Assembly: GCF_000213975.1 (NCBI RefSeq)
Contig: NZ_GL892076.1
Coordinates: forward strand, 1,603,548-1,667,547
Direction: 5' to 3'
Length of the DNA: 64,000 nucleotides
From: Centipeda periodontii DSM 2778
Lineage (GTDB): Bacteria; Bacillota; Negativicutes; Selenomonadales; Selenomonadaceae
A model generated the notes under the pieces. That model did no database searches. It was given only the letters and a program-made list of their open reading frames with translations, and was not told the origin of the DNA. The position numbers and the translations under genes are program-made. Positions within the stretch are counted from its first letter, which is position 1. Every line of letters starts with the position of its first letter. This document shows positions 1-64,000 of this stretch, piece after piece.

Positions 1-492
<492 letters not shown>

Positions 493-694
493 ATGTGAAG
501 AGCCTGTTGGCTCAAAAGTTCATTCTTGTAAAAGAATTGTGTTTCGTTGACTGACATCAACGATGTTGCATCTGGCTTGTTAGAGTTTCCTCTAACGTGT
601 TTTGCATTGTGTAGTTTTCAGGGTACATCCTGCGCCGCACAAGGCTTCAAGGCTCTTTCCAGTTCCTCGTAGCTCTCATCGGCGCGACTGTCAT

Positions 695-724
695 AATATA
701 ACACAAAGGGTTGACTCTCGTCAA
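695..724 (-). promoter_or_regulatory. rRNA operon promoter
   Basis: On the minus strand TTGACG (719-724) and TATATT (695-700) are separated by 18 nt, about 200 nt upstream of the 16S gene. The -35 box lies inside a 7-bp inverted repeat (GGGTTGA at 708-714 and TCAACCC at 721-727). The leader to 16S runs about 690 to 493. Confidence 0.7.
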
Positions 725-809
725 CCCCCTTTTTCAAGTTTTTCTCTGTTCGCTCGAAAAATCATATGCTATAATCAGTCTATCATAGATTAAAGAAGGA
801 AGTAATTTC

Positions 810-1550
810 ATGTATGAAGATACACACACGCTCATCCTCCCCGGCATCCGTGCTGAGATTCCACGCCCACCGTCCGAGGAAATTGTCTGCATCACAGGCG
901 GACGCGCACCTAAAGATGATTGGCTCAGAGCACTGATTGCACAGCGAGAAAAGAATGGTGCAAGGTGCCCCATATGGGCGATTGATCGCGGAGTGAATAT
1001 CACACACGCATTAGGGATTCTTCCCAACCGTCTCATTGGCGATGGTGACAGTGCGTCCATATTTCCAAAAATGTTTGCAAAACTACAGGGCGTGCAGATA
1101 GATTCCTTTCCCCGTGAAAAAGATTTCACAGATACAGAGCTTGCTCTTCAGATTGCTGCAGAGGAGATTGAGAGTCCGCTTGTCATCTTGACGGCGGCAT
1201 TCGGCGGGCGGCTCGACCATCTCATGAGCACTGCCGCCGTCGCCGCGCATGCCGCTATCCCCTGCGTACTCGCGGATGAACGCGAAACCCTATTCTATCT
1301 CCGTGCCGGTGAGGAACTAACCGTAACGTGCGAGAGTGCGCCGCGCGCGATCTCCCTCCTCCCATTTACTGCGGAATGCAGCGGGGTCAAGACACGCCGT
1401 CTATACTGGGAACTGGATAACGAGGATATCAGTGCACACAGTTCACGCGCGATCAGCAACGAGCTCGCCCCCGAATACAGAGGGGAGAAAAAATTTACCG
1501 TCTCCATCAAGACCGGCATCCTCGGTGTCTATCTCTGCCATAAAGAATAA
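810..1550 (+). CDS. thiN: Thiamine pyrophosphokinase
   Basis: Converts thiamine and ATP into thiamine diphosphate and AMP in the cytoplasm, the last step of thiamine salvage. The 246-residue product has the family's GDGDS motif (about 77-81), a KDFTDTE motif (about 104-110) and GGRLDH (about 132-137); these acidic residues bind Mg-ATP and thiamine. AAGGAAG precedes the ATG at a suitable distance, and a TATAAT sits at 770-775 without a good -35. It is followed 24 bp downstream by a TtcA-like gene on the same strand, so the two are probably co-transcribed up to the hairpin at 2384. The gene is divergent from the rRNA operon. Confidence 0.93.
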   Translation: MYEDTHTLILPGIRAEIPRPPSEEIVCITGGRAPKDDWLRALIAQREKNGARCPIWAIDRGVNITHALGILPNRLIGDGDSASIFPKMFAKLQGVQIDSFPREKDFTDTELALQIAAEEIESPLVILTAAFGGRLDHLMSTAAVAAHAAIPCVLADERETLFYLRAGEELTVTCESAPRAISLLPFTAECSGVKTRRLYWELDNEDISAHSSRAISNELAPEYRGEKKFTVSIKTGILGVYLCHKE

Positions 1551-1574
1551 CAACAAAGGAAGCGTTTTGATTTC

Positions 1575-2378
1575 ATGAATATCAACATTCCACAGTCCTA
1601 TTTCAGCAAGCTCATGCGTGCCGTTGTGGAGTTCGAACTGATCGAGGAGGGCGACCGCATCCTCATCGGCGTCTCGGGCGGCAAAGACAGCATTTTTCTC
1701 ACCTACGCGCTCGCCATCCTGCGCGAGCGTCTGAAAAGAGATTTTACCATCGCGGCATTCACCGTCAACCCGCAGTTTGACGATCCCTTTGACACCGATG
1801 CGATTGCGTCATTCTGCAAGCAGCTCGATGTCCCCTATGAGGTGGTCGATGTCGATATCGCAGGTGCGATTGCGGAGCAGGACGATAAAAGCCCCTGCTT
1901 TACCTGCGCGTTCTTTCGGCGCGGCGCAGTCAACCGCTACGCCGTAGCGCACCACATGAATAAGGTCGCCTACGCGCATCACCATGATGATGCCGTGGAG
2001 ACCTTTCTCATGAGTTTGTTCTACTCGGGGCAGCTGAACACCTTTCGCCCCAAGACCTACCTCGACAAGACGGATATCACCGTCATCCGCCCCCTCGTCT
2101 ACTTCCGCGAGCAGGAGATCGTCGACGCGATTCAGTACCACGGCTTCACGCCGATCCCCTCCCCCTGCCCGCACAACGGCAACACTACGCGTCAGACCGT
2201 CAAGGAGCTGATCGAAACGCTTGGCAAGGATAATCCGAACCTCTATAATCACCTCGCTGCAGGGATGCGCGAGGGCGCACTTGGCGAACTCTGGCCCGCA
2301 AGCAAGACGCGCAAGGAGATGGAGCACACCTACCGCGCATTTATGGCAAAGGGGGTAGCACCTCCCCTCCTCAGATAA
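1575..2378 (+). CDS. TtcA-family tRNA 2-thiolation PP-loop ATPase
   Basis: This 267-residue protein belongs to the PP-loop N-type ATP pyrophosphatase group that includes TtcA (2-thiocytidine in tRNA). SGGKDS (34-39) is the PP-loop. A PCFTC pair (C108, C111) and a later cysteine in SPCPHNG match the three cysteines that hold the 4Fe-4S cluster in TtcA enzymes; HHHDD is also conserved. The substrate base cannot be decided from sequence, because close homologues act on other tRNA positions. It is the second gene of a short unit with thiN and ends just before a strong bidirectional terminator. Confidence 0.85.
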   Translation: MNINIPQSYFSKLMRAVVEFELIEEGDRILIGVSGGKDSIFLTYALAILRERLKRDFTIAAFTVNPQFDDPFDTDAIASFCKQLDVPYEVVDVDIAGAIAEQDDKSPCFTCAFFRRGAVNRYAVAHHMNKVAYAHHHDDAVETFLMSLFYSGQLNTFRPKTYLDKTDITVIRPLVYFREQEIVDAIQYHGFTPIPSPCPHNGNTTRQTVKELIETLGKDNPNLYNHLAAGMREGALGELWPASKTRKEMEHTYRAFMAKGVAPPLLR

Positions 2379-2383
2379 AATCA

Positions 2384-2429
2384 AAAAAGCCGAACGATGA
2401 AGTTGTTTCACTTCGCCGTTCGGCTTTTT
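2384..2429. terminator. Bidirectional terminator between ttcA-like gene and guaB
   Basis: GCCGAACG pairs with CGTTCGGC, with an inner GAAG/CTTC extension, flanked by A and T runs on both sides. It serves the two convergent genes that end at 2378 and 2431. Confidence 0.85.
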
Positions 2430-2430
2430 G

Positions 2431-3936
2431 TCAGTCACGTCCAAGCTTGTCGCGCAGGATAACATCGTGTGCGCCACCCTCGACGATGCTGGTCGAGGAT
2501 ACGAGGGTGAGCTTCGCCTTTTCGCGGAACTCGGGCAGTGTGAGCGCACCGCAGTTGCACATGGTGGAGCGTATCTTGGAGAGTGTCGTCTCGACGTTGT
2601 CCTTGAGTGCTCCCGCATAGGGAACATAGGAGTCAACGCCCTCCTCGAAGGACAGCTTCTTGCTGCCGCCGAGGTCATAGCGCTGCCAGTTGCGCGCACG
2701 GTTCGAGCCCTCGCCCCAGTACTCCTTGTAGTACGTGCCGTTGACCATGACGCGATCCGTCGGGCTCTCGTCAAAGCGCGAGAAGTATCGTCCGAGCATG
2801 AGGAAATCCGCGCCCATCGCGAGTGCGAGTGTCATGTGGTAATCGTAGACGATACCGCCGTCTGAACAGATGGGGATGTAGATACCCGTTTCCTTAAAGT
2901 ATTTATCGCGTTCGGCACACACGTCAATGAGTGCCGTTGCCTGTCCACGTCCGATTCCTTTGGTCTCACGCGTGATGCAGATGGAGCCGCCACCAATACC
3001 GACCTTGATGAAATCAGCGCCTGCATTTGCGAGGAAGCGGAAACCCTCACCGTCGACGATATTGCCCGCACCGACCTTGACGGTATCGCCGTACTCCTCA
3101 CGGATGTGCTGGATCGTCAGACGCTGCCACTCAGAGAAGCCCTCAGAGGAGTCGATGCATAGGACATCCACCCCCGCTGCAAGAAGTGCGGGGACACGCT
3201 CGGAATAGTCACGTGTATTGATTCCCGCACCGACGATGTAACTCTTGTTGCTGTCGGTCAGCTCAAGCTCGTTCTCCTTGTTGTCGGTGTAGTCCTTACG
3301 AAACACCATATAGCGCAGGCGCTGATTCTTGTCGATGAGCGGGAGCATGTTCAGCTTGCGCTCCCAGATGAGGTCATTCGCCTGTGTGAGTGTAGTCTCA
3401 TCCGCATCTGCCCAAATGAGTTTTTCAAACGGGGTCATAAAGGTTGCGACCTTCGTATCGAGCGACATCCGCGAAACACGATAGTCACGACTCGTCACGA
3501 TGCCGACGAGCTTCCCATTCGCAGAACCGTCCTCCGTGACGGCCATCGTGGAATGCCCCGTCTTTGCAAGGAGTTCGAGTACGCCGCCGAGTGTAGTGTC
3601 GGGACTGATGTTGGAGTCGCTGCTGACAAAGCCCGACTTGTAGTTTTTCACGCGGGAGACCATCGCGGCCTCCGCCTCGATGGACTGCGATCCATAGATG
3701 AAGGAAATGCCTCCCTGCTTTGCAAGGGCAATCGCCATTGTGTCGTTCGAAACTGCCTGCATGATCGCGGAGGTCATGGGAATATTCATCGTGAGCGCCG
3801 GCTCCTCATCACGATGAAATTTAACCAACGGCGTACGCAGCGAGACATTTGCAGGGAAGCACTCTGTCGAGGAATAGCCTGGGACAAGCAGATACTCCGC
3901 AAATGTGTGCGATGGCTCGGTGTAATAATGCGCCAA
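2431..3936 (-). CDS. guaB: Inosine-5'-monophosphate dehydrogenase
   Basis: Oxidises IMP to XMP with NAD+, the committed step of GMP synthesis; guaA for the next step is at 28.3 kb. The 501-residue product has the TIM barrel with the catalytic loop GIGGGSIC (nucleophilic Cys), split by two CBS domains in the first half. The start is a TTG (3934-3936) preceded by AAGGAAGGG six bases away. The reading frame stays open upstream to 4074, but that extension is encoded by a repeat element (3967-4127) and is not protein-like. The promoter lies beyond the element at 4145-4173. Confidence 0.92.
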
Positions 3937-3966
3937 CGAAACCCTTCCTTTCTGTGTCCGTCCTAA

Positions 3967-4127
3967 GGAAGCACTGATAAATTCAGCACCATCATCTTGG
4001 CGCATCTTTTTTGCCCGCACAACGCCTGCAAATCCTCCACAGAGCACCACTCTGCGTCCGGTTTGCCTCCTCAACCGGACGAAAAAATCTACGCCAATCT
4101 GACGGACTTCATTTTATCAGCGATTCC
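3967..4127 (-). mobile_element. MITE-like element, copy A (guaB leader)
   Basis: A 161-bp element with terminal inverted repeats (GGAAGCACTGATAAA at the left end; the right end reads GGAATCGCTGATAAA on the minus strand) and a perfect 4-bp target duplication CTAA at 3963-3966 and 4128-4131. Four more copies lie at 15241, 16871, 18885 and 26909. Two internal hairpins are present: arms CGTCCGG/CCGGACG and CAGAG/CTCTG. It has no transposase gene, so it would move only with help. It lies between the guaB promoter and ribosome-binding site and is therefore transcribed in the guaB leader. Confidence 0.85.
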
Positions 4128-4144
4128 CTAAAATTTTTCTGTCT

Positions 4145-4173
4145 AATATACGCGTTTCCGTGCGTCCTGTCAA
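4145..4173 (-). promoter_or_regulatory. guaB promoter
   Basis: Minus-strand TTGACA (4168-4173) and TATATT (4145-4150) with a 17-nt spacer. The predicted start near 4138 places the whole MITE copy A in the 5' untranslated region. Confidence 0.75.
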
Positions 4174-4221
4174 GGCATCGAACGTAATAAATGCCGCCGT
4201 TTTGAAAAATCCTGCATATGG

Positions 4222-4259
4222 TCAAAAAATCCCTAAGAGTATCACGTTTACTCTTAGGG
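4222..4259 (-). terminator. Terminator of tRNA-Leu
   Basis: CCCTAAGAGTA pairs with its complement around a six-base loop and is followed on the minus strand by ATTTTTTG. Confidence 0.85.
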
Positions 4260-4289
4260 AAAGTAATGCCGCATGGGCATAGTCTGCTA

Positions 4290-4376
4290 TGGTGCCGAAG
4301 GCCGGGGTCGAACCGGCACGTTGTTGCCAACGGCAGATTTTGAGTCTGCTGCGTCTGCCAATTCCGCCACTTCGGC
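4290..4376 (-). tRNA. tRNA-Leu (anticodon CAA)
   Basis: 87 nt with encoded CCA. The acceptor stem is GCCGAAG/CTTCGGC. The anticodon arm GCAGA-CTCAAAA-TCTGC gives CAA, reading UUG, and a long variable arm is present as expected for a class II tRNA. Confidence 0.95.
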
Positions 4377-4396
4377 AGTGATAAATTTGCTTCGTA

Positions 4397-4426
4397 ATTA
4401 TATCATTCCTGCAACGGATTTGTCAA
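4397..4426 (-). promoter_or_regulatory. tRNA-Leu promoter
   Basis: Minus-strand TTGACA (4421-4426) and TATAAT (4397-4402), 18-nt spacer, about 20 bp upstream of the tRNA. Confidence 0.75.
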
Positions 4427-4428
4427 TG

Positions 4429-4827
4429 TTACGTGAGATCGGCTTCAAGCTGTTGAATCAGCTCCATGTCCGCCTCAAACCACGGAACGCTGTAAAGGTC
4501 GGCGCGTCCGAGCCAGCGCCCTGCCGAGTGCACGCTCAGCTGCGGCTCACCCACAATGTGGCGGCAGATATAGAGGCGCATGTTCATGTGATACTCCGGA
4601 TAGTCGTGATCGACGATGCCGAGCAGGCGCTCCACGGCAACCTCGACACCCAGTTCCTCACGAATCTCACGCACAAGCGCCGCTTCATCCGTTTCCCCTG
4701 GCTCGACCTTGCCGCCCGCGAACTCCCATGTGCCGGCATAGGAACCGTAGCCGCGGCACGCACCGAACACCTTGCCGTCACGCAGGATCGCGCCCGCCAC
4801 AACATCAATATGCTTTCGTTCACTCAT
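4429..4827 (-). CDS. Nudix hydrolase, MutT-like
   Basis: The 132-residue protein carries a full Nudix box, from GGKVEPGETDEAA to REIREELGV (about residues 38-60), whose glutamates bind the metal for diphosphate hydrolysis. Length and the single-domain layout fit the MutT/8-oxo-dGTP diphosphatase group, which sanitises the nucleotide pool; the substrate is inferred from the family. It lies 3 bp downstream of gpsA on the same strand, so it is probably translated from the tcdA-gpsA message. Its stop is next to the tRNA-Leu promoter. Confidence 0.88.
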   Translation of the reverse strand: MSERKHIDVVAGAILRDGKVFGACRGYGSYAGTWEFAGGKVEPGETDEAALVREIREELGVEVAVERLLGIVDHDYPEYHMNMRLYICRHIVGEPQLSVHSAGRWLGRADLYSVPWFEADMELIQQLEADLT

Positions 4828-4830
4828 GTG

Positions 4831-5811
4831 CTATTCCTTCTCACTCTTCGTTGCACGCAGAAAAAGCTGCGTGAGCTGCTCACGCGGGTCCCGTCCCTTT
4901 GTTACGATCTCATAGACAGTCGTGGAGATGGGCAGGTCGACACCATAATCCTCTGAGAGCGCCATCAGCGCCTCTGCTGTGTAGACGCCCTCCGCAATCT
5001 TGTGAAAATCCCCTGCCGTTCCGCGCACAACGGCCTCCCCATAGCGGCGGTTGTTGCTGTGCGGGGAAAAGAGTGTCGCCTCATAGTCACCGAGATGCGA
5101 CAGTCCGTAGATCGTCTCTCCGTCGCCGCCCATCGCGCGCACGAGACGCACGAGCTCGCGCGTACCGCGTGCCATGAGCGCGCCCTTGAGACTGGCGTAG
5201 CTGAGCCCATCGAGCATACCTGCAGCGAGTCCGATGACGTTCTTCGCCGCCGCACCGACCTCCGTGCCGAGCAAGTCCTCACCGTAGTAAAAACGGATGA
5301 GCGGACTGCCGAGTACATCCACGAGCGCACGCAGCGCCTCCCTGTCCTCGCCGGCGAGCACCATGCAGTTCGGTATACCGCGCACGAAGTCCTGCACATG
5401 CCCGGGCCCCACCCAAACGACGGGCTTCACTGCGCTGCCAAGTTCCTCGCGCACCACGGTCGTAAGTCGTTTGCCCGTGCCGATCTCAAGTCCTTTCATG
5501 CAGAGGATAACGGTCTTTTTCGCAAGCTCCTCCCCGAGTCCCCATACACGTAAATCACAGAGGAAGGAACGCAGTGCCTGCGCGTGGATGGAGATAATAA
5601 GGATTTCTGCCGACTGAACCGCCTCATGCAGATCATCGGTCAGACGAATGTCGTCGGGCAAAGTCAGAAACTCGTTTGTCCGTGTTTCGCACAGTTCGGC
5701 GAGATGGGCGGAACCCGTGCGCCCCCAAAGGGTGACTGCGTGTCCCACGCGTGCGGCATACCACGCGTGAAACGACCCCCAACGTCCGCAGCCAAGAACA
5801 GCTACCCTCAT
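4831..5811 (-). CDS. gpsA: Glycerol-3-phosphate dehydrogenase [NAD(P)+]
   Basis: Reduces dihydroxyacetone phosphate to sn-glycerol 3-phosphate, the backbone for phospholipids. The 326-residue product has an N-terminal Rossmann motif GCGRWGS (about 8-14), the WVGPGH segment, and the helical domain with TEVGAAAKNVIG (catalytic Lys) and the SNNRRYG loop. The ATG overlaps the tcdA stop by 4 bp, indicating translational coupling. Length is typical of the family. Confidence 0.93.
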   Translation of the reverse strand: MRVAVLGCGRWGSFHAWYAARVGHAVTLWGRTGSAHLAELCETRTNEFLTLPDDIRLTDDLHEAVQSAEILIISIHAQALRSFLCDLRVWGLGEELAKKTVILCMKGLEIGTGKRLTTVVREELGSAVKPVVWVGPGHVQDFVRGIPNCMVLAGEDREALRALVDVLGSPLIRFYYGEDLLGTEVGAAAKNVIGLAAGMLDGLSYASLKGALMARGTRELVRLVRAMGGDGETIYGLSHLGDYEATLFSPHSNNRRYGEAVVRGTAGDFHKIAEGVYTAEALMALSEDYGVDLPISTTVYEIVTKGRDPREQLTQLFLRATKSEKE

Positions 5812-6542
5812 GACGATACCTCCACCCTGATATTCAAAAGATCACGGACAACGGCGCCCGCCATGATGAGACCTGCCACGGACGGCACAAAGGAGATGCT
5901 TGCGGGGACGGCATTGCACCCCGGTGCAGGTGTTTCTGCTCCACCTTCGGGTGTGCGCGGACGTTCACGCGAACAGACGACTTTGAGGCGCGGAACACCG
6001 CACTCCTTCAGCTTCTTCCGCAGGACGCGCGCGAGCGGATCGCCTTTCGTACGGTAGATGTCCATCACCTCGAAGAGTGTCGGGTCAAGCTTGTTCGCCG
6101 CCCCCATGCTTGCAATCAGCGGAATACCGCGTCGATGGCACTGCACGGCGAGGTCGATCTTTGCCGTGACGGTATCCACAGCGTCCAGTGCGTAGTCATA
6201 GTGGTGAGAAAAGAAACACTCCGCCTCCTCGGGCTGATAGAACGCACGGATTTCGTGCACCTCGCATGTGGGATTGATGGAGCGGATACGCTGCACCATC
6301 GTCTCTGTCTTATACGCGCCCACTGTCTCCGTCAGGGCATGAATCTGCCGGTTGATGTTCGTCGCGTCGATCACATCGTGGTCGACGAGGGTCAGCCTGC
6401 CGATCCCTGCGCGCGCAAGAGCCTCTGCCGCGTACGAGCCAACGCCGCCGATGCCAAATACTACAACGGACGTGGCGGCAAGGCGAGCCACGCCCTCCCT
6501 GCCCACGAGCATCTCTGTCCGCGCAAAGCGCCGATCGCGCAT
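5808..6542 (-). CDS. tcdA: tRNA threonylcarbamoyladenosine dehydratase (ThiF/MoeB family)
   Basis: E1-like ATP-dependent enzyme that cyclises t6A37 to ct6A in tRNAs reading ANN codons. GIGGVGSYAAEAL is the nucleotide-binding glycine loop, followed by DHDVIDATNINRQ (Asp and Arg that activate the substrate) and the DAVDTVTAK segment, all in the order seen in TcdA (formerly CsdL/YgdL). The ATG at 6542 is preferred over one at 6569 because AGGGGAAG lies directly before it. First gene of a unit with gpsA and the Nudix gene. Confidence 0.88.
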   Translation of the reverse strand: MRDRRFARTEMLVGREGVARLAATSVVVFGIGGVGSYAAEALARAGIGRLTLVDHDVIDATNINRQIHALTETVGAYKTETMVQRIRSINPTCEVHEIRAFYQPEEAECFFSHHYDYALDAVDTVTAKIDLAVQCHRRGIPLIASMGAANKLDPTLFEVMDIYRTKGDPLARVLRKKLKECGVPRLKVVCSRERPRTPEGGAETPAPGCNAVPASISFVPSVAGLIMAGAVVRDLLNIRVEVSS

Positions 6543-6636
6543 ATTCTTCCCCTGCCCTATCCATAGCACGTCAAAGAGCTGCGGCGGGGTGTGTTCCTCC
6601 GCAGCAGCTCCTTTCCGACAATCTTATGTGTGCACC

Positions 6637-7053
6637 TTACTTGACGACGAGCACGGGACACTTCGACTGCTCCACGACGTACTGACTAACGCTGCCGAGC
6701 AAGACGCCCTTCACGACACCGAGTCCGCGGCTGCCCATAACGATGAGATCGATGTCATTGGACTCCGCAAAGTCGAGAATAACCACCGCCGGAGATCCTG
6801 TATCCGAGAACGACTCCTTTTCCACACCTGCCGGTACCATTTCAAGTGCACGATCGAGGATGACGTTCCCCGCCTTCGTCACGGAGTCGAGAATCGCATC
6901 CGAGAGTACGGCATTGATCGCAAGCTGGTTGATGTTTGCGACGTAAAGAAAATTCAGCTTTGCTCCGCAGATCTCTGCGAGCATCACAGCCTTTTCAATC
7001 GCGCGGTCAGCCCCCTCAGAGCCATCCACCGGCACCAAAATATTCTTCATCAT
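6637..7053 (-). CDS. Universal stress protein, UspA family
   Basis: 138 residues with the Usp fold: N-terminal ILVPVDGSEGADRA and the C-terminal ATP-binding signature GSRGLGVVKGVLLGSVSQYV (G2xG9GS type). This marks it as an ATP-binding type, although no biochemical role can be assigned. It lies 42 bp downstream of a second Usp gene on the same strand and 94 bp upstream of tcdA. Confidence 0.9.
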   Translation of the reverse strand: MMKNILVPVDGSEGADRAIEKAVMLAEICGAKLNFLYVANINQLAINAVLSDAILDSVTKAGNVILDRALEMVPAGVEKESFSDTGSPAVVILDFAESNDIDLIVMGSRGLGVVKGVLLGSVSQYVVEQSKCPVLVVK

Positions 7054-7095
7054 GGCAGTTCCTCCTCACTTTACAGAACATGAACCATATGGACA

Positions 7096-7545
7096 TTACT
7101 CAGCGCTTCCTGCGACCATTACGCTGGAATGCGCGTGCTCCAAGACGGTCTGCGTGACGCTCCCGAGAAGAAATCCGCTCACACGGGAGAGCTTTCGCCC
7201 GCCAATGACGACAAGCCCGATGTTCGTTTCGTCAATGAAGCGCAGGATCTCATCTGCGGGCACGCCTGTGCGATGCACGCGTTCATACAGAATTTCATTG
7301 GGTAGCAGTTTAAGTGCGGCGATAAAAATCTCGTGTGCCTCCTCTGCCGCAGGTCTGACAATGCTCTCCGGGAGCCACAGAACATCCCCCTCATCTGTGC
7401 TCTTGTCGAACGGGGACACATAGAGCAGGTACACGGTCGCGTGCATGGTACGTGCTATTTCACCTGCCAGACGAACCGCCCGCAGGGACTCCTGCGACCC
7501 ATCCACAGGAACCAGTATGCGCGCGTATTTCAGATATTGCTCCAT
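7096..7545 (-). CDS. Universal stress protein, UspA family
   Basis: 149 residues, with ILVPVDGSQESLRA near the N-terminus and GGRKLSRVSGFLLGSVTQTV near the C-terminus. It is a diverged tandem neighbour of the Usp gene at 6637-7053, most likely an old duplication. A possible minus-strand -35 TTGACA is at 7593-7598, but no convincing -10 follows. Confidence 0.9.
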   Translation of the reverse strand: MEQYLKYARILVPVDGSQESLRAVRLAGEIARTMHATVYLLYVSPFDKSTDEGDVLWLPESIVRPAAEEAHEIFIAALKLLPNEILYERVHRTGVPADEILRFIDETNIGLVVIGGRKLSRVSGFLLGSVTQTVLEHAHSSVMVAGSAE

Positions 7546-7643
7546 CGCGCACCTCCCGTCCCGCCTTGTTTGATGTATTTATTCGCGAAATTCTGTCAAA
7601 CTCCTTCTTTATTCTGACGATTATTCGTGTCAGCGAAAATAAA

Positions 7644-7672
7644 TTGACGTGCCTCATCGAAAATGATAGACT
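7644..7672 (+). promoter_or_regulatory. Promoter of threonine ammonia-lyase operon
   Basis: TTGACG (7644-7649) and TAGACT (7667-7672), 17-nt spacer. The start codon follows 38 bp later, behind ATGGAGGCAATG. Confidence 0.6.
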
Positions 7673-7710
7673 GACCTCACATATAAGTAAGTAAATGGAG
7701 GCAATGACAC

Positions 7711-8958
7711 ATGGGAGAAGAACAAACTATGCTGACGGATGAGGAAGTCGCCCAGTCCACACGTATTTCGGATATTTATGCTGCGGCAAAGCGGCTCGAA
7801 GGCATTGTGCGCAAGACTCCACTGGTCTACAGTGAGTTCTTCTCTGAGATCTCCGGCAACGCCACCTATCTGAAACTCGAAAATCTCCAAACCACGGGCG
7901 CATTCAAGCTGCGCGGCGCATACAACCGCATCTCCATGCTCACGGAGGAGGAGAAAGCGCGCGGCGTCATCACCGCCTCAGCGGGCAATCACGCACAAGG
8001 GGTCGCCTACGCTTCACAGAAACTCGGTGTCAATGCCGTCATATGCATGCCCGCGACGACACCAATTCTCAAGGTTGAGGCGACACGCGCCCTCGGCGCG
8101 ACAGTTGTTCTCCACGGAAACGGATTCGACGACGCCTATGCGCACAGTCTTGAGCTCCAAAAGGAAAAGGGCTACGTCTACATTCATCCGTTCAACGACC
8201 GTGATGTGATCGTTGGTCAGGGCACCATCGCCCTCGAGGTGATCGATGCGCTCAAGGACGTGGATGCAATCCTCGTCCCCGTCGGCGGGGGCGGACTTTC
8301 CTCCGGCATTGCGCTCGCGGTGAAACTTGTCAATCCGCAGGTAAAGGTCATCGGTGTCGAGCCGGAAAACGCCGCCTGCATGAAGGCGGCACTCTCCTGC
8401 GGGCGCACAATCACCCTCCCTTCTGCCGATACCGTCGCTGACGGCTGCGCCGTCCGTACGGCGGGCAAACTCACACTCGAATTCTGCCGTCTTTATCTCG
8501 ATGAGATCATCACGGTCTCCGAGATGGAGATCATGAGCGCACTGCTTTCACTCATTGAAAAGCACAAACTTATCGCCGAGGGGGCGGGCGTCCTTTCCCT
8601 CGCAGCGCTCAGCAAACTCCGCATGAAGGACAAAAAAGTCGCCGTCCTCATCAGCGGCGGCAACATCGACATATCAACAATCTCCGCGCTCATTTCCAAG
8701 GCACTTATCTCGCGCGCCAGAGTGTTCCGCTTCTCCGTCCAGCTCCCTGACAAGCCGGGGCAGCTGCTCACAGTCGCGCAGATCCTCACCGATCAGGACG
8801 CAAACGTCATCCGTCTCGACCACGATCAGACGATGGTGACGGACAGCTTCCAAAAGGTGCAGCTCACCGTCACGGTGGAAACGCATGGACAGGAGCACAT
8901 CGATCGTATTGTCTATGCGCTTGCAGCAAACGGCTTTGAGATCAATAAAATTTACTGA
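7711..8958 (+). CDS. ilvA: Threonine ammonia-lyase with C-terminal ACT domain
   Basis: PLP enzyme that deaminates threonine to 2-oxobutyrate, feeding isoleucine synthesis or threonine catabolism. The 415-residue product has the PLP lysine in GAFKLRGA (about 66-73), the phosphate-binding loop VGGGGLSSG and a C-terminal ACT domain (about 335-415). One ACT domain and this length fit the ~400-residue class, between short catabolic TdcB and long two-ACT IlvA, so whether the role is biosynthetic or catabolic is open. An ArsR-type regulator follows after 25 bp. Confidence 0.92.
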   Translation: MGEEQTMLTDEEVAQSTRISDIYAAAKRLEGIVRKTPLVYSEFFSEISGNATYLKLENLQTTGAFKLRGAYNRISMLTEEEKARGVITASAGNHAQGVAYASQKLGVNAVICMPATTPILKVEATRALGATVVLHGNGFDDAYAHSLELQKEKGYVYIHPFNDRDVIVGQGTIALEVIDALKDVDAILVPVGGGGLSSGIALAVKLVNPQVKVIGVEPENAACMKAALSCGRTITLPSADTVADGCAVRTAGKLTLEFCRLYLDEIITVSEMEIMSALLSLIEKHKLIAEGAGVLSLAALSKLRMKDKKVAVLISGGNIDISTISALISKALISRARVFRFSVQLPDKPGQLLTVAQILTDQDANVIRLDHDQTMVTDSFQKVQLTVTVETHGQEHIDRIVYALAANGFEINKIY

Positions 8959-8983
8959 ATAGGAAGAAAGGATACCCCAGCGT

Positions 8984-9295
8984 ATGACTGTCGCCCCAAT
9001 GAAATGTATCGATCAGGATACGGCACAGCACCTCGCCGACCTGTTTAAAACACTCGGCGATCCCACCCGCATCAAGATTCTCTCCCTGCTTGCAGCGGCG
9101 GAGGAACTGCGTGTCTATGACATTGCAGACGGACTGGAGATGGGACAGTCCGCCATTTCCCATCAGCTGCGCGTTCTCCGCAGCGCCCGCCTCGTAAAAT
9201 TTCGCCGCGACGGCAAAGAAGTACTCTACTCGATTGACGACGACCACGTTCTGAAACTCCTCAGTCAAGGACTTGAACACGTACAGCACACATGA
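8984..9295 (+). CDS. ArsR/SmtB-family metal sensor repressor (CzrA-like)
   Basis: 103-residue winged-helix repressor. The recognition helix region reads MGQSAISHQLRVLRSARLV (about 57-75). The C-terminal helix contains an exact DXHX10HXXH pattern (DDHVLKLL...HVQH, about 86-102), the alpha-5 zinc site of SmtB and CzrA. By family knowledge, Zn(II) or Co(II) binding would release it from DNA. It has no cysteine alpha-3 site. No transporter gene is adjacent; it follows ilvA and overlaps the upstream ATG of the NlpC gene, so its target is unknown. Confidence 0.88.
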   Translation: MTVAPMKCIDQDTAQHLADLFKTLGDPTRIKILSLLAAAEELRVYDIADGLEMGQSAISHQLRVLRSARLVKFRRDGKEVLYSIDDDHVLKLLSQGLEHVQHT

Positions 9296-9309
9296 AAGGA
9301 TGTTGTTTC

Positions 9310-10041
9310 ATGAAGCGCCGCATCTTTCTTTGCACCGGCATAGCCCTTCTTTTCGCTGTGAGCACGGCATTTGCTTCCCCTACCCTGCGCGAGGGTTCGC
9401 AAGGACATGAGGTACAAGTTCTGCAACAGGCACTCCAAAATGCAGGCTACAAGATCAAAAAGGCGGACGGTGTCTTCGGCAAAGATACGGAACGCGCCGT
9501 CGCCGAATTCCAGCGCGACAACAAGATCAAGATCACGGGCATTGTCAACAATGCAACGTGGCGCGCGCTCAAGAACCTCCCTGCCAAGACCACGTGGGGC
9601 ATTGATGTACCGCCTCCTGCCGAAAAGAAAGTGTCGCTTGCGCCGAACGGCAATCCCATCCTGCCTGCAAACAAGGTATCCGATGTGATCCAGACGGCAA
9701 AGTCCTACATGGGTACGCCGTATGTATTCGGCGGGACAACACCGAAGGGCTTCGACTGCTCCGGCTATCTCCAATACGTTTTTCAGAAGCATGGCATCTC
9801 TATCCCGCGCACGGCGGATGAGCAATACAAGCTCGGGCTTCGCACGAAAAGCGCGAAGGAACTTGTGCCCGGTGATCTCGTCTTTTTCGAAACGTATGAA
9901 AAGGGCGCATCGCACTGCGGCATCTACCTCGGCAAGGGCGAGTTCATTCACGCCTCTACGAGCAAGGGCGTGCGCGTCGACGAGCTCGCGAACGACTATT
10001 GGAAGCCGCGCTTCCTCGGCGGCAAGCACATTGTAAAATAG
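9310..10041 (+). CDS. Exported NlpC/P60 peptidoglycan hydrolase with PG-binding domain
   Basis: 243 residues from the ATG at 9310, which has GAAAGGA upstream; an in-frame ATG at 9292 overlaps the arsR stop but has a poorer ribosome-binding site. An N-terminal signal peptide (MKRRIFLCTGIALLFAVS, cleavage near TAFA-S) is followed by a PG_binding_1 repeat (about 25-80). The C-terminal NlpC/P60 domain (about 115-243) has the catalytic Cys in FDCSGYLQ and His in ASHCGIYLG. Expected to cut stem peptides in the periplasm during wall remodelling or germination-like growth. Confidence 0.92.
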   Translation: MKRRIFLCTGIALLFAVSTAFASPTLREGSQGHEVQVLQQALQNAGYKIKKADGVFGKDTERAVAEFQRDNKIKITGIVNNATWRALKNLPAKTTWGIDVPPPAEKKVSLAPNGNPILPANKVSDVIQTAKSYMGTPYVFGGTTPKGFDCSGYLQYVFQKHGISIPRTADEQYKLGLRTKSAKELVPGDLVFFETYEKGASHCGIYLGKGEFIHASTSKGVRVDELANDYWKPRFLGGKHIVK

Positions 10042-10071
10042 CGGATTCGTGCAAAGTCCCGCATCGCCATA

Positions 10072-10100
10072 TTGACTTTTCTCATGCCGCTCTTTATAAT
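10072..10100 (+). promoter_or_regulatory. Promoter of tRNA-Pro/tRNA-Arg unit
   Basis: TTGACT (10072-10077) and TATAAT (10095-10100), 17-nt spacer, 10 bp before tRNA-Pro. Confidence 0.8.
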
Positions 10101-10110
10101 AGTGCGGTAT

Positions 10111-10187
10111 CGGGATGTAGCGCAGTTTGGTAGCGCGCTTGCTTTGGGAGCAAGATGTCGCAGGTTCAAATCCTGTCATCCCGACCA
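10111..10187 (+). tRNA. tRNA-Pro (anticodon TGG)
   Basis: 77 nt with encoded CCA. The acceptor stem is CGGGATG/CATCCCG and the anticodon loop TTTGGGA gives TGG. It is two bases from tRNA-Arg and clearly co-transcribed. Confidence 0.96.
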
Positions 10188-10189
10188 CT

Positions 10190-10266
<77 letters not shown>

Positions 10267-10275
10267 TTGTATATA

Positions 10276-10306
10276 ACCGTATCGTCGTGGGCGATGCGGT
10301 TTTTTG
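10276..10306 (+). terminator. Terminator after tRNA-Pro/tRNA-Arg
   Basis: ACCGTATCG and CGATGCGGT form an imperfect stem followed by six T. Confidence 0.8.
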
Positions 10307-10321
10307 TTGCGTTTCAGACAA

Positions 10322-10352
10322 TAAAAAAGATGTGAGATTCTACTCTCACATC
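10322..10352 (-). terminator. Terminator after tRNA-Ala
   Basis: GATGTGAGA pairs with TCTCACATC around a six-base loop; on the minus strand it is followed by TTTTTTAT. Confidence 0.85.
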
Positions 10353-10367
10353 CGCAGTATGTCGATA

Positions 10368-10443
<76 letters not shown>

Positions 10444-10537
10444 GCGCGTTTCGCGCTGACATGGGCTAGTATAGCGAAAAGCACACGCCTTGTCAAGGTT
10501 GAATTTTCGGTGTGTACACTAAGGCAACACTGCCATC

Positions 10538-11545
10538 CTACACCTGTGCATTGCGCTTCTCATATGCGCCGCTCAGGATGTCCGACCACCACGCCTCATG
10601 TGCTTGATACCATGCAATGGTCGCCTGAATGCCGTCGTCGAACTTCGTCGCGGGCTGCCAGCCAAGTTCGCGCCCGATCTTCGTCGGGTCGATCGCATAG
10701 CGGCGATCATGCCCCTTGCGGTCGGTAACGTAGGAGATCTGCTCCTCGCCCTTGCCGAGTGCCTTTAGAATCGTGCGAACGACCTCGATGTTCGAGCGCT
10801 CATTATGTCCGCCGACGTTGTAGACCTCGCCCTCTGTTCCACGCCGCATAATCGCATCAATGGCGGCGCAGTGATCGTCGACATGCAGCCAGTCGCGCAC
10901 GTTCAGCCCATCGCCATACACAGGCAGCTTCTCCCCCTGCATGGCACGGATCATCATGAGTGGGATGAGCTTCTCGGGGAACTGATACGCACCATAGTTG
11001 TTCGAACAGCGCGAGATCGTCACGGGTACACCGTAAGTGCGCGCATACGCCTGCACGAGCAGATCAGCGGACGCCTTGGACGAGGAATACGGACTCGATG
11101 CGTGGAGCGGTGTATCCTCCGTAAAGAGGAGATCGGGGCGATCGAGCGGCAGATCGCCATAGACCTCGTCCGTCGATACCTGATGATAGCGTTTGATTCC
11201 ATACTTACGGCAAGCATCAAGCAGCACACTCGTCCCGATGATATTCGTCTGCAGAAATATCTCGGGATTTTCGATGGAACGATCCACATGGGACTCCGCC
11301 GCAAAATTCACAACGATATCCGGCTTCTCACGCTCAAAGAGTGCATAGACCGCCGCACGGTCCGCAATATCGCCGCGCACAAAGGAAAACTGTGGATGCT
11401 CCCGTGCCGAATCAAGCGTTGCAAGATTGCCTGCATAGGTCAACGCATCATAGCAGACGATCGCATCCTCCGGATGTTCACGCAGCTCATAGTAGACAAA
11501 ATTCGCACCGATGAATCCCGCACCGCCCGTTACAATAATCTTCAT
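10538..11545 (-). CDS. rfbB: dTDP-glucose 4,6-dehydratase
   Basis: Short-chain dehydrogenase/reductase that converts dTDP-glucose to dTDP-4-keto-6-deoxyglucose, second step toward dTDP-rhamnose. The 335-residue product has the NAD motif GGAGFIGANF (7-16), STDEVYGD with the catalytic Thr-Asp-Glu, and the YSSSK catalytic Tyr/Lys. It stands alone: no rfbA, rfbC or rfbD homologue is next to it, so the rest of the pathway must lie elsewhere. It is divergent from the Y-family polymerase gene. Confidence 0.93.
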   Translation of the reverse strand: MKIIVTGGAGFIGANFVYYELREHPEDAIVCYDALTYAGNLATLDSAREHPQFSFVRGDIADRAAVYALFEREKPDIVVNFAAESHVDRSIENPEIFLQTNIIGTSVLLDACRKYGIKRYHQVSTDEVYGDLPLDRPDLLFTEDTPLHASSPYSSSKASADLLVQAYARTYGVPVTISRCSNNYGAYQFPEKLIPLMMIRAMQGEKLPVYGDGLNVRDWLHVDDHCAAIDAIMRRGTEGEVYNVGGHNERSNIEVVRTILKALGKGEEQISYVTDRKGHDRRYAIDPTKIGRELGWQPATKFDDGIQATIAWYQAHEAWWSDILSGAYEKRNAQV

Positions 11546-11622
11546 AACCTCTGCTCCTTTTTCTCTTTCCTAGAGTATATTCGACGCTGCCGCGTTTTTC
11601 CCTTTTCACTGCATTCTTTTGA

Positions 11623-11652
11623 TTTACAGACAAAAAACATTTGTGCTATACT
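11623..11652 (+). promoter_or_regulatory. Promoter of Y-family polymerase gene
   Basis: TTTACA (11623-11628) and TATACT (11647-11652), 18-nt spacer. An inverted pair ACAAA/TTTGT lies inside the spacer and could be an operator. No typical Firmicute LexA box (CGAAC...GTTCG) is visible. Confidence 0.55.
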
Positions 11653-11671
11653 CTTCTTGGGAGGGATGAAG

Positions 11672-13195
11672 ATGAAGCCGAAGGAACGCATGTATATCGC
11701 CATCGATCTCAAGGCATTCTATGCCTCGGTCGAATGTATGGAGCGAGGACTGAATCCGCTGACCACGTATCTCGTGGTCGCAGATGAGAGCCGCACGAGC
11801 AAGACGATCTGTCTCGCGGTCTCCCCCGCCCTCAAGGCCCACGGCATCGGCGGCCGCCCGCGTCTCTTCGAAGTCATCCGTGCCGTGCAGCAGGAAAATG
11901 CGCGGCGAAAGTACCGTTCCCCACAGCGCACGCTTGTAGGTGAGACGACGGATGCCATCGAGCTCGCGGCGCATCCGGAGCTTGGCATCACCTATCATGT
12001 CGCTCCCCCGCGCATGGCGCTCTACATGGACTACAGCATGCGGATCTACGAGATCTATTTGCGGTACATTGCCCCGGAGGATATCCACATCTACTCCATC
12101 GACGAAGTATTCATCGACATAACGAGCTATCTGTATACAGAGAAAATTTCCGCACGCGACTTTGCAATGCGGCTCATCCGTGATGTATTGCAGGAGACGG
12201 GCATTACGGCGACGGCAGGAATTGGGACGAATCTCTACCTCGCAAAGATTGCAATGGACATTGTGGCAAAACATATGCCGCCCGATGCCAACGGCGTACG
12301 TATTGCGACACTGGACGAGATGAGCTATCGCAGACAGCTCTGGGCACATCGCCCGCTCACAGACTTTTGGCGCGTCGGCAGGGGATATGCACGCATGCTC
12401 GAAGAGAACGGGCTCTATACTATGGGCGATGTTGCACGCTGCTCGCTCGGAAAAACGACGGAACGCCATAACGAGGATTTGCTCTATCATCTTTTCGGCG
12501 TACAGGCAGAGCTGCTGATCGACCATGCGTGGGGCTGGGAGCCTGCGCGTATGGAGGACATCAAAAGCTACCGTCCGAAGTCGCATAGCACGCATATGGG
12601 GCAAGTGCTGCAAAATCCGTACACCGCGCAGAAGGCACGTCTTGTTGTCTGGGAGATGGCAGACGCCCTCTCCATTGATCTCGCGGAAAAACGTCTCACG
12701 AGTGACCGCCTTGAGCTAACCATTGGCTATGACATCGAGTGCTTGACCCGTCCGGAGATACGCAATCACTACCACGGACGCATCCGCACGGATCACTACG
12801 GGCGCCGCGTTCCGTGGCCATCACACGGCAGAGTGCTCATTGCACGTGGTGCATCGACACAGACGATCATGAATGCATTGACGGGACTCTTTGACAAGAT
12901 CGTCAATCCCGCCCTCCTCATCCGACGACTGACCGTAGCCGCGCAGCATCTGATGACAGAGGAGCAGAGAGCCTCTGCCTCCGAGCAGATGAGCCTGTTC
13001 GGAGATGATGACGCGGCACAGAGCGTCCCAAGCCCTGCCGAAAAAACCGCGCAGGCAAAGGAAAAGGCACTGCAGGAGGCAATCGTCGCGATCAAGAAGA
13101 CGTATGGAAAGAATGCCATCTTGCGCGGATCGAACCTCCTTGACGGCGCAACGGCACGTCTGCGCAACAGCCAGATCGGCGGACATAAAGCATAA
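11672..13195 (+). CDS. Y-family DNA polymerase (UmuC/UvrX-like)
   Basis: 507 residues. The N-terminus IAIDLKAFYASVEC holds the first metal-binding Asp, and YSIDEVFIDIT the catalytic Asp-Glu pair of Y-family polymerases; a helix-hairpin-helix region and little-finger domain follow. It is longer than DinB (~350 residues) and matches the UmuC/UvrX type of Firmicute mobile and SOS loci, so it probably copies past damaged bases with low fidelity. GGGAGGG precedes the ATG at 11672 by six bases. The next gene encodes a YolD-like protein, the usual partner of this polymerase type. Confidence 0.9.
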   Translation: MKPKERMYIAIDLKAFYASVECMERGLNPLTTYLVVADESRTSKTICLAVSPALKAHGIGGRPRLFEVIRAVQQENARRKYRSPQRTLVGETTDAIELAAHPELGITYHVAPPRMALYMDYSMRIYEIYLRYIAPEDIHIYSIDEVFIDITSYLYTEKISARDFAMRLIRDVLQETGITATAGIGTNLYLAKIAMDIVAKHMPPDANGVRIATLDEMSYRRQLWAHRPLTDFWRVGRGYARMLEENGLYTMGDVARCSLGKTTERHNEDLLYHLFGVQAELLIDHAWGWEPARMEDIKSYRPKSHSTHMGQVLQNPYTAQKARLVVWEMADALSIDLAEKRLTSDRLELTIGYDIECLTRPEIRNHYHGRIRTDHYGRRVPWPSHGRVLIARGASTQTIMNALTGLFDKIVNPALLIRRLTVAAQHLMTEEQRASASEQMSLFGDDDAAQSVPSPAEKTAQAKEKALQEAIVAIKKTYGKNAILRGSNLLDGATARLRNSQIGGHKA

Positions 13196-13213
13196 GAACG
13201 GAGAGAGAAGACC

Positions 13214-13420
13214 ATGCAGAGACGAATTGAGGACTATGCAGACATCATTGACCTGCCACGTCCCATCTCAAGATCGCATCCTCCCATGTCTCTGCGCGAC
13301 CGTGCGGGACAGTTCGCCCCCTTCTCTGCCCTCACGGGACTCCATGCTGCCGCCGGTCGCACGGAGGAAGAAAGAGCGACGCAATACAAAGAATACAGCC
13401 CTCCCGAGCATACAGCTTGA
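13214..13420 (+). CDS. Small YolD-like protein, partner of Y-family polymerase
   Basis: 68 residues. The core, IIDLPRP, HPPMSLRDRAGQFAPF and SALTG, matches the short conserved region found in small proteins encoded just after UvrX/UmuC-type polymerases in Firmicutes. Its biochemical role is not known; by analogy it may aid or limit the polymerase. GGAGAGAAG precedes the ATG and the gap to the polymerase gene is 18 bp, so the two form an operon. Its last codons contain the -35 box of the next tRNA promoter. Confidence 0.75.
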   Translation: MQRRIEDYADIIDLPRPISRSHPPMSLRDRAGQFAPFSALTGLHAAAGRTEEERATQYKEYSPPEHTA

Positions 13421-13445
13421 CAAAAACAGTAAAGATCGCTACAAT
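13417..13445 (+). promoter_or_regulatory. tRNA-Pro(CGG) promoter
   Basis: TTGACA (13417-13422) and TACAAT (13440-13445) with a 17-nt spacer; the -35 overlaps the stop of the preceding gene. Confidence 0.8.
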
Positions 13446-13456
13446 ACTATCCATGT

Positions 13457-13533
13457 CGGGATGTGGCACAGTTTGGTAGCGCGCATCGTTCGGGACGATG
13501 AGGCCGCAGGTTCGAATCCTGTCATCCCGACCA
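13457..13533 (+). tRNA. tRNA-Pro (anticodon CGG)
   Basis: 77 nt with encoded CCA. The acceptor stem CGGGATG/CATCCCG is identical to that of tRNA-Pro(TGG) at 10111. The anticodon loop TTCGGGA gives CGG. Confidence 0.95.
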
Positions 13534-13550
13534 TTTTCATAGATCAATGA

Positions 13551-13584
13551 ACCGGAGCCCTTCGGGGGACACCGGCTTTTTTAT
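13551..13584 (+). terminator. Terminator after tRNA-Pro(CGG)
   Basis: CCGG...CCGG outer stem with an inner CCC-TTCG-GGG hairpin, followed by CTTTTTTATTTT. Confidence 0.8.
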
Positions 13585-13599
13585 TTTGGAGGTAAAAAT

Positions 13600-14157
13600 A
13601 TGGGAAACGAATGCACGCGGTGCAGTTGGGTCAAATTGGACGATCCCATCTATGTGAAATATCACGATGAGGAGTGGGGACAGCCCCTCCACGACGATCA
13701 CGCACTTTACGAATTATTTATTCTCGAAACGTTTCAAGCAGGGCTGTCATGGGCGACGATATTGCACAAACGCGAGAACTTTCGCCGTGCCTACGAGGGG
13801 TTCATTCCTGAGCACGTCGCCGCATTCGATACAGCAAAGGTCGAGGAGCTGATGCAGGATGCGGGAATCATCCGCAATCGGCGCAAGATCGAGGCGAGCA
13901 TCACAAACAGCCGGATCTTTCTCGAAATTGTAAAGGAATTCGGCTCGTTCGACCGCTATATCTGGGGCTTTACCGACGGAAAATCCGTGCGTGAAAGCTG
14001 CGAGCTGCGCACGACCTCGCCGCTCTCAGATGAGGTGTCAAAGGATCTCAAGCGGCGTGGAATGCGGTTCGTCGGTTCGACCTGTATCTACTCGACTCTG
14101 CAGGCGATCGGTGTCCTCGCCGCGCACACGGACGCCTGTGATTGGAGCAGGTCATGA
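13600..14157 (+). CDS. tag: DNA-3-methyladenine glycosylase I
   Basis: Removes 3-methyladenine from alkylated DNA to start base-excision repair. The 185-residue product has the family's N-terminal CSW and YHDEEWGQP motifs, the hallmark FQAGLSWATIL, and the late HTDAC segment; the conserved Cys and His residues bind the structural zinc. AzlC starts within its stop codon (ATGA), so tag-azlC-azlD are translationally linked, though no functional link between alkylation repair and amino-acid export is obvious. Confidence 0.93.
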   Translation: MGNECTRCSWVKLDDPIYVKYHDEEWGQPLHDDHALYELFILETFQAGLSWATILHKRENFRRAYEGFIPEHVAAFDTAKVEELMQDAGIIRNRRKIEASITNSRIFLEIVKEFGSFDRYIWGFTDGKSVRESCELRTTSPLSDEVSKDLKRRGMRFVGSTCIYSTLQAIGVLAAHTDACDWSRS

Positions 14158-14864
14158 CGCGTACGGGGGATCCGCGCCTCGCCGCCCTGCGCGCGGCCTT
14201 CCCCTACACTGTTCCCATTCTCGCAGGCTTCCTCTTTCTCGGGCTTGCCTACGGCATCTATACGAACGTCTCTGGCTTCTCGTTTTGGTACCCAATGGCG
14301 ATGAGCGCAATCATCTTTGGCGGCTCGCTTGAATTCATTGCGACAGCGCTTCTCTTGAGCCCCTTCGCGCCTCTTCAGACCTTTCTGCTTGCTCTTATGG
14401 TGCAGGGACGCCACATCTTCTACGGTATCTCGATGTTTGAGAAATATCGCGGCACGGGCTGGAAGAAGCCCTATCTCATCTACAGTATGTGCGACGAGTC
14501 CTTCTCGATCAACTACACGGCAAAGATTCCGCAGGGCATCGATACGGGCTGGTTCATGTTCTTTGTTACGCTGCTCAATCAACTCTACTGGGTTGCAGGT
14601 GCGACGATCGGCGGGCTCGTGGGTACGCAGATCCCCATCAATACCGAGGGCATTGATTTCGCGATGACGGCGCTCTTCGTTGTCATCTTTATCGAGCAGT
14701 GGCTGAATGATCCGCAGCATTACACAGGGATCTTGGGACTCGTGGCTGCGGGAATCGCGCTCGCCGCCTTTGGCAGGGACTCCTTCATGCTCCCGACCAT
14801 GTTCATCATCCTCGCGGGCTGCCTTGCAGCACGCCCATTCATTGAGAGGAGGATGCAGGCATGA
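14154..14864 (+). CDS. azlC: Branched-chain amino acid exporter, large subunit AzlC
   Basis: About 236 residues, mostly hydrophobic, with the AzlC signature GLAYGIYTN (residues ~30-40) and GRHIFYGIS. Works with AzlD as a two-part inner-membrane exporter of branched-chain amino acids. The ATG at 14154 overlaps the tag stop by 4 bp and has GGAGCAGG upstream; a GTG-type start 12 bp earlier is less likely. The stop overlaps the azlD ATG by 4 bp. Confidence 0.92.
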   Translation: MTRTGDPRLAALRAAFPYTVPILAGFLFLGLAYGIYTNVSGFSFWYPMAMSAIIFGGSLEFIATALLLSPFAPLQTFLLALMVQGRHIFYGISMFEKYRGTGWKKPYLIYSMCDESFSINYTAKIPQGIDTGWFMFFVTLLNQLYWVAGATIGGLVGTQIPINTEGIDFAMTALFVVIFIEQWLNDPQHYTGILGLVAAGIALAAFGRDSFMLPTMFIILAGCLAARPFIERRMQA

Positions 14865-15193
14865 CATTCACCGAGGCATGTATCACCATCGGACTCTGTG
14901 CCCTCGCGAGTGTGCTCACGCGCGCGCTCCCCTTCCTCCTGCTCTCAGAGAAGAAACCAACGCCGCCCATCGTGCGTTACCTCGGTAATGTGCTCCCCGC
15001 CGCTGTCTTCGGTATGCTTGTCATATACTGTCTCAAGGATACGAGCTTCCTCAGAGGGACGCACGGTCTGCCGGAGATTGCAGGCATTATCGTAACTGCG
15101 GCTCTTCATCTGAAATTTCGCCAAATGCTCCTATCCATTGGCGCGGGGACGGCGGTATACATGATACTGATACAATACATATTCATTCCATAA
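14861..15193 (+). CDS. azlD: Branched-chain amino acid exporter, small subunit AzlD
   Basis: 110 residues with four predicted membrane segments and the family's TRALPFLL near the N-terminus and VRYLGNVLPAAVFGML in the middle. It is the small partner of AzlC and is coupled to it by an ATGA overlap. Confidence 0.92.
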   Translation: MTFTEACITIGLCALASVLTRALPFLLLSEKKPTPPIVRYLGNVLPAAVFGMLVIYCLKDTSFLRGTHGLPEIAGIIVTAALHLKFRQMLLSIGAGTAVYMILIQYIFIP

Positions 15194-15240
15194 AAGGGGC
15201 TGTTGCACGAAACTAGAATATAGCGCCCCCCAAAAGTTAG

Positions 15241-15397
15241 GGAATCACTGATAAAATAGACCTTCAGATTGGCGTAGATTTTGCATCCGAACGAGGAAGC
15301 ATACCGGATGCAGAGTGGTGTTCTGTAGAGGATCGAGGGCGTTGTGTGGGCAAAAAAGATGTGCTAAGATGGCAATGCTGAATTTATCAGTGCAGGC
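15241..15397 (+). mobile_element. MITE-like element, copy B (upstream of aspartate kinase)
   Basis: 157-bp copy starting GGAATCACTGATAAA with a 4-bp target duplication TTAG at 15237-15240 and 15398-15401. Its right terminal repeat has decayed (ATCAGTGCAGGC). Hairpin I arms read GCATCCG/CGGATGC, a compensated change from CGTCCG/CGGACG in the other copies; hairpin II is CAGAG/TTCTG with one G-T pair. The 15194-15240 stretch upstream holds only a GC-rich imperfect repeat, possibly the azlD terminator. The lysC promoter lies downstream of the element and is unaffected. Confidence 0.8.
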
Positions 15398-15464
15398 TTA
15401 GATTGTAAACTCATGTGTGAAACAGATGTGAAGCATCCGGAAAGCCCGATAATAAACGTGGTTG

Positions 15465-15493
15465 TTGAAATGCACCACATTTTCTTGTATAAT
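15465..15493 (+). promoter_or_regulatory. Aspartate kinase promoter
   Basis: TTGAAA (15465-15470) and TATAAT (15488-15493), 17-nt spacer. The leader of about 45 nt is too short for a lysine riboswitch. Confidence 0.75.
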
Positions 15494-15546
15494 GCGTTCA
15501 GTATTCACCGTTATGGGAATCATATCAATCCATAGGGGGACATTAT

Positions 15547-16779
15547 ATGGCACTAATTGTAAAAAAATTTGGCGGGAGTTCCGTGGCAACGCCTGAAAAG
15601 ATCCGAAATGTGGCGAAGCGAATCCTGCGGGAGAAAGCTTTCGATGATCGCATCGTCATGGTTGTATCGGCCATGGGTGATACGACGGATGATCTCATCG
15701 CCCTTGCGGGAGAGGTTGTGGACACGCCTTATCAGTATACCCGTGAGATGGATATGCTCATGACAACAGGTGAACAGGTATCCATTGCTCTCCTTGCAAT
15801 GGCATTTCGTTCCATGGGACACCCCGCCATCTCCCTCACTGGAGCAATGGTGGGCTTGCGGACGGACAGTGCGCATACGAAGGGGCGCATTCTTGGAATC
15901 CATCCGGAGCGTGTACATGAGGAGCTGGACAAGGGCAATATCGTTGTTATTGCAGGATTCCAAGGAACAGATGCGGCTGGAAATCCCGTGACACTTGGGC
16001 GCGGCGGTTCGGACACCTCTGCCGTTGCGATTGCAGGCGCGATCGGCGCAGATACCTGTGAGATCTACACCGATGTCGATGGGATCTATTCTGCAGACCC
16101 ACGAATTGCAAAAGGCGCTCGCCGTATGCGCGAGATTACATACAACGAAATGCTTGAGATGGCGCGTCTCGGTGCAGGCGTCATGCAGCCACGCTCTGTG
16201 GAGATGGGGCAGCTCTACGGAATTCCCATTCATGTTCGCTCAACCTTTACTTCGGAACCGGGAACCATCATTAGGGAGGAATACACAGTGGAAGAAAAGT
16301 CCTTTATCATTCGCGGCGTTACTCATGACGAACACGTCTCCAAGATCACCGTTCTCGGTGTTTCCAACGTACCCGGAATAGCACACAAGATCTTCTCCGC
16401 ACTCGCAGATGCAAACATTGATGTCGATATGATTGTACAGAGCATCCGCAGCGCAGAGTCCAATATGACAGATATGGTCTTCACCGTCGCCACAATCGAC
16501 GCTGAGGAGGCGCGGATGGTGGTCGAAGGAATCTCTTCCGAGATTAAGGCATCTGCAGTCGCTGTTGACAACGACGTAGCGAAGATCTCTATCGTTGGCG
16601 CCGGCATGCTGGGCAATCCCGGCATTGCAGCTCGCATGTTCGGCGCGCTCTCCAACGCTGAGATCAACATTGAGATCATCAGCACCTCCGAGATCAGCAT
16701 CTCCTGCCTCATTAAAGGCGGAAGTGTCAAGGATGCGGTCAACCGCATTCACGACGAGTTCTTCCCCACGGAGGCATAG
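15547..16779 (+). CDS. lysC: Aspartate kinase
   Basis: Phosphorylates aspartate, the first step to lysine, threonine and methionine. The 410-residue product has the N-terminal KFGGSS (residues 7-12), the TTGEQVS and GRGGSDTSA active-site segments, and two C-terminal ACT domains that sense end products. Length fits the monofunctional Firmicute class with tandem ACT domains. AGGGGG precedes the ATG. It is monocistronic; a MITE-like element separates it from the next gene. Confidence 0.93.
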   Translation: MALIVKKFGGSSVATPEKIRNVAKRILREKAFDDRIVMVVSAMGDTTDDLIALAGEVVDTPYQYTREMDMLMTTGEQVSIALLAMAFRSMGHPAISLTGAMVGLRTDSAHTKGRILGIHPERVHEELDKGNIVVIAGFQGTDAAGNPVTLGRGGSDTSAVAIAGAIGADTCEIYTDVDGIYSADPRIAKGARRMREITYNEMLEMARLGAGVMQPRSVEMGQLYGIPIHVRSTFTSEPGTIIREEYTVEEKSFIIRGVTHDEHVSKITVLGVSNVPGIAHKIFSALADANIDVDMIVQSIRSAESNMTDMVFTVATIDAEEARMVVEGISSEIKASAVAVDNDVAKISIVGAGMLGNPGIAARMFGALSNAEINIEIISTSEISISCLIKGGSVKDAVNRIHDEFFPTEA

Positions 16780-16870
16780 GAATACCTGTATACACCTGCT
16801 TGTGCAGTGGACATAAACGGAACAAGGCGTTACTATACATAAGGAATTCTAAAGGAAGCACGGATCCATA

Positions 16871-17032
16871 GGAACCACTGATAAAATGAAGTCCGTCAGA
16901 TTGGCGTAGATTTTTTCGTCCGATTGAGGAGGCAAACCGGACGCATAGCCAAAGCTATGTGGAGGATTTGCCGACGAAAAGCGGGCAAAAAAGATGCGCT
17001 AAGATGATGGTGCTGAATTTATCAGTGGTTCC
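16871..17032 (+). mobile_element. MITE-like element, copy C (upstream of aminotransferase)
   Basis: 162-bp copy with the best-preserved ends: GGAACCACTGATAAA is repeated exactly in inverted orientation at 17018-17032. Flanks read CATA and TAAA, so no perfect target duplication remains. Hairpin I is CGTCCG/CGGACG, hairpin II CATAGC/GCTATG. A fragment resembling another element end (AAGGAAGCAC, 16854-16863) lies just before it. The rest of 16780-17105 holds the weak-promoter leader of the aminotransferase and no gene. Confidence 0.85.
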
Positions 17033-17105
17033 TAAAGTTCTGCCGCTGTGTTGTGGGACTTTATTGTATCCGTGCTTTCAAAACAAAAAGGAGAGCGTAT
17101 TTATT

Positions 17106-18344
17106 ATGGCAGTACAGATGGCAGCATCACATGCAGCTTCGAGAAGACTAAAGGACGCGATTTTCGGTGCCAATGCAGCGTGCCGGGCAGCAATTGCAGA
17201 GTACGGTGAGGACCGTGTCGTGAACGCAACCATCGGCGCTGTGATGGATGACACGGGGAAACTCGCTCATCTTCCCACCGTCGAGCGTGTCTTTCGATCC
17301 CTTCCCATCGAGGATTATATCGCCTACGCACCAATTTCCGGACTGCCGGAATATCTTGAGGCGGTGATTGACATCACATTTGCGGGAAATCGTCCGGCAG
17401 GATATCTCGGTGCCATTGCAACCGCAGGGGGAACAGGTGCCGTGCGTACCGCCGTTGACAACTACGTGGAAAAAGGCGATCAGGTACTCACCTCGGATTG
17501 GTTCTGGGGAACATACAATGTCATCTGTCAGGAGCTGGGCTGCTCTGTAACGAATTTTTCGCTCTTTGATGAAGCAAATAACTTCAATCATACGGCATTT
17601 GCAACATCCGTTGATGTCCTTCTCAAGACACAGGACAGTCTGCTCATCATCCTCAACACGCCGGCACATAATCCGACTGGCTACAGCCTCTCCTCGGAGG
17701 ACTGGGATCACGTATTGGACTGCGTCAAAAAACACGCGGCAACGGGAAAGAAAATATATCTGCTTGTCGATATTGCCTATATCGATTTTGCAGGCGAAAA
17801 ATTTGAAACACGTGCCTTCATGCAGAAGTTCAGTAATCTGCCGGAAAACATCCTCACACTCTTCGCATTCTCCATGTCAAAAGCATATACCTTCTACGGT
17901 CAGCGTTGCGGCGCGCTCATTGCACTCTCCGCGAGCAAGACGGTCATTGATGAGTTCAACGAGATCAGCAAGTACGCAGCGCGTGCGACATGGTCGAACA
18001 TCAATCGCGGTGCAATGACGCTTCTCGCACGCATTCAGCAGAATAAGGTTGACTATGCCTCCTACGAAACGGAGCGCGATGCGCTATATCGTCTCGTCCA
18101 AGAGCGTGGGGATATCTTTATGCATGAGGCTGCGGAATGCAGGCTCCCTACCCTGCCCTACAAAGGCGGCTTCTTCCTCGCCATTCCTGTAGCAAACCCA
18201 CAGGCGGTCTGCGATTTGCTCCGCGAGGATCTCATCTTTGCCGTTCCCCTGAAAATGGGCGTACGTATTGCAGCTTGCTCCGTGCCCAGTACGAAGATGC
18301 GCGGCATCGCAGAAAAAATAAAGCACGTGATAGATAAAATGTAG
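17106..18344 (+). CDS. Class I/II PLP-dependent aminotransferase
   Basis: 412 residues from the ATG at 17106, which has AAAGGAGAG nine bases upstream. The frame stays open to 16959, but that part comes from MITE copy C. It is a fold-type I aminotransferase: NTPAHNPTGY is the substrate/PLP Asn-Pro loop, and FSMSKAYTFYGQR holds the PLP lysine. The TSDWFWGTY segment resembles aromatic amino-acid and aspartate aminotransferases; the substrate is not decided. It ends before a strong hairpin and an att-like repeat at the left end of the genomic island. Confidence 0.85.
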   Translation: MAVQMAASHAASRRLKDAIFGANAACRAAIAEYGEDRVVNATIGAVMDDTGKLAHLPTVERVFRSLPIEDYIAYAPISGLPEYLEAVIDITFAGNRPAGYLGAIATAGGTGAVRTAVDNYVEKGDQVLTSDWFWGTYNVICQELGCSVTNFSLFDEANNFNHTAFATSVDVLLKTQDSLLIILNTPAHNPTGYSLSSEDWDHVLDCVKKHAATGKKIYLLVDIAYIDFAGEKFETRAFMQKFSNLPENILTLFAFSMSKAYTFYGQRCGALIALSASKTVIDEFNEISKYAARATWSNINRGAMTLLARIQQNKVDYASYETERDALYRLVQERGDIFMHEAAECRLPTLPYKGGFFLAIPVANPQAVCDLLREDLIFAVPLKMGVRIAACSVPSTKMRGIAEKIKHVIDKM

Positions 18345-18387
18345 GTGATGTTGTATAAATAAAGGAACCGGGGGGCACGGCAAAACA

Positions 18388-18432
18388 AGCGTGGAAAGCC
18401 TTGATATACAAGGCTTTCCACGCTATTTTCGT
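18388..18432. terminator. Terminator after aminotransferase (16-bp perfect stem)
   Basis: AGCGTGGAAAGCCTTG at 18388-18403 pairs perfectly with 18409-18424 across ATATA, followed by ATTTTCGTTT. Its loop region (CCTTGATATACAAGG) resembles that of the guaA terminator at 28263-28309. It may have been the original guaA terminator before the island inserted. Confidence 0.8.
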
Positions 18433-18444
18433 TTATTCGAGTTC
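18424..18444 (-). repeat. att-like direct repeat, left end of island
   Basis: Matches 28303-28323 at 20 of 21 positions. On the minus strand it reads GAACTCGAATAAAC, the last codons of guaA, but only 11 codons precede it in frame here. Confidence 0.65.
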
Positions 18445-18536
18445 AACTACGATGGGGAGAGCCTCCATTTCCCATTAGTATACTCGGAAAAGAAGCTTGA
18501 AAATCCTATCATTTGTCAACTCACAAAACATATGAT

Positions 18537-18660
18537 TTGACGACGGAGCAACAATGTCGTATAATAGAAACAGAAAAGGTGCTATCGTGTAAACGGTCAG
18601 CCCTTATACATGCTTAACGAGAAACCCGCCGAAACTTGCCAGTGTCAGGCGGGTTTTCTT
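18537..18660 (+). ncRNA. Candidate antitoxin RNA of type I locus 1
   Basis: A strong promoter, TTGACG (18537-18542) and TATAAT (18560-18565) with a 17-nt spacer, drives a short untranslated transcript from about 18572. It ends at a hairpin formed by AAACCCGCC and GGCGGGTTT (18622-18657) with a T-rich tail. A small hydrophobic ORF converges on it from the minus strand and ends at the hairpin, the layout of type I toxin-antitoxin loci. Confidence 0.5.
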
Positions 18661-18727
18661 ATGCCTTTAATGCAACGATACAAATCGTTACCATGAACAC
18701 GAACGCCAGAAAGTCGTATAGCTCCAT
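18659..18727 (-). CDS. Candidate type I toxin, 22-residue hydrophobic peptide
   Basis: ATG at 18727 to TAA at 18659. The product begins MELYDFLAFVFM and is one predicted membrane helix ending in a lysine, similar in style to small holin-like toxins of Firmicutes. A TATAAT (18732-18737 on the minus strand) sits only a few bases upstream and no Shine-Dalgarno sequence is visible, so the 5' end may have been replaced by the IS30 debris that follows. Expression is therefore doubtful. The convergent RNA at 18572-18660 is the proposed antitoxin. Confidence 0.4.
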   Translation of the reverse strand: MELYDFLAFVFMVTICIVALKA

Positions 18728-18773
18728 ATTGATTATACCACATAGGACAGCACAACGCTGTCTTTTTGTTTTC

Positions 18774-18875
18774 TTAAATCAAATTGTAGATGAACTAAAC
18801 ATGCGTCCACGTAAACGCCTCGGCTATCGTACGCCCTATGAGGTCTTCTATAAGAAAACGTTGCACTTGACTTGA
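18774..18875 (+). pseudogene. IS30-family transposase, C-terminal remnant
   Basis: The last 33 codons encode NQIVDELN then RPRKRLGYRTPYEVF, the conserved end of IS30 transposases. Nothing of the N-terminal or DDE region remains. The sequence just after the stop (CACTTGACTTGACAATT) looks like an IS30 terminal repeat. It belongs to a different IS30 subgroup from the copy at 23985 (which has LPRKILGYETPQERF). Confidence 0.75.
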
Positions 18876-18884
18876 CAATTCACG

Positions 18885-19045
18885 GGAATCACCGATAAAA
18901 TGAAGTCTGCCAGATTGGCGTATATTTTTTCGTCCGAACAAGGTGGAAAACCGGACGCAGAGTAGTGCTCTGTGGAGGATTATCCGCCGAAGTGCGGGCA
19001 AAAAAGATGCGTCAAGATGGTAGTGCCGAATTTATCAGTGTTCTC
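18885..19045 (+). mobile_element. MITE-like element, copy D (island)
   Basis: About 161 bp, starting GGAATCACCGATAAA and ending TTTATCAGTGTTCTC. No target duplication is recognisable. Hairpin I is CGTCCG/CGGACG and hairpin II CAGAG/CTCTG. Downstream is a short exported ORF whose apparent upstream extension (from 18965) is encoded by the element. Confidence 0.75.
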
Positions 19046-19069
19046 TTTTATAAGGAAAGGCAGATTCTC

Positions 19070-19246
19070 ATGAAAAAACTTCTACTGTTCCCCCTCCTCT
19101 TTGCGTTGCTGTTGTCGCTGTCGGGTGGACGCACGGCATATGCCTTTGCCACGGATCCCCTGCTGGACGGCATAGATGTGATGAGCTTCGCGGGTGAGAT
19201 GAACGGTGCAAACAGCTTCGTCGCGATTTCTGCCTCGAAAGGCTGA
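19070..19246 (+). CDS. Short exported protein, possibly a truncated remnant
   Basis: 58 residues with a clear signal peptide (MKKLLLFPLLFALLLSLSGG, cleavage near AYA-F), leaving a mature part of only about 32 residues (TDPLLDGIDVMSFAGEM...). GGAAAGG lies upstream. No family is recognised. A signal peptide with so little after it suggests the start of a longer exported protein that was cut by deletion; it sits 26 bp before the next exported protein on the same strand. Confidence 0.55.
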   Translation: MKKLLLFPLLFALLLSLSGGRTAYAFATDPLLDGIDVMSFAGEMNGANSFVAISASKG

Positions 19247-19272
19247 TATCGTCTGAGGACAGGAGGCTCACA

Positions 19273-20544
19273 TTGAAGAATCTAATATTGCTGCTTGCGC
19301 TTGCTGTTACGCTTGGCGCATCCGTTCTCTACGCGCCGATACCGACGGCATCCGCCTCTGAAAACGCCACTGCCTTTATGCCCGTGATCGGGGCAGATAA
19401 CGAAGTTACGCTGCTTGGCGTAAAAAAGGGACAGGTCACCCTACGCACGAACTCAATGGAAGTCGTGGAAATCTACGGACGATCTGTGATTCGAACGGTT
19501 TTTTCCTATCGCGCCGACAAGGAGCAGAAGGATCTGCACGGCATCGAGGTCCTGATCGACCCCTATCGCAGAGAATATTGCACGGGCTTCACCAATAATC
19601 GCTGGATGCCGATTACAGAATACAAGGGTGCGCCCGAAGACGACAAGAACTACGTGTACGATGGCAATTTCAAGATCAGTCGCGGCGATTTTGATGACGC
19701 CGTCTATGCCGCGCTCACCTACCTTGAAAAGAATCGCCCCGTCCTGATTGTGCAGGCGTGTGAACCAAACAGCAAAGAAGCACAGCGTTTGGCGGCTGAG
19801 AAAAAGGAACGGGAAGAGCGCGCGGCAACTACACGCCGCCAGAGGGAAGAGCGGGAGGCAGCCGAACGCCGCCAACGCGAGGAACGGGAGGCAGCCGAGC
19901 GAGCGGCACGCTTTGAGCGCATTGCTGCACCCATCATTGCGCGCGTGCAGGAAAAGTACACGCCCGACTTTGTCAGTACATTCCACTGGGAACAGTTTTC
20001 CACGGAGTCTGTGAACTATAGCAAGGTGCCGAAGCTCTCCGAGCTTCTCGGTCACGTTTTCCTGTTGACGGACTCCTACGGTATGCGGCTCGCTTATGAT
20101 ACGCATTCCTCCGAAGATGGCGATGTCGGGAGACTCCTCACACGGGAGACGGCGAAATCGGGGCTCGTTCACTTTGCCGTGTTGAATGAGTACGACGAGA
20201 ACATTGTCGCACTGATGGACGATACGGGCGCGTTCCAAGGAAGCGACTACCAGAGTAAACCCATCGCCGTCCGCTTCTCCTCCTACAGCCATGAGACGAA
20301 CAAATATGGTTGGGGCAAACCGAACAACATCATTTCGACGAACGGCTATGTGCTCGGTGATGCGAATATGGGCGAGAATTTCAACTACCTCACCACGGGC
20401 AGCGTGAGTCTGAGCATCGAGAAGACAGATCGGCCCGGCATCTATCACCTCGTCTACTATGTGACGACGATGGCGGATATAAAGAAGGGGCAGCAGATGC
20501 GCCGCGTTGGAAACTACTACGCGACCCTTGAACTGGTGAAATAA
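19273..20544 (+). CDS. Exported protein with charged coiled-coil segment, unknown function
   Basis: 423 residues from a TTG behind AGGAGG. The signal peptide is about residues 1-29. A ~125-residue N-terminal domain is followed by a highly charged helix (about 170-215) with a repeated REEREAAERRQ unit, and then a ~210-residue C-terminal domain rich in beta-type sequence (FHWEQFS, VHFAVLNEYDENI). The GC-rich repeat could vary in copy number. Not recognised as a known family. It is the first of three exported proteins on the plus strand up to the terminator at 22037. Confidence 0.75.
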   Translation: MKNLILLLALAVTLGASVLYAPIPTASASENATAFMPVIGADNEVTLLGVKKGQVTLRTNSMEVVEIYGRSVIRTVFSYRADKEQKDLHGIEVLIDPYRREYCTGFTNNRWMPITEYKGAPEDDKNYVYDGNFKISRGDFDDAVYAALTYLEKNRPVLIVQACEPNSKEAQRLAAEKKEREERAATTRRQREEREAAERRQREEREAAERAARFERIAAPIIARVQEKYTPDFVSTFHWEQFSTESVNYSKVPKLSELLGHVFLLTDSYGMRLAYDTHSSEDGDVGRLLTRETAKSGLVHFAVLNEYDENIVALMDDTGAFQGSDYQSKPIAVRFSSYSHETNKYGWGKPNNIISTNGYVLGDANMGENFNYLTTGSVSLSIEKTDRPGIYHLVYYVTTMADIKKGQQMRRVGNYYATLELVK

Positions 20545-20545
20545 G

Positions 20546-20561
20546 GGAATCACTGGTAAAA
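20546..20561 (+). repeat. Solo MITE end
   Basis: GGAATCACTGGTAAAA directly after the stop of the preceding gene matches the element's terminal repeat with one change; no second end follows. Confidence 0.5.
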
Positions 20562-20613
20562 CATGTATTATTTCTTGTGTTGATATGTTTTAAGTGACAA
20601 AGGAGGCTTCCCC

Positions 20614-21306
20614 ATGCAAAGAAAATGGCTTGCGGCGCTGCTGGCTGCCGCGATGCTGAGTATGTTTGCTGCAGGCTGCGGCGATGAGAAACCCAAGGCG
20701 GAGAAAATCCAAACGATCAAGGATGTCGATCTGCCGGATGCAGCGACGCTTGCCCTGCAGGATCGCATCCGGGCCCAGTATCAGGTGGAGGGCAACGGTA
20801 CGAAACCTGCCTTCACCAAGGATTTTTTAGGACTCGGGGCGCATACGGGCGAGAAACGCCCCGTGAACCGCATGGTACTTTCAGGACTCTCGGCAGGGCA
20901 TGCGACGATCGGCGGCATCAGCGTTGAGACGGTCTCCATTCGCCCATTCTTCGTGGAGAAGCAGGACAAACCCGATATTGAGCTGAAGATCACAAGCAAG
21001 ACCATCAAAGGCTCCTCACCGAGCGCAACGAGTTACGAGGATCATTTCACCATCACCTATCGTGACAAGACGTTCGATCACGTCATCGGAACACGCGCAG
21101 GAGCAATCAACGGTGCCATTGTCCATGTGCCAGGGCGCGTCGAGATCACCCGCACGCCGGAGGACTATCTGCGCATCCAATACATTGCAAGCGACGGCAA
21201 AGAGGAAAAGGTCATCGACTCCATCGATACACAGGAGAAGATCTACGGCATCTTTGGCACTGTCTACAGCATCGGGCTGCACGGGCACATCGAGGCGTTT
21301 GAGTAA
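20614..21306 (+). CDS. Lipoprotein of unknown function
   Basis: 230 residues with a lipoprotein signal: hydrophobic stretch LAALLAAAMLSMF, then the lipobox AAGC (Cys at about residue 22). AAAGGAGG precedes the ATG. The mature part has no recognised motif. A second lipoprotein follows after 13 bp. The two share only the lipobox and the GCG(G)D start of the mature chain. Confidence 0.8.
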   Translation: MQRKWLAALLAAAMLSMFAAGCGDEKPKAEKIQTIKDVDLPDAATLALQDRIRAQYQVEGNGTKPAFTKDFLGLGAHTGEKRPVNRMVLSGLSAGHATIGGISVETVSIRPFFVEKQDKPDIELKITSKTIKGSSPSATSYEDHFTITYRDKTFDHVIGTRAGAINGAIVHVPGRVEITRTPEDYLRIQYIASDGKEEKVIDSIDTQEKIYGIFGTVYSIGLHGHIEAFE

Positions 21307-21319
21307 GGGGAGGCTTGTC

Positions 21320-21997
21320 ATGAAAAAGATACTGACCGCGATGTTTCTCATTTTCGTGCTTGCCGCTGCAGGCTGCGGAGGAGACAACGCTCGCGAGATT
21401 AAGTTGGATAATAAGGAACTCACAGATAACACAGTCGCCGCAATGATCAATGCAGAGATTGCGGAGAATGCGGAAAAGAACGGTCTGGACAAGGATGCTC
21501 TCACGTTCATGAAGGTATCCGACATTCCAGGCGACCTCATTGGCGCGTGGCGCAGTCAGGCGGGGGTCGAAATCTACGTACGGAGGTTCGGTAGCAATCC
21601 GCCGGGCGAGTTCGCCATTGCCTTTGATAATGCGCGCTCCGAGCAGATAAAAAATGCCGTCTTTGTAACGCGTACGATTCTCGGGCTTATTGATCGGAAA
21701 AACGCGGACGAACTGCTTGCAAAGGCGCAGCTTGAGGATATCGGTGCGGAGCCGGTCGCGGAAACGGTCGGCGAGATCAAGCTGGAAAAGGCGGCGCTCA
21801 ATCATGCAAAGCGGCGCAACGGTCCCGAGGAACTCGGCGTTCCCTTGACGGTCGTCATCATCAGTGTGAAGGATGCGCGGGATGATGGGTATTCGAAGAT
21901 CAAGAGCCGCGCCGAGTCGATGGCACGTACGATGATCGAGGTGCGTTGGGATACTGCCGACCCGAATGGTCTCCTGTTTAACAACAAATACCAGTAG
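21320..21997 (+). CDS. Lipoprotein of unknown function
   Basis: 225 residues; signal MKKILTAMFLIFVLAAAGCG with the lipid Cys at about 19. AGGGGAGG lies upstream of the ATG, and the gap to the preceding lipoprotein is 13 bp, so they form an operon. The mature part has a Lys/Glu-rich N-terminal region, then LTVVIISVKDARDDGY near the end. No domain is recognised. The transcript ends at the perfect hairpin at 22039. Confidence 0.8.
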   Translation: MKKILTAMFLIFVLAAAGCGGDNAREIKLDNKELTDNTVAAMINAEIAENAEKNGLDKDALTFMKVSDIPGDLIGAWRSQAGVEIYVRRFGSNPPGEFAIAFDNARSEQIKNAVFVTRTILGLIDRKNADELLAKAQLEDIGAEPVAETVGEIKLEKAALNHAKRRNGPEELGVPLTVVIISVKDARDDGYSKIKSRAESMARTMIEVRWDTADPNGLLFNNKYQ

Positions 21998-22038
21998 GGA
22001 ACAGATAGTGTTCACCGATGGTGGACGCTGTTTTGTTA

Positions 22039-22085
22039 TCCATAGAAAAAGAACATTTCTTAGCGAAATGTTCTTTTTCTATGGA
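22039..22085. terminator. Terminator, 21-bp perfect stem
   Basis: TCCATAGAAAAAGAACATTTC pairs with its exact complement across TTAGC. It contains A and T runs in both arms and lies between convergent lipoprotein genes, so it can act in both directions. Confidence 0.85.
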
Positions 22086-22098
22086 TACTGTTCTCACA

Positions 22099-22965
22099 TT
22101 ACATTGTGAGGCATAGTGTCAGCACCGGCGCATCGAAATCTGTTGGAAGACCGGTTCCATCCAATATGTGGAAATCGCTGAATTTGATCTCGCGGATTGT
22201 TCCCGTTGCCTCTGGGAATGCAACTGTGATGGTTGCCAGTTCACCTGCGAGGCGGTATACATGAGGCTGCGAGAATATATCATATTGGGGGAGGGCACCG
22301 GCAGGTACTTCGCCTGAATCTGTGACGGCAGAAATCCTTGGTGGTTGCACCCATCCAAAGCTGTAATTCGTCATGCTGTTGTTCTTGAACGAGAGGAATA
22401 CAACCTGCTCACCGCTGAATGTCTTACCGACATTGCCGTGAATCGAGACGTTGCGCATTCCGCCTGAGACGATCTCAATGGATTTGATCGGAGTTACCTC
22501 GACAACGCCCATCACGAGCTGTTTCCAAACACCATTCTCATTTCGGAGAACCATAGTGCCGGACAAGGGGACTTGTTGTTTCTGCCCTTGATCCGTAAAG
22601 ACAGCCGTCCCTGTGATGTCGGCTGCCATGAGTGCACCGCGCGTCTGTATGTTGGAGACTTGAATATTTTCGCGTTTTAGATCATTAGGTTGCGCTCTCT
22701 GCCCCTTTTTTATGAACGCTTTCCCATCGTGATCAGGCGTTGTCATTAATGCTGCAACGGATAAGGAATCCATTGCATAAACGTCTTCGACTGAAGTATT
22801 TCTATCTGCTGCTTTTTGCAGAATATCCTTGAAAACTTGTTCCGGATTCTCCATCTTTGCTGTCGTCGTTGCTGTATCCTTTGAGTCGCTCCCGCATCCG
22901 CCTAGTGGAATGAGCAACGCAAAAGCCGTAATGACAGCTGCCGCAACAGAATTCCATTTCCTCAT
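22099..22965 (-). CDS. Lipoprotein of unknown function
   Basis: 288 residues from the ATG at 22965, with GAAAGGAAA upstream; a longer frame to 23121 lacks such a site. The signal sequence ends in the lipobox LGGC (Cys about 26), followed by a Thr-rich linker. The body contains ENPEQVFKDILQKA and FDAPVLTLCLTM; no family is recognised. Convergent with the two plus-strand lipoproteins. Confidence 0.78.
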   Translation of the reverse strand: MRKWNSVAAAVITAFALLIPLGGCGSDSKDTATTTAKMENPEQVFKDILQKAADRNTSVEDVYAMDSLSVAALMTTPDHDGKAFIKKGQRAQPNDLKRENIQVSNIQTRGALMAADITGTAVFTDQGQKQQVPLSGTMVLRNENGVWKQLVMGVVEVTPIKSIEIVSGGMRNVSIHGNVGKTFSGEQVVFLSFKNNSMTNYSFGWVQPPRISAVTDSGEVPAGALPQYDIFSQPHVYRLAGELATITVAFPEATGTIREIKFSDFHILDGTGLPTDFDAPVLTLCLTM

Positions 22966-23278
22966 AGATATTTTCCTTTCTGTGTCCATACAAAAGAAAC
23001 ATCCTTGCATTGTTGTTTTAATCCAATTCAAAAACTTTAGCAAGCAGGAATCCGAAAACATGAGTGTAAAATTCTGCGTCCAGAGCAATATTTTGGGGAA
23101 ATGTTGAACTGGGAATATCATGCATCTTCGGCGACCAACAAAAAGCGCAGGAAATCTCTTCCCTACGCTTTCAGGTTTAACTTTTCGGGGGCACTACATC
23201 TCACTTCATACGGCAACCCCATTTGTGTTTTACGTTATTTCTCCACATTTTTTCGGCAAGAACACCGGATCATCTGTA

Positions 23279-23761
23279 TCAGTAATCCCATCTCCTCAAG
23301 TCCGCGTCCTTTCTGTAGAGAGCAAACTCATACTGACCGCCATCGCCGGGCTTGGTTGCGATATAGGTGACAGAACCACCGCCCTGAAGGAGGTCACCTA
23401 CATCACGATACGACTCGAGCGCCCCCGCAATAAAGCCGGGAAGGCGGGATCCACGACTGTTCTCATAGAGTCCGTTTGACCGCCTTTCATAGCGATCTCC
23501 ATCGACCTCAATGACGTTCCGCCCCGCAAATGACATCTTCTGCGGATCGCCGATATCATAGACGGTGAATGTCCCGCTGCCTTCGTCGTAGTCAAACGAC
23601 GCCACCTTTGCGGATTGGGCAATATCCTCGATCACATAGGTACCGCGCAGATCGGCCTCATCCGTTTGCGCGTGCGCGCGCGGCATACCACTGACAGCAA
23701 ACACCGCACACAGCATGGCGAGCAGGATTCCCCGCGATAGGACATCAAACAATGATTTCAT
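23279..23761 (-). CDS. Small exported protein of unknown function
   Basis: 160 residues from the ATG at 23761, preceded by AGGAGGGAC. The signal peptide (about 1-31) ends near RAHA-Q. The mature 130 residues have a beta-rich pattern: LRGTYVIEDIA, GTFTVYDIGDP, NVIEVDGDRYERRS, YEFALYRKDADLR. The length and the alternating pattern suggest a small lipocalin-like or immunity-type barrel, but this is only an impression. Confidence 0.75.
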   Translation of the reverse strand: MKSLFDVLSRGILLAMLCAVFAVSGMPRAHAQTDEADLRGTYVIEDIAQSAKVASFDYDEGSGTFTVYDIGDPQKMSFAGRNVIEVDGDRYERRSNGLYENSRGSRLPGFIAGALESYRDVGDLLQGGGSVTYIATKPGDGGQYEFALYRKDADLRRWDY

Positions 23762-23842
23762 AAAAGTCCCTCCTATCCTTTCTATTACACTAGAAAGATA
23801 GATCAGGGAATCGGTACGCGACCCGATCAAATCTCTCAGATT

Positions 23843-23871
23843 AATATAACAAAAGAGTCCGTTTCTGTCAA
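23843..23871 (-). promoter_or_regulatory. Promoter of the exported protein at 23279-23761
   Basis: Minus-strand TTGACA (23866-23871) and TATATT (23843-23848), 17-nt spacer. Confidence 0.7.
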
Positions 23872-23894
23872 ATGAATTGCTGTGGAGGGTTCAC

Positions 23895-24840
23895 TGTAAA
23901 ATGAAATCGGACACATAAAAAAGTAGAACATACAGAATCAATCTGGTAAAATATCTTTGCACAAACACCACCAGGAGGTTCTGTATGTCCCACGCACATT
24001 CTACCACAAAACGCCGCACATTCAAACACTTAAACGCCTATCAGCGTGGGCAGATCGAGGCGATGCTGCGTCTTGGTGTTCCCAAGGTGAAAATCGCCAA
24101 AGACCTTGGCATCGCCCGCTCCACTTTGTACGAGGAAATAAAGCGCAGCACGGTAGCGCAGAAGCGTTCCGATTGGACGTACTACGAGCAATATAAGGTC
24201 AAAAGCATCGACCTGCGACAGAAGTACGCCGTCGTAAGCGCAAAGAGAAAAAGAACCATGACGACGGCAGGACGCTCGGTGAGAGTATTGACTGCCGTGA
24301 CCCTATTGTTGACGAACGCTCCACCTTTGGAAATTGGGAACTTGACACCATCGTCGAGAAAAAGGGAACGGATCCTGTTCTGCTTGCCGTAGATGAACGT
24401 AAGAAGCGAAAGAGACACCTTGTAAAGATTCGTGCAAAGACCGCAGAGGCGGTTGCCGAAGGGCTTGCCAAACGAAGAGAGCTCTATGGGGCACAATTTT
24501 CACAGGTATTTCGTACGATCACCTACGACAATGGGAGCGAGTTTGCTCGTCTGCAAGAAGCTGTTCCGGAGGCGAAGGTATACTATGCTCATCCTTACGC
24601 CCCTTGGGAACGTGGAACGAACGAGAAGCAGAATGCACTCGTTCGGTATTTCATTCCGAAGGGCATGGATATGACGAACTTGAGCGAGGAAGAAGTGCAG
24701 CGCGTAGAGGATTGGATCAATACGCTGCCACGCAAAATTCTAGGTTATGAAACGCCACAAGAGCGCTTCGATGCCGCGCTAAAAAATCTTCGTCCATAAA
24801 TTTTGATTCTGTTATTCTCGACTGTCCGATTTGATATTGC
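23895..24840 (+). mobile_element. Defective IS30-family insertion sequence
   Basis: About 946 bp. The left end (TGTAAAATGAAATCGGACA) and the right end read on the minus strand (TGCAATATCAAATCGGACA) form ~19-bp imperfect inverted repeats, each followed further in by ACAGAATCAA. It carries one transposase gene with internal deletion and frameshift, so it is immobile on its own. Confidence 0.8.
23985..24798 (+). pseudogene. IS30-family transposase, internally deleted and frameshifted
   Basis: The N-terminal third has the helix-turn-helix (FKHLNAYQRGQIEAMLRLG, then DLGIARSTLYEEIKR). The frame breaks near 24200-24300. The DDE domain continues in another frame: FGNWELDTIVEKKG (first Asp), ITYDNGSEFA (second Asp), and the C-terminus WINTLPRKILGYETPQERF. 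About 80-100 codons expected between the HTH and the DDE domain are missing. Confidence 0.85.
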
Positions 24841-24935
24841 AATTTAGGGTTGCTACACTTGCAGAAACGTTTACACAAAAAACTTGACACTATCATTTCT
24901 GTCAACCACTTCATTTCTTCACCACCCAACTTGCT

Positions 24936-25061
24936 ACATTCTGTTGACAATAAAATAATACGTTATATTTTTCTTGTTGCCAACATAATGTAGCAAATTA
25001 TTTTAACATGCTATATTATGTTGCATATGATTGAAGTTGCTACAAATAGTTGACATAATGT
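24936..25061. promoter_or_regulatory. Operator-like repeats and promoter upstream of the Xre regulator
   Basis: Four sites share a palindromic core ACATWATGT: 24936-24944 (ACATTCTGT), 24983-24991 and 25053-25061 (both ACATAATGT), and 25013-25021 (ATATTATGT). They are often next to TTGCTACA or GTAGCAA. A possible promoter, TTGAAG (25031-25036) with CATAAT (25054-25059) and a 17-nt spacer, overlaps the last site, so binding there would block the regulator gene. The 24841-25076 region holds no gene. Confidence 0.55.
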
Positions 25062-25076
25062 AACAGGGGGTTGCAG

Positions 25077-25430
25077 ATGAACAGAATGAAACTATTGCGT
25101 GAGCAACATAACCTAAGCCAAACAGATTTAGCAAAAATTCTAAATATAAGTCGACAGTCATATAATTTTTATGAAAATGAGAAACGGGATCCAGATACTA
25201 CAATGCTGATCCGAATAGCTGATTTCTTTAATGTCAGCCTAGACTATCTACTGGGGCAAACAAACGACCCTTCTCCACTCATAAAAGAAAAGACTCCTTC
25301 CTATCAGGAAGAAGTCTTGCGTGACATAGAGGATATTACCCCGGAGATGGCAAGCGAGGTGCGGCAGTTTATCAACTATCTGAAACATAAGGAGGAAACT
25401 GCTGCGGGGGCTGTAGCGGGAAAAAAATAG
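25077..25430 (+). CDS. Xre/Cro-type helix-turn-helix regulator
   Basis: 117 residues. The N-terminal HTH_3 domain (about 4-58) has LREQHNLSQTDLAKILNISRQSYNFYENEKRDPD and the usual LLRIADFFNVSLDYLLG-like end; a short C-terminal helix (EEVLRDIEDITPEMASEVRQF) may dimerise. GGGGG lies six bases before the ATG at 25077. Its promoter region has four palindromic sites, which suggests autorepression. In integrative elements such regulators hold excision or transfer genes silent. Confidence 0.88.
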   Translation: MNRMKLLREQHNLSQTDLAKILNISRQSYNFYENEKRDPDTTMLIRIADFFNVSLDYLLGQTNDPSPLIKEKTPSYQEEVLRDIEDITPEMASEVRQFINYLKHKEETAAGAVAGKK

Positions 25431-25499
25431 TTCCTTTTATCCCGCGCCCTCCGGATTTACATAAAGCTTTTTAGGAAATAAGCCTCGAAAGGATTCATC

Positions 25500-26585
25500 A
25501 TGAAGATTATGCTGAATGTCCCCTATGAAGAAAAAGAGCTTGTAAAGGCGCTGCATGCCCGATGGGACAAGGAATCAAAAAGCTGGTATATTCCAGACGG
25601 GATAGACTATCATCCCTTTCAAAAATGGATTGATCCTAAAATGTATCAATCCTTGAAAACTCCACTAAGTACAGATGATGTACTGCTTCAGTATCAAAAA
25701 ATCGTGTCTTCCGCACTCGGCTCATTATTGGTTGTTGTCGTCGGTGATGTTTGCAGAGTCTTTTCCAGTGAAAATAACGTCTATACGAATTTCGATTTAA
25801 CAAACGATCCAACCGCAAAGCAGCGTATCTATGTGTATGCAGATCAGAAATTGTATATTCCCTCCTTTGATACTCGAGTCAAGGTGACAGGAACACTCGG
25901 TGTTTACAAAGATAAACTTCAGGTCAAGGCATCTGACATCCGTCCGCTCGATGAACCTACTGCATTTAAGAGAACGCTCGCCCAATGGAAAAAAGATTAT
26001 CCTTCAAGAAGCGGACTGCAGAAACAGAAAATTGAAACCCGATTCGGTTGTATTGGTGTGATTGCACCGAAAGAAAGCGCCGGATACAACGACTTCATAA
26101 CACTTATCGGAGAAAAGTTCGAAGTAAAACTTTTGTCCGATGTGATGACTGCTGAGAGCATGAGTCAGCGCATTCAAGAGCTGGATCAAAAGGATTTGGA
26201 CTGCATCTGCATCGTCCGCGGCGGTGGCAGTATCTATGATTTTTTAGACTTCAATCATCCCAAGCTGATTCAAACGATCTACGAAGCTCGCCACCCGATT
26301 GCAATCGGTGTGGGTCATTCTACGGATGAACTCGCATGTAATGACTACGCTGATCTTGCTTCGATTACGCCGTCAAAATTGGCAGATGACCTGATCCGTA
26401 TAAAATGGAACTCCATCAACAAAAAGGAAAAGCCCCTCAATCAAATTGGGGGCACAAAAAAACCAAGCTACACCGAACTACTTGAGGAGAACGCTCATCT
26501 GAAAAGCGAGCTGAATCATCTCAAAGAGCTTTTTGAATTGGAAACGAAGAGGAAAAAAGGATTTTTCAGTAGATTATTTTCATAA
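25500..26585 (+). CDS. DUF5710 / exonuclease VII large-subunit-like fusion protein
   Basis: 361 residues. Residues 1-50 (NVPYEEKELVKALHARWDKE, then WYIP) match the DUF5710 module found in mobile-element proteins. Residues ~70-150 look like the OB-fold of XseA. Residues ~170-310 match the XseA core: VRGGGSIYDFLDFNHP, then HPIAIGVGHSTDE and ASITPSKLADDL. A short coiled coil and basic tail end the protein, replacing the long XseA helices. No small subunit (XseB) is adjacent. AT-rich codon use differs from the core genome. Nuclease activity on single-stranded DNA is inferred, with a role in element maintenance or defence possible. Confidence 0.75.
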   Translation: MKIMLNVPYEEKELVKALHARWDKESKSWYIPDGIDYHPFQKWIDPKMYQSLKTPLSTDDVLLQYQKIVSSALGSLLVVVVGDVCRVFSSENNVYTNFDLTNDPTAKQRIYVYADQKLYIPSFDTRVKVTGTLGVYKDKLQVKASDIRPLDEPTAFKRTLAQWKKDYPSRSGLQKQKIETRFGCIGVIAPKESAGYNDFITLIGEKFEVKLLSDVMTAESMSQRIQELDQKDLDCICIVRGGGSIYDFLDFNHPKLIQTIYEARHPIAIGVGHSTDELACNDYADLASITPSKLADDLIRIKWNSINKKEKPLNQIGGTKKPSYTELLEENAHLKSELNHLKELFELETKRKKGFFSRLFS

Positions 26586-26674
26586 TCATGGGCTGGAAGT
26601 TGCCAAGAACTACCTTTCCAACTACTTCTGAATGTAGTACCAAATCGCACACGCTACTACAGCTTTTTGAGTGC

Positions 26675-26790
26675 TTGAAATAATCTCTTAAAGGTGCTAT
26701 ACTGGGGCTACAAAGATATAAGAATGATTGTCCATCATTCTACACCGCAAAAGCCCCCGCAGATTAGTCACCTGCGGGGGCTTTTGTTGC
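26675..26790 (+). ncRNA. Antisense antitoxin RNA of type I locus 2
   Basis: TTGAAA (26675-26680) and TATACT (26698-26703) with a 17-nt spacer drive a short RNA from about 26710. It ends at a strong hairpin, AAAAGCCCCCGCAG with its complement (26749-26785), which works in both directions. Nucleotides 26712-26725 (AAAGATATAAGAAT) are exactly complementary to the start region of the convergent toxin gene once the inserted MITE is removed. The RNA has no convincing ORF. Confidence 0.7.
26749..26785. terminator. Bidirectional terminator of toxin-antitoxin locus 2
   Basis: AAAAGCCCCCGCAG / CTGCGGGGGCTTTT with an 8-9-base loop, shared by the plus-strand RNA and the converging toxin message. Confidence 0.85.
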
Positions 26791-26840
26791 ACCGTCTTGG
26801 ATAGTCACTCCAATAGGCACAAGCAGAGATTAAGCTGTCG

Positions 26841-27084
26841 CTAACGGATACGATCGTAGATAAAGGCAGCAATCAAACTTGCCACAATACCAACCATCAA
26901 AGATATAAGGAAGCACTGATAAATTCAGCACCGCCATCTTAGCACATCTTTTTTGCCCGCTTTTCGTTAGCAAATCCTCCACATAGCTTTGGCTATGCGT
27001 CCGGTTTGCTGCCTCAATCGGACGAAAAAATCTGCGCCAATCTGACGGACTTCATTTTATCAGTGATTCCATAAGAATATCCAC
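26841..27084 (-). pseudogene. Type I toxin gene (Fst-like) split by MITE copy E
   Basis: The 5' part starts with GTG at 27082-27084, nine bases after GGGAGG (27094-27099), and continues GAT-ATT-C before the element. The 3' part (ATG at 26897, TAG at 26841) encodes MVGIVASLIAAFIYDRIR. Removing the element and one copy of the 4-bp duplication joins them into one 25-codon frame starting M-D-I-L-I-S-L. The peptide is a single membrane helix with a charged end, as in Fst/Ldr-type toxins. As it stands the 5' part stops within the element, so the gene is most likely inactive. Confidence 0.7.
26909..27070 (-). mobile_element. MITE-like element, copy E (inside toxin gene)
   Basis: 162 bp with a perfect target duplication ATAA at 26905-26908 and 27071-27074. 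Ends are GGAAGCACTGATAAA at the left and GGAATCACTGATAAA on the minus strand at the right. It is most similar to copy C, sharing hairpin II arms CATAGC/GCTATG, so the two are probably recent relatives. Confidence 0.87.
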
Positions 27085-27138
27085 CGAAACACACCTCCCT
27101 CCACCTATCGCTAGATTCTGAGGTGCGACAGCAAAATG

Positions 27139-27167
27139 AGTATAACATAGACATCATACCAATGAAA
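27139..27167 (-). promoter_or_regulatory. Promoter of the interrupted toxin gene
   Basis: Minus-strand TTTCAT (27162-27167) and TATACT (27139-27144), 17-nt spacer; gives a ~50-nt leader to the GTG start. Confidence 0.5.
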
Positions 27168-27178
27168 GGGATGATCTC

Positions 27179-28282
27179 TTGTCCGTCCATAAAGACACGA
27201 AGCGCGGAACATGGTACGTAAAGATCAAATATACCGATTGGACAGGTGAAAAAAAAGAGACTACACGTCGAGGATTTGCCAAGAAAAAAGACGCGCAGCT
27301 TTTTGAGCAGGACTTCCATCGGCAGAAACAGGGTGCTCCATCCATGTCCTTTCAGGCTCTGTACGAGTTGTATATGACAGATATAAAACCGCGCATAAGA
27401 CCTACAACCTATCGAAGCAAAGAATATATGTTCACCTCAAAGGTATTGCCGTTCTTCGCAAATTTGCCCTGCGATCAGATTACTCCTGCAAAAATACGGC
27501 AGTGGCAAAACGAACTTGTCAAAGGCGATTATCAAGAGACATACCTCCGTACTATCAACAATCAAGTTGCAGCCATCTTCAACTTTGCCGTAAATTATTA
27601 TGGTCTACCAACTAACCCAGCAAAACGAGCAGGGATGATCGGAAAGAGTCATGCCGATGCAATGAGATTCTGGACGGTTGATGATTTTCAAAAATTTATC
27701 AATCACACCACTACTCCACTATACAGAATTTCTTTTTTAATCCTTTTCTGGACAGGGATGCGTGTTGGAGAGTTTTTGGCACTGACCCTGGAGGACTTTG
27801 ATTTTGACAAAAATTTGATACACATAACCAAAAGCTACGCACGGCTAGATAACAAGACTATAATCGGCCCGCCTAAGACACCAAAGAGCCGTCGTGATGT
27901 CAGCATCCCTGCATTTCTTGTCGATGAAGTCCAGCAGTTTATCCAAGCGCAGCATTCAATCAATCCAAACGCACGATTATTTGAAACCGGTAAACATGGA
28001 TTATCTTATGAAATGAGGCGTGTAGCTGCACAGGTTGGCATAGAGAAAATTCGCCTTCATGATCTTAGGCACTCTCATGCCTCCTATCTCATTCACCGAG
28101 GAATACCGATCATAGCGATTTCACAACGCCTCGGTCATGAAAAAATCGAGACTACACTACAAACCTACGCTCACCTGTATCCGCAGGAGCGCGATATGAT
28201 CATTGACACCATCGAAAGCGATCCTGCAACAAAAGGGGTCAATCGGGGGTCACAGAAAATAAATAAGCGCAGAGAACCTTGA
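27179..28282 (+). CDS. Tyrosine recombinase / integrase
   Basis: 367 residues from a TTG behind GAAAGGG. An N-terminal AP2-like arm-binding region (TKRGTWYVKIKYTDWTGEK) is followed by a SAM-like core-binding domain (about 55-160) and the catalytic domain: Arg in TGMRVGEFL, Lys in the TPKSRRDV region, HDLRHSHASYL, GHEKIETT and the nucleophile Tyr in QTYAHLYP. It is full length for phage/ICE integrases. Its stop lies inside the guaA terminator, next to the att-like repeat at 28303-28323, so it most likely catalysed the insertion at guaA. Codon use is AT-rich. Confidence 0.93.
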   Translation: MSVHKDTKRGTWYVKIKYTDWTGEKKETTRRGFAKKKDAQLFEQDFHRQKQGAPSMSFQALYELYMTDIKPRIRPTTYRSKEYMFTSKVLPFFANLPCDQITPAKIRQWQNELVKGDYQETYLRTINNQVAAIFNFAVNYYGLPTNPAKRAGMIGKSHADAMRFWTVDDFQKFINHTTTPLYRISFLILFWTGMRVGEFLALTLEDFDFDKNLIHITKSYARLDNKTIIGPPKTPKSRRDVSIPAFLVDEVQQFIQAQHSINPNARLFETGKHGLSYEMRRVAAQVGIEKIRLHDLRHSHASYLIHRGIPIIAISQRLGHEKIETTLQTYAHLYPQERDMIIDTIESDPATKGVNRGSQKINKRREP

Positions 28283-28309
28283 AATATAAGGATCTCTGCG
28301 CTTATTTTT
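28263..28309. terminator. Bidirectional terminator between integrase and guaA
   Basis: AATAAGCGCAGAG / CTCTGCGCTTATT with an inner CCTT/AAGG, T run on both strands. The integrase stop codon sits in its loop. Confidence 0.85.
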
Positions 28310-28323
28310 GTTTATTCGAGTTC
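28303..28323 (-). repeat. att-like direct repeat at guaA 3' end
   Basis: Right partner of 18424-18444 (20 of 21 identical). It includes the last three guaA codons and the stop. The 3' end of guaA is a well-known integration site for genomic islands. Confidence 0.65.
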
Positions 28324-29868
28324 GATGGTCGCGGGCGGTTTGCCTGTGCAGTCGTAGAGGACGCGGTTGACGCCGCGGACTTCATTGACAATGCGTGTGG
28401 TGACTCTCGACAGGATTTCCCACGGGAGCTGTGCCGCCTCTGCCGTCATGAAATCACTGGTCTCGACCGCACGCAGAACGATGGCATAGTCATAGGTTCG
28501 TCCGTCACCCATGACGCCGACGGAGCGCATATTGGTGAGCGCAGCAAAATACTGCCCGAGATTCTTTTGGAGACCGGCTTTTGCAATCTCCTCACGGTAG
28601 ATGGCATCCGCCTCCTGCACGATATGAACCTTCTCTGCCGTTACCTCGCCAATGATGCGGATGCCGAGCCCCGGCCCCGGGAACGGCTGGCGATCGACGA
28701 GATCGTCCGGAACGCCAAGCTCGCGTCCTGCGGCGCGCACCTCGTCTTTGAAGAGGAGACGAAGTGGCTCAACAATCTCTTTGAAATCCACATGGTCGGG
28801 AAGTCCGCCGACGTTGTGATGCGATTTGATGACAGCGGATTTGCCAAGCCCGCTCTCAATAACATCGGGGTAGATCGTTCCCTGCACGAGAAAGTCCACC
28901 GCACCAATCTCATGTGCCGCTTCCTCAAAGACGCGGATAAACTCCTCCCCGATGATCTTACGCTTTGCCTCCGGCTCCGTTACCCCCTTGAGTTTGGCAT
29001 AAAAGCGATCACGCGCGTTAATACGGATGAAGTTGACATCATAGGTGCCGGATGTTCCGAAAACGGCTTCCACCTCATCCCCCTCGTCCTTACGCAGAAG
29101 ACCATGGTCGACAAAGACGCAGGTGAGCTGGCTGCCGATCGCTTTGGAGAGCAGAACGGCGGCCACGGAGGAGTCGACACCGCCCGAGAGTGCACAGAGC
29201 GCACGTCCCGTCCCAATCTTTTTACGCAGTTCCTCAATCGCCTTCTGGACGAAGGAATCCATGCGCCACGTTCCCATACATTTGCAGACATGATAGACAA
29301 AGTTCCGCAGGATCTCCGTTCCATGCTCTGTGTGCATGACCTCGGGGTGGAACTGGACCGCATAAAGCCCTTCCGCCGGATTCTCCATCGCTGCAATCGG
29401 GCAAACAGGCGTGTTTGCCGTTGTATGAAACCTCGTAGGAAGTACACTGATATAGTCCGTATGGCTCATCCAGCAGATGTTTTTTGTGGGAATACCGTCA
29501 AATAGAAGGGAGGCTTTGTCCGTGATGTCGACCTCTGTCTTCCCATATTCGCTCGTAGGTGCAGTCTCGACCCTACCGCCGCAGAGATGCGCCATAAGCT
29601 GCGCGCCGTAGCAGATTCCAAGCACCGGTATCCCGAGCGAAAAGAGTTCCTTTGGTGCGGTGACAGCTCCCTGCCCATAGACGCTGTTCGGCCCGCCCGT
29701 CAGAATGATGCCGCGCGGCGCAAGTTCTCGAATGCGGTCTAGCGACAGCGTATGTGGATATACCTCACAATAGACATGATTCTCACGAACGCGACGTGCA
29801 ATGAGTTGATTGTATTGCCCGCCGAAATCCAGCACTAAGATCATCTCTGCGGCATCGGATCTGCTCAT
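28312..29868 (-). CDS. guaA: GMP synthase (glutamine-hydrolysing)
   Basis: Aminates XMP to GMP using glutamine and ATP. The 518-residue product has the class I amidotransferase domain with GICYGAQL (nucleophile Cys) and QFHPEV (catalytic His), the PP-loop LSGGVDSS, and the C-terminal dimerisation domain ending in ELE. The 3' end is intact although it lies in the att-like repeat, because the island restores the last codons. recX ends 20 bp upstream on the same strand, so recA-recX-guaA could share a message. Confidence 0.95.
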
Positions 29869-29888
29869 AATGGAATTCCTCTCTTGTA

Positions 29889-30380
29889 TTATTCTTCTGG
29901 ATCTTGCGTAAAACTCCGTACGGCAGCATGCGATACATCGACTGAAAATCCCTTTTGATAGAGATTTGCCATCATCTTTTGATACTTGTCCGTCGGTTTA
30001 TACTTCATTGCGAGTACGCGCTCCGCTGCAGAAACCTCACGCTCAAAGGTATCATCCGGTACGACACTCCATACGAGATCATGATCGAAGCCGCGCTGCA
30101 TGAGCTTCGCACAGATCTGGTGGACGGAATTCCGGCTGTCGTTGTAGAGATACATGAACTGCTGGGTACAGAGGTCAGTATCGTCAAGATAACGTTGCTC
30201 GATGAGGCGCGCTATGGCGGCATGGATTTCCTCTGCCGGAAACCCCTTGCGCGTGAGCTTCTCACGCAGTTTCTTTTCGCTGTGCGCCTGTCGTGCAAGG
30301 TAATCAACAGCTGTCATGAGCGCTGTTTTATTTGCTGCTTTTCGTGAACGCTTCTCCTCTTGATCGTGGGTGTCGTTCAT
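29889..30380 (-). CDS. recX: Regulatory protein RecX
   Basis: 163 residues of the RecX type, made of three-helix repeats: [41 protein letters not shown], and [12 protein letters not shown]. Binds RecA filaments and limits recombination. The ATG overlaps the recA stop by 4 bp, so the amount made is coupled to RecA translation. Confidence 0.9.
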
Positions 30381-31504
30381 TCATCCATCTCCGGAATGCT
30401 CTCTTCTGCAGGTTCCTCCTGTTCTTCCTCCGCAGAAAATTTTTTCGATGTTGATTTCTTCTTCGGCGTTGCTCCTTCGACAAGAAGTTTCGTACGAATC
30501 TTCTCCTCGATTTCGGCAATGAGTTCTGGTTTCTCCTCTAGTGTCTCCTTGGCATTTTCCTTGCCCTGACCGAGGCGTGTTCCCTCATAGGAATACCATG
30601 CACCGCTCTTGTTTACGATGTCCAGCTCGACGCCCATGTCGATAATGCTGCCGAGACGCGAAACGCCCTCACCGTATATGATGTCAAACTCTGCCGTCTT
30701 AAAGGGCGGCGCAACCTTGTTCTTGACAATCTTCGCACGTGTACGGTTGCCGAGGGACTCGGTTCCCTGCTTGATCGAGTCGGCGCGCCGGACATCGATG
30801 CGCACAGACGCGTAGAATTTTAGGGCGCGACCGCCCGTTGTCGTCTCGGGATTGCCATAGGTAACGCCGATCTTTTCACGCAGCTGGTTGATAAAGACGG
30901 CAACGGTACGGGTCTTGCTGATAATACCCGTAAGTTTTCGCATTGCCTGACTCATGAGTCGCGCTTGGAGTCCGACAACGGAAGAACCCATATCCCCCTC
31001 GATTTCGGATTTTGGCACAAGTGCTGCGACGGAGTCCACAACGATGATGTCGATGGCACCGCTGTGCACAAGTGCATCCACAATTTCGAGAGCCTGCTCG
31101 CCCGTGTCCGGCTGCGAAATCAGGAGATCCTCGGTATTGACGCCAAGTTTTCGTGCATACTCCGGATCCAGCGCATGCTCTGCATCGATGAATGCAGCAA
31201 GCCCTCCCGCCTTTTGCGCTTCGGCAATCATGTGGAGTGTGACCGTCGTCTTGCCGGAGGATTCGGGACCGTACACTTCGATAATACGCCCCCGCGGGAT
31301 GCCGCCGACGCCGAGCGCAATATCGAGCGGCAGGATACCGGTCGATATCACCTCAATATTCATATTTGCCTTGGCTTCACCGAGACGCATGATGGCTCCT
31401 TTGCCATGGGTTTTCTCAATTTGCTTGAGTGCATTCTCCAGAGCCTCTTCACGCGTCATCGGCTTATCTCTTTTACTGTCCTTCTTGGTATCCTTCTCTG
31501 CCAT
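30377..31504 (-). CDS. recA: Recombinase RecA
   Basis: 375 residues from the ATG at 31504 (AAAGGAG eight bases upstream). The Walker A motif GPESSGKTT is followed by VDSVAALVP and the L2-region [20 protein letters not shown], and the tail is acidic ([17 protein letters not shown]), as in most RecA proteins. It forms filaments on single-stranded DNA for strand exchange and SOS induction. A strong promoter is at 31540-31569, and no LexA-type box was seen near it. RecX is translationally coupled. Confidence 0.96.
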
Positions 31505-31539
31505 ATTGTGCACTCCTTTAATCTTCTATTCTCTTCCCA

Positions 31540-31569
31540 ATTATACGAAAATCCCCGCGCCTTTGTCAA
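31540..31569 (-). promoter_or_regulatory. recA promoter
   Basis: Minus-strand TTGACA (31564-31569) and TATAAT (31540-31545), 18-nt spacer. The -35 box lies in the loop of a hairpin (31548-31588). Confidence 0.75.
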
Positions 31570-31588
31570 AAGGAATGTACGGGGATTT
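31548..31588. terminator. Hairpin after yqeY overlapping the recA promoter
   Basis: AAATCCCCG (31548-31556) pairs with CGGGGATTT (31580-31588), with an inner CCTTTTG/CAAAAGG-like pair. On the minus strand it follows the yqeY stop by 15 bp; the T run is weak (ATTTTCG). It may end yqeY transcription exactly where recA transcription begins. Confidence 0.6.
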
Positions 31589-31603
31589 CACCATGTTGGA
31601 CAT

Positions 31604-32047
31604 TTACTTCAAAAGAGAACGAACAATTTCATTCACCAGCTTACCATCGGCACGGCCTTTCACACGAGGCATAAGGACACCCATAACCTTGCCCATATCC
31701 TTCGCCGTTGTCGCGCCGACTTCAGCGACAGCGGTCTCGACAATCTTCTTGATCTCATCTGCACTGAGCTGTTCGGGCAGATACGGCATCAAAACGGCAA
31801 TCTCTGCCTCTGTCTTTTCCACAAGATCCGAGCGCCCGCCGCGTTCGAACTCCTCAATGGAGTCACGGCGCATCTTCACTTCCTTGGTAATTACACCGAT
31901 GATCTCGTCATCGCTCAGTGTCTTTTTTCCGTCGATCTCTGCTTGACGAACAGCACCGCGCACGAGCCGGATGACAGAGAGGCGCTCCTTTTCTCCTTGC
32001 TTCATAGCTTCTTTCATATCAGCGGTGAGTTTTTCCATCAATGACAT
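31604..32047 (-). CDS. yqeY: GatB/YqeY-domain protein
   Basis: 147 residues, the usual YqeY length. MEKLTADMKEAMKQGEKERLSVIR and the C-terminal GKVMGVLMPRVKGRADGKLVNEIV are family signatures shared with the tail of GatB. The role is thought to be in tRNA-linked amidation or tRNA binding, but it is not settled. It follows rpsU, as in many Firmicutes. Confidence 0.92.
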   Translation of the reverse strand: MSLMEKLTADMKEAMKQGEKERLSVIRLVRGAVRQAEIDGKKTLSDDEIIGVITKEVKMRRDSIEEFERGGRSDLVEKTEAEIAVLMPYLPEQLSADEIKKIVETAVAEVGATTAKDMGKVMGVLMPRVKGRADGKLVNEIVRSLLK

Positions 32048-32080
32048 AGGTTTTCATCCTTTCAAAGAAGTATTAAAGAT

Positions 32081-32117
32081 AGAAAAACATCCGTGGCACA
32101 CAGCGTCCACGGATGTT
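32081..32117 (-). terminator. Terminator after rpsU
   Basis: ACATCCGTGG pairs with CCACGGATGT across ten bases and is followed on the minus strand by TTTTTCT. It lies between rpsU and yqeY, so read-through would control yqeY. Confidence 0.8.
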
Positions 32118-32126
32118 TCTTTGCAA

Positions 32127-32309
32127 TCAGCCCCTGTATTTGCGTTTACGCGCTGCCTCAGACTTCTTTTTGCGGCGAACGCTCGGTTTCTCGTAATGTT
32201 CACGCTTTCGAACTTCGGCAAGAGTGCCGGCCTTCTGTGACATACGCTTAAAGCGGCGGAGAGCACTGTCGATCGACTCATTCTTGCCGACCTTGATTTC
32301 ATTTGCCAT
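32127..32309 (-). CDS. rpsU: 30S ribosomal protein S21
   Basis: 60 residues, from [20 protein letters not shown] to the basic [16 protein letters not shown] tail, matching bS21 in length and sequence. The ATG at 32309 has GGAGGGG upstream; a longer frame to 32423 is not real. It binds near the 16S rRNA 3' end and helps initiation. Its own strong promoter is at 32367-32396. Confidence 0.96.
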
Positions 32310-32366
32310 GCATTTCCCCTCCCTCCACGCGCGGAGTAATGTTGCACCGATAAATGATGCAAGCAC

Positions 32367-32396
32367 ATTATACCCCATAGAGATAATCCGTGTCAA
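32367..32396 (-). promoter_or_regulatory. rpsU promoter
   Basis: Minus-strand TTGACA (32391-32396) and TATAAT (32367-32372), 18-nt spacer. Confidence 0.8.
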
Positions 32397-32501
32397 TCGC
32401 GTAATCAAATTTTCACAAAACACCTGAGGATATCATCAACTGTTTTCTTGAACATCTATTTATACATAGTATGCAATGATAAAAAATTTTTATATTTTAT
32501 A

Positions 32502-32556
32502 TTGACATTACCTCTCAGTGTGCGTTATGATTTTGTTCGTGAGTTTTCCAACTCAC
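32502..32556 (+). promoter_or_regulatory. znuA promoter with palindromic operator
   Basis: TTGACA (32502-32507) and TATGAT (32526-32531), 18-nt spacer. Eight bases after the -10 lies a perfect 7-bp-arm palindrome GTGAGTT-TTCC-AACTCAC (32539-32556) at the expected transcription start. This position fits a repressor site, perhaps metal-controlled. It does not match the usual Zur or AdcR consensus. Confidence 0.6.
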
Positions 32557-32597
32557 AAAATGTTCCAGTTGCGTTAAATAAAGGAGACCTGTTACCC

Positions 32598-33503
32598 ATG
32601 CACAGAACAACAAAGATTCTATCTCTCCTGCTGCTTGTCGTTTCCATTGCCCTCGTCGGCTGTGGCGGAGCGAATCAGACGGCAGAAAAGAAAACGGCAG
32701 AGCCGTTCCGTATTGTGACATCATTCTATCCCATGTACGTTGCGACCATCAACATCACCGACGGTGTGGACGGCGTTGAAGTCTATAATATGACGAAACC
32801 CCAGACCGGCTGTCTGCATGATTATCAGCTGATGACCGATGATATAAAGACGCTTGAGAAAGCGGATGCCTTTGTGATCAATGGAGCAGGCATGGAGGAT
32901 TTCATGGACAAGGTGACCGAGCAGCAGAAGAAGCTGAAGGTCATCGATGCCTCGCTCGGCATTGAACTCATTCACGATGATGAGGGGGACAACCCTCATG
33001 TTTGGCTGAGTGTTACGGATGCCATTCAGCAGGTGCGCAATATTGCCGATCAGCTGAAGGAGGCTGATCCTGCACACGCAGATGCATATGAAAAGAATGC
33101 TGCAGCATACATCGAAAAGCTCACGGCACTCAAGAGTGAAATGCACGCGGCGCTCGACAATGTTCCGCACAAGGATATCGTTACGTTCCACGAGGCATTC
33201 CCCTACTTTGCAAAGGAGTTCAACCTGAACATCATCGGTGTAGTAGAGCGTGAACCGGGGACGGAACCGACCCCGACAGAGCTTCAGGAGACGATCGAGC
33301 AGGTCAACGCTCTTCCGTCTAAGGTGCTTTTCACGGAGCCGCAGTACTCCCCTGCTGCTGCCGAGACCATTGCACGCGAAACGGGTGCTAAGATCTACAC
33401 CTTAGATCCTGTTGTGACCGGCGAAGCGACGCCAGCGGCAAAGAACGCCTATATCGACACGATGAAAGCGAATATGAAGATACTGCAGGAAGCCTTGCAG
33501 TAA
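32598..33503 (+). CDS. znuA: Metal (zinc/manganese) ABC transporter substrate-binding lipoprotein
   Basis: 301 residues from the ATG at 32598 (AAGGAGA upstream); a longer frame to 32448 has no support. The lipobox VGC gives the lipid Cys at about 22. It belongs to the cluster A-I metal-binding family (ZnuA/AdcA/TroA): FRIVTSFYPMY, LHDYQLMTDD (His ligand), NPHVWLS (His ligand), and FHEAFPYF (His ligand). There is no His-rich loop. Zinc or manganese is expected. No permease or ATPase gene is adjacent, so its transporter must be encoded elsewhere. Confidence 0.88.
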   Translation: MHRTTKILSLLLLVVSIALVGCGGANQTAEKKTAEPFRIVTSFYPMYVATINITDGVDGVEVYNMTKPQTGCLHDYQLMTDDIKTLEKADAFVINGAGMEDFMDKVTEQQKKLKVIDASLGIELIHDDEGDNPHVWLSVTDAIQQVRNIADQLKEADPAHADAYEKNAAAYIEKLTALKSEMHAALDNVPHKDIVTFHEAFPYFAKEFNLNIIGVVEREPGTEPTPTELQETIEQVNALPSKVLFTEPQYSPAAAETIARETGAKIYTLDPVVTGEATPAAKNAYIDTMKANMKILQEALQ

Positions 33504-33518
33504 ATTTCAAATTTCCCC

Positions 33519-33567
33519 AACGTAAAAGACGTCCGCGGCGAAAGCCTGTGGACGTCTTTTACGTTTG
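33519..33567. terminator. Terminator after znuA
   Basis: AACGTAAAAGACGTCC pairs with GGACGTCTTTTACGTT; A/T runs allow use from both sides. Confidence 0.85.
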
Positions 33568-33608
33568 CAGGAGAAACTATATTTCATATGAGATGAAGAA
33601 TGAGCGTC

Positions 33609-34079
33609 TTACGATATCTTATCCTTTTTTCGACGTTCGTGGAAAAATCGTCGGATAATCTCAGCACATTCATCCGCCAGGACGCCCGCACGCATTTCCG
33701 GTTGATGGTTCAGCGCGGGACATCCTGTGATATTGAAGAGCGATTCGCAGGCTCCTGCCTTTGTGTCTGTACTTCCGTACACAACACGGCTGATTCGGCT
33801 CATGACGATTGCGCCGGCGCACATTGGACATGGTTCGATGGTAACATACAGTGTCATTCCCGTGAGACGCCATCGACCAAGACTCCGGCAGGCACGCTGA
33901 ATGGCAATCAGTTCGGCGTGTGCCGTTGCATCATGCTCTGTTTCACGCAGATTGTATCCACTGGAGATAACTTCTCCCGCCTCATCCAAAATAACGGCAC
34001 CGATCGGAACTTCGCCAAGCGCATATGCGCGTTGCGCCTCCGCCAGTGCCAGTCGCATGCCATAGGAATCATCCGGCAT
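33609..34079 (-). CDS. tadA: tRNA-specific adenosine deaminase
   Basis: Deaminates A34 to inosine in tRNA-Arg(ACG). The 156-residue product has the zinc-binding cytidine-deaminase motifs HAELIAI (His and catalytic Glu) and PCPMCAGA (two Cys), then MSRISRVVYGSTD. Its start overlaps the upstream small gene by 11 bp, so translation is probably coupled. Confidence 0.93.
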   Translation of the reverse strand: MPDDSYGMRLALAEAQRAYALGEVPIGAVILDEAGEVISSGYNLRETEHDATAHAELIAIQRACRSLGRWRLTGMTLYVTIEPCPMCAGAIVMSRISRVVYGSTDTKAGACESLFNITGCPALNHQPEMRAGVLADECAEIIRRFFHERRKKDKIS

Positions 34080-34347
34080 GGGGCAGTTTCCCCTTCATAT
34101 CTGAAATATCAGCTTTCCCTTGATAAAACAGAGATTGTGTAGGACGACCGACCTCCAAATGATACGCACTGTTTGAAGAGGCGTTTTCCGACTGACGTTT
34201 TTTTCTCTTTTCGACTTCATCATCAAAAATAGAAGCAAATGTCTCGCCCTGTTCGCGCTCCTCAAAGCCTTTTCTCCGCTCAAACAATTCATCCTTGTTA
34301 AAACGAAGGCGCTTGATCCGCATCACTCGTTCAATACGTTCTACCAT
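34069..34347 (-). CDS. Small basic/charged protein, unknown function
   Basis: 92 residues from the ATG at 34347, placed eight bases after GGGAGG; a GTG three codons earlier overlaps that site. The sequence is mostly charged helix (RIKRLRFNKDELFERRKGFEER, DDEVEKRKKRQ) with a polar tail. No family is recognised. It overlaps tadA by 11 bp and probably shares its message. Confidence 0.65.
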   Translation of the reverse strand: MVERIERVMRIKRLRFNKDELFERRKGFEEREQGETFASIFDDEVEKRKKRQSENASSNSAYHLEVGRPTQSLFYQGKADISDMKGKLPHAG

Positions 34348-34427
34348 TGCTGACACCTCCCATCGGTATTGACATACTATTCTATCTTATATCAATAATA
34401 TCGTTTTCCTGCGATGGAACTTAAACA

Positions 34428-34474
34428 AAAAAGGCAGGATTTATCACAATATAACGTGACATAACACTGCCTTA
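34428..34474 (-). terminator. Terminator after HIT gene
   Basis: AAGGCAG / CTGCCTT outer stem with an inner TTATGTCAC/GTGATAA stem; on the minus strand it is followed by TTTTTTGTTT. Confidence 0.8.
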
Positions 34475-34499
34475 ATACGCTCTCATATGAATTTTGATG

Positions 34500-34847
34500 T
34501 CAGCCCGGCGGCCATGTGAGTGAACGTCCGCCGAGAAGATGAAAATGGAGATGTCCGACGGTCTGTCCGCCATCCGCTCCCGTATTCGTCACGAGTCGGA
34601 AACCACTCGCATCGATATTGAGACTGCGTGCAATCTCCGGCACAACCTCGATCAGAATATGCGCAGCCAAATCCCGATCCTCTGCCTTAAGTGCAAGAAC
34701 GCTTTCGAGATGCTTCTTTGGAATGATGAGAACGTGTTCCTGTGCCTGCGGATCGAGATCGCGGAATGCGAGCACCTGATCATCCTCATATACCTTTGTG
34801 GATGGAATTTCCCCCTGTGCAATCTTGCAAAAGATACAGTCTGCCAT
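34500..34847 (-). CDS. HIT family nucleotide hydrolase
   Basis: 115 residues from the ATG at 34847 (GAAAGGAAG upstream). MADCIFCKIAQGEIPS, IIPKKHLESV and the histidine triad HLHFHLLGG near the C-terminus define an HINT-type phosphoramidase, a purine nucleotide hydrolase of the cytoplasm. Length is normal. A possible promoter, TTGAAA with TATTCT, lies near 34892-34919. Confidence 0.92.
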   Translation of the reverse strand: MADCIFCKIAQGEIPSTKVYEDDQVLAFRDLDPQAQEHVLIIPKKHLESVLALKAEDRDLAAHILIEVVPEIARSLNIDASGFRLVTNTGADGGQTVGHLHFHLLGGRSLTWPPG

Positions 34848-34958
34848 TTGATTCACTTCCTTTCGATGTACTCAATGAAATAATTCGTGAAGAATATGTT
34901 TATTCCTGCTCTTTTCAAAGGTCTTTCCGAAAATATCACGACTTTGTTAGAACAGTGA

Positions 34959-34988
34959 TTGACAGTGTAACGATCTATTTGGTAGAAT
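34959..34988 (+). promoter_or_regulatory. Promoter of the TonB-receptor leader
   Basis: TTGACA (34959-34964) and TAGAAT (34983-34988), 18-nt spacer, about 260 bp before the receptor start. Confidence 0.65.
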
Positions 34989-35029
34989 TAACTCGCAATT
35001 AAATAAACTTGTTTTCCGAGCAAAAATAT

Positions 35030-35217
35030 CTAAGGGCGCAGTGCCTATGATATTTCGCCTGAGCAAGCATTTTATGGAATGTTTACGCTCACAGGGTTAT
35101 CGCAGAAATGTGGCAGCCTTCCCGTATTGAAAAGGAAAACGACAGGAACGGACTGCTATTTTTATGTGCAGGGACTGTTTGTCGTGCGCTTTGTACGGGA
35201 AACAGTCCCTTTTTTGT
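35030..35217 (+). promoter_or_regulatory. Structured 5' leader with terminator (candidate riboswitch, Moco-like)
   Basis: The transcript between promoter and receptor can fold into one long branched stem (35032-35120): AAGG/CCTT, TGCC/GGCA, ATTTCGC/GC-GAAAT and GAGC/GCTC, ending in a GCATT/AATGT hairpin. After this comes a strong terminator, GGGACTGTTT/AAACAGTCCC plus TTTTTTG (35170-35216), well before the coding region. Blocks such as GTGCCTAT...TTCGCCT and GGTTA...GTGGCAGCC resemble my memory of the Moco RNA motif, but this is not a firm match. It is not a TPP, FMN or cobalamin element by the usual signature sequences. Confidence 0.5.
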
Positions 35218-35281
35218 GTGTATGGTGAACTGAAAAGGAGAGGTATTGATGAAATGAATACAGAAGTACCAGACAGCCCTT

Positions 35282-37228
35282 GTGGCGGCAATTGCGGCGG
35301 GGTTTGTGTTCCTACCGCAGGTATATGCCGCTGACTCAGCATATAAGACCGATGCGATCACAGTCGAGGCTGAGGACGTTGACAAGTATCTTGTGACGAC
35401 GAATACAATCACAGAGCAGGAGATTGCGGAGCGCGGCTATCGCAACCTCGCCGACATCCTCTCGCAGGTACCGGGACTCTATATGGCACCGGCGGATAAG
35501 AACAGCAAGATGGTGCGTATTCGTGGCGCAGAAGTCGGACAGACAAAAGTCTACATCGACGGCATCCCTGCATTCCCTCTCAACGGAATTGCATCAAATG
35601 CTGCGGCTGATCTCTCTACGATTCCCGCAGACAGCATTGCAAAGGTTGAGATCATCAAGGGACCGGGACCTGTCAAGTATGGGACAGACTATAAGGGCGG
35701 CGTTATTCTTGTGACGACGAAGGACGGCAACGGTGCGGGGAAATTTCGCCTGAGCATTGCGGGCGGTTCCCATCATACCTATGATATGCACCTTTGTTAC
35801 AGCGGCAGTGATAAAAATATCAGCTATACTCTGAATGCGTCAAAACGTCATACGGGTGGTTATTTGCCAAATTCTGCAAATGACAAACTGTATTTTGACG
35901 GGAAGATCAAGTTCAAGATGAGTGACAAATCCTTCCTGATGCTGAGCGGATATTACTCCAATATGGACAGTGAGATTTCCAATAGCGTCGATCCAATTAC
36001 AAGGAAGACACTTATTGCCAATATCAATTGGAGTTTAGCGCAAAATATTCCAAATGCGGTAAAAAGGAACAACAAGGCCAACAACTGGCATTACAAGGGA
36101 TTCAAACAAACCAACATAGCTCTTCAGTATGAGAGCCGTCCGAGTGATAAGTGGCAATATGATGTTAAATACTATCATCTCATTGACGAGAACAACCTTT
36201 GGGTGCATAACCTTTCTACAAGTGAAGGAGGAAGCATCTCAAGTTATAGCTACGCCGCTCTGGAATGGTATCGCAGTGGTTGGTTCTCCACAGGAAATGG
36301 TATCGAGACAAATGCCTCTGCCGCACTCGGCAATAAACATCAGCTGAGTTTTGGCGCAAAATATATCAAGCTCGATTGGCATACAGATGAGAACAACACA
36401 AATTTGAGTGATAAGGGAACGGATAAGCGCACAGGATTCTATATCGAGGATGCATGGAGTTTCAATGCAAAGACTCGAATGACGATCGGTGTGCGTCACG
36501 AATCACTGTCACAGGATGCAAACAACATAAAGAGTACGGACCACGCCATCGATCCCGTTCTCAATATCACACATGATTTGACGAAGTCGGATACGCTACG
36601 TTTCTCTGTCGGTCGTACACATGTTTTTGTTCAGGCAAAATCCGCAGCGACAAATATTCGTGCGAATGTGCCTGTGCCGAAGCCGGAACGTGACCGTAAT
36701 TTTGAGTTTGGTTGGAAGCACCGTTTCAGTCCAAAATCAGAACTTGATCTCGCTGTATTCTACACAGATGTTACGGATCGTATTGTTCGTCTCGTACGCG
36801 GCGGTCCGTATTACAACGTCGATCAGACAAAAATTCGCGGCGTAGAGTTCGGCTATCAGCACAAATTTACACAGAACTTCTCCAGCTTTGCCAATTATAC
36901 GTGGATGAGTGCAGAGGACAAGGCAAACGGAAAAACAACAGGTGCTACAGGGATTCCCCATCAAATATTTAACCTCGGTCTGACCTATCGTGAAGGAAAA
37001 TGGCGTTCGACGCTTCTTGGACGCGCGGTAAGCGGTTGGACGAATGGCAGTTCTTATCCGAACAGTACCGGATATTTTACAGCGGATCTCGACCTGCGCT
37101 ATGAACCGCAGACGGATCTTGGCGTTTTCCTGCGCGTCAATAATATCTTTAACAGGGATTATCAGGACAAGCTCTATCATCCGGCAGAGGGAACAAACTT
37201 CCTGCTAGGTGTGGATATGTCATTCTGA
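35282..37228 (+). CDS. TonB-dependent outer-membrane receptor, with in-frame stop at codon 3 of the natural start
   Basis: 648 codons are open. A plug domain (about 20-140: TDAITVEAEDV TonB-box region, ILSQVPGLYM, VRIRGAEVGQTKVYIDG, VEIIKGPGPVKYGTDYKGGVI) is followed by a 22-strand-type barrel ending in Phe (VDMSF), the outer-membrane insertion signal. The natural start is ATG at 35249 behind AAGGAGAGG, but its third codon is TGA (35255-35257). The GTG at 35282 would give a cut signal peptide (AAIAAGFVFLPQVYA) and has no ribosome-binding site. So the gene is a recent pseudogene, is read through, or reflects a base error. The ligand is unknown. Confidence 0.85.
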   Translation: MAAIAAGFVFLPQVYAADSAYKTDAITVEAEDVDKYLVTTNTITEQEIAERGYRNLADILSQVPGLYMAPADKNSKMVRIRGAEVGQTKVYIDGIPAFPLNGIASNAAADLSTIPADSIAKVEIIKGPGPVKYGTDYKGGVILVTTKDGNGAGKFRLSIAGGSHHTYDMHLCYSGSDKNISYTLNASKRHTGGYLPNSANDKLYFDGKIKFKMSDKSFLMLSGYYSNMDSEISNSVDPITRKTLIANINWSLAQNIPNAVKRNNKANNWHYKGFKQTNIALQYESRPSDKWQYDVKYYHLIDENNLWVHNLSTSEGGSISSYSYAALEWYRSGWFSTGNGIETNASAALGNKHQLSFGAKYIKLDWHTDENNTNLSDKGTDKRTGFYIEDAWSFNAKTRMTIGVRHESLSQDANNIKSTDHAIDPVLNITHDLTKSDTLRFSVGRTHVFVQAKSAATNIRANVPVPKPERDRNFEFGWKHRFSPKSELDLAVFYTDVTDRIVRLVRGGPYYNVDQTKIRGVEFGYQHKFTQNFSSFANYTWMSAEDKANGKTTGATGIPHQIFNLGLTYREGKWRSTLLGRAVSGWTNGSSYPNSTGYFTADLDLRYEPQTDLGVFLRVNNIFNRDYQDKLYHPAEGTNFLLGVDMSF

Positions 37229-37249
37229 CGCACGCCGAAATACAAGACA

Positions 37250-37288
37250 CAGAGTTGCCGTACGTTCCGAGAATGTACGGCAACTCTG
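37250..37288. terminator. Inverted repeat between convergent genes
   Basis: CAGAGTTGCCGTAC pairs perfectly with GTACGGCAACTCTG; no strong T run, but its place between two convergent genes fits a terminator. Confidence 0.55.
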
Positions 37289-37294
37289 CTGTAA

Positions 37295-38080
37295 CTATGC
37301 GAAATTCTTCTGCGGAAGGACATCCGCCATCTTGCCGCAGCTCGCAATGTCCGTTCCATATCCATAGTGGACGAGATCGGCAGCAAGGGCGGCATCGGTC
37401 ACGGTGAATCCCGAAAGTCCGTCTGCCCCGTAGTCAAAAAGGCATGGATGCATCGGCACAGAGGGACCAACAAGGACGGTCACAGCATTCCTTGAGAGTT
37501 CCAAGAGGCGCGGCATGGTCTTGTTGGCAAAGGTCGCCCCCGTCATAAAGACAAAATCCTGTTGCGGCAGGAGGAACTCAGCCGCCTCGGCTGGATAGTC
37601 CCCCCACTCCGGCTGCATCTCAAGGATGGATAGGTCGCAGATCGGTTCCCACTTCTTTTGGAAGTTCGGAAAATGCCCAACGACAGCAACCTTCTTTCCG
37701 CGAATCTGCTCCGTATACATGGCGAATGCTTCCAGTTTCTTGCGCTCATCCAGTGTCTCAGCGGATGCATCCTCACCGTGAAACCCCTGCATCACCTGTA
37801 CTTTTGACGGCTGATTGTAGTAGGCGTTGATAGCGGCCGTGGCGATGGATGCCTCCTGCCCCTGCCACGAGCGCACATACTCCCCCGCCTCACGAAGGGA
37901 GCAGCCGAGAAAGCTCTCCTTGCGCAGACGCGGGCGGCTGTAAGCTGGGATCGTCATGCAGACGCCAACGAGATCACCGGCACGGACATACGTCCACGGG
38001 CAGCTGACGACATAGCCATCGATGCAAATATCCTGCGGCAACCCTGCGATGATCTCATCGTAAAGATTCCAGTAGTTCAC
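37295..38080 (-). CDS. DUF364/DUF4213 putative metal-chelation protein
   Basis: 261 residues. The N-terminal part (MNYWNLYDEIIAGLP, VSCPWTYVRAGDLVGVCM) fits DUF4213 and the C-terminal Rossmann-like part (KKVAVVGHFPNF, EMQPEWGDYPAEAAEFLLP, FMTGATFANKTMPRLLEL, VGPSVPMHPCLFDYG) fits DUF364. Members are often found beside iron, cobalt or molybdenum uptake genes and are thought to bind metals or metallophores. Here it lies between a TonB receptor and an ABC ATPase fragment. Confidence 0.8.
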   Translation of the reverse strand: MNYWNLYDEIIAGLPQDICIDGYVVSCPWTYVRAGDLVGVCMTIPAYSRPRLRKESFLGCSLREAGEYVRSWQGQEASIATAAINAYYNQPSKVQVMQGFHGEDASAETLDERKKLEAFAMYTEQIRGKKVAVVGHFPNFQKKWEPICDLSILEMQPEWGDYPAEAAEFLLPQQDFVFMTGATFANKTMPRLLELSRNAVTVLVGPSVPMHPCLFDYGADGLSGFTVTDAALAADLVHYGYGTDIASCGKMADVLPQKNFA

Positions 38081-38157
38081 TAAAATACCTCCTCACAGAT
38101 CTGTTGATTCTAGGATAACACAGCAATTCAGAGGATTCAATCGAGAAAGGAAAATGC

Positions 38158-38904
38158 TATGGAAGCGTTCCCATCTTCCAAAACATTTCCTTTGCCGTCA
38201 ATCGCGGGGAAACGCTCTGTCTGCTCGGACCGAACGGCGTCGGCAAGACAACGCTCTTCAAGACGATTCTAGGGCTGCTGTCCCCGCTTGCGGGTGATAT
38301 ATTTCTATCCGGTGAGAATATGTCCGCATGGACCGTGCAGGAGCGGGCGCGTCGCATCGCCTACGTCCCGCAGGTGCATACGCCCCCCTTCCCCTTCACC
38401 GTGCATGATGTCGTTGTGATGGGACGAGCTGCCCACATCGGCAGTCTTGGCGTTCCCGGGAAAAAAGATCAACGGATTGCGGACGATGCGATCGAAATGC
38501 TTGACATCGCGCATCTTTCGCAAAAGATCTATACGAAGATCAGCGGCGGAGAACGGCAGCTTGTCCTCCTGGCGCGTGCCATCGCACAGCAGCCGCAGCT
38601 CCTGTGCATGGATGAGCCTACAGCAAGCCTCGATTTCGGCAATCAGGTGCTCGTGATGAATCGTATCCGCACGCTCAGTGCGGCGGGAATCACGGTGATC
38701 ATGACGACGCACGCCCCCAGTCATGCCTTTTACTGTGCAGATCAGACCGCAGTCATGGGACGGGACGGCGTGTTTTTCGTCGGTCAGACAAATGATGTGA
38801 TTACAGAGCAGCGACTGAAAAAACTGTACGGGGTTACGGCAAAGATTGTCGGATATGATAATGTTCCCGAAAGCCGCACATGCGTTCCCCTTCCTCCACA
38901 GTAA
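38158..38904 (+). pseudogene. FecE/BtuD-type ABC transporter ATPase lacking its start
   Basis: The frame encodes YGSVPIFQNISF, Walker A GPNGVGKTTLFK, the signature KISGGERQLV, Walker B LLCMDEPTASLD and the H-loop TTHAP, so the ATPase core is complete. But no ATG, GTG or TTG lies in frame between the upstream stop (about 38119) and Walker A. The ATG behind GAGAAAGG (38154) is in another frame. About 15-20 N-terminal residues have been lost. An internal ATG at 38320 would lack Walker A. Permease and binding-protein genes are absent. Confidence 0.75.
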
Positions 38905-38946
38905 AAACAAAGCAGTGACATATTGTGCGTCACTGCTCTGTTTTTA
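38903..38946. terminator. Bidirectional terminator between ABC ATPase and addA
   Basis: AGCAGTGAC (38911-38919) pairs with GTCACTGCT (38929-38937), flanked by AAAACA and TGTTTTT. Confidence 0.85.
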
Positions 38947-41900
38947 GGTGTCCCACATCTTCACTTCCATACCCGTATCGAGCAGGAAGAGGTAGCGTTC
39001 TTTGACCGGCTTTCCAAGGATGGTCTCTACGGCATCGCAGTAAAGATCGATCTGGAACTGATAGCGTGCCCGTGCTTCAGCACCGGAGATTTTGCGGTCG
39101 GTCTTGTAATCGAGCAGGACATAGTTGCCGTTTTCCTCCTCAAAGAGGACGTCGATGATGCCCTGCAAAAAGATCTGATCGTTCTCATCCGTCGCTTCCG
39201 GGTAGTATTTACGTGCGGGCAGGAGCCGCCCAAATGAAAGCTCGCGATAAACCGCCTTTGCATGACGCATGCGCTGCCCCAGTTTGGAGCCGACGAACTT
39301 CCAGATCTTTCCCGTTTCAATGCCTCTGCGTTCTGCTTCGGTGAGAATGCCCTTTTCCATGAGTGCGTCCGCCTGTCGCGTGATGGCAGCGATGTTCGCG
39401 CTGTCCTTCAGATCAAGCTGCTGCATGACGGTATGCATTGCCGTACCGCGCTCCATCGGACTCAGATATTCGCGCTCCGCAGAGCGGAGGAAGCGCGGTA
39501 TCTCCCATTCTTGCTCCGTATTTGCCGTATCGCCGAGTACGGGCGGAAACGGAACGAGATGTTCTTCCTCGGCTGCCTGCTGACGCTTCAGCTCCGTAAC
39601 ACTGGTCTTGGCATGGATCTGTGCCGTTCCGCGCAGATCGTATGTCCACCCCAAAACCGCGGCAACACGTTCTGCCTCCCCACCTTCGGGCAGCGGCTCA
39701 TCGGCACGAACAGCGGCGAGAACGGAATTCTCGCTTTCCTGCTCCTCTCTTTGCGGAACGTGCACGCTTTCATCCAATATACGCACAGAAAAGCGTGCCT
39801 TTTCGTTGGTTGGTGGACGGTGCATGATGTCATCAGCATCATCGAACAATACGGCTCCGTCGGGATGCCGCATAAGGGCGAGCGCAATCCAGTCGAGATA
39901 GCATTTTGCATTGAGGATTGCGCTCGTTGGAAATGCTGTATCCGCAGTCTGTGTGTATTTCAGACAGACCTCGCGCAGCTGCTCCAATGCGTCTTTTCCT
40001 GTGCGTGTAATGTTGAGCGTTCCCGTCAGGATGAGCTTCTCCTGTGCGCGTGTCATAGCGACGTAGAGGATGCGCATCTCCTCCGCCATCGTCTCACGAG
40101 CGATGACCGCCTTGACCTTTCGACGTGCCATAGTGTCATATTTTTGCCGTCCCGCGATTGTATTTTCATAGACACGCAGTCCGATCCCTTCGTGTGCATG
40201 GTAGAGAAGGTCGCCCTTCGTATCCTGCATATTAAATGCACCCGCAATATTGGCGAGAAAGACGACGGGAAATTCGAGGCCCTTGCTCCGATGAATCGTC
40301 ATGACCCGCACAACATCCTCGCTCTCACCCAGCGTTCGTGCGACCGAGAGATCTGTGCTCCGTCGTTTCAGCGCGTCGATGTAGCGCAGGAACCGAAAGA
40401 GCCCACGTTCGTTTGTCCGCTCGAAATCGGCGGCGCGATCGATGAGCATGCGCAGATTTGCCTGACGCAGGATGCCGCCCGGGAGTGCTCCGACATAATC
40501 GTAGTATCCGGTTTCTCGGTAGAGCGTACGAAGCAGCTCAGGAACGCTATGGACAAGCGCATAGCTGCGCCAGTGCCGGATTCGTTCCAATGCGTTTTCA
40601 GCTCTTTTAACAAGCTCTTCCGCAAGGTCATCTCCTGTCGCACCGGTCAGCATATCATAGATACTGCCATGCGGCGTATGAATGCGGAGTTCCGCCATTT
40701 CCTCCATCGTAAGACCGATCATCGGAGATACGAGCAAGGCCGCAAGCGCGGTGTCCTGCCGGGCATTGTCGAGAACGGCAAGCAGGGATAATACCATGCG
40801 GATTTCGCTCGCCTCGAAGTAGCCTGCGGTGTCATCCGCATAGGCGGGAATATTCTTTGCGCGCAGAGCGTCGAGCAAAATGCCCGCACGTTCTTTTGCC
40901 CCGCGCAGGAGGATTACGATGTCCTTATTTTTGAGTTTTTTTCCGTTTTGAAGGACATAGCCTTCCTTTTTGAGTTCATCAATACGGCGCGCAATAAAAT
41001 GAGCCTCTACCTCAAACGCTTTGCGTTCTTCCTCGCTCGGCTCCTCTTCCGTGGTGGAGTAGTCGGCGCGGAGAAGGTTGATCTCCAGCGGTTCTGCCAA
41101 TGTTTTCCCCTCTGAGGGCTCCTCAAATACACGCCCGGGATTGAGGCGCGCGTTTGTGTCATAGTCAATCTCAACGGCCTCTTTGCTCATGATCTGCGAG
41201 AAGATCTCGTTGATCGGCTCGAGCACTTCGGCTCGGCTGCGGAAGTTCTCGGACATGGTCACGAGTACACCCTCGCCGTTACCGCTGCGATATGCCTGAT
41301 AGGTGCTCTGAAAAAGGGATGGATCGGCAAGACGGAAACGATAGATGCTCTGCTTTACATCACCGACGATGAAGCGATTGTGCTCGCGTGCAATCTGGCG
41401 CAGGATCCCCTCCTGTAGCCCGTTTGTATCCTGATACTCGTCCACCATGATTGTCTCATAGTGCCGGCGCAGTTCGTCAGCAATCTCTGTCGGGGCGGCA
41501 ATGATCGGGTTCTCCTGCAGCCGCTCGGGCGTTTTACACAAAAGCGCAAGCGCTGTGTGTTCGAGGTCACTGAAATCAAGTATGCCGCGTGTTAATTTCT
41601 CATGTTGAAACGCCTCGTGAAATGCAATGGTAAGGCGTGTGTATTGGCGAATTGCAGCATTTGCCCGATTCTCCGCCGCACATAATTCCTCTGCTGTTGC
41701 GGGGAGCTGTGCAAGGCAGGCATCCCATCCGTCATGAATCTTCCCGGTCAGCTTCTTGAGGCGTGCACCGATTTCGGGATCATAATCCTCGACTGCCTTG
41801 CGGGGAATATTTTTTTTTGCTTTTCTTGCAGCCGCCGCTTTCGTACGAAATTGTTCCCATGCACTGTCTTTTTTGGCATTCAGAAATTCATTGAGTTCCT

Positions 41901-42741
41901 CTTTCAGTGCCTCATAGAGCTCCTTGTTGTGTGTGAGTGCCACAATGCATTTTGCAGCTGCTGTACGCAGAGCCTCCTCTCCATCGGACAGAAATGCAAT
42001 CGCCTCCTCGTAGTCTGCACATAGTTGTCCAAGATTTTCACGCAATTCTTCCGCGAGCACGTGAAATCCGCTGCGGTCCCAATACGGCGTATCATCACGC
42101 TGCTTTCCCTGTGCGGCAAGCCATGTTACAGGCGAGGGCTGACTGAGGGAAAAGGCATGAAGGGCAAGAACTTCACTTTGCAGCTTATCATCATCCCCTT
42201 TGATACCCCCATAGGCATCAGAAAAGGTGAGAAAATGATCCGGATCGCCATTCTCCGCGTTTTTGTATTCCTGTTCAAGCAGTTGTTCACACACGTCATG
42301 TTTCAGCAGTCGGATCTCCTGCTCACTTGCGATGCGAAAGTTCGGAGGGATATCCGTTGCGTCGATATGCGCCTGAATCAGGCGCTGACAGAAGGCGTGA
42401 AATGTCGAGATGTCCGCCCCCGTGAGCAGAACCCGCTGGCGTTCAAGTGCTCCGATTTGCTTGTGAATGTCGGTATCATCGCCGCCTTGTACGGTGATAT
42501 GGCGGATTTCTTCGTTGAGTGCGGTCTCAATGCGTTCGCGCATTTCTGACGCCGCCGCTTTGGTAAAGGTGAGTACAAGGGCGCGGTCGAGGGAGAGTTC
42601 TCCCCTGCGTACCTGCGAGATGATACGCTCCACGAGAACACGGGTCTTACCGGAGCCTGCCGCTGCTGCAACGAGGATATTCTGTCCACGTGTCTCAATC
42701 GCTTTTTCCTGATCTTCGGTAAACTGCATCTTATGCGTCAT
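38944..42741 (-). CDS. addA: ATP-dependent helicase/nuclease subunit A
   Basis: 1265 residues. UvrD-like helicase with Walker A AAAAGSGKTRVLVER near the N-terminus, DEYQDTNGLQ (Walker B/motif II), and the C-terminal RecB-type nuclease GIIDVLFEEENG, then YVLLDYKTD. With AddB it resects double-strand breaks and responds to Chi. It overlaps addB by 11 bp and is the last gene of the pcrA-to-addA block. Confidence 0.96.
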   Translation of the reverse strand: MTHKMQFTEDQEKAIETRGQNILVAAAAGSGKTRVLVERIISQVRRGELSLDRALVLTFTKAAASEMRERIETALNEEIRHITVQGGDDTDIHKQIGALERQRVLLTGADISTFHAFCQRLIQAHIDATDIPPNFRIASEQEIRLLKHDVCEQLLEQEYKNAENGDPDHFLTFSDAYGGIKGDDDKLQSEVLALHAFSLSQPSPVTWLAAQGKQRDDTPYWDRSGFHVLAEELRENLGQLCADYEEAIAFLSDGEEALRTAAAKCIVALTHNKELYEALKEELNEFLNAKKDSAWEQFRTKAAAARKAKKNIPRKAVEDYDPEIGARLKKLTGKIHDGWDACLAQLPATAEELCAAENRANAAIRQYTRLTIAFHEAFQHEKLTRGILDFSDLEHTALALLCKTPERLQENPIIAAPTEIADELRRHYETIMVDEYQDTNGLQEGILRQIAREHNRFIVGDVKQSIYRFRLADPSLFQSTYQAYRSGNGEGVLVTMSENFRSRAEVLEPINEIFSQIMSKEAVEIDYDTNARLNPGRVFEEPSEGKTLAEPLEINLLRADYSTTEEEPSEEERKAFEVEAHFIARRIDELKKEGYVLQNGKKLKNKDIVILLRGAKERAGILLDALRAKNIPAYADDTAGYFEASEIRMVLSLLAVLDNARQDTALAALLVSPMIGLTMEEMAELRIHTPHGSIYDMLTGATGDDLAEELVKRAENALERIRHWRSYALVHSVPELLRTLYRETGYYDYVGALPGGILRQANLRMLIDRAADFERTNERGLFRFLRYIDALKRRSTDLSVARTLGESEDVVRVMTIHRSKGLEFPVVFLANIAGAFNMQDTKGDLLYHAHEGIGLRVYENTIAGRQKYDTMARRKVKAVIARETMAEEMRILYVAMTRAQEKLILTGTLNITRTGKDALEQLREVCLKYTQTADTAFPTSAILNAKCYLDWIALALMRHPDGAVLFDDADDIMHRPPTNEKARFSVRILDESVHVPQREEQESENSVLAAVRADEPLPEGGEAERVAAVLGWTYDLRGTAQIHAKTSVTELKRQQAAEEEHLVPFPPVLGDTANTEQEWEIPRFLRSAEREYLSPMERGTAMHTVMQQLDLKDSANIAAITRQADALMEKGILTEAERRGIETGKIWKFVGSKLGQRMRHAKAVYRELSFGRLLPARKYYPEATDENDQIFLQGIIDVLFEEENGNYVLLDYKTDRKISGAEARARYQFQIDLYCDAVETILGKPVKERYLFLLDTGMEVKMWDT

Positions 42742-45700
42742 CGCTCTTCACCTCCCCACGTACTATGCGTGCAATTTCCCCCATCGCCGCCTGTGCATTA
42801 TCCGCAATATCATGGTAGCTGTACCCGAGATCCGGATCAAAGGAGCAAATAGCGCGATAGGAACAGAAGGTGCACGCGTTGCGCTCACGAAAACGATATG
42901 GAGCAACCTTTATATTTCCACGCAGAATTTCCTCGGCAGTCTCACGTATGAGCTGCGGAAGATACGCGAGCAGCTGTTCAAACTCTTCTCGTGAATGAAT
43001 GTACTTTGCCGAATTTTTGGAGATGCTGCCGTCCTTATTCAATGAAATACAAAGATGATCTGCCAATTTATCAATCTTCGTCATGATCTCCGCATCGTCA
43101 AGCAGCATTCCGGTCAGCAGCATTCCATTTGCTACTTTCTTTTGCAGCTCCGCATCATCAAGACGAACCTTAGTGTCGACGACTGGATTTACCACGGGGG
43201 CATAGAGCATTCCTGCGGGAAAGCTGTCTGTAGGATCGAGAAAGCTGCGTATTACAAAGAGGTAGAGCAGCAGCTGCATCTTCAGCCCGTGCCTGATCTC
43301 CGGCAGGAGCAGAGATGTCGCCCCCGTCTTATAGTCGATTACGAGATAGTAGTCACACTCTTTCGTTGCGTCAAATCGGTCGATCTGCCCGCGCAGAGAG
43401 AGTGTCATCCCATTTTTGAGTTGAAATTCCATCAACGAAATGTGATCGCCGTGTCGTCCGAAACTGATCTCGAAGCCGTGCGGGTGAAAAGACGACGCCT
43501 CTGCCCATGAGGTGAGATGACGAATGACCTGCTGTGCCGTACGTCGGATCCGTTCGATACGGTGGCGGTAACTGGCACGGCTATCGAGGACGGAACTCCG
43601 TATTTTCGGCACGAGAGCTTTCAGCAGTTCGTCGATCTTTTCCCTGCCCTCGACCTCTGCGGCACACCAATCGTTCTTATGCTTCGTGCTTACCCACGCG
43701 CCGTATTCATGCAGGATCTCGTGCAGGAGCGTACCGAAGTCGCTGCTTTGAAACTCGTAGACATCACGTTCTCTTAGGCCGAGTCCATACATTGCAAAGT
43801 GACGGAATGGGCATTGACGAAAAGTTTCGAGTCGTGTTGTACTGCCGCTGATACGTCCGCTGCGGGCAAACAATTTCGCGGCAATCCCTGCAGAAAGCCT
43901 CTCCTCATGCGGAGAGGCAAAGAGTCCGTGCACCATCAGGCGCAGCAGCGGATGCATCGCCGCATTGCTGCGCATCCAGTTGTAGACATCGTTCCACAGG
44001 AGCTGCATCTTCCCCTGCTCCCGCTGTTCCAGCAGTGCACCCGCGAGAGAAGAAAGAACCGGATGCGGAGCAGACAGGACGAGATCGTCCGTGCGTTCAA
44101 CCATGGCAAGCGGAATCGAAAGGAGGCTCGGACAGAGCATGCGGAGTCGTGCCACGAGGGGCGATGGTGCGAGCGCCGTGCCGTCAACGGAGGAGAGCGC
44201 ATAGGATACCCAGAGATATTCGCGCGCCTCGGTGAAACCGCGGTAGAGTTGATAGCGTTCCAAAAAGCTCTGCTCATGGCTGCCGCCGTAGATTGTATGC
44301 CCTGTATGCGCAAGCGATTCACGGATGGCAAGGCGTTCTGCATCCGAAAGAACGCCTTGCGGCGCTCCTGCACGCGGCATTGTCCCCGCATTCGCGCCGA
44401 CGATATAAGCGGCGCGGATTCCCGCGAGACTGTTCTGATCGAAGGAGGCAATCGTGACATGATCCAGTCCGGGCGGGATAAGCGCAATTTCGAGAGCATC
44501 CAGTCCATCTCCGAGCAGCTCCTCAAAGTCACGGGCAGAGATATCCTTGTCTCCGCTGACCTCAACCAGCTGCTCGAGCAACGTCATACAGGAAACCCAG
44601 ATCTGTCTGTGTGCAGCCGCGTCCGCAAGCCTCCCATCTGCATCGGCTGCCGTCCTCCATACCTCGAGTGTCTGTGGTACTTCGAGTGTCGTAAGGAAGT
44701 CATAGAGTGCACGCGTGCGCTCATATGCCGTGCTCTCCGTGCGGCGAAGGATCTCCGTCAGGATGGAGAGCGGCGTAGCAATGCGTCTACGTATCACATC
44801 GAGCGCAATCTCTTCGGCGATCCGAGGCGCGTTCTGTGCGCTGTCCTGCTCCTCTTTCGGAATGGAGCGGCGCACAAAGTTCCATTCATCCGTTGCCGTC
44901 CACTGACGCTCTGAACGAATCCCGAATGCCAGACAGTAATTCTCAAGTCGATCGATGATCTCCTGCCAGTCTGCACACGGCAAGGAAGTCTCGTCCGCTT
45001 CATCGGATTGCTCCGTCCACACGGGAAAAAATCCCGTACGCAGGGCGCGAAATACGGTATCATAGCCCCATCCTCTCCATGCCGCCTGTGCTGCGGCACG
45101 CAGGAGTTCGGCAAGCGGATGATGACTGCTTGGTCGTTTTGCATCCAGATAGCATGGTATCCCACAGTCCGCAAATGCCGGCATCAAGAGCCCCTCATAG
45201 GTGTCGATATCGCGCACGAGTACCGCAATATCGCGATAGCGATACCCATGTTCCCGCACAAGCCGCAGGATATCGGCTGCCGTCGCCTCTGCCTCAAGGC
45301 ACGGATTCGCCGCTTCTGCAAGCCGCAAAGCTCCATCCTCTATGTGGGCGAGATGCGCATGTCCAACCAGCTGCGCCTCAACTGCGATAAGCGATGGCTT
45401 TCGTGTGCGCTGCTGCCCGTGCATAAGACGGATGTCGGGGGCGGAAGCAGGATCTATTTCCACGAGTAGATGTGTCAGTGCCTGCATGGTCTGATAGGAG
45501 CGCGCAAAGAGCCCCGTATTCAGTGTGTTTTCCGGGAGATTGACACGTACGTGATCGCCCTCTTGGCGTCCATCCATCGTAAGAGTCACATGAATGGTGT
45601 CCGCTGTTTGGAAGAGTTCGCGAAAAACCTCCATTTCCTGCGGATTGAAAAAATCGAATCCGTCGACCCAAATCTCGGCTCCGTGCAGAAAGGGAGCGTC

Positions 45701-46282
45701 TTTCAGCTGCTTTGCAAGACGATCCATGCGATCGGTCTGATCGGTCAGGCGTCCCTCCATGCGCACGGAGAGTTCGTCCATGATAAGCGCAAGTTCCGTG
45801 AGTTTTTGAGAGAGTCGCTCCTGCGTATGCGCGCTTTCCTGCGCTGTATCCCGCAAAAGCGCGGGACTCAGGCGATAGCGTTTGAGTTCTGCAATGGCAC
45901 GTGCGAGGGTTTCGGTAAAGCCCCGCTTGCCGACGGAACGTGCGAAGACGGAGAACTGATCCCTATGACTCAGCAGGATATCCTTGAGCAGGATACGTCT
46001 GCCGATTTCACTGATTCGCGGCAGATGCGCCCCCCCTGTTTCGAGGAGTACCTGACGTGCGAGACGTCGAAAGCCGAACACATAGGTCTGCAGAAAGCCC
46101 GCACTGTGCGTTAGAGCCTCTGCAAGCGCACGCTCCGCCGCATAGGTCATATGCTCCGGAACGAGAAGGATGCGCTGTCTTCCGAGCGGCTCGCGTACCA
46201 GAACCTCTGTCATCGCCGCCAGAGAAGCATGCGTCTTGCCCGTGCCTGCGCGTCCAATGATAAACTCGAGTCTTGCCGTCAT
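42731..46282 (-). CDS. addB: ATP-dependent helicase/nuclease subunit B
   Basis: 1183 residues. The N-terminal Walker A is GRAGTGKTHASL. The C-terminal nuclease has RGQIDRFDA and LVIDYKTGA. One Cys (FRQCPFRHFAM, about 800) and three more near the C-terminus (ACTFCSYRAICSFD) match the four ligands of the AddB 4Fe-4S cluster, so the protein looks intact. Its start overlaps the sbcC stop by 4 bp. Confidence 0.95.
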   Translation of the reverse strand: MTARLEFIIGRAGTGKTHASLAAMTEVLVREPLGRQRILLVPEHMTYAAERALAEALTHSAGFLQTYVFGFRRLARQVLLETGGAHLPRISEIGRRILLKDILLSHRDQFSVFARSVGKRGFTETLARAIAELKRYRLSPALLRDTAQESAHTQERLSQKLTELALIMDELSVRMEGRLTDQTDRMDRLAKQLKDAPFLHGAEIWVDGFDFFNPQEMEVFRELFQTADTIHVTLTMDGRQEGDHVRVNLPENTLNTGLFARSYQTMQALTHLLVEIDPASAPDIRLMHGQQRTRKPSLIAVEAQLVGHAHLAHIEDGALRLAEAANPCLEAEATAADILRLVREHGYRYRDIAVLVRDIDTYEGLLMPAFADCGIPCYLDAKRPSSHHPLAELLRAAAQAAWRGWGYDTVFRALRTGFFPVWTEQSDEADETSLPCADWQEIIDRLENYCLAFGIRSERQWTATDEWNFVRRSIPKEEQDSAQNAPRIAEEIALDVIRRRIATPLSILTEILRRTESTAYERTRALYDFLTTLEVPQTLEVWRTAADADGRLADAAAHRQIWVSCMTLLEQLVEVSGDKDISARDFEELLGDGLDALEIALIPPGLDHVTIASFDQNSLAGIRAAYIVGANAGTMPRAGAPQGVLSDAERLAIRESLAHTGHTIYGGSHEQSFLERYQLYRGFTEAREYLWVSYALSSVDGTALAPSPLVARLRMLCPSLLSIPLAMVERTDDLVLSAPHPVLSSLAGALLEQREQGKMQLLWNDVYNWMRSNAAMHPLLRLMVHGLFASPHEERLSAGIAAKLFARSGRISGSTTRLETFRQCPFRHFAMYGLGLRERDVYEFQSSDFGTLLHEILHEYGAWVSTKHKNDWCAAEVEGREKIDELLKALVPKIRSSVLDSRASYRHRIERIRRTAQQVIRHLTSWAEASSFHPHGFEISFGRHGDHISLMEFQLKNGMTLSLRGQIDRFDATKECDYYLVIDYKTGATSLLLPEIRHGLKMQLLLYLFVIRSFLDPTDSFPAGMLYAPVVNPVVDTKVRLDDAELQKKVANGMLLTGMLLDDAEIMTKIDKLADHLCISLNKDGSISKNSAKYIHSREEFEQLLAYLPQLIRETAEEILRGNIKVAPYRFRERNACTFCSYRAICSFDPDLGYSYHDIADNAQAAMGEIARIVRGEVKSDDA

Positions 46283-49200
46283 AATGTCTCCAAGCCGCCC
46301 TGTGTAAAGCGAGCCCTGCTGCCATTTGCCGTGTGCAGGACTTCAAGATGTACGGGAATACGTGCACGCAGCTCCTCCACATGAGAGATGATGCCGACAA
46401 GACGTCCGTCCTCCTGCTGTACCTCGAGCAGCGCGCGGATAGCAACGTCGAGTGTTTCGCTGTCGAGTGAGCCGAAGCCCTCATCAATGAAAATCATGTC
46501 GAGGTGCATGCCGCCTGCATAGTGCTGCACGACATCGGAAAGCCCGAGCGCAAGAGCAAGGGATGCGAGGAATGTCTCTCCGCCCGACAGTGTGCGCGAA
46601 ACACGCGGCATTCCCGTATACTCATCGAATACATCGATCTCCAGCCCCCACCACTTTCTCTTTTCACCGCCTTCACCGTGTATGAGGCGGTAGCGTCCGC
46701 GGCTCATCATGATAAGTCGCGCGTTTGCGGCTTCAATGACATCACTCAGGATCGAGCGGAGCACATAGGTCTGAAAATGCACCAGATAGGGCGCTTTCGC
46801 CGCTGCGACGGAGGCGAGCTTGCCGATCACACGATAACGCTCTGCACGTTCCGCACCGACTTTTTCGAGCTCCTCGATGTCACTCAGCATGCGTCGGAGT
46901 GCGCTGCATCGCTCCGTGCGGCTCCCCTGCTCCCGTGCGTGTTCACGCACGGCCTGATCGGCAGCAGTCTCTGCGGTTTTGAGTGCCTCCATATCGGGGG
47001 CAATGCATCCATCTGCTGCACTCTTCGCCTGTTGAAACAACTCCTCTGCAGCCTTGCGCTCACTGTCATACAGATTCAAACGCTTGCGCACCTTTTCCAG
47101 ATGTTTGCTATCCGCCCACTTTCCCTCGATCGCCGCATGGTATTCCTCCTCGGAGGTGAAGCCTGCTGCATTCCATGCAGCCGCATACTCCGTCTGGGCC
47201 GTTCGCGCACGCTGAGATGCCTCCTCAGCGGCACGCAGCGCCGCTGCCTGTGTGCTCTCCGCGCGCGCATACGCGGCAGCACTTTCGTTAGCCCGCTCCA
47301 AAGCCTCCGTATATGCCTTTTTTTCCTGCGTCACTTCCTCTTTCAGGCGGCGAATTTCTGCGTCAATTTGTGCGTGGTCGCGGTATTCCTGCGGAAGCTG
47401 TGCCTCAAGTGCAGCCTGTTCGCCCTCGTGTTTGTGCAGGAGATCACGATTTTTCTGTGCTTCTGCCTCCTGCGCCTGCTGGTCCACAAGCAGCTTTTCC
47501 ATTTGTTTCTTTTGTGCGGCAAGCTGTGTCGTGCGTTTTGCATGATCCGTCTCCGCCGTTTTTAATTCCTCATCACGCTTCTGTACACGCTGCGACAGGC
47601 CTTCCAGCGTATCAGAAGCAAGATACTCGCGCAGCAGTTTCTGCTCATGGGCGTAGCTCTGCAGTGCACTCGTATGTTCTGCTTTTGTTTTTTCCAGTTT
47701 GTACGCGGCTTCCTGAACCATCTGCTCCGCAGAATCTACTGCTTTTGCGCATTTTTCCACCACCTGCTCGGATGGGATATCCTCCGTGTGGATGGCGGGC
47801 ATCGGATGTGACAGAGCACCGCAGACGGGACAGGGTGCACCGTCCGCAAGCGTTTCGGCAAGCCGCGCGGCACTGCCGAGATCATAGAGCATCTGCATCT
47901 GACGCAGCTTCGATTTCGCTTCTGTCAGAAGCTCCACGGAGGACTGCCATGCCTTCTGTGCGGCAGCTTCCTTTTGGCTCAGTTCTGCCGCCTGCACATT
48001 CAGTTCCTCTGTGCGGACAGCGGAGCTCTGACACCGCTTCAGGCATTCTTGTTCATGCTGAACGGCCTCGCGTGTCGCCAATATTTTTTCAAGTGCGGCG
48101 ATGCAATCTTCGTTTTCCTTGTGCTCTATGCCGAGCATCTCGATGCTGCGCGCGCCGTGTTTCAGGCTCTCCTCGCCACGCACACACGATGCACGCAGCT
48201 CCTCTACAAGCTTTCGGCAGGTATGGAGCTGCGTGGCACGCTCCACATAGTCCGTGAGTACTTGAATGCGCTCCGCTTTCTTGGTGCGCTCCGGCTCCTG
48301 CTTCTCCGCAGCCTCACGTCTTTGCTGTGCCGCATGAAGCTCTTTTTGTGCAACCTTGAGCTGTTTCTCTGCTGTCCTTTGTTCGTCTGTCCGACGTTTT
48401 TCCAATCCTGCTGCCTCGATTGCCATGTGCTCTTTGTAGAGAACGGGGTGAGCACGTTCGGCACGTTCCAAGCGAATACGAAAATCCCGCACAGAATCTC
48501 CCTGCGCCTCTTTCTCTGCAAGGCGCTTCTGTGCTGCCGCCAGATCTTGTAATTTTTGTTCTGCCGCCGTACCCGCCTCACGCGCATGACGCGCGTCCTT
48601 TTGACGGTCCTCAAGGGCTTTGAGTTCTTCAGCATGGCGGACAATCGCCTCTTTCAGTTTGGCAATACGCGCGCGCAATTCATCGCTTGTGTTCAGATTT
48701 TCCGAACGAAGCATCTGGTCAATCTGTGCGCGTTCCTCGTTTGCCGTACGCTCGAGCTGGATGGACTCCTGAAGCAGAGCCTCCTCGAGACGCTGATATC
48801 GTTCCGTGCGAAAGATGCGCTGCATAATCGCGCTGCGATCCTTGACCTCGGCAAGCAGAAACCGCTGAAACTGTCCCTGTGGAAGAAGCACAACCTGACA
48901 GAATTGATCGGCGTCAAATCCAATGAGCTGACCGATGCGCTTCGACACCTCGGTCACATTGGAAGCGAGCAAAATCTCATCCCCACTCTCCCCTACATCC
49001 GGAAGCTGATAGAGCTGACCTGTCGCTAAACGCTGCCTCATCTTACCGCGTGACATGCGTTCGTAGGTAGGTGAACGCAGGACGCGATAGCGGCGATGAC
49101 CGAGTGCAAAGACATACTCCACCTCCGTTGTCCGCTCCGGAGGAGCCGTGGAGGAGCGCAGTGTCGCACCCTCACGAATGTTGCCGCTCGATTTTCCGTA

Positions 49201-49359
49201 CAATGCAAATACAATTGCATCTAAAATTGTTGTCTTGCCTGCCCCCGTCGCCCCGTGAATCAGCACAAAGGGAGCATCCACGACGGCATCCTCAAAGTCG
49301 AGCACCTGCTCCTCGACATAGGAACCGAATGCCTGCAGGCGAAGTTTCAGCGGTCTCAT
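46279..49359 (-). CDS. sbcC: Exonuclease subunit SbcC (Rad50-like)
   Basis: 1026 residues. Walker A GATGAGKTTILDA (about 35-47), two long coiled-coil arms, the zinc hook CPVCGAL (about 510) at their apex, then LSGGETFLASLALALGL and Walker B MIFIDEGFGSLD. Works with SbcD to cut hairpins and blocked DNA ends. It overlaps both neighbours by 4 bp (sbcD upstream, addB downstream). Confidence 0.95.
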   Translation of the reverse strand: MRPLKLRLQAFGSYVEEQVLDFEDAVVDAPFVLIHGATGAGKTTILDAIVFALYGKSSGNIREGATLRSSTAPPERTTEVEYVFALGHRRYRVLRSPTYERMSRGKMRQRLATGQLYQLPDVGESGDEILLASNVTEVSKRIGQLIGFDADQFCQVVLLPQGQFQRFLLAEVKDRSAIMQRIFRTERYQRLEEALLQESIQLERTANEERAQIDQMLRSENLNTSDELRARIAKLKEAIVRHAEELKALEDRQKDARHAREAGTAAEQKLQDLAAAQKRLAEKEAQGDSVRDFRIRLERAERAHPVLYKEHMAIEAAGLEKRRTDEQRTAEKQLKVAQKELHAAQQRREAAEKQEPERTKKAERIQVLTDYVERATQLHTCRKLVEELRASCVRGEESLKHGARSIEMLGIEHKENEDCIAALEKILATREAVQHEQECLKRCQSSAVRTEELNVQAAELSQKEAAAQKAWQSSVELLTEAKSKLRQMQMLYDLGSAARLAETLADGAPCPVCGALSHPMPAIHTEDIPSEQVVEKCAKAVDSAEQMVQEAAYKLEKTKAEHTSALQSYAHEQKLLREYLASDTLEGLSQRVQKRDEELKTAETDHAKRTTQLAAQKKQMEKLLVDQQAQEAEAQKNRDLLHKHEGEQAALEAQLPQEYRDHAQIDAEIRRLKEEVTQEKKAYTEALERANESAAAYARAESTQAAALRAAEEASQRARTAQTEYAAAWNAAGFTSEEEYHAAIEGKWADSKHLEKVRKRLNLYDSERKAAEELFQQAKSAADGCIAPDMEALKTAETAADQAVREHAREQGSRTERCSALRRMLSDIEELEKVGAERAERYRVIGKLASVAAAKAPYLVHFQTYVLRSILSDVIEAANARLIMMSRGRYRLIHGEGGEKRKWWGLEIDVFDEYTGMPRVSRTLSGGETFLASLALALGLSDVVQHYAGGMHLDMIFIDEGFGSLDSETLDVAIRALLEVQQEDGRLVGIISHVEELRARIPVHLEVLHTANGSRARFTQGGLETL

Positions 49360-50501
49360 TCTGCACGTGCCCCCTGTTCCATCGCGTCGATCACACGGAT
49401 GAGTTCCCTGCGCTCCGCTTCCGTCATTTCCGATGCGGTTACGTCGGCATAGAACTCGGAGAAGAGATGAAGATCGGACTTTCCACGCTCATAGCTGCGC
49501 TCCGTGGAGGAAAGCCGGTTCACGTTGATGTTTGGCCGTGTAATGGTAAAGAGATTCGGATAGATCTTGCGCAGCTTCTCATGTGCGGCAAGCACGGCGT
49601 CCATATCGAGCAACTCCACGCAGATATAGTCGTCGTGTGGGAGAAGGTCAAAGTCTTTGTGCATCAGTTCGTCCATCATCCCGCTGACAATGCGTACATC
49701 ATGGCGCGGTGTCAGCGGATAGAACGTATGAGAAGCTGCTCCCACAGCATCAAGTTCGATAAGTTCGACTCCTTTTTTCTGACGTGCCTCATCGAAGGAA
49801 TATTTCAACAGAGAGCCGGAGTAACGGATGTGCTCCGCTCCTGCACGCTGAGGAGCGTGCAGATGTCCAAGTGCTGTATAGGAATATGCGGCAAAGTTCT
49901 CCGCACTTACCTGATCGCTGCCACCGACGGAGAGCGCATGTTCCGACTCCGAGGTCTGTCCGCCGATGACAAAGGCATGCGCCACTGCCACACTGCGCAC
50001 GGAGAGCGGAATTTGTGCACGAGCTGCCGCAATCTGCACGGCAAGCGCTCCGTCGAAGGACAGGTTTTCATCGAGCGCAAACGCCTCACGTACATGCGGA
50101 GGATCCCCATAGGGGATGAGCGAGAAATACACATCGCCGTATTCATCCGAGAGCACGACAGGCGGCTCTGCGGCGCGCACAATCCCCGCCGGATAGATGC
50201 CGGAGGCACGAAGAAGCTGTGCACCAAAATCAAGGCGCACAGCACTGTCATGATTGCCGGCAATGTAGAGCACCCGAATGCCCTGCTTCGCAATCCGTGT
50301 CAATATTTCGTTAAAGAGATTCACTGCCTCCGGCGGCGGGACGGCGCGGTCATAGACATCTCCCGCAATGATGAGGGCGTCTGGATGCACATCCTTGCAG
50401 AGCGCAAGCAGTTCTTCCAATACATACGCCTGATCCTCCGTCATGTGACGCTGTCCAAAGAGTTTCCCCAAATGCCAGTCTGCCGTATGGATGAACCGCA
50501 T
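49356..50501 (-). CDS. sbcD: Exonuclease subunit SbcD (Mre11-like)
   Basis: 381 residues. Metallophosphoesterase motifs in order: HTADWHLGK, AGDVYDRA, AGNHDS, and the late ALGHLHAPQ. The di-manganese nuclease partner of SbcC. It starts 19 bp after deoC and overlaps sbcC by 4 bp. Confidence 0.94.
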   Translation of the reverse strand: MRFIHTADWHLGKLFGQRHMTEDQAYVLEELLALCKDVHPDALIIAGDVYDRAVPPPEAVNLFNEILTRIAKQGIRVLYIAGNHDSAVRLDFGAQLLRASGIYPAGIVRAAEPPVVLSDEYGDVYFSLIPYGDPPHVREAFALDENLSFDGALAVQIAAARAQIPLSVRSVAVAHAFVIGGQTSESEHALSVGGSDQVSAENFAAYSYTALGHLHAPQRAGAEHIRYSGSLLKYSFDEARQKKGVELIELDAVGAASHTFYPLTPRHDVRIVSGMMDELMHKDFDLLPHDDYICVELLDMDAVLAAHEKLRKIYPNLFTITRPNINVNRLSSTERSYERGKSDLHLFSEFYADVTASEMTEAERRELIRVIDAMEQGARAE

Positions 50502-50520
50502 TGCATTCCCTCATCTCATT

Positions 50521-51186
50521 TTATGAATGTGTTTCTTCGGCAAGAATTTTTGCGACAGATGAACTGCCGATGCCCAAACGGTGAACGCCCATCGCCAAAA
50601 ACTTCTTTGCCGTCCGATAGTCCCGAATGCCGCCGGATGCCTTGACCTTGCACCGTCCACGCGCTGTATCGAGCATGATGCGCAGCTGCTCCTCCGTTGC
50701 ACCCGTCCCCAAGAATCCCGTTGCCGTCTTGACGAAGTCTGCGCCCGCCGCAATACTCACCTCTGTCGCCTGCGCGATCTCCTCCGGAGTCAGCTGGCTT
50801 GCCTCGAAGATGACCTTGACCTGCACATCCCTTACGTGTGCTGCATTGACAACGGCACGTATCTCTGCCTCGACCTCCGCCCATCTGCCGGAGCGTGCAA
50901 GCCCGTAGTTCATCACCATATCGAGTTCTTCGGCACCGTACTCCATATAGTAACGCGCCTCAAGCTCTTTTACAGCAGCGGGTGCCTTCCCATGCGGGAA
51001 GTCCAGCACTGTGCACACGCGCGTTTTGGTATTGCGGCACATCTCCACGGCAAGCGGAATATCCGCCGGCTGCACACAGACCGAGCAGCACTCCTGCTGC
51101 ACTGCCTCCGCAATCGCCGCACGTACCTCATCGAAGGTCATCGCGGGACCCAGCGGAGAGGAATCAATATATCTGCTGAGTTTCAT
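50521..51186 (-). CDS. deoC: Deoxyribose-phosphate aldolase
   Basis: Splits deoxyribose 5-phosphate into acetaldehyde and glyceraldehyde 3-phosphate, ending deoxynucleoside salvage. The 221-residue product has the Schiff-base Lys in FVKTATGF and the second Lys in VKASGGIRD; VCTVLDFPHG is also conserved. The ATG at 51186 has AAAGGAG upstream. It sits between ligA (11 bp) and sbcD (19 bp) in a block of DNA repair genes, where it could recycle deoxyribose from degraded DNA; this link is inference. Confidence 0.93.
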   Translation of the reverse strand: MKLSRYIDSSPLGPAMTFDEVRAAIAEAVQQECCSVCVQPADIPLAVEMCRNTKTRVCTVLDFPHGKAPAAVKELEARYYMEYGAEELDMVMNYGLARSGRWAEVEAEIRAVVNAAHVRDVQVKVIFEASQLTPEEIAQATEVSIAAGADFVKTATGFLGTGATEEQLRIMLDTARGRCKVKASGGIRDYRTAKKFLAMGVHRLGIGSSSVAKILAEETHS

Positions 51187-51197
51187 ATGAGCTCCTT

Positions 51198-55470
<4,273 letters not shown>

Positions 55471-55496
55471 GAGAACTCCTTTGCTCCAATAAAGAA

Positions 55497-55536
55497 AGGC
55501 GGGGCCGCCATCATGGCAAACTCCGCCCCTGCCGTC
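55497..55536 (-). terminator. Terminator after pyrophosphatase
   Basis: GC-rich inverted repeat (GGCGG/CCGCC outer, GCC-ATCAT-GGC inner) followed on the minus strand by TTTCTTTATT. Confidence 0.6.
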
Positions 55537-55550
55537 ATATGGTGATTCCC

Positions 55551-57197
55551 TTACGTCTTGATCCGCTTGACCGCCTCCGAAAGCGGTGGGATGATCTGCT
55601 TCTTGCGCGACATGACACCGGGCAGATAGAGATGTGTCCCGCTCGTATCTTTACGGAACGCCTCTCCGATCAGCGTGCGCGGCGATCCCGTAAAGAGCAG
55701 ATAGGTCGACTCCTCGAGAATGTCCGTAATCATGACAAGACTCAGATCGAAACCCTCCGTATCGCAGATGGTCTTCATCGCAGCAAGCAGTTCGTCCTCC
55801 TTCGCCATGATCTCCTTCGTGTCCATGACGGACGTCTGGCTGACGATGACGCGATAGGCACCGATCGTGAACTCCTTGAGATCATTGCGCACGATCTCCA
55901 TCGGCGACATATTGCCGATGCTCGAGCCCGCCTTGAGCATATCAAGTCCGTAGGTATTGAGATCGACATTCGCAATATCCGCCAGACGCTCTGCTGCCGC
56001 CTTATCCTTCGACGTGCAGGTCGGCGACTTGAAGAGTACCGTATCCGAGATAATCGCCGAGAGCAGGAGTCCGGCAATCGATGGAGGGATATCGATGTCA
56101 TTCTGCCAGTGCATATTGGAAACGATGGTCGCCGTACAGCCAACCGGCTCCGCATGCGTATAGATCGGCTCACTTGTGCTGATTCCGCCGAAGCGATGGT
56201 GATCGATGATCTCGATGATCTTCGCTTCCTCGATGCCCTCGACCGCCTGATTGCGTTCGTTATGATCCACAAGGATGACCTGTGCGGGCTCTGATACCAC
56301 GAGCCGGTCACGGCTTACAAGCCCGACGATACGCCCGTTCTCAAGGACGGGATAGTTGCGGAAATTGGTCTCCTCCATCGTCCCCTTGATATCGGAGAGG
56401 AGGTCAAGCGGCTTGAAGCAGACGGGATTGTCGTGCATGATGCGCCTTATCGGCACACATTGATTGATGAGGCGCGCAACGGTATAGGTATCATAAGGTG
56501 TTGAGAGCACGAAGATGCCGCGCGCCTCTGCCGCCTCCAACGCTTCGGCAGGAACGCGTCCGTCGCCCGTCATGATAAGACAAGCAATGCCCTGCTCAAT
56601 GCAGGCGAGAATCGTCTCCGTACGACGGTCGCCGACGAGAACGATGTCATTCTCCTTGATGAGCTTATAAATCGTCTCCACACTGCCGGCAGCAATGCGG
56701 ATCTGCCCTTTGATCGTTTCGCCCTCTTCGCCCGAAACCAAAACATTGCTGTCTGTCGCATGAATGATATCGCGGTAGCGCACGCGCATATCCGAGAGAT
56801 TCGTCATGCCGAGTTCCTGAAAATAACGCTTCGCCAGATCACTGACGGAAACGATGCCGACGAGGATGCCCTTGCTGTCCGTCACGGGAATCGAGCGCAG
56901 ATCGTTTTCACGCAGAACCTCACCGAGATTGCGCAGGGTGTCATGCTGACGGACGACGATCTTGCAGTCCATCGCAATATCCTTGACGCGCGGATAGAGA
57001 TCCGGAATGAGGAGCGGCTGCTCCACATGGAAATACTCAAGTGCGAACTTTGTCTCCTTATTCACCTTACCGGCACGCGCCGCAATTGCGTTGACGCCCA
57101 TCGCCTGTTTCAGATGTGCATATCCGACCGCTGAGCAGATGGAGTCTGTATCCGGATTGCGGTGCCCGATAACATAAATCGGCTTTGCAACATTCAA
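55551..57197 (-). CDS. Manganese-dependent inorganic pyrophosphatase with CBS-DRTGG insert
   Basis: 548 residues, a DHH-family (family II) pyrophosphatase. VIGHRNPDTDSICSA (about 8-22) and IIDHHRFGG hold metal ligands. Between the catalytic segments lie a CBS domain (about 70-130), a DRTGG domain (about 140-245) and a second CBS domain (about 250-310). Such CBS inserts bind adenine nucleotides, so activity probably follows energy charge. Its 548 residues against ~310 for plain enzymes fit this. Strong promoter at 57247-57275. Confidence 0.93.
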   Translation of the reverse strand: MNVAKPIYVIGHRNPDTDSICSAVGYAHLKQAMGVNAIAARAGKVNKETKFALEYFHVEQPLLIPDLYPRVKDIAMDCKIVVRQHDTLRNLGEVLRENDLRSIPVTDSKGILVGIVSVSDLAKRYFQELGMTNLSDMRVRYRDIIHATDSNVLVSGEEGETIKGQIRIAAGSVETIYKLIKENDIVLVGDRRTETILACIEQGIACLIMTGDGRVPAEALEAAEARGIFVLSTPYDTYTVARLINQCVPIRRIMHDNPVCFKPLDLLSDIKGTMEETNFRNYPVLENGRIVGLVSRDRLVVSEPAQVILVDHNERNQAVEGIEEAKIIEIIDHHRFGGISTSEPIYTHAEPVGCTATIVSNMHWQNDIDIPPSIAGLLLSAIISDTVLFKSPTCTSKDKAAAERLADIANVDLNTYGLDMLKAGSSIGNMSPMEIVRNDLKEFTIGAYRVIVSQTSVMDTKEIMAKEDELLAAMKTICDTEGFDLSLVMITDILEESTYLLFTGSPRTLIGEAFRKDTSGTHLYLPGVMSRKKQIIPPLSEAVKRIKT

Positions 57198-57246
57198 GAT
57201 GATACCTCCCTATCGCGGCTTCCACACGCCGCATACTGTGACTACC

Positions 57247-57275
57247 ATTATAGCATACTCATTGAGGTGATTCAA
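57247..57275 (-). promoter_or_regulatory. Pyrophosphatase promoter
   Basis: Minus-strand TTGAAT (57270-57275) and TATAAT (57247-57252), 17-nt spacer, 50 bp before the start codon. Confidence 0.8.
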
Positions 57276-57282
57276 TTTTTGC

Positions 57283-57323
57283 AAAAATAAAAAGATGTCA
57301 GCGCACCGAAAAGCACGGACATC
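57283..57323 (-). terminator. Terminator after yraN
   Basis: GATGTC / GACATC outer stem with a smaller inner stem, followed on the minus strand by TTTTTATTTTT. Confidence 0.75.
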
Positions 57324-57334
57324 CATATAATCTT

Positions 57335-57691
57335 TTATGCCTCGAAAGCAGCTTTGATCTGATGTATCTTCCAACCGTCGTTCATCGCGTAGACCTCGAG
57401 AACATCAAAACGGCAAAGGCAGCTTTCCATATGATGTGCACGCAGGTACCAGTATGCCGTCTGTATAATCTTTTGCTGTTTTCGGTAGTGAACTGCCTCC
57501 GCAGGCGTTCCACAGCGTACGCTGCGGCGTGTTTTCACCTCGATAAAGACCAGTGTGCCGTGATCGTCCGCGATGATGTCAATCTCACCGATCTTGGTGC
57601 GATAATTACATGCTAGAATCCGATACCCTTGCCGCCGCAGATACTCTGCGGCACAGGTCTCGCCTCGATTGCCAATCGCCTTGTTGCTCAC
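57335..57691 (-). CDS. YraN family (UPF0102) nuclease-like protein
   Basis: 118 residues of the usual length. KAIGNRGETCAAEYL is followed by IGEIDIIADDHGTLVFIEVKTR, the restriction-endonuclease-like core (Glu, Asp, Glu-Val-Lys). Activity is unproven in the family; a role in DNA processing or competence is suspected. It overlaps the upstream FlhB-like gene by 4 bp and is last in the rbgA operon. Confidence 0.92.
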   Translation of the reverse strand: MSNKAIGNRGETCAAEYLRRQGYRILACNYRTKIGEIDIIADDHGTLVFIEVKTRRSVRCGTPAEAVHYRKQQKIIQTAYWYLRAHHMESCLCRFDVLEVYAMNDGWKIHQIKAAFEA

Positions 57692-58014
57692 GATGATCTC
57701 CGATCGCCCGCACGGCGGTCGATGCGATAGACATGTGCAAGAACCTCTGCAATCGTACGGTAGAGTTCCGGCGGAATCTCACGGTCGATCTCAAGCGCCA
57801 TCAACATATTGACGAGAGATTTGTTCTGATAGACAGGAATGCCGTTCTTGCGCGCCTCTGCAAGAATGCGATCCGCAACGAGCGAACGCCCCTTTGCCGT
57901 CACGCGCGGAGCCTTGTCGTTCTTAACATCGTACTTGATTGCAACGGCCCGAGGTTCCTGCTCTACCGGTATCTCCTCGACAGGTGAAGTGTCATTATTC
58001 CATTGTTCCGCCAT
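57688..58014 (-). CDS. FlhB C-terminal-domain protein (YlqH-like)
   Basis: 108 residues resembling only the cytoplasmic tail of FlhB/YscU export switches: AVAIKYDVKNDKAPRVTAKG, ILAEARKNGIPVYQNKSLV and EIPPELYRTIAEVLAHVYRI. The NPTH self-cleavage motif that precedes this region in FlhB is absent and there are no membrane segments. This matches the free-standing YlqH type next to rnhB in Firmicutes. Function unknown; it may bind export substrates or FliK-like partners such as the neighbouring 694-residue protein. Confidence 0.88.
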   Translation of the reverse strand: MAEQWNNDTSPVEEIPVEQEPRAVAIKYDVKNDKAPRVTAKGRSLVADRILAEARKNGIPVYQNKSLVNMLMALEIDREIPPELYRTIAEVLAHVYRIDRRAGDRRSS

Positions 58015-58104
58015 CTCTCACCCATCCTTATTCTCTATACAGTCCTTTGTATTATACGATTCTCACGCTTTTCCCGTCAAGGAAAAACAGCTGTTTTGAT
58101 TGCA

Positions 58105-60189
58105 TCAGTTCGTGAAAAAACGCCGCTCTCCGATCGCACCGATCTGGATCCCTTCGATGACGAGTGAGGTGCCGTCCGCCGTTTCCCGTATCTCATCGAG
58201 CACATGACGAAACTCCCATGCGGCATCGGCGTCCGAGAAATAGAGGCGCATATCCACATGATTTTCCTCATAGATGCGATTGATGAGCTCTACCGTGCCG
58301 ATGTTGTCCGTGAGCACACAGATGCGCAGCCACGTTTCCTTTTTGATGCGATCGGTCTCCTCATCCTGATGTGCTTCGTCGTAGACATGGATATAGGCGG
58401 GATACTCGGATGCGCCCATAAAGAGCGGCATGACGAAGTTCATGGATCGCTGTCCCGGCTGCGGTGCAGCATTTTCTCCCTCAAGCGCATTGCGCATAGT
58501 GAGTGCGAGTGCCGCGACATCCCTGCCCGCACGCTTGTATTGCTCTGCCGTCATCCTCCGTGTCTTCACAATGTCCGCCATCTGCATGAAGGCCCACAGG
58601 CGCGGGAGATCGGGCAGCTGTTGTTCGAGTGCCGCCTGACGAACGGTCCCCGGAATGTTCTGCTGTAACAGCTGAATCAACTGCTGCAGCTGTTTTGCAT
58701 CTCCTTCGTTCAGCGTTTGACCGCGTCCACTGACAAAGTTTTGCAGCAGAAGCGCTTCCTTCTGACTCAGATTTTCGTTTTGGAGGAGCGTCTGTGCGAG
58801 ATTCCGCAAAACGTTCATCGTCTGCGGTGTATTCTCCATCGTCTGGGTAAAGAATCTCTGCATCTCAGGGACCCTCGTCTGTGCCGCACTTCGCACCGAC
58901 GTATTTGGCGCATTCGAAAGCTCCGCCTCACGTCCCGCCTGTGTGCGAGCAGACTGTGCCGCTGCCTCCCCTTGCGCATTGGTCACTGTTCGTGTACCGG
59001 TCTCCGAAGCAGCCTGTGCGTCCCCCTGACGCAGCATCGAATTTGCCGTTTCCTTAGCATTCTGTGCAGAAGCCTGCGGCGTTCCCGTCGACGCTGCTGT
59101 GTTTTGCCCGCGTTCGGAGGAATTTGCTCCCGCAGCAAGTTCACTTGTCATCCCCTTCTGAAGGGTTCCCGCCTCACCGGATGATGGCTGTGTTCCCTGT
59201 GTAGCGGATGCGTTTGATTGTTTGGAGGCGTTTGCCTGACCTGTGCTTTCATTCGGGAGATTTACTGCCTGTCGCAGCATCGTGGCGGTATTTTCCTTCG
59301 CCACTCCATCCATTGTCGATGCAGATGTTTGTGCGCGGGACATTTGCTGGTCCGGCACGGTTTCCTTCGGCATTGCCGTGTTTGCATTTTGCACGGTTGA
59401 AGACGTGCGTGCCTCCGGTCCGCCCGTCGGGTTCTGAGCAGCGGTCTGTATCTCTCCTTCCTGCATGCTCCCGTTCATTGGCATCGGCTGGGAGGAAGAT
59501 GCCGTTGCACGCGGCATCAAAAGCTGAACGAGCTGATTCAGGAAGGACAGTGGTGTTGATCCTGCATTGCCTGAGAATGTTGTTTGTGCACTTCCCTGTG
59601 CATTCAGTTGGGTAAGAAAGGCCTGCAACTCCTTTGGCAGGAGTTCCGCATTCCCCGTATCGAGGAGTTGGAATGCTGCTTTCGTCAGCATGATTGGCTC
59701 AAACGTTCCACCAGCCTCTTTGGCGAGTGCCGATTTCAGTCCTGTGAGCAGTGCCGCAAGATCATCCCCGATCTGTGGGGCACTTCCCTTCTCTGCCATT
59801 GTGCCAAGCTGATTGAGCATACGCGCAAGTGTTGTCAGCTGGTCGGTCGAAAAACGCTGACTTGCGGCAGTACTTCCGAGTCCCTGTCCCAGTGTCGTTT
59901 CGAGGGAAAAGGACTGACGTATCATATTTTGAATGACTTCCTTGAGCTCCTGCGGCATCTGCTGGACATTTGTCTGCTGGCGTCCGCTGATCTTTGAGAG
60001 GACATCCGCCATATGGTCGATGGCAGTCTCAAGCGAAACATTCGTCCGCTGACTGAATGCGGCAGATGAGTCTCCCTGTTCTCCGCGACTCTGGACACCC
60101 TCGGTCATTCGCCCCTGCGAGATTTGAGAGGCGGCAGGAATTGCAGGAGATGCTGTTGTTGTATTTGCTTCCATCGACACAGTATTCAC
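58105..60189 (-). CDS. FliK/YlqG-like protein with long Gln/Ala/Thr-rich linker
   Basis: 694 residues. The N-terminal ~200 residues are helical with LSKISGRQQTNVQQMPQ-like segments. The middle (about 230-430) is low-complexity and rich in Ala, Gln, Ser, Thr and Asn, as in flagellar hook-length proteins. The C-terminal domain (about 570-694: MNFVMPLFMGASEYPAYIHVY, LRICVLTDNIGTVEL, LVIEGIQIG) resembles the FliK_C/YlqG fold. GTG starts at 60189 and 60180 and an ATG at 60174 are all possible; AAAAGG precedes them. It lies between rnhB and the FlhB-like gene. Confidence 0.75.
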   Translation of the reverse strand: MNTVSMEANTTTASPAIPAASQISQGRMTEGVQSRGEQGDSSAAFSQRTNVSLETAIDHMADVLSKISGRQQTNVQQMPQELKEVIQNMIRQSFSLETTLGQGLGSTAASQRFSTDQLTTLARMLNQLGTMAEKGSAPQIGDDLAALLTGLKSALAKEAGGTFEPIMLTKAAFQLLDTGNAELLPKELQAFLTQLNAQGSAQTTFSGNAGSTPLSFLNQLVQLLMPRATASSSQPMPMNGSMQEGEIQTAAQNPTGGPEARTSSTVQNANTAMPKETVPDQQMSRAQTSASTMDGVAKENTATMLRQAVNLPNESTGQANASKQSNASATQGTQPSSGEAGTLQKGMTSELAAGANSSERGQNTAASTGTPQASAQNAKETANSMLRQGDAQAASETGTRTVTNAQGEAAAQSARTQAGREAELSNAPNTSVRSAAQTRVPEMQRFFTQTMENTPQTMNVLRNLAQTLLQNENLSQKEALLLQNFVSGRGQTLNEGDAKQLQQLIQLLQQNIPGTVRQAALEQQLPDLPRLWAFMQMADIVKTRRMTAEQYKRAGRDVAALALTMRNALEGENAAPQPGQRSMNFVMPLFMGASEYPAYIHVYDEAHQDEETDRIKKETWLRICVLTDNIGTVELINRIYEENHVDMRLYFSDADAAWEFRHVLDEIRETADGTSLVIEGIQIGAIGERRFFTN

Positions 60190-60197
60190 AGCCTTTT

Positions 60198-60968
60198 CTA
60201 TTGAATCATAGATCGTATGGGTTCAAACGATTTGCGATGCAGCGGACTCACCCCGTATTTGCGAATTGCTTCGATGTGTTCACGCGTTCCATATCCTTTG
60301 TGCTTTGCAAAGCCGTAGTTCGGATATGCGGCATCGTATTCATTCATCAATCGATCGCGTGTTACCTTCGCCAAAATAGACGCTGCCGCAATCGACGCGG
60401 ACTTTGCGTCCCCCTTGATGATGGATTTTGACGGCATGGATAGTTTCGGCAATTCCACAGCGTCGATCAGCACCTCATCCGGCGTCGGGGACAGAGAAGC
60501 AACTGCCTCATACATCCCCATGCGCGTCGCCTGCAGGATATTCATGCGATCAATTGTCTGTGCATCGATCAGTGCAACATAATGGGAAACGGCACATGCG
60601 ATAATTTGGTCGAAAAGTTCCTCACGCACAGCGGCAGACAGCTTCTTTGAGTCATTCAAACGGGGAAGTATGCATTCCTGCGGCAGAATGACAGCAGCAA
60701 CAGCAACGGGCCCCGCAAGAGGACCGCGTCCTGCCTCATCTACACCCGCGACAATCGTGCGTCCTTTCGCTGCGGCGACACGTTCATACACATACATGTG
60801 ATGCAGACGCTCGCGTTCTTTTTCTGCTCGCTCGTAGCGGCGAAGAATCGTTTGTACCGATTTTCTTGTATCGTGTTGGCAGGTCTCGATGAACTCCGTT
60901 GTCACACTGCCTTGAAGAAATATGTTTTCTATTTCTTTTATCGTCAAATTTGTCATTTCCTTTACCAT
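60198..60968 (-). CDS. rnhB: Ribonuclease HII
   Basis: Removes ribonucleotides from DNA and RNA-DNA hybrids. The 256-residue product has VAGVDEAGRGPLAGPV (catalytic Asp-Glu), LIDAVELP and KGDAKSASIAAASI, all RNase HII marks. An N-terminal ~60-residue helical extension is typical of Firmicute enzymes. It starts 5 bp after rbgA; an ATG four codons later is also possible. Confidence 0.94.
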   Translation of the reverse strand: MVKEMTNLTIKEIENIFLQGSVTTEFIETCQHDTRKSVQTILRRYERAEKERERLHHMYVYERVAAAKGRTIVAGVDEAGRGPLAGPVAVAAVILPQECILPRLNDSKKLSAAVREELFDQIIACAVSHYVALIDAQTIDRMNILQATRMGMYEAVASLSPTPDEVLIDAVELPKLSMPSKSIIKGDAKSASIAAASILAKVTRDRLMNEYDAAYPNYGFAKHKGYGTREHIEAIRKYGVSPLHRKSFEPIRSMIQ

Positions 60969-60973
60969 ACTTC

Positions 60974-61864
60974 CTAGATGGTGGGAATGGGCGGAAAATC
61001 ATCCAGTGTGACGCGCCCCAGCCGCCCGCTGCGAAAATCCGTCAGCACAATCTGCTCTGCCTTTTCATAGTCAACCTTGCCTCCCGCGCGCAGACATCCA
61101 CGCTTTCTCCCGATTTCCTCGAGCAGTTCCATACCGCTCGGCAGTTCCTTCTCCAATCGGTAGCGTTCCATAAGATCGGACGGATACCTCATGCGAAGCG
61201 TGTCGAGGAGCAGCAAGACTACACTTGCCACATCATAGACATTGTCATTGATTGCACCCGTAAATGCGAGATGAAGTGCCGCCTGCCGATCCTCAAACTT
61301 CGGCCAGAGAATGCCGGGCATATCGAGAAGTTCGAGCTGCGCACCGATGCGGATCCACTGCTTTGCACGTGTGACGCCGGGACGGTTCTCCACCTTCGTC
61401 TTGCTGCCGCCCGACAAGCGGTTGATGAGTGAGGACTTCCCTACGTTTGGAATCCCGAGGATCATGCACCGTGCTGCCCGCGCCTTTGCTCCGTGCTGAA
61501 CGAGCTTGTCCGTTTTTTGCTTCGCACATTTCGCAATCGCCTGCACGAGTTCCTTGACACCGCGCCCCTTTACCGCATCTACAGGAACCGCCGTAATCCC
61601 CTGTGTGGCGAAACAATTCACCCATGCGCGCGTCGCCGCCTCATCCGCAAGATCCGCCTTGTTGAGCACGATGACCCGCGGCTTGCCACCCACAATCTCA
61701 CGCAGCACGGGATTTGCCGAACTCATCGGAATCCGCGCATCCAGCAGCTCTATCACAACATCTACGAGCTTCAGATTTTCTTTAACAAGCCGCTCTGCCT
61801 TACGCATATGCCCAGGGTACCACTGGAGACTTGGAATATCGATTGCGTTGTCATTATCAGTCAT
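60974..61864 (-). CDS. rbgA: Ribosome biogenesis GTPase RbgA (YlqF)
   Basis: 296 residues. Circularly permuted GTPase: G4 NKAD (about 90) comes before G1 GIPNVGKSSLINRL (about 140-153) and G3 DMPG. IQWYPGHM-like start (SLQWYPGHMRKAERLV) is diagnostic. Acts in late 50S assembly. AAGGGGAA precedes the ATG. First gene of the rbgA-rnhB-ylqG-ylqH-yraN unit. Confidence 0.95.
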   Translation of the reverse strand: MTDNDNAIDIPSLQWYPGHMRKAERLVKENLKLVDVVIELLDARIPMSSANPVLREIVGGKPRVIVLNKADLADEAATRAWVNCFATQGITAVPVDAVKGRGVKELVQAIAKCAKQKTDKLVQHGAKARAARCMILGIPNVGKSSLINRLSGGSKTKVENRPGVTRAKQWIRIGAQLELLDMPGILWPKFEDRQAALHLAFTGAINDNVYDVASVVLLLLDTLRMRYPSDLMERYRLEKELPSGMELLEEIGRKRGCLRAGGKVDYEKAEQIVLTDFRSGRLGRVTLDDFPPIPTI

Positions 61865-61990
61865 TATATATATTCCCCTTGAGCCTTAATTTTACTGGAC
61901 TTTATCATCATATGTAAATGTATAAAGCGAGAAAATCATAATTCATCATTATCAATACTATATCATATTTTAAGGAAAAATCCCATAAAC

Positions 61991-62010
61991 GGGAGACAAA
62001 TGGGAGACAA
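61991..62010 (+). repeat. Tandem 9-bp repeats at prophage border
   Basis: GGGAGACAA occurs twice, 11 bp apart, the spacing typical of arm-type integrase sites. The integrase at 27179 has a similar pair, GGGGTCA twice, near its own 3' end (28235-28253). The remaining 61865-61990 is AT-rich and should hold the rbgA promoter; no clear one was found. Confidence 0.4.
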
Positions 62011-62013
62011 GCA

Positions 62014-62046
62014 AAAATAAGCCCCAGAGCCGAAGTCCTGGGGCGT
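62014..62046 (-). terminator. Terminator after the phage-like gene
   Basis: GCCCCAG / CTGGGGC with a TTCG-containing loop, followed on the minus strand by TTATTTTTG. Confidence 0.8.
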
Positions 62047-62062
62047 GGATACACCTATATCG

Positions 62063-62350
62063 TTATGCCTTGATCGTCGGCGTCAGCGACTTGTCCAGCA
62101 CGAGCCGCACAAGCCACACGCCGCCCTGCATCATTGCCGGCAGAACGACTGCATCCCTCCAGTAGCACCAACCGTGCTCTGATTTGGATTGCTCCTTGAT
62201 CTGCGCCACAAACTTGTCGACTGCCTGCTCAATGGCAGGTACGCATTCCGTGAAGATTGTGCGCGTCACCCGCTGCTTGACCTCCTCTGTTACATGGTTG
62301 ACGTTGATCTCCTTGACAATCGCATCCCGAATGTCTGTCCACTTGCTCAT
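62063..62350 (-). CDS. Phage-type protein of unknown function
   Basis: 95 residues (SKWTDIRDAIVKEINVNHVTEEVKQRV..., SEHGWCYWRDAVVLPAMM). AAAGGAG precedes the ATG and a terminator follows. Small acidic/basic proteins like this occur in tail or lysis regions of Firmicute phages, but no function can be given. Confidence 0.7.
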   Translation of the reverse strand: MSKWTDIRDAIVKEINVNHVTEEVKQRVTRTIFTECVPAIEQAVDKFVAQIKEQSKSEHGWCYWRDAVVLPAMMQGGVWLVRLVLDKSLTPTIKA

Positions 62351-62459
62351 GATATGATCTCCTTTCAGTTGTTCGGCGTTCCGCCGTTATCCTTTGATAA
62401 CTTCCCTTATGGATACCGCTTTTGTAAAAAAATATGGCACAGCCAGTCCGTAAAACCGG

Positions 62460-62937
62460 CTATGCCTGTTCGTCTTCCGCATCCAAAGTCCGAGCGTTGA
62501 ACTCTCCGATGCGGTTCCACACGATGACGATTTTCTGTGTGCGTTTGCCGTCCGCCACTTCCGGATGGAAGATGTACACCTTCTCGATGAACTCGCGGAC
62601 GATTTCTGAGGTAAGCTCCGGGATGTCCGTATACTTCCTGACGATGGAAAGGAAGCCGTTCACATTGGCTGCGGTTTCCGATTCCTTGGCGACCACAGCT
62701 TGCAAACCCTTCATCCGCATAGTCAAGACGCTCTGCTCATTTTCATAAGTGGCGGTCAGTTTGGTAAAACGCTCATCGGAAACCTTGCCGTCCACATTGT
62801 CCTCGTAAAGCCGCTGAATCAGCAGATCCAGTTTCCGCATACGCTTGCCTGCCTGTTCCATTTCCCGCTTGGCATCACGCAGAACCTTGTCCGCCGCTTT
62901 TCTGGATTTCTTGGCAATATCATAGTTGCGGACATGT
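62460..62937 (-). pseudogene. Large serine recombinase, C-terminal fragment (DUF4368)
   Basis: The frame runs from the junction near 62937 to the stop at 62460. It encodes a coiled-coil segment (KKSRKAADKVLRDAKREMEQAGKRM), LIQRLYEDNVDGKVSDERF and the C-terminal EIVREFIEKVYIFHPE...IVIVWNRIGEF, the DUF4368 tail of resolvase-type integrases. The catalytic Ser domain and zinc ribbon are missing. The upstream part was replaced by an ISL3 fragment, whose frame reads through the junction. Confidence 0.8.
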
Positions 62938-63489
62938 CGCTGGTGACAGAATTGACACTCTTCGTGTTGCCGCCATTCCTCTCAAGTTTTTCACCCACGT
63001 TTTTGACCGCCGTTTTATCGCGACCAGGTTCGACGTCGAAGACACGGCGCCTTACTGGGTCGACGGCGACGGTGACGTATTTGTGCCCACGACGAAAGGA
63101 TGTCTCATCCATGGCGATGGAGCAGATATCGGAAAGATCCATACGATTTACCGCGTCATGCACCCAATACGTATGGATAGCGGCGAGCGACTTTTCGTCA
63201 CAGCGAAGCAGACGGGAGGCTCTGGCACGAGGAACGTCTTACAGGAGTAGCATGGCGTAGCCTTCGAACAGCAGGGGAAAGCGACTGTGCTTGCGCTCAA
63301 ACGGCGCGCTCATCTGCACGGTACCGCATTTGTCGCAGAGAACACGGGGGCGCTTGCAGTGGACGCGCCTATGATATACCATGGATCCTCTAGACGCAGT
63401 GATCCTGCGAGCATCTTGTCAAAATTCTCGACCATTTGTCATCACACTAGACGATTATACCATCTTCCACTACTTCGGGAGTAGAGCCC
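62938..63489 (-). mobile_element. ISL3-family insertion sequence, truncated and frameshifted
   Basis: The outer end at 63489 reads GGCTCTACTCCCGAAGTAG on the minus strand, an ISL3-type terminal repeat, followed by a TATAAT. The transposase N-terminus (VHCKRPRVLCDKCG zinc finger, SRFPLLFEGYAMLLL) stops early. The core resumes in another frame: VHDAVNRMDLSDICSIAMDETS, RRGHKYVTVAVD, VTSDMS. The C-terminal half is missing; the sequence jumps into the serine recombinase near 62937. Confidence 0.78.
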
Positions 63490-64000
63490 ATATTTTTTGC
63501 CTGCTCGAAAAGTGGCAGCCCCGTAAGTCCGAACGCCTGCCCGATGTTGTCCTTGATGTTCGACAGCACGCCCTCGAACGTCTCCGACTGCTTTTTCATC
63601 ATCTCTGGGAAACGCTCGTTCATGCCGTCCATCAGCGCGCGTATGGCGATGTCGGCGTCAATCCCCATCTCACCGATATTGGCAAGTTCGTCCTTTGTCA
63701 GCCCCAAATTCTTTGCGAGGATGTCCTTTACGGGCACGCCCAGCTGTGCCAGCTGCATCACATCATTGCCCATGAGCTTGCCCGTTGTGCGGATCTGACC
63801 GAAGACAAAGGCGAGCTGACCAAAGCCCGTTTCCCCCTTGCCAAGCCCCGACGCCGCATTGCCGAGCGCGGTGAGCGTCGGGATGATCTCCTGTGCGTCA
63901 TATCCAAATGCGATGAGCTGCTGTGCTGCGTTGCGGATGCCGGGCATCTCAAACGGTGTTTCCGCAGCGAACTTTTGCAAATCTCTGATCATGGCAGTTG
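63447..64000 (-). CDS. Phage tape-measure protein, partial and truncated by ISL3
   Basis: The frame enters from the right edge. Its sequence is typical of the tape-measure N-terminal region: LQKFAAETPFEMPGIRNAAQQLIAFGYD, GLGKGETGFGQLAFVFGQI, GNDVMQLAQLGVPVKDILA and ETFEGVLSNIKDNIGQAFGL. The last 13 residues (GSTPEVVEDGIIV) come from the ISL3 end, so the gene is cut there and the long C-terminal part is lost. The true start is outside the window. Confidence 0.82.
   Translation of the reverse strand, partial: TAMIRDLQKFAAETPFEMPGIRNAAQQLIAFGYDAQEIIPTLTALGNAASGLGKGETGFGQLAFVFGQIRTTGKLMGNDVMQLAQLGVPVKDILAKNLGLTKDELANIGEMGIDADIAIRALMDGMNERFPEMMKKQSETFEGVLSNIKDNIGQAFGLTGLPLFEQAKNMGSTPEVVEDGIIV

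Follow-up and report, generated by a model that had tools for sequence, protein, structure and literature searches.

The window, by which we mean the whole 64,000-nucleotide stretch of the Centipeda periodontii DSM 2778 genome (G000) that was analysed, contains a TonB-dependent receptor frame that is preceded by a structured leader and followed by a DUF364 gene and an ABC ATPase frame. The features of this locus, in window coordinates, are as follows.

34959-34988, + strand: sigma-70 type promoter, TTGACA and TAGAAT separated by 18 nt, with TG before the second hexamer (promoter scan; similar sites aligned in other leaders)
35002-35153, + strand: Moco riboswitch aptamer (RF01055) with P3 present and extended (covariance model, 75 bits; covariation in 40 distinct genus copies)
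35009-35017, + strand: 5' strand of P1, with 35134-35142 as its partner in the predicted 9-pair form (folding)
35139-35185, + strand: predicted antiterminator hairpin that shares positions with the last part of the 3' strand of P1 and with the terminator's 5' arm (local fold, -15.7 kcal/mol)
35170-35215, + strand: intrinsic terminator consisting of a 17-pair hairpin (35170-35210) and a T run (TTTTTT, 35210-35215) (folding; aligned in five leaders)
35237-35251, + strand: ribosome binding site (about 35237-35243) and ATG (35249), the latter aligned with the receptor start of orthologues
35258-37228, + strand: TonB-dependent receptor frame with Plug and barrel (Pfam PF07715 and PF00593, over cut-offs)
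37295-38080, - strand: DUF4213/DUF364 protein, 'putative heavy-metal chelation' (Pfam); by sequence resemblance, it also adjoins the receptor in L038, L039 and L040
38119-38904, + strand: ABC ATPase frame of the FecE type that lacks a good start (Pfam); the binding-protein and permease genes found in relatives are missing here

The riboswitch and its terminator

The RNA in the leader is a full-length member of the Moco/Tuco riboswitch family RF01055. The sequence-only reading of this DNA had noticed blocks recalling the Moco RNA motif and had proposed an Infernal search against Rfam; this search matched RF01055 at 75 bits, about twice the gathering score of 36 (E 2.6e-16 over the window, model positions 1-135 complete), and RF01055 is the sole riboswitch in the window at Rfam gathering scores. 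The same match rules out the other possibility that had been raised, a new RNA class. A structured leader of about 130 nt had also been described; the structure is borne out, while the length was underestimated, the aptamer alone spanning 152 nt. Standard pairing was computed at 37 of the 41 model pairs, and alignment to the model makes visible a GAAA tetraloop on P4 and CUAAG/UAUG in the P2 bulge, the latter presumably being the tetraloop receptor motif. The P3 stem is present in the window aptamer and is paired in 98% of cells in the genus alignment. In the available text of Regulski et al. 2008 (PMC2408646), the P3-containing form is tied to molybdenum, and the helices, the GAAA tetraloop and a terminator-type platform, the last as in some members, are shared with the class as described there.

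Upstream of the aptamer, the promoter matches 11 of 12 consensus positions, in agreement with what had been read from the sequence. Because a promoter scan of the stretch found two sites against 1.6 expected from shuffles, the scan alone is not above chance; the second hexamer, TAGAAT, is kept in all five aligned receptor leaders. At the first hexamer, three leaders have TTGACA and one has TTGGCA, and the fifth has lost it. The strong terminator noted ahead of the receptor start likewise holds up, with its 17-pair hairpin, its T run and a predicted energy of -27.7 kcal/mol for the segment 35165-35225. It is absent from the listing of a simple terminator scanner, probably because the hairpin has an internal mismatch. 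Folding of the 292-nt stretch gives -85.8 kcal/mol, whereas its shuffles average -72.35 kcal/mol and 3 of 200 are as good (z -2.53). The free minimum-energy fold of the full leader has P2 and the terminator but lacks P1 and P4 as paired in the model.

Energy predictions indicate that the antiterminator and the terminator are mutually exclusive, with 12 shared paired positions. The overlap of the antiterminator with P1 is small, at one position for the inner P1 of Rfam and four for the predicted 9-pair P1. For the transcript up to 35192, the free fold with the 9-pair P1 comes to -52.7, the antiterminator to -51.6 and the full Rfam aptamer to -48.8 kcal/mol. With the terminator included, aptamer plus terminator reach -66.8 kcal/mol against -63.2 kcal/mol for the antiterminator, so that ligand binding would favor termination. 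The antiterminator pairs are kept at 16 of 18 positions in both copies from the genus genome G011, at 18 in G010 and at 10 of 18 in G003. An alternative form of antitermination, in which the P1 5' strand pairs with the 3' arm of the terminator, has 7 pairs and a predicted energy of -63.8 against -63.2 kcal/mol for the 35139-35185 hairpin; we prefer the latter because it can form before the 3' arm of the terminator is made. A terminator with an exclusive antiterminator downstream of P1 is, as far as predicted energies go, the layout of a transcription-terminating riboswitch that had been proposed from the sequence, and the leader would likely exert control by termination.

We suggest a model in which this RNA is a transcriptional OFF switch for TonB-dependent molybdenum uptake (tungsten uptake in the distant genome G639 described below), and this is the best reading and a reasonably probable one. 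In this model, plentiful molybdenum cofactor would stabilize the P3-containing aptamer with P1 closed. The closed P1 would disfavor the antiterminator at 35139-35185, the terminator at 35170-35215 would fold, and transcription would stop before the receptor. When the cofactor is short, the antiterminator would take up the terminator's 5' arm, and transcription would continue into the receptor gene. Here, we infer both the ligand and the direction of the switch; in E. coli, moa is repressed via the same RNA class when Moco is made, according to the available text of PMC2408646.

The receptor and its riboswitch in the genus

Five receptor leaders were aligned, i.e. those of the window (G000), of the intact copy and the remnant in G011, of G010 and of G003. 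The aptamer and the terminator are both conserved across all five, and the four leaders from outside the window score 61.8-76.4 bits with Rfam. The covariation test that the sequence-only reading had called for gave a divided answer. The five receptor leaders alone were uninformative, with no covariation above shuffles (one two-sided pair; 421 of 500 shuffles as high), because the sequences are too similar. By contrast, covariation is evident in a wider set, for which a model built from eight aptamers matched 43 times, at 41 loci of the genus; two RNAs are represented twice among these matches, and 40 distinct rows were analysed. In these rows, two-sided changes occur at 31 of 41 pairs and 89.7% of cells pair. 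The computed covariation score is 0.505, whereas slid versions score 0.052-0.120 and shuffles 0.182; the alignment was fitted to the structure, which favors this result.

A query with the receptor in 151 genomes of the family matched six of them at E <= 1e-60, four with near-complete receptors, plus G006 and G027. In all four near-complete cases (G000, G011, G010 and G003), the computed position of the RNA is 88-97 nt before the aligned start; G006 has the C-terminal part of the receptor alone and G027 a 41% relative, both without the RNA. There is, accordingly, both an Rfam match and a structure conserved upstream of the near-complete receptors of the genus, the two points on which the earlier reading had staked its case. 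Seen from the side of the RNA, genes downstream were read for 87 of 118 RF01055 RNAs, and in five of the 87 the first is a receptor gene or its remnant (G000, with a stop; G011, intact; the G011 remnant; and G010 and G003, broken). We reject a chance pairing of RNA and receptor, since the pairing is conserved in the genus and recurs in G639.

In the window, a single TGA at 35255-35257 stands in frame one codon after the aligned ATG at 35249, and because of this stop, the open receptor frame begins at 35258 and ends at 37228. An intact start and signal peptide are not found in the window receptor; the start region is open in G011. In this strain, production of the receptor may be poor or absent. 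There is close to an even chance that the locus is a decaying relic here, with an RNA that is perhaps functional and a receptor that is not made, a possibility compatible with any proposed function. In addition to the stop, such decay is suggested by the missing binding-protein and permease genes, by the ATPase frame without a good start, and by the state of the other copies, of which two of three near-complete ones are broken (three stops in G010, a split gene in G003), while fragments are found in G008 and G006 and a truncated second copy in G011. With stops, splits and fragments across copies, the locus looks dispensable in the genus and often lost. However, the remaining 656 receptor codons are open and under strong purifying selection relative to the intact G011 orthologue (dN 0.096, dS 1.56), so that the decay would be recent at most, and the stop itself could be a sequencing error. 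The truncated G011 copy (L042:3867-4528, - strand) lies under its own Moco RNA; its end reads as the end of an ABC ATPase, and an AddA-like gene adjoins it, as at the window locus.

Neighbouring genes and related loci

Downstream of the G011 receptor lie DUF364, on the opposite strand, and genes that encode a binding protein, a permease of the FecCD type and an ATPase. Judged by sequence resemblance, G010 has the same set of neighbours; the permease frame of G003, at 227 codons, is short. Relative to these loci, the window locus is missing about 2.1 kb with the binding-protein and permease genes, while DUF364 and the ATPase are kept; the binding protein of the G011 receptor cluster has no match in the window genome at E <= 1e-20. 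This binding protein, encoded at L038:4890-5951, matches HI_1472 (PDB 3psa/3psh), which we take to be the molybdate- and tungstate-binding protein MolA, with an E-value of 1.6e-10, and HI_1472 is also matched, at E 1.3e-11, by the binding protein of a FecCD operon that is preceded by a Moco RNA in the window genome. The likeness to the MolBCA system of Haemophilus influenzae is limited in that HI_1472 is not the top match of either protein, uncharacterised entries scoring higher, and the main text of a paper on MolBCA does not mention TonB. For DUF364, the available text of PMC2954201 describes a link to molybdate and tungstate transport by genome context and a proposed role in making a flavin- or pterin-like chelator. 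At L038:8967-9379, two Moco RNAs lie head-to-head and 127 nt apart, one for the receptor and one for a ModA-like binding protein.

The window genome has four copies of RF01055. Besides the copy before the receptor, one precedes ModA-ModB-like genes that adjoin MoaC, and one (L006:7699-7855, - strand) precedes the FecCD permease, the ATPase and the HI_1472-like binding protein, downstream to 4537; six genomes of the genus have FecCD as the first gene downstream of a Moco RNA. A gene for an SLH-domain porin (L006:3022-4275, - strand) adjoins these FecBCD genes. Downstream of the fourth copy (G000:C1:619952-620122) is a partly masked stretch that leads to a NiFe hydrogenase. A gene for a NiFe hydrogenase small subunit is found downstream of a Moco RNA in 12 of 14 genus genomes (Pfam was run on one), and loci of this layout include L044, L045, L046, L049, L050 and L051. 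The window genome has two molybdopterin-oxidoreductase matches.

Beyond the genus, RF01055 is present in 84 of 300 genomes in a class search and in 220 of 398 genomes in a phylum-wide search. A receptor comes first after 2 of 62 class-level RNAs examined for downstream genes, among the matches listed. Receptors were screened by similarity to those in hand, so that unrelated receptors could be missed. The window receptor has 18 matches outside the genus at E <= 1e-90, of which one has the RNA directly upstream, 15 are without it and two lie at contig ends; the 15 include a receptor relative in G583 that has RF01055 more than 4 kb upstream. For a second receptor family, with 11 matches in nine genomes, the RNA is directly upstream in two cases, in the operon in two and not near in seven. 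Outside the genus, G639 alone accounts for every receptor pairing found, among nine genomes searched in the genus of G639. Across 17 regions around window-type receptors outside the genus, FecCD- or FecE-like genes are present in 12 and DUF364 in five at the cut-off used.

G639 belongs to a distant genus of another family. Two of its RNAs lie 156 and 302 nt before TonB receptors of the second family, and at L190:9937-10545 (- strand) RNAs in tandem triplicate precede a receptor that is 32-35% identical to the window receptor. By eye, each RNA of the triplet is followed by a hairpin and a T run. A tandem triple RNA has also been described in Syntrophomonas wolfei, in the available text of PMC2408646. 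At L207:974-13154 (+ strand), the gene order is RNA-GidB-DUF364-GidB-receptor-GidB-receptor-ABC-TonB-ExbB-ExbD, a run that may make and import a metallophore. P3 is deleted in all six receptor-linked RNAs of G639, which is the tungsten-type form. In the G639 leaders of the two second-family receptors and of the operon, the simple terminator scan lists none on the coding strand; our own search with longer loops finds terminator-like hairpins in them.

It is unlikely, although several observations fit, that the cargo of the window receptor is an iron siderophore, heme or another metal chelate and that Moco control only ties the receptor to an anaerobic or molybdoenzyme programme. Its best-scoring relatives in the PDB are the colicin I, YncD/PQQ, B12 and enterobactin receptors, the hydrogenase behind a Moco RNA implies that not every target handles Mo, and of the 16 receptor relatives outside the genus that could be assessed, 15 lack the RNA; yet Moco/Tuco RNAs are paired with receptors of two families, across two genera, and DUF364 is close by in both settings.

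Probable cargo of the receptor and possible active uptake of molybdenum or tungsten

From sequence and gene context, we infer molybdate or tungstate compounds as the best candidates for the receptor substrate. The receptor would work with TonB, for which the window genome has three PF03544 (TonB_C) matches, with a FecBCD-type ABC importer, intact in a relative and partly deleted here, and with the DUF364 protein. The cargo would most likely be a molybdenum complex, or a tungsten complex under the P3-less RNAs in the other genus, and the imported metal would probably be an oxyanion held by a chelator. As a whole, the explanation that a Moco-sensing riboswitch controls a TonB-dependent receptor importing a molybdenum complex is one that we hold to be probable, if far from certain.

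That the receptor instead scavenges an organic molecule, i.e. Moco, molybdopterin or another pterin, strikes us as distinctly improbable. Moco is labile outside proteins. With MoaC and ModAB-like genes, the window genome can probably make Moco and import molybdate, and the binding protein of the intact cluster resembles HI_1472, the presumed MolA. The pterin cargo draws on precedent, since cobalamin and TPP riboswitches precede BtuB and a thiamin-type receptor, respectively, which are TonB receptors predicted to carry the ligand itself in the available text of PMC5317091, and on the proposal that DUF364 makes a flavin or pterin derivative (in the text available from PMC2954201). These systems likewise have a cofactor riboswitch ahead of a TonB-dependent receptor, but their aptamers and ligands differ, and their predicted cargo is the ligand, whereas here it would probably be only the metal of the ligand.

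The RF01055 targets given in the available text of PMC2408646 are Moco synthesis, molybdate transporters and Moco/Tuco enzymes, whereas the target in the window is a TonB receptor. By term search, the main text of PMC2408646 does not mention TonB, outer membrane or FecCD, nor does the searchable text of the regulon survey PMC3766115 mention TonB, and among open-licence PMC papers we found none on a Moco riboswitch with TonB. In Pelobacter carbinolicus, TonB-gated channels are noted to lie close to proteins that bind metal or molybdopterin, or to riboswitches for cobalamin and molybdopterin, but in the available text of PMC3543383 this is one pooled sentence without gene-by-gene link, mechanism or conservation. 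In Pseudomonas aeruginosa, the outer-membrane protein IcmP is reported, in the available text of PMC8602904, as a partner in molybdate uptake with a T6SS-secreted ModA; it is the one special partner at the outer membrane that we met in the literature. Thus, the RNA class is known, and for an outer-membrane receptor among its targets the searched literature offers a hint at most.

The usual view is that molybdate crosses the outer membrane by passive passage through porins. Since the pairing is seen again in relatives, some bacteria may have an active import of molybdenum or tungsten compounds through this membrane. If a Moco-controlled TonB receptor is confirmed, active Mo/W import across the outer membrane becomes directly testable, a number of receptors that have no assignment gain a suggested substrate, and DUF364, so far with a proposed function only, is tied to Mo/W handling. 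More tentatively, and with a likelihood that we would put slightly short of even, we speculate that diderm Firmicutes have a TonB-powered outer-membrane route for Mo/W, probably for chelates made or processed by DUF364 and GidB-like methyltransferases, that is switched off by Moco/Tuco riboswitches. In such a scheme, P3-containing RNAs would control molybdenum receptors in Selenomonas relatives, and P3-less RNAs, even in triple tandem, would control tungsten receptors with their own TonB-ExbB-ExbD in the second genus.

Lastly, a group II intron match (RF02005, 50.8 bits) lies between two receptor genes of G639, at L139:5021-5247 (- strand).
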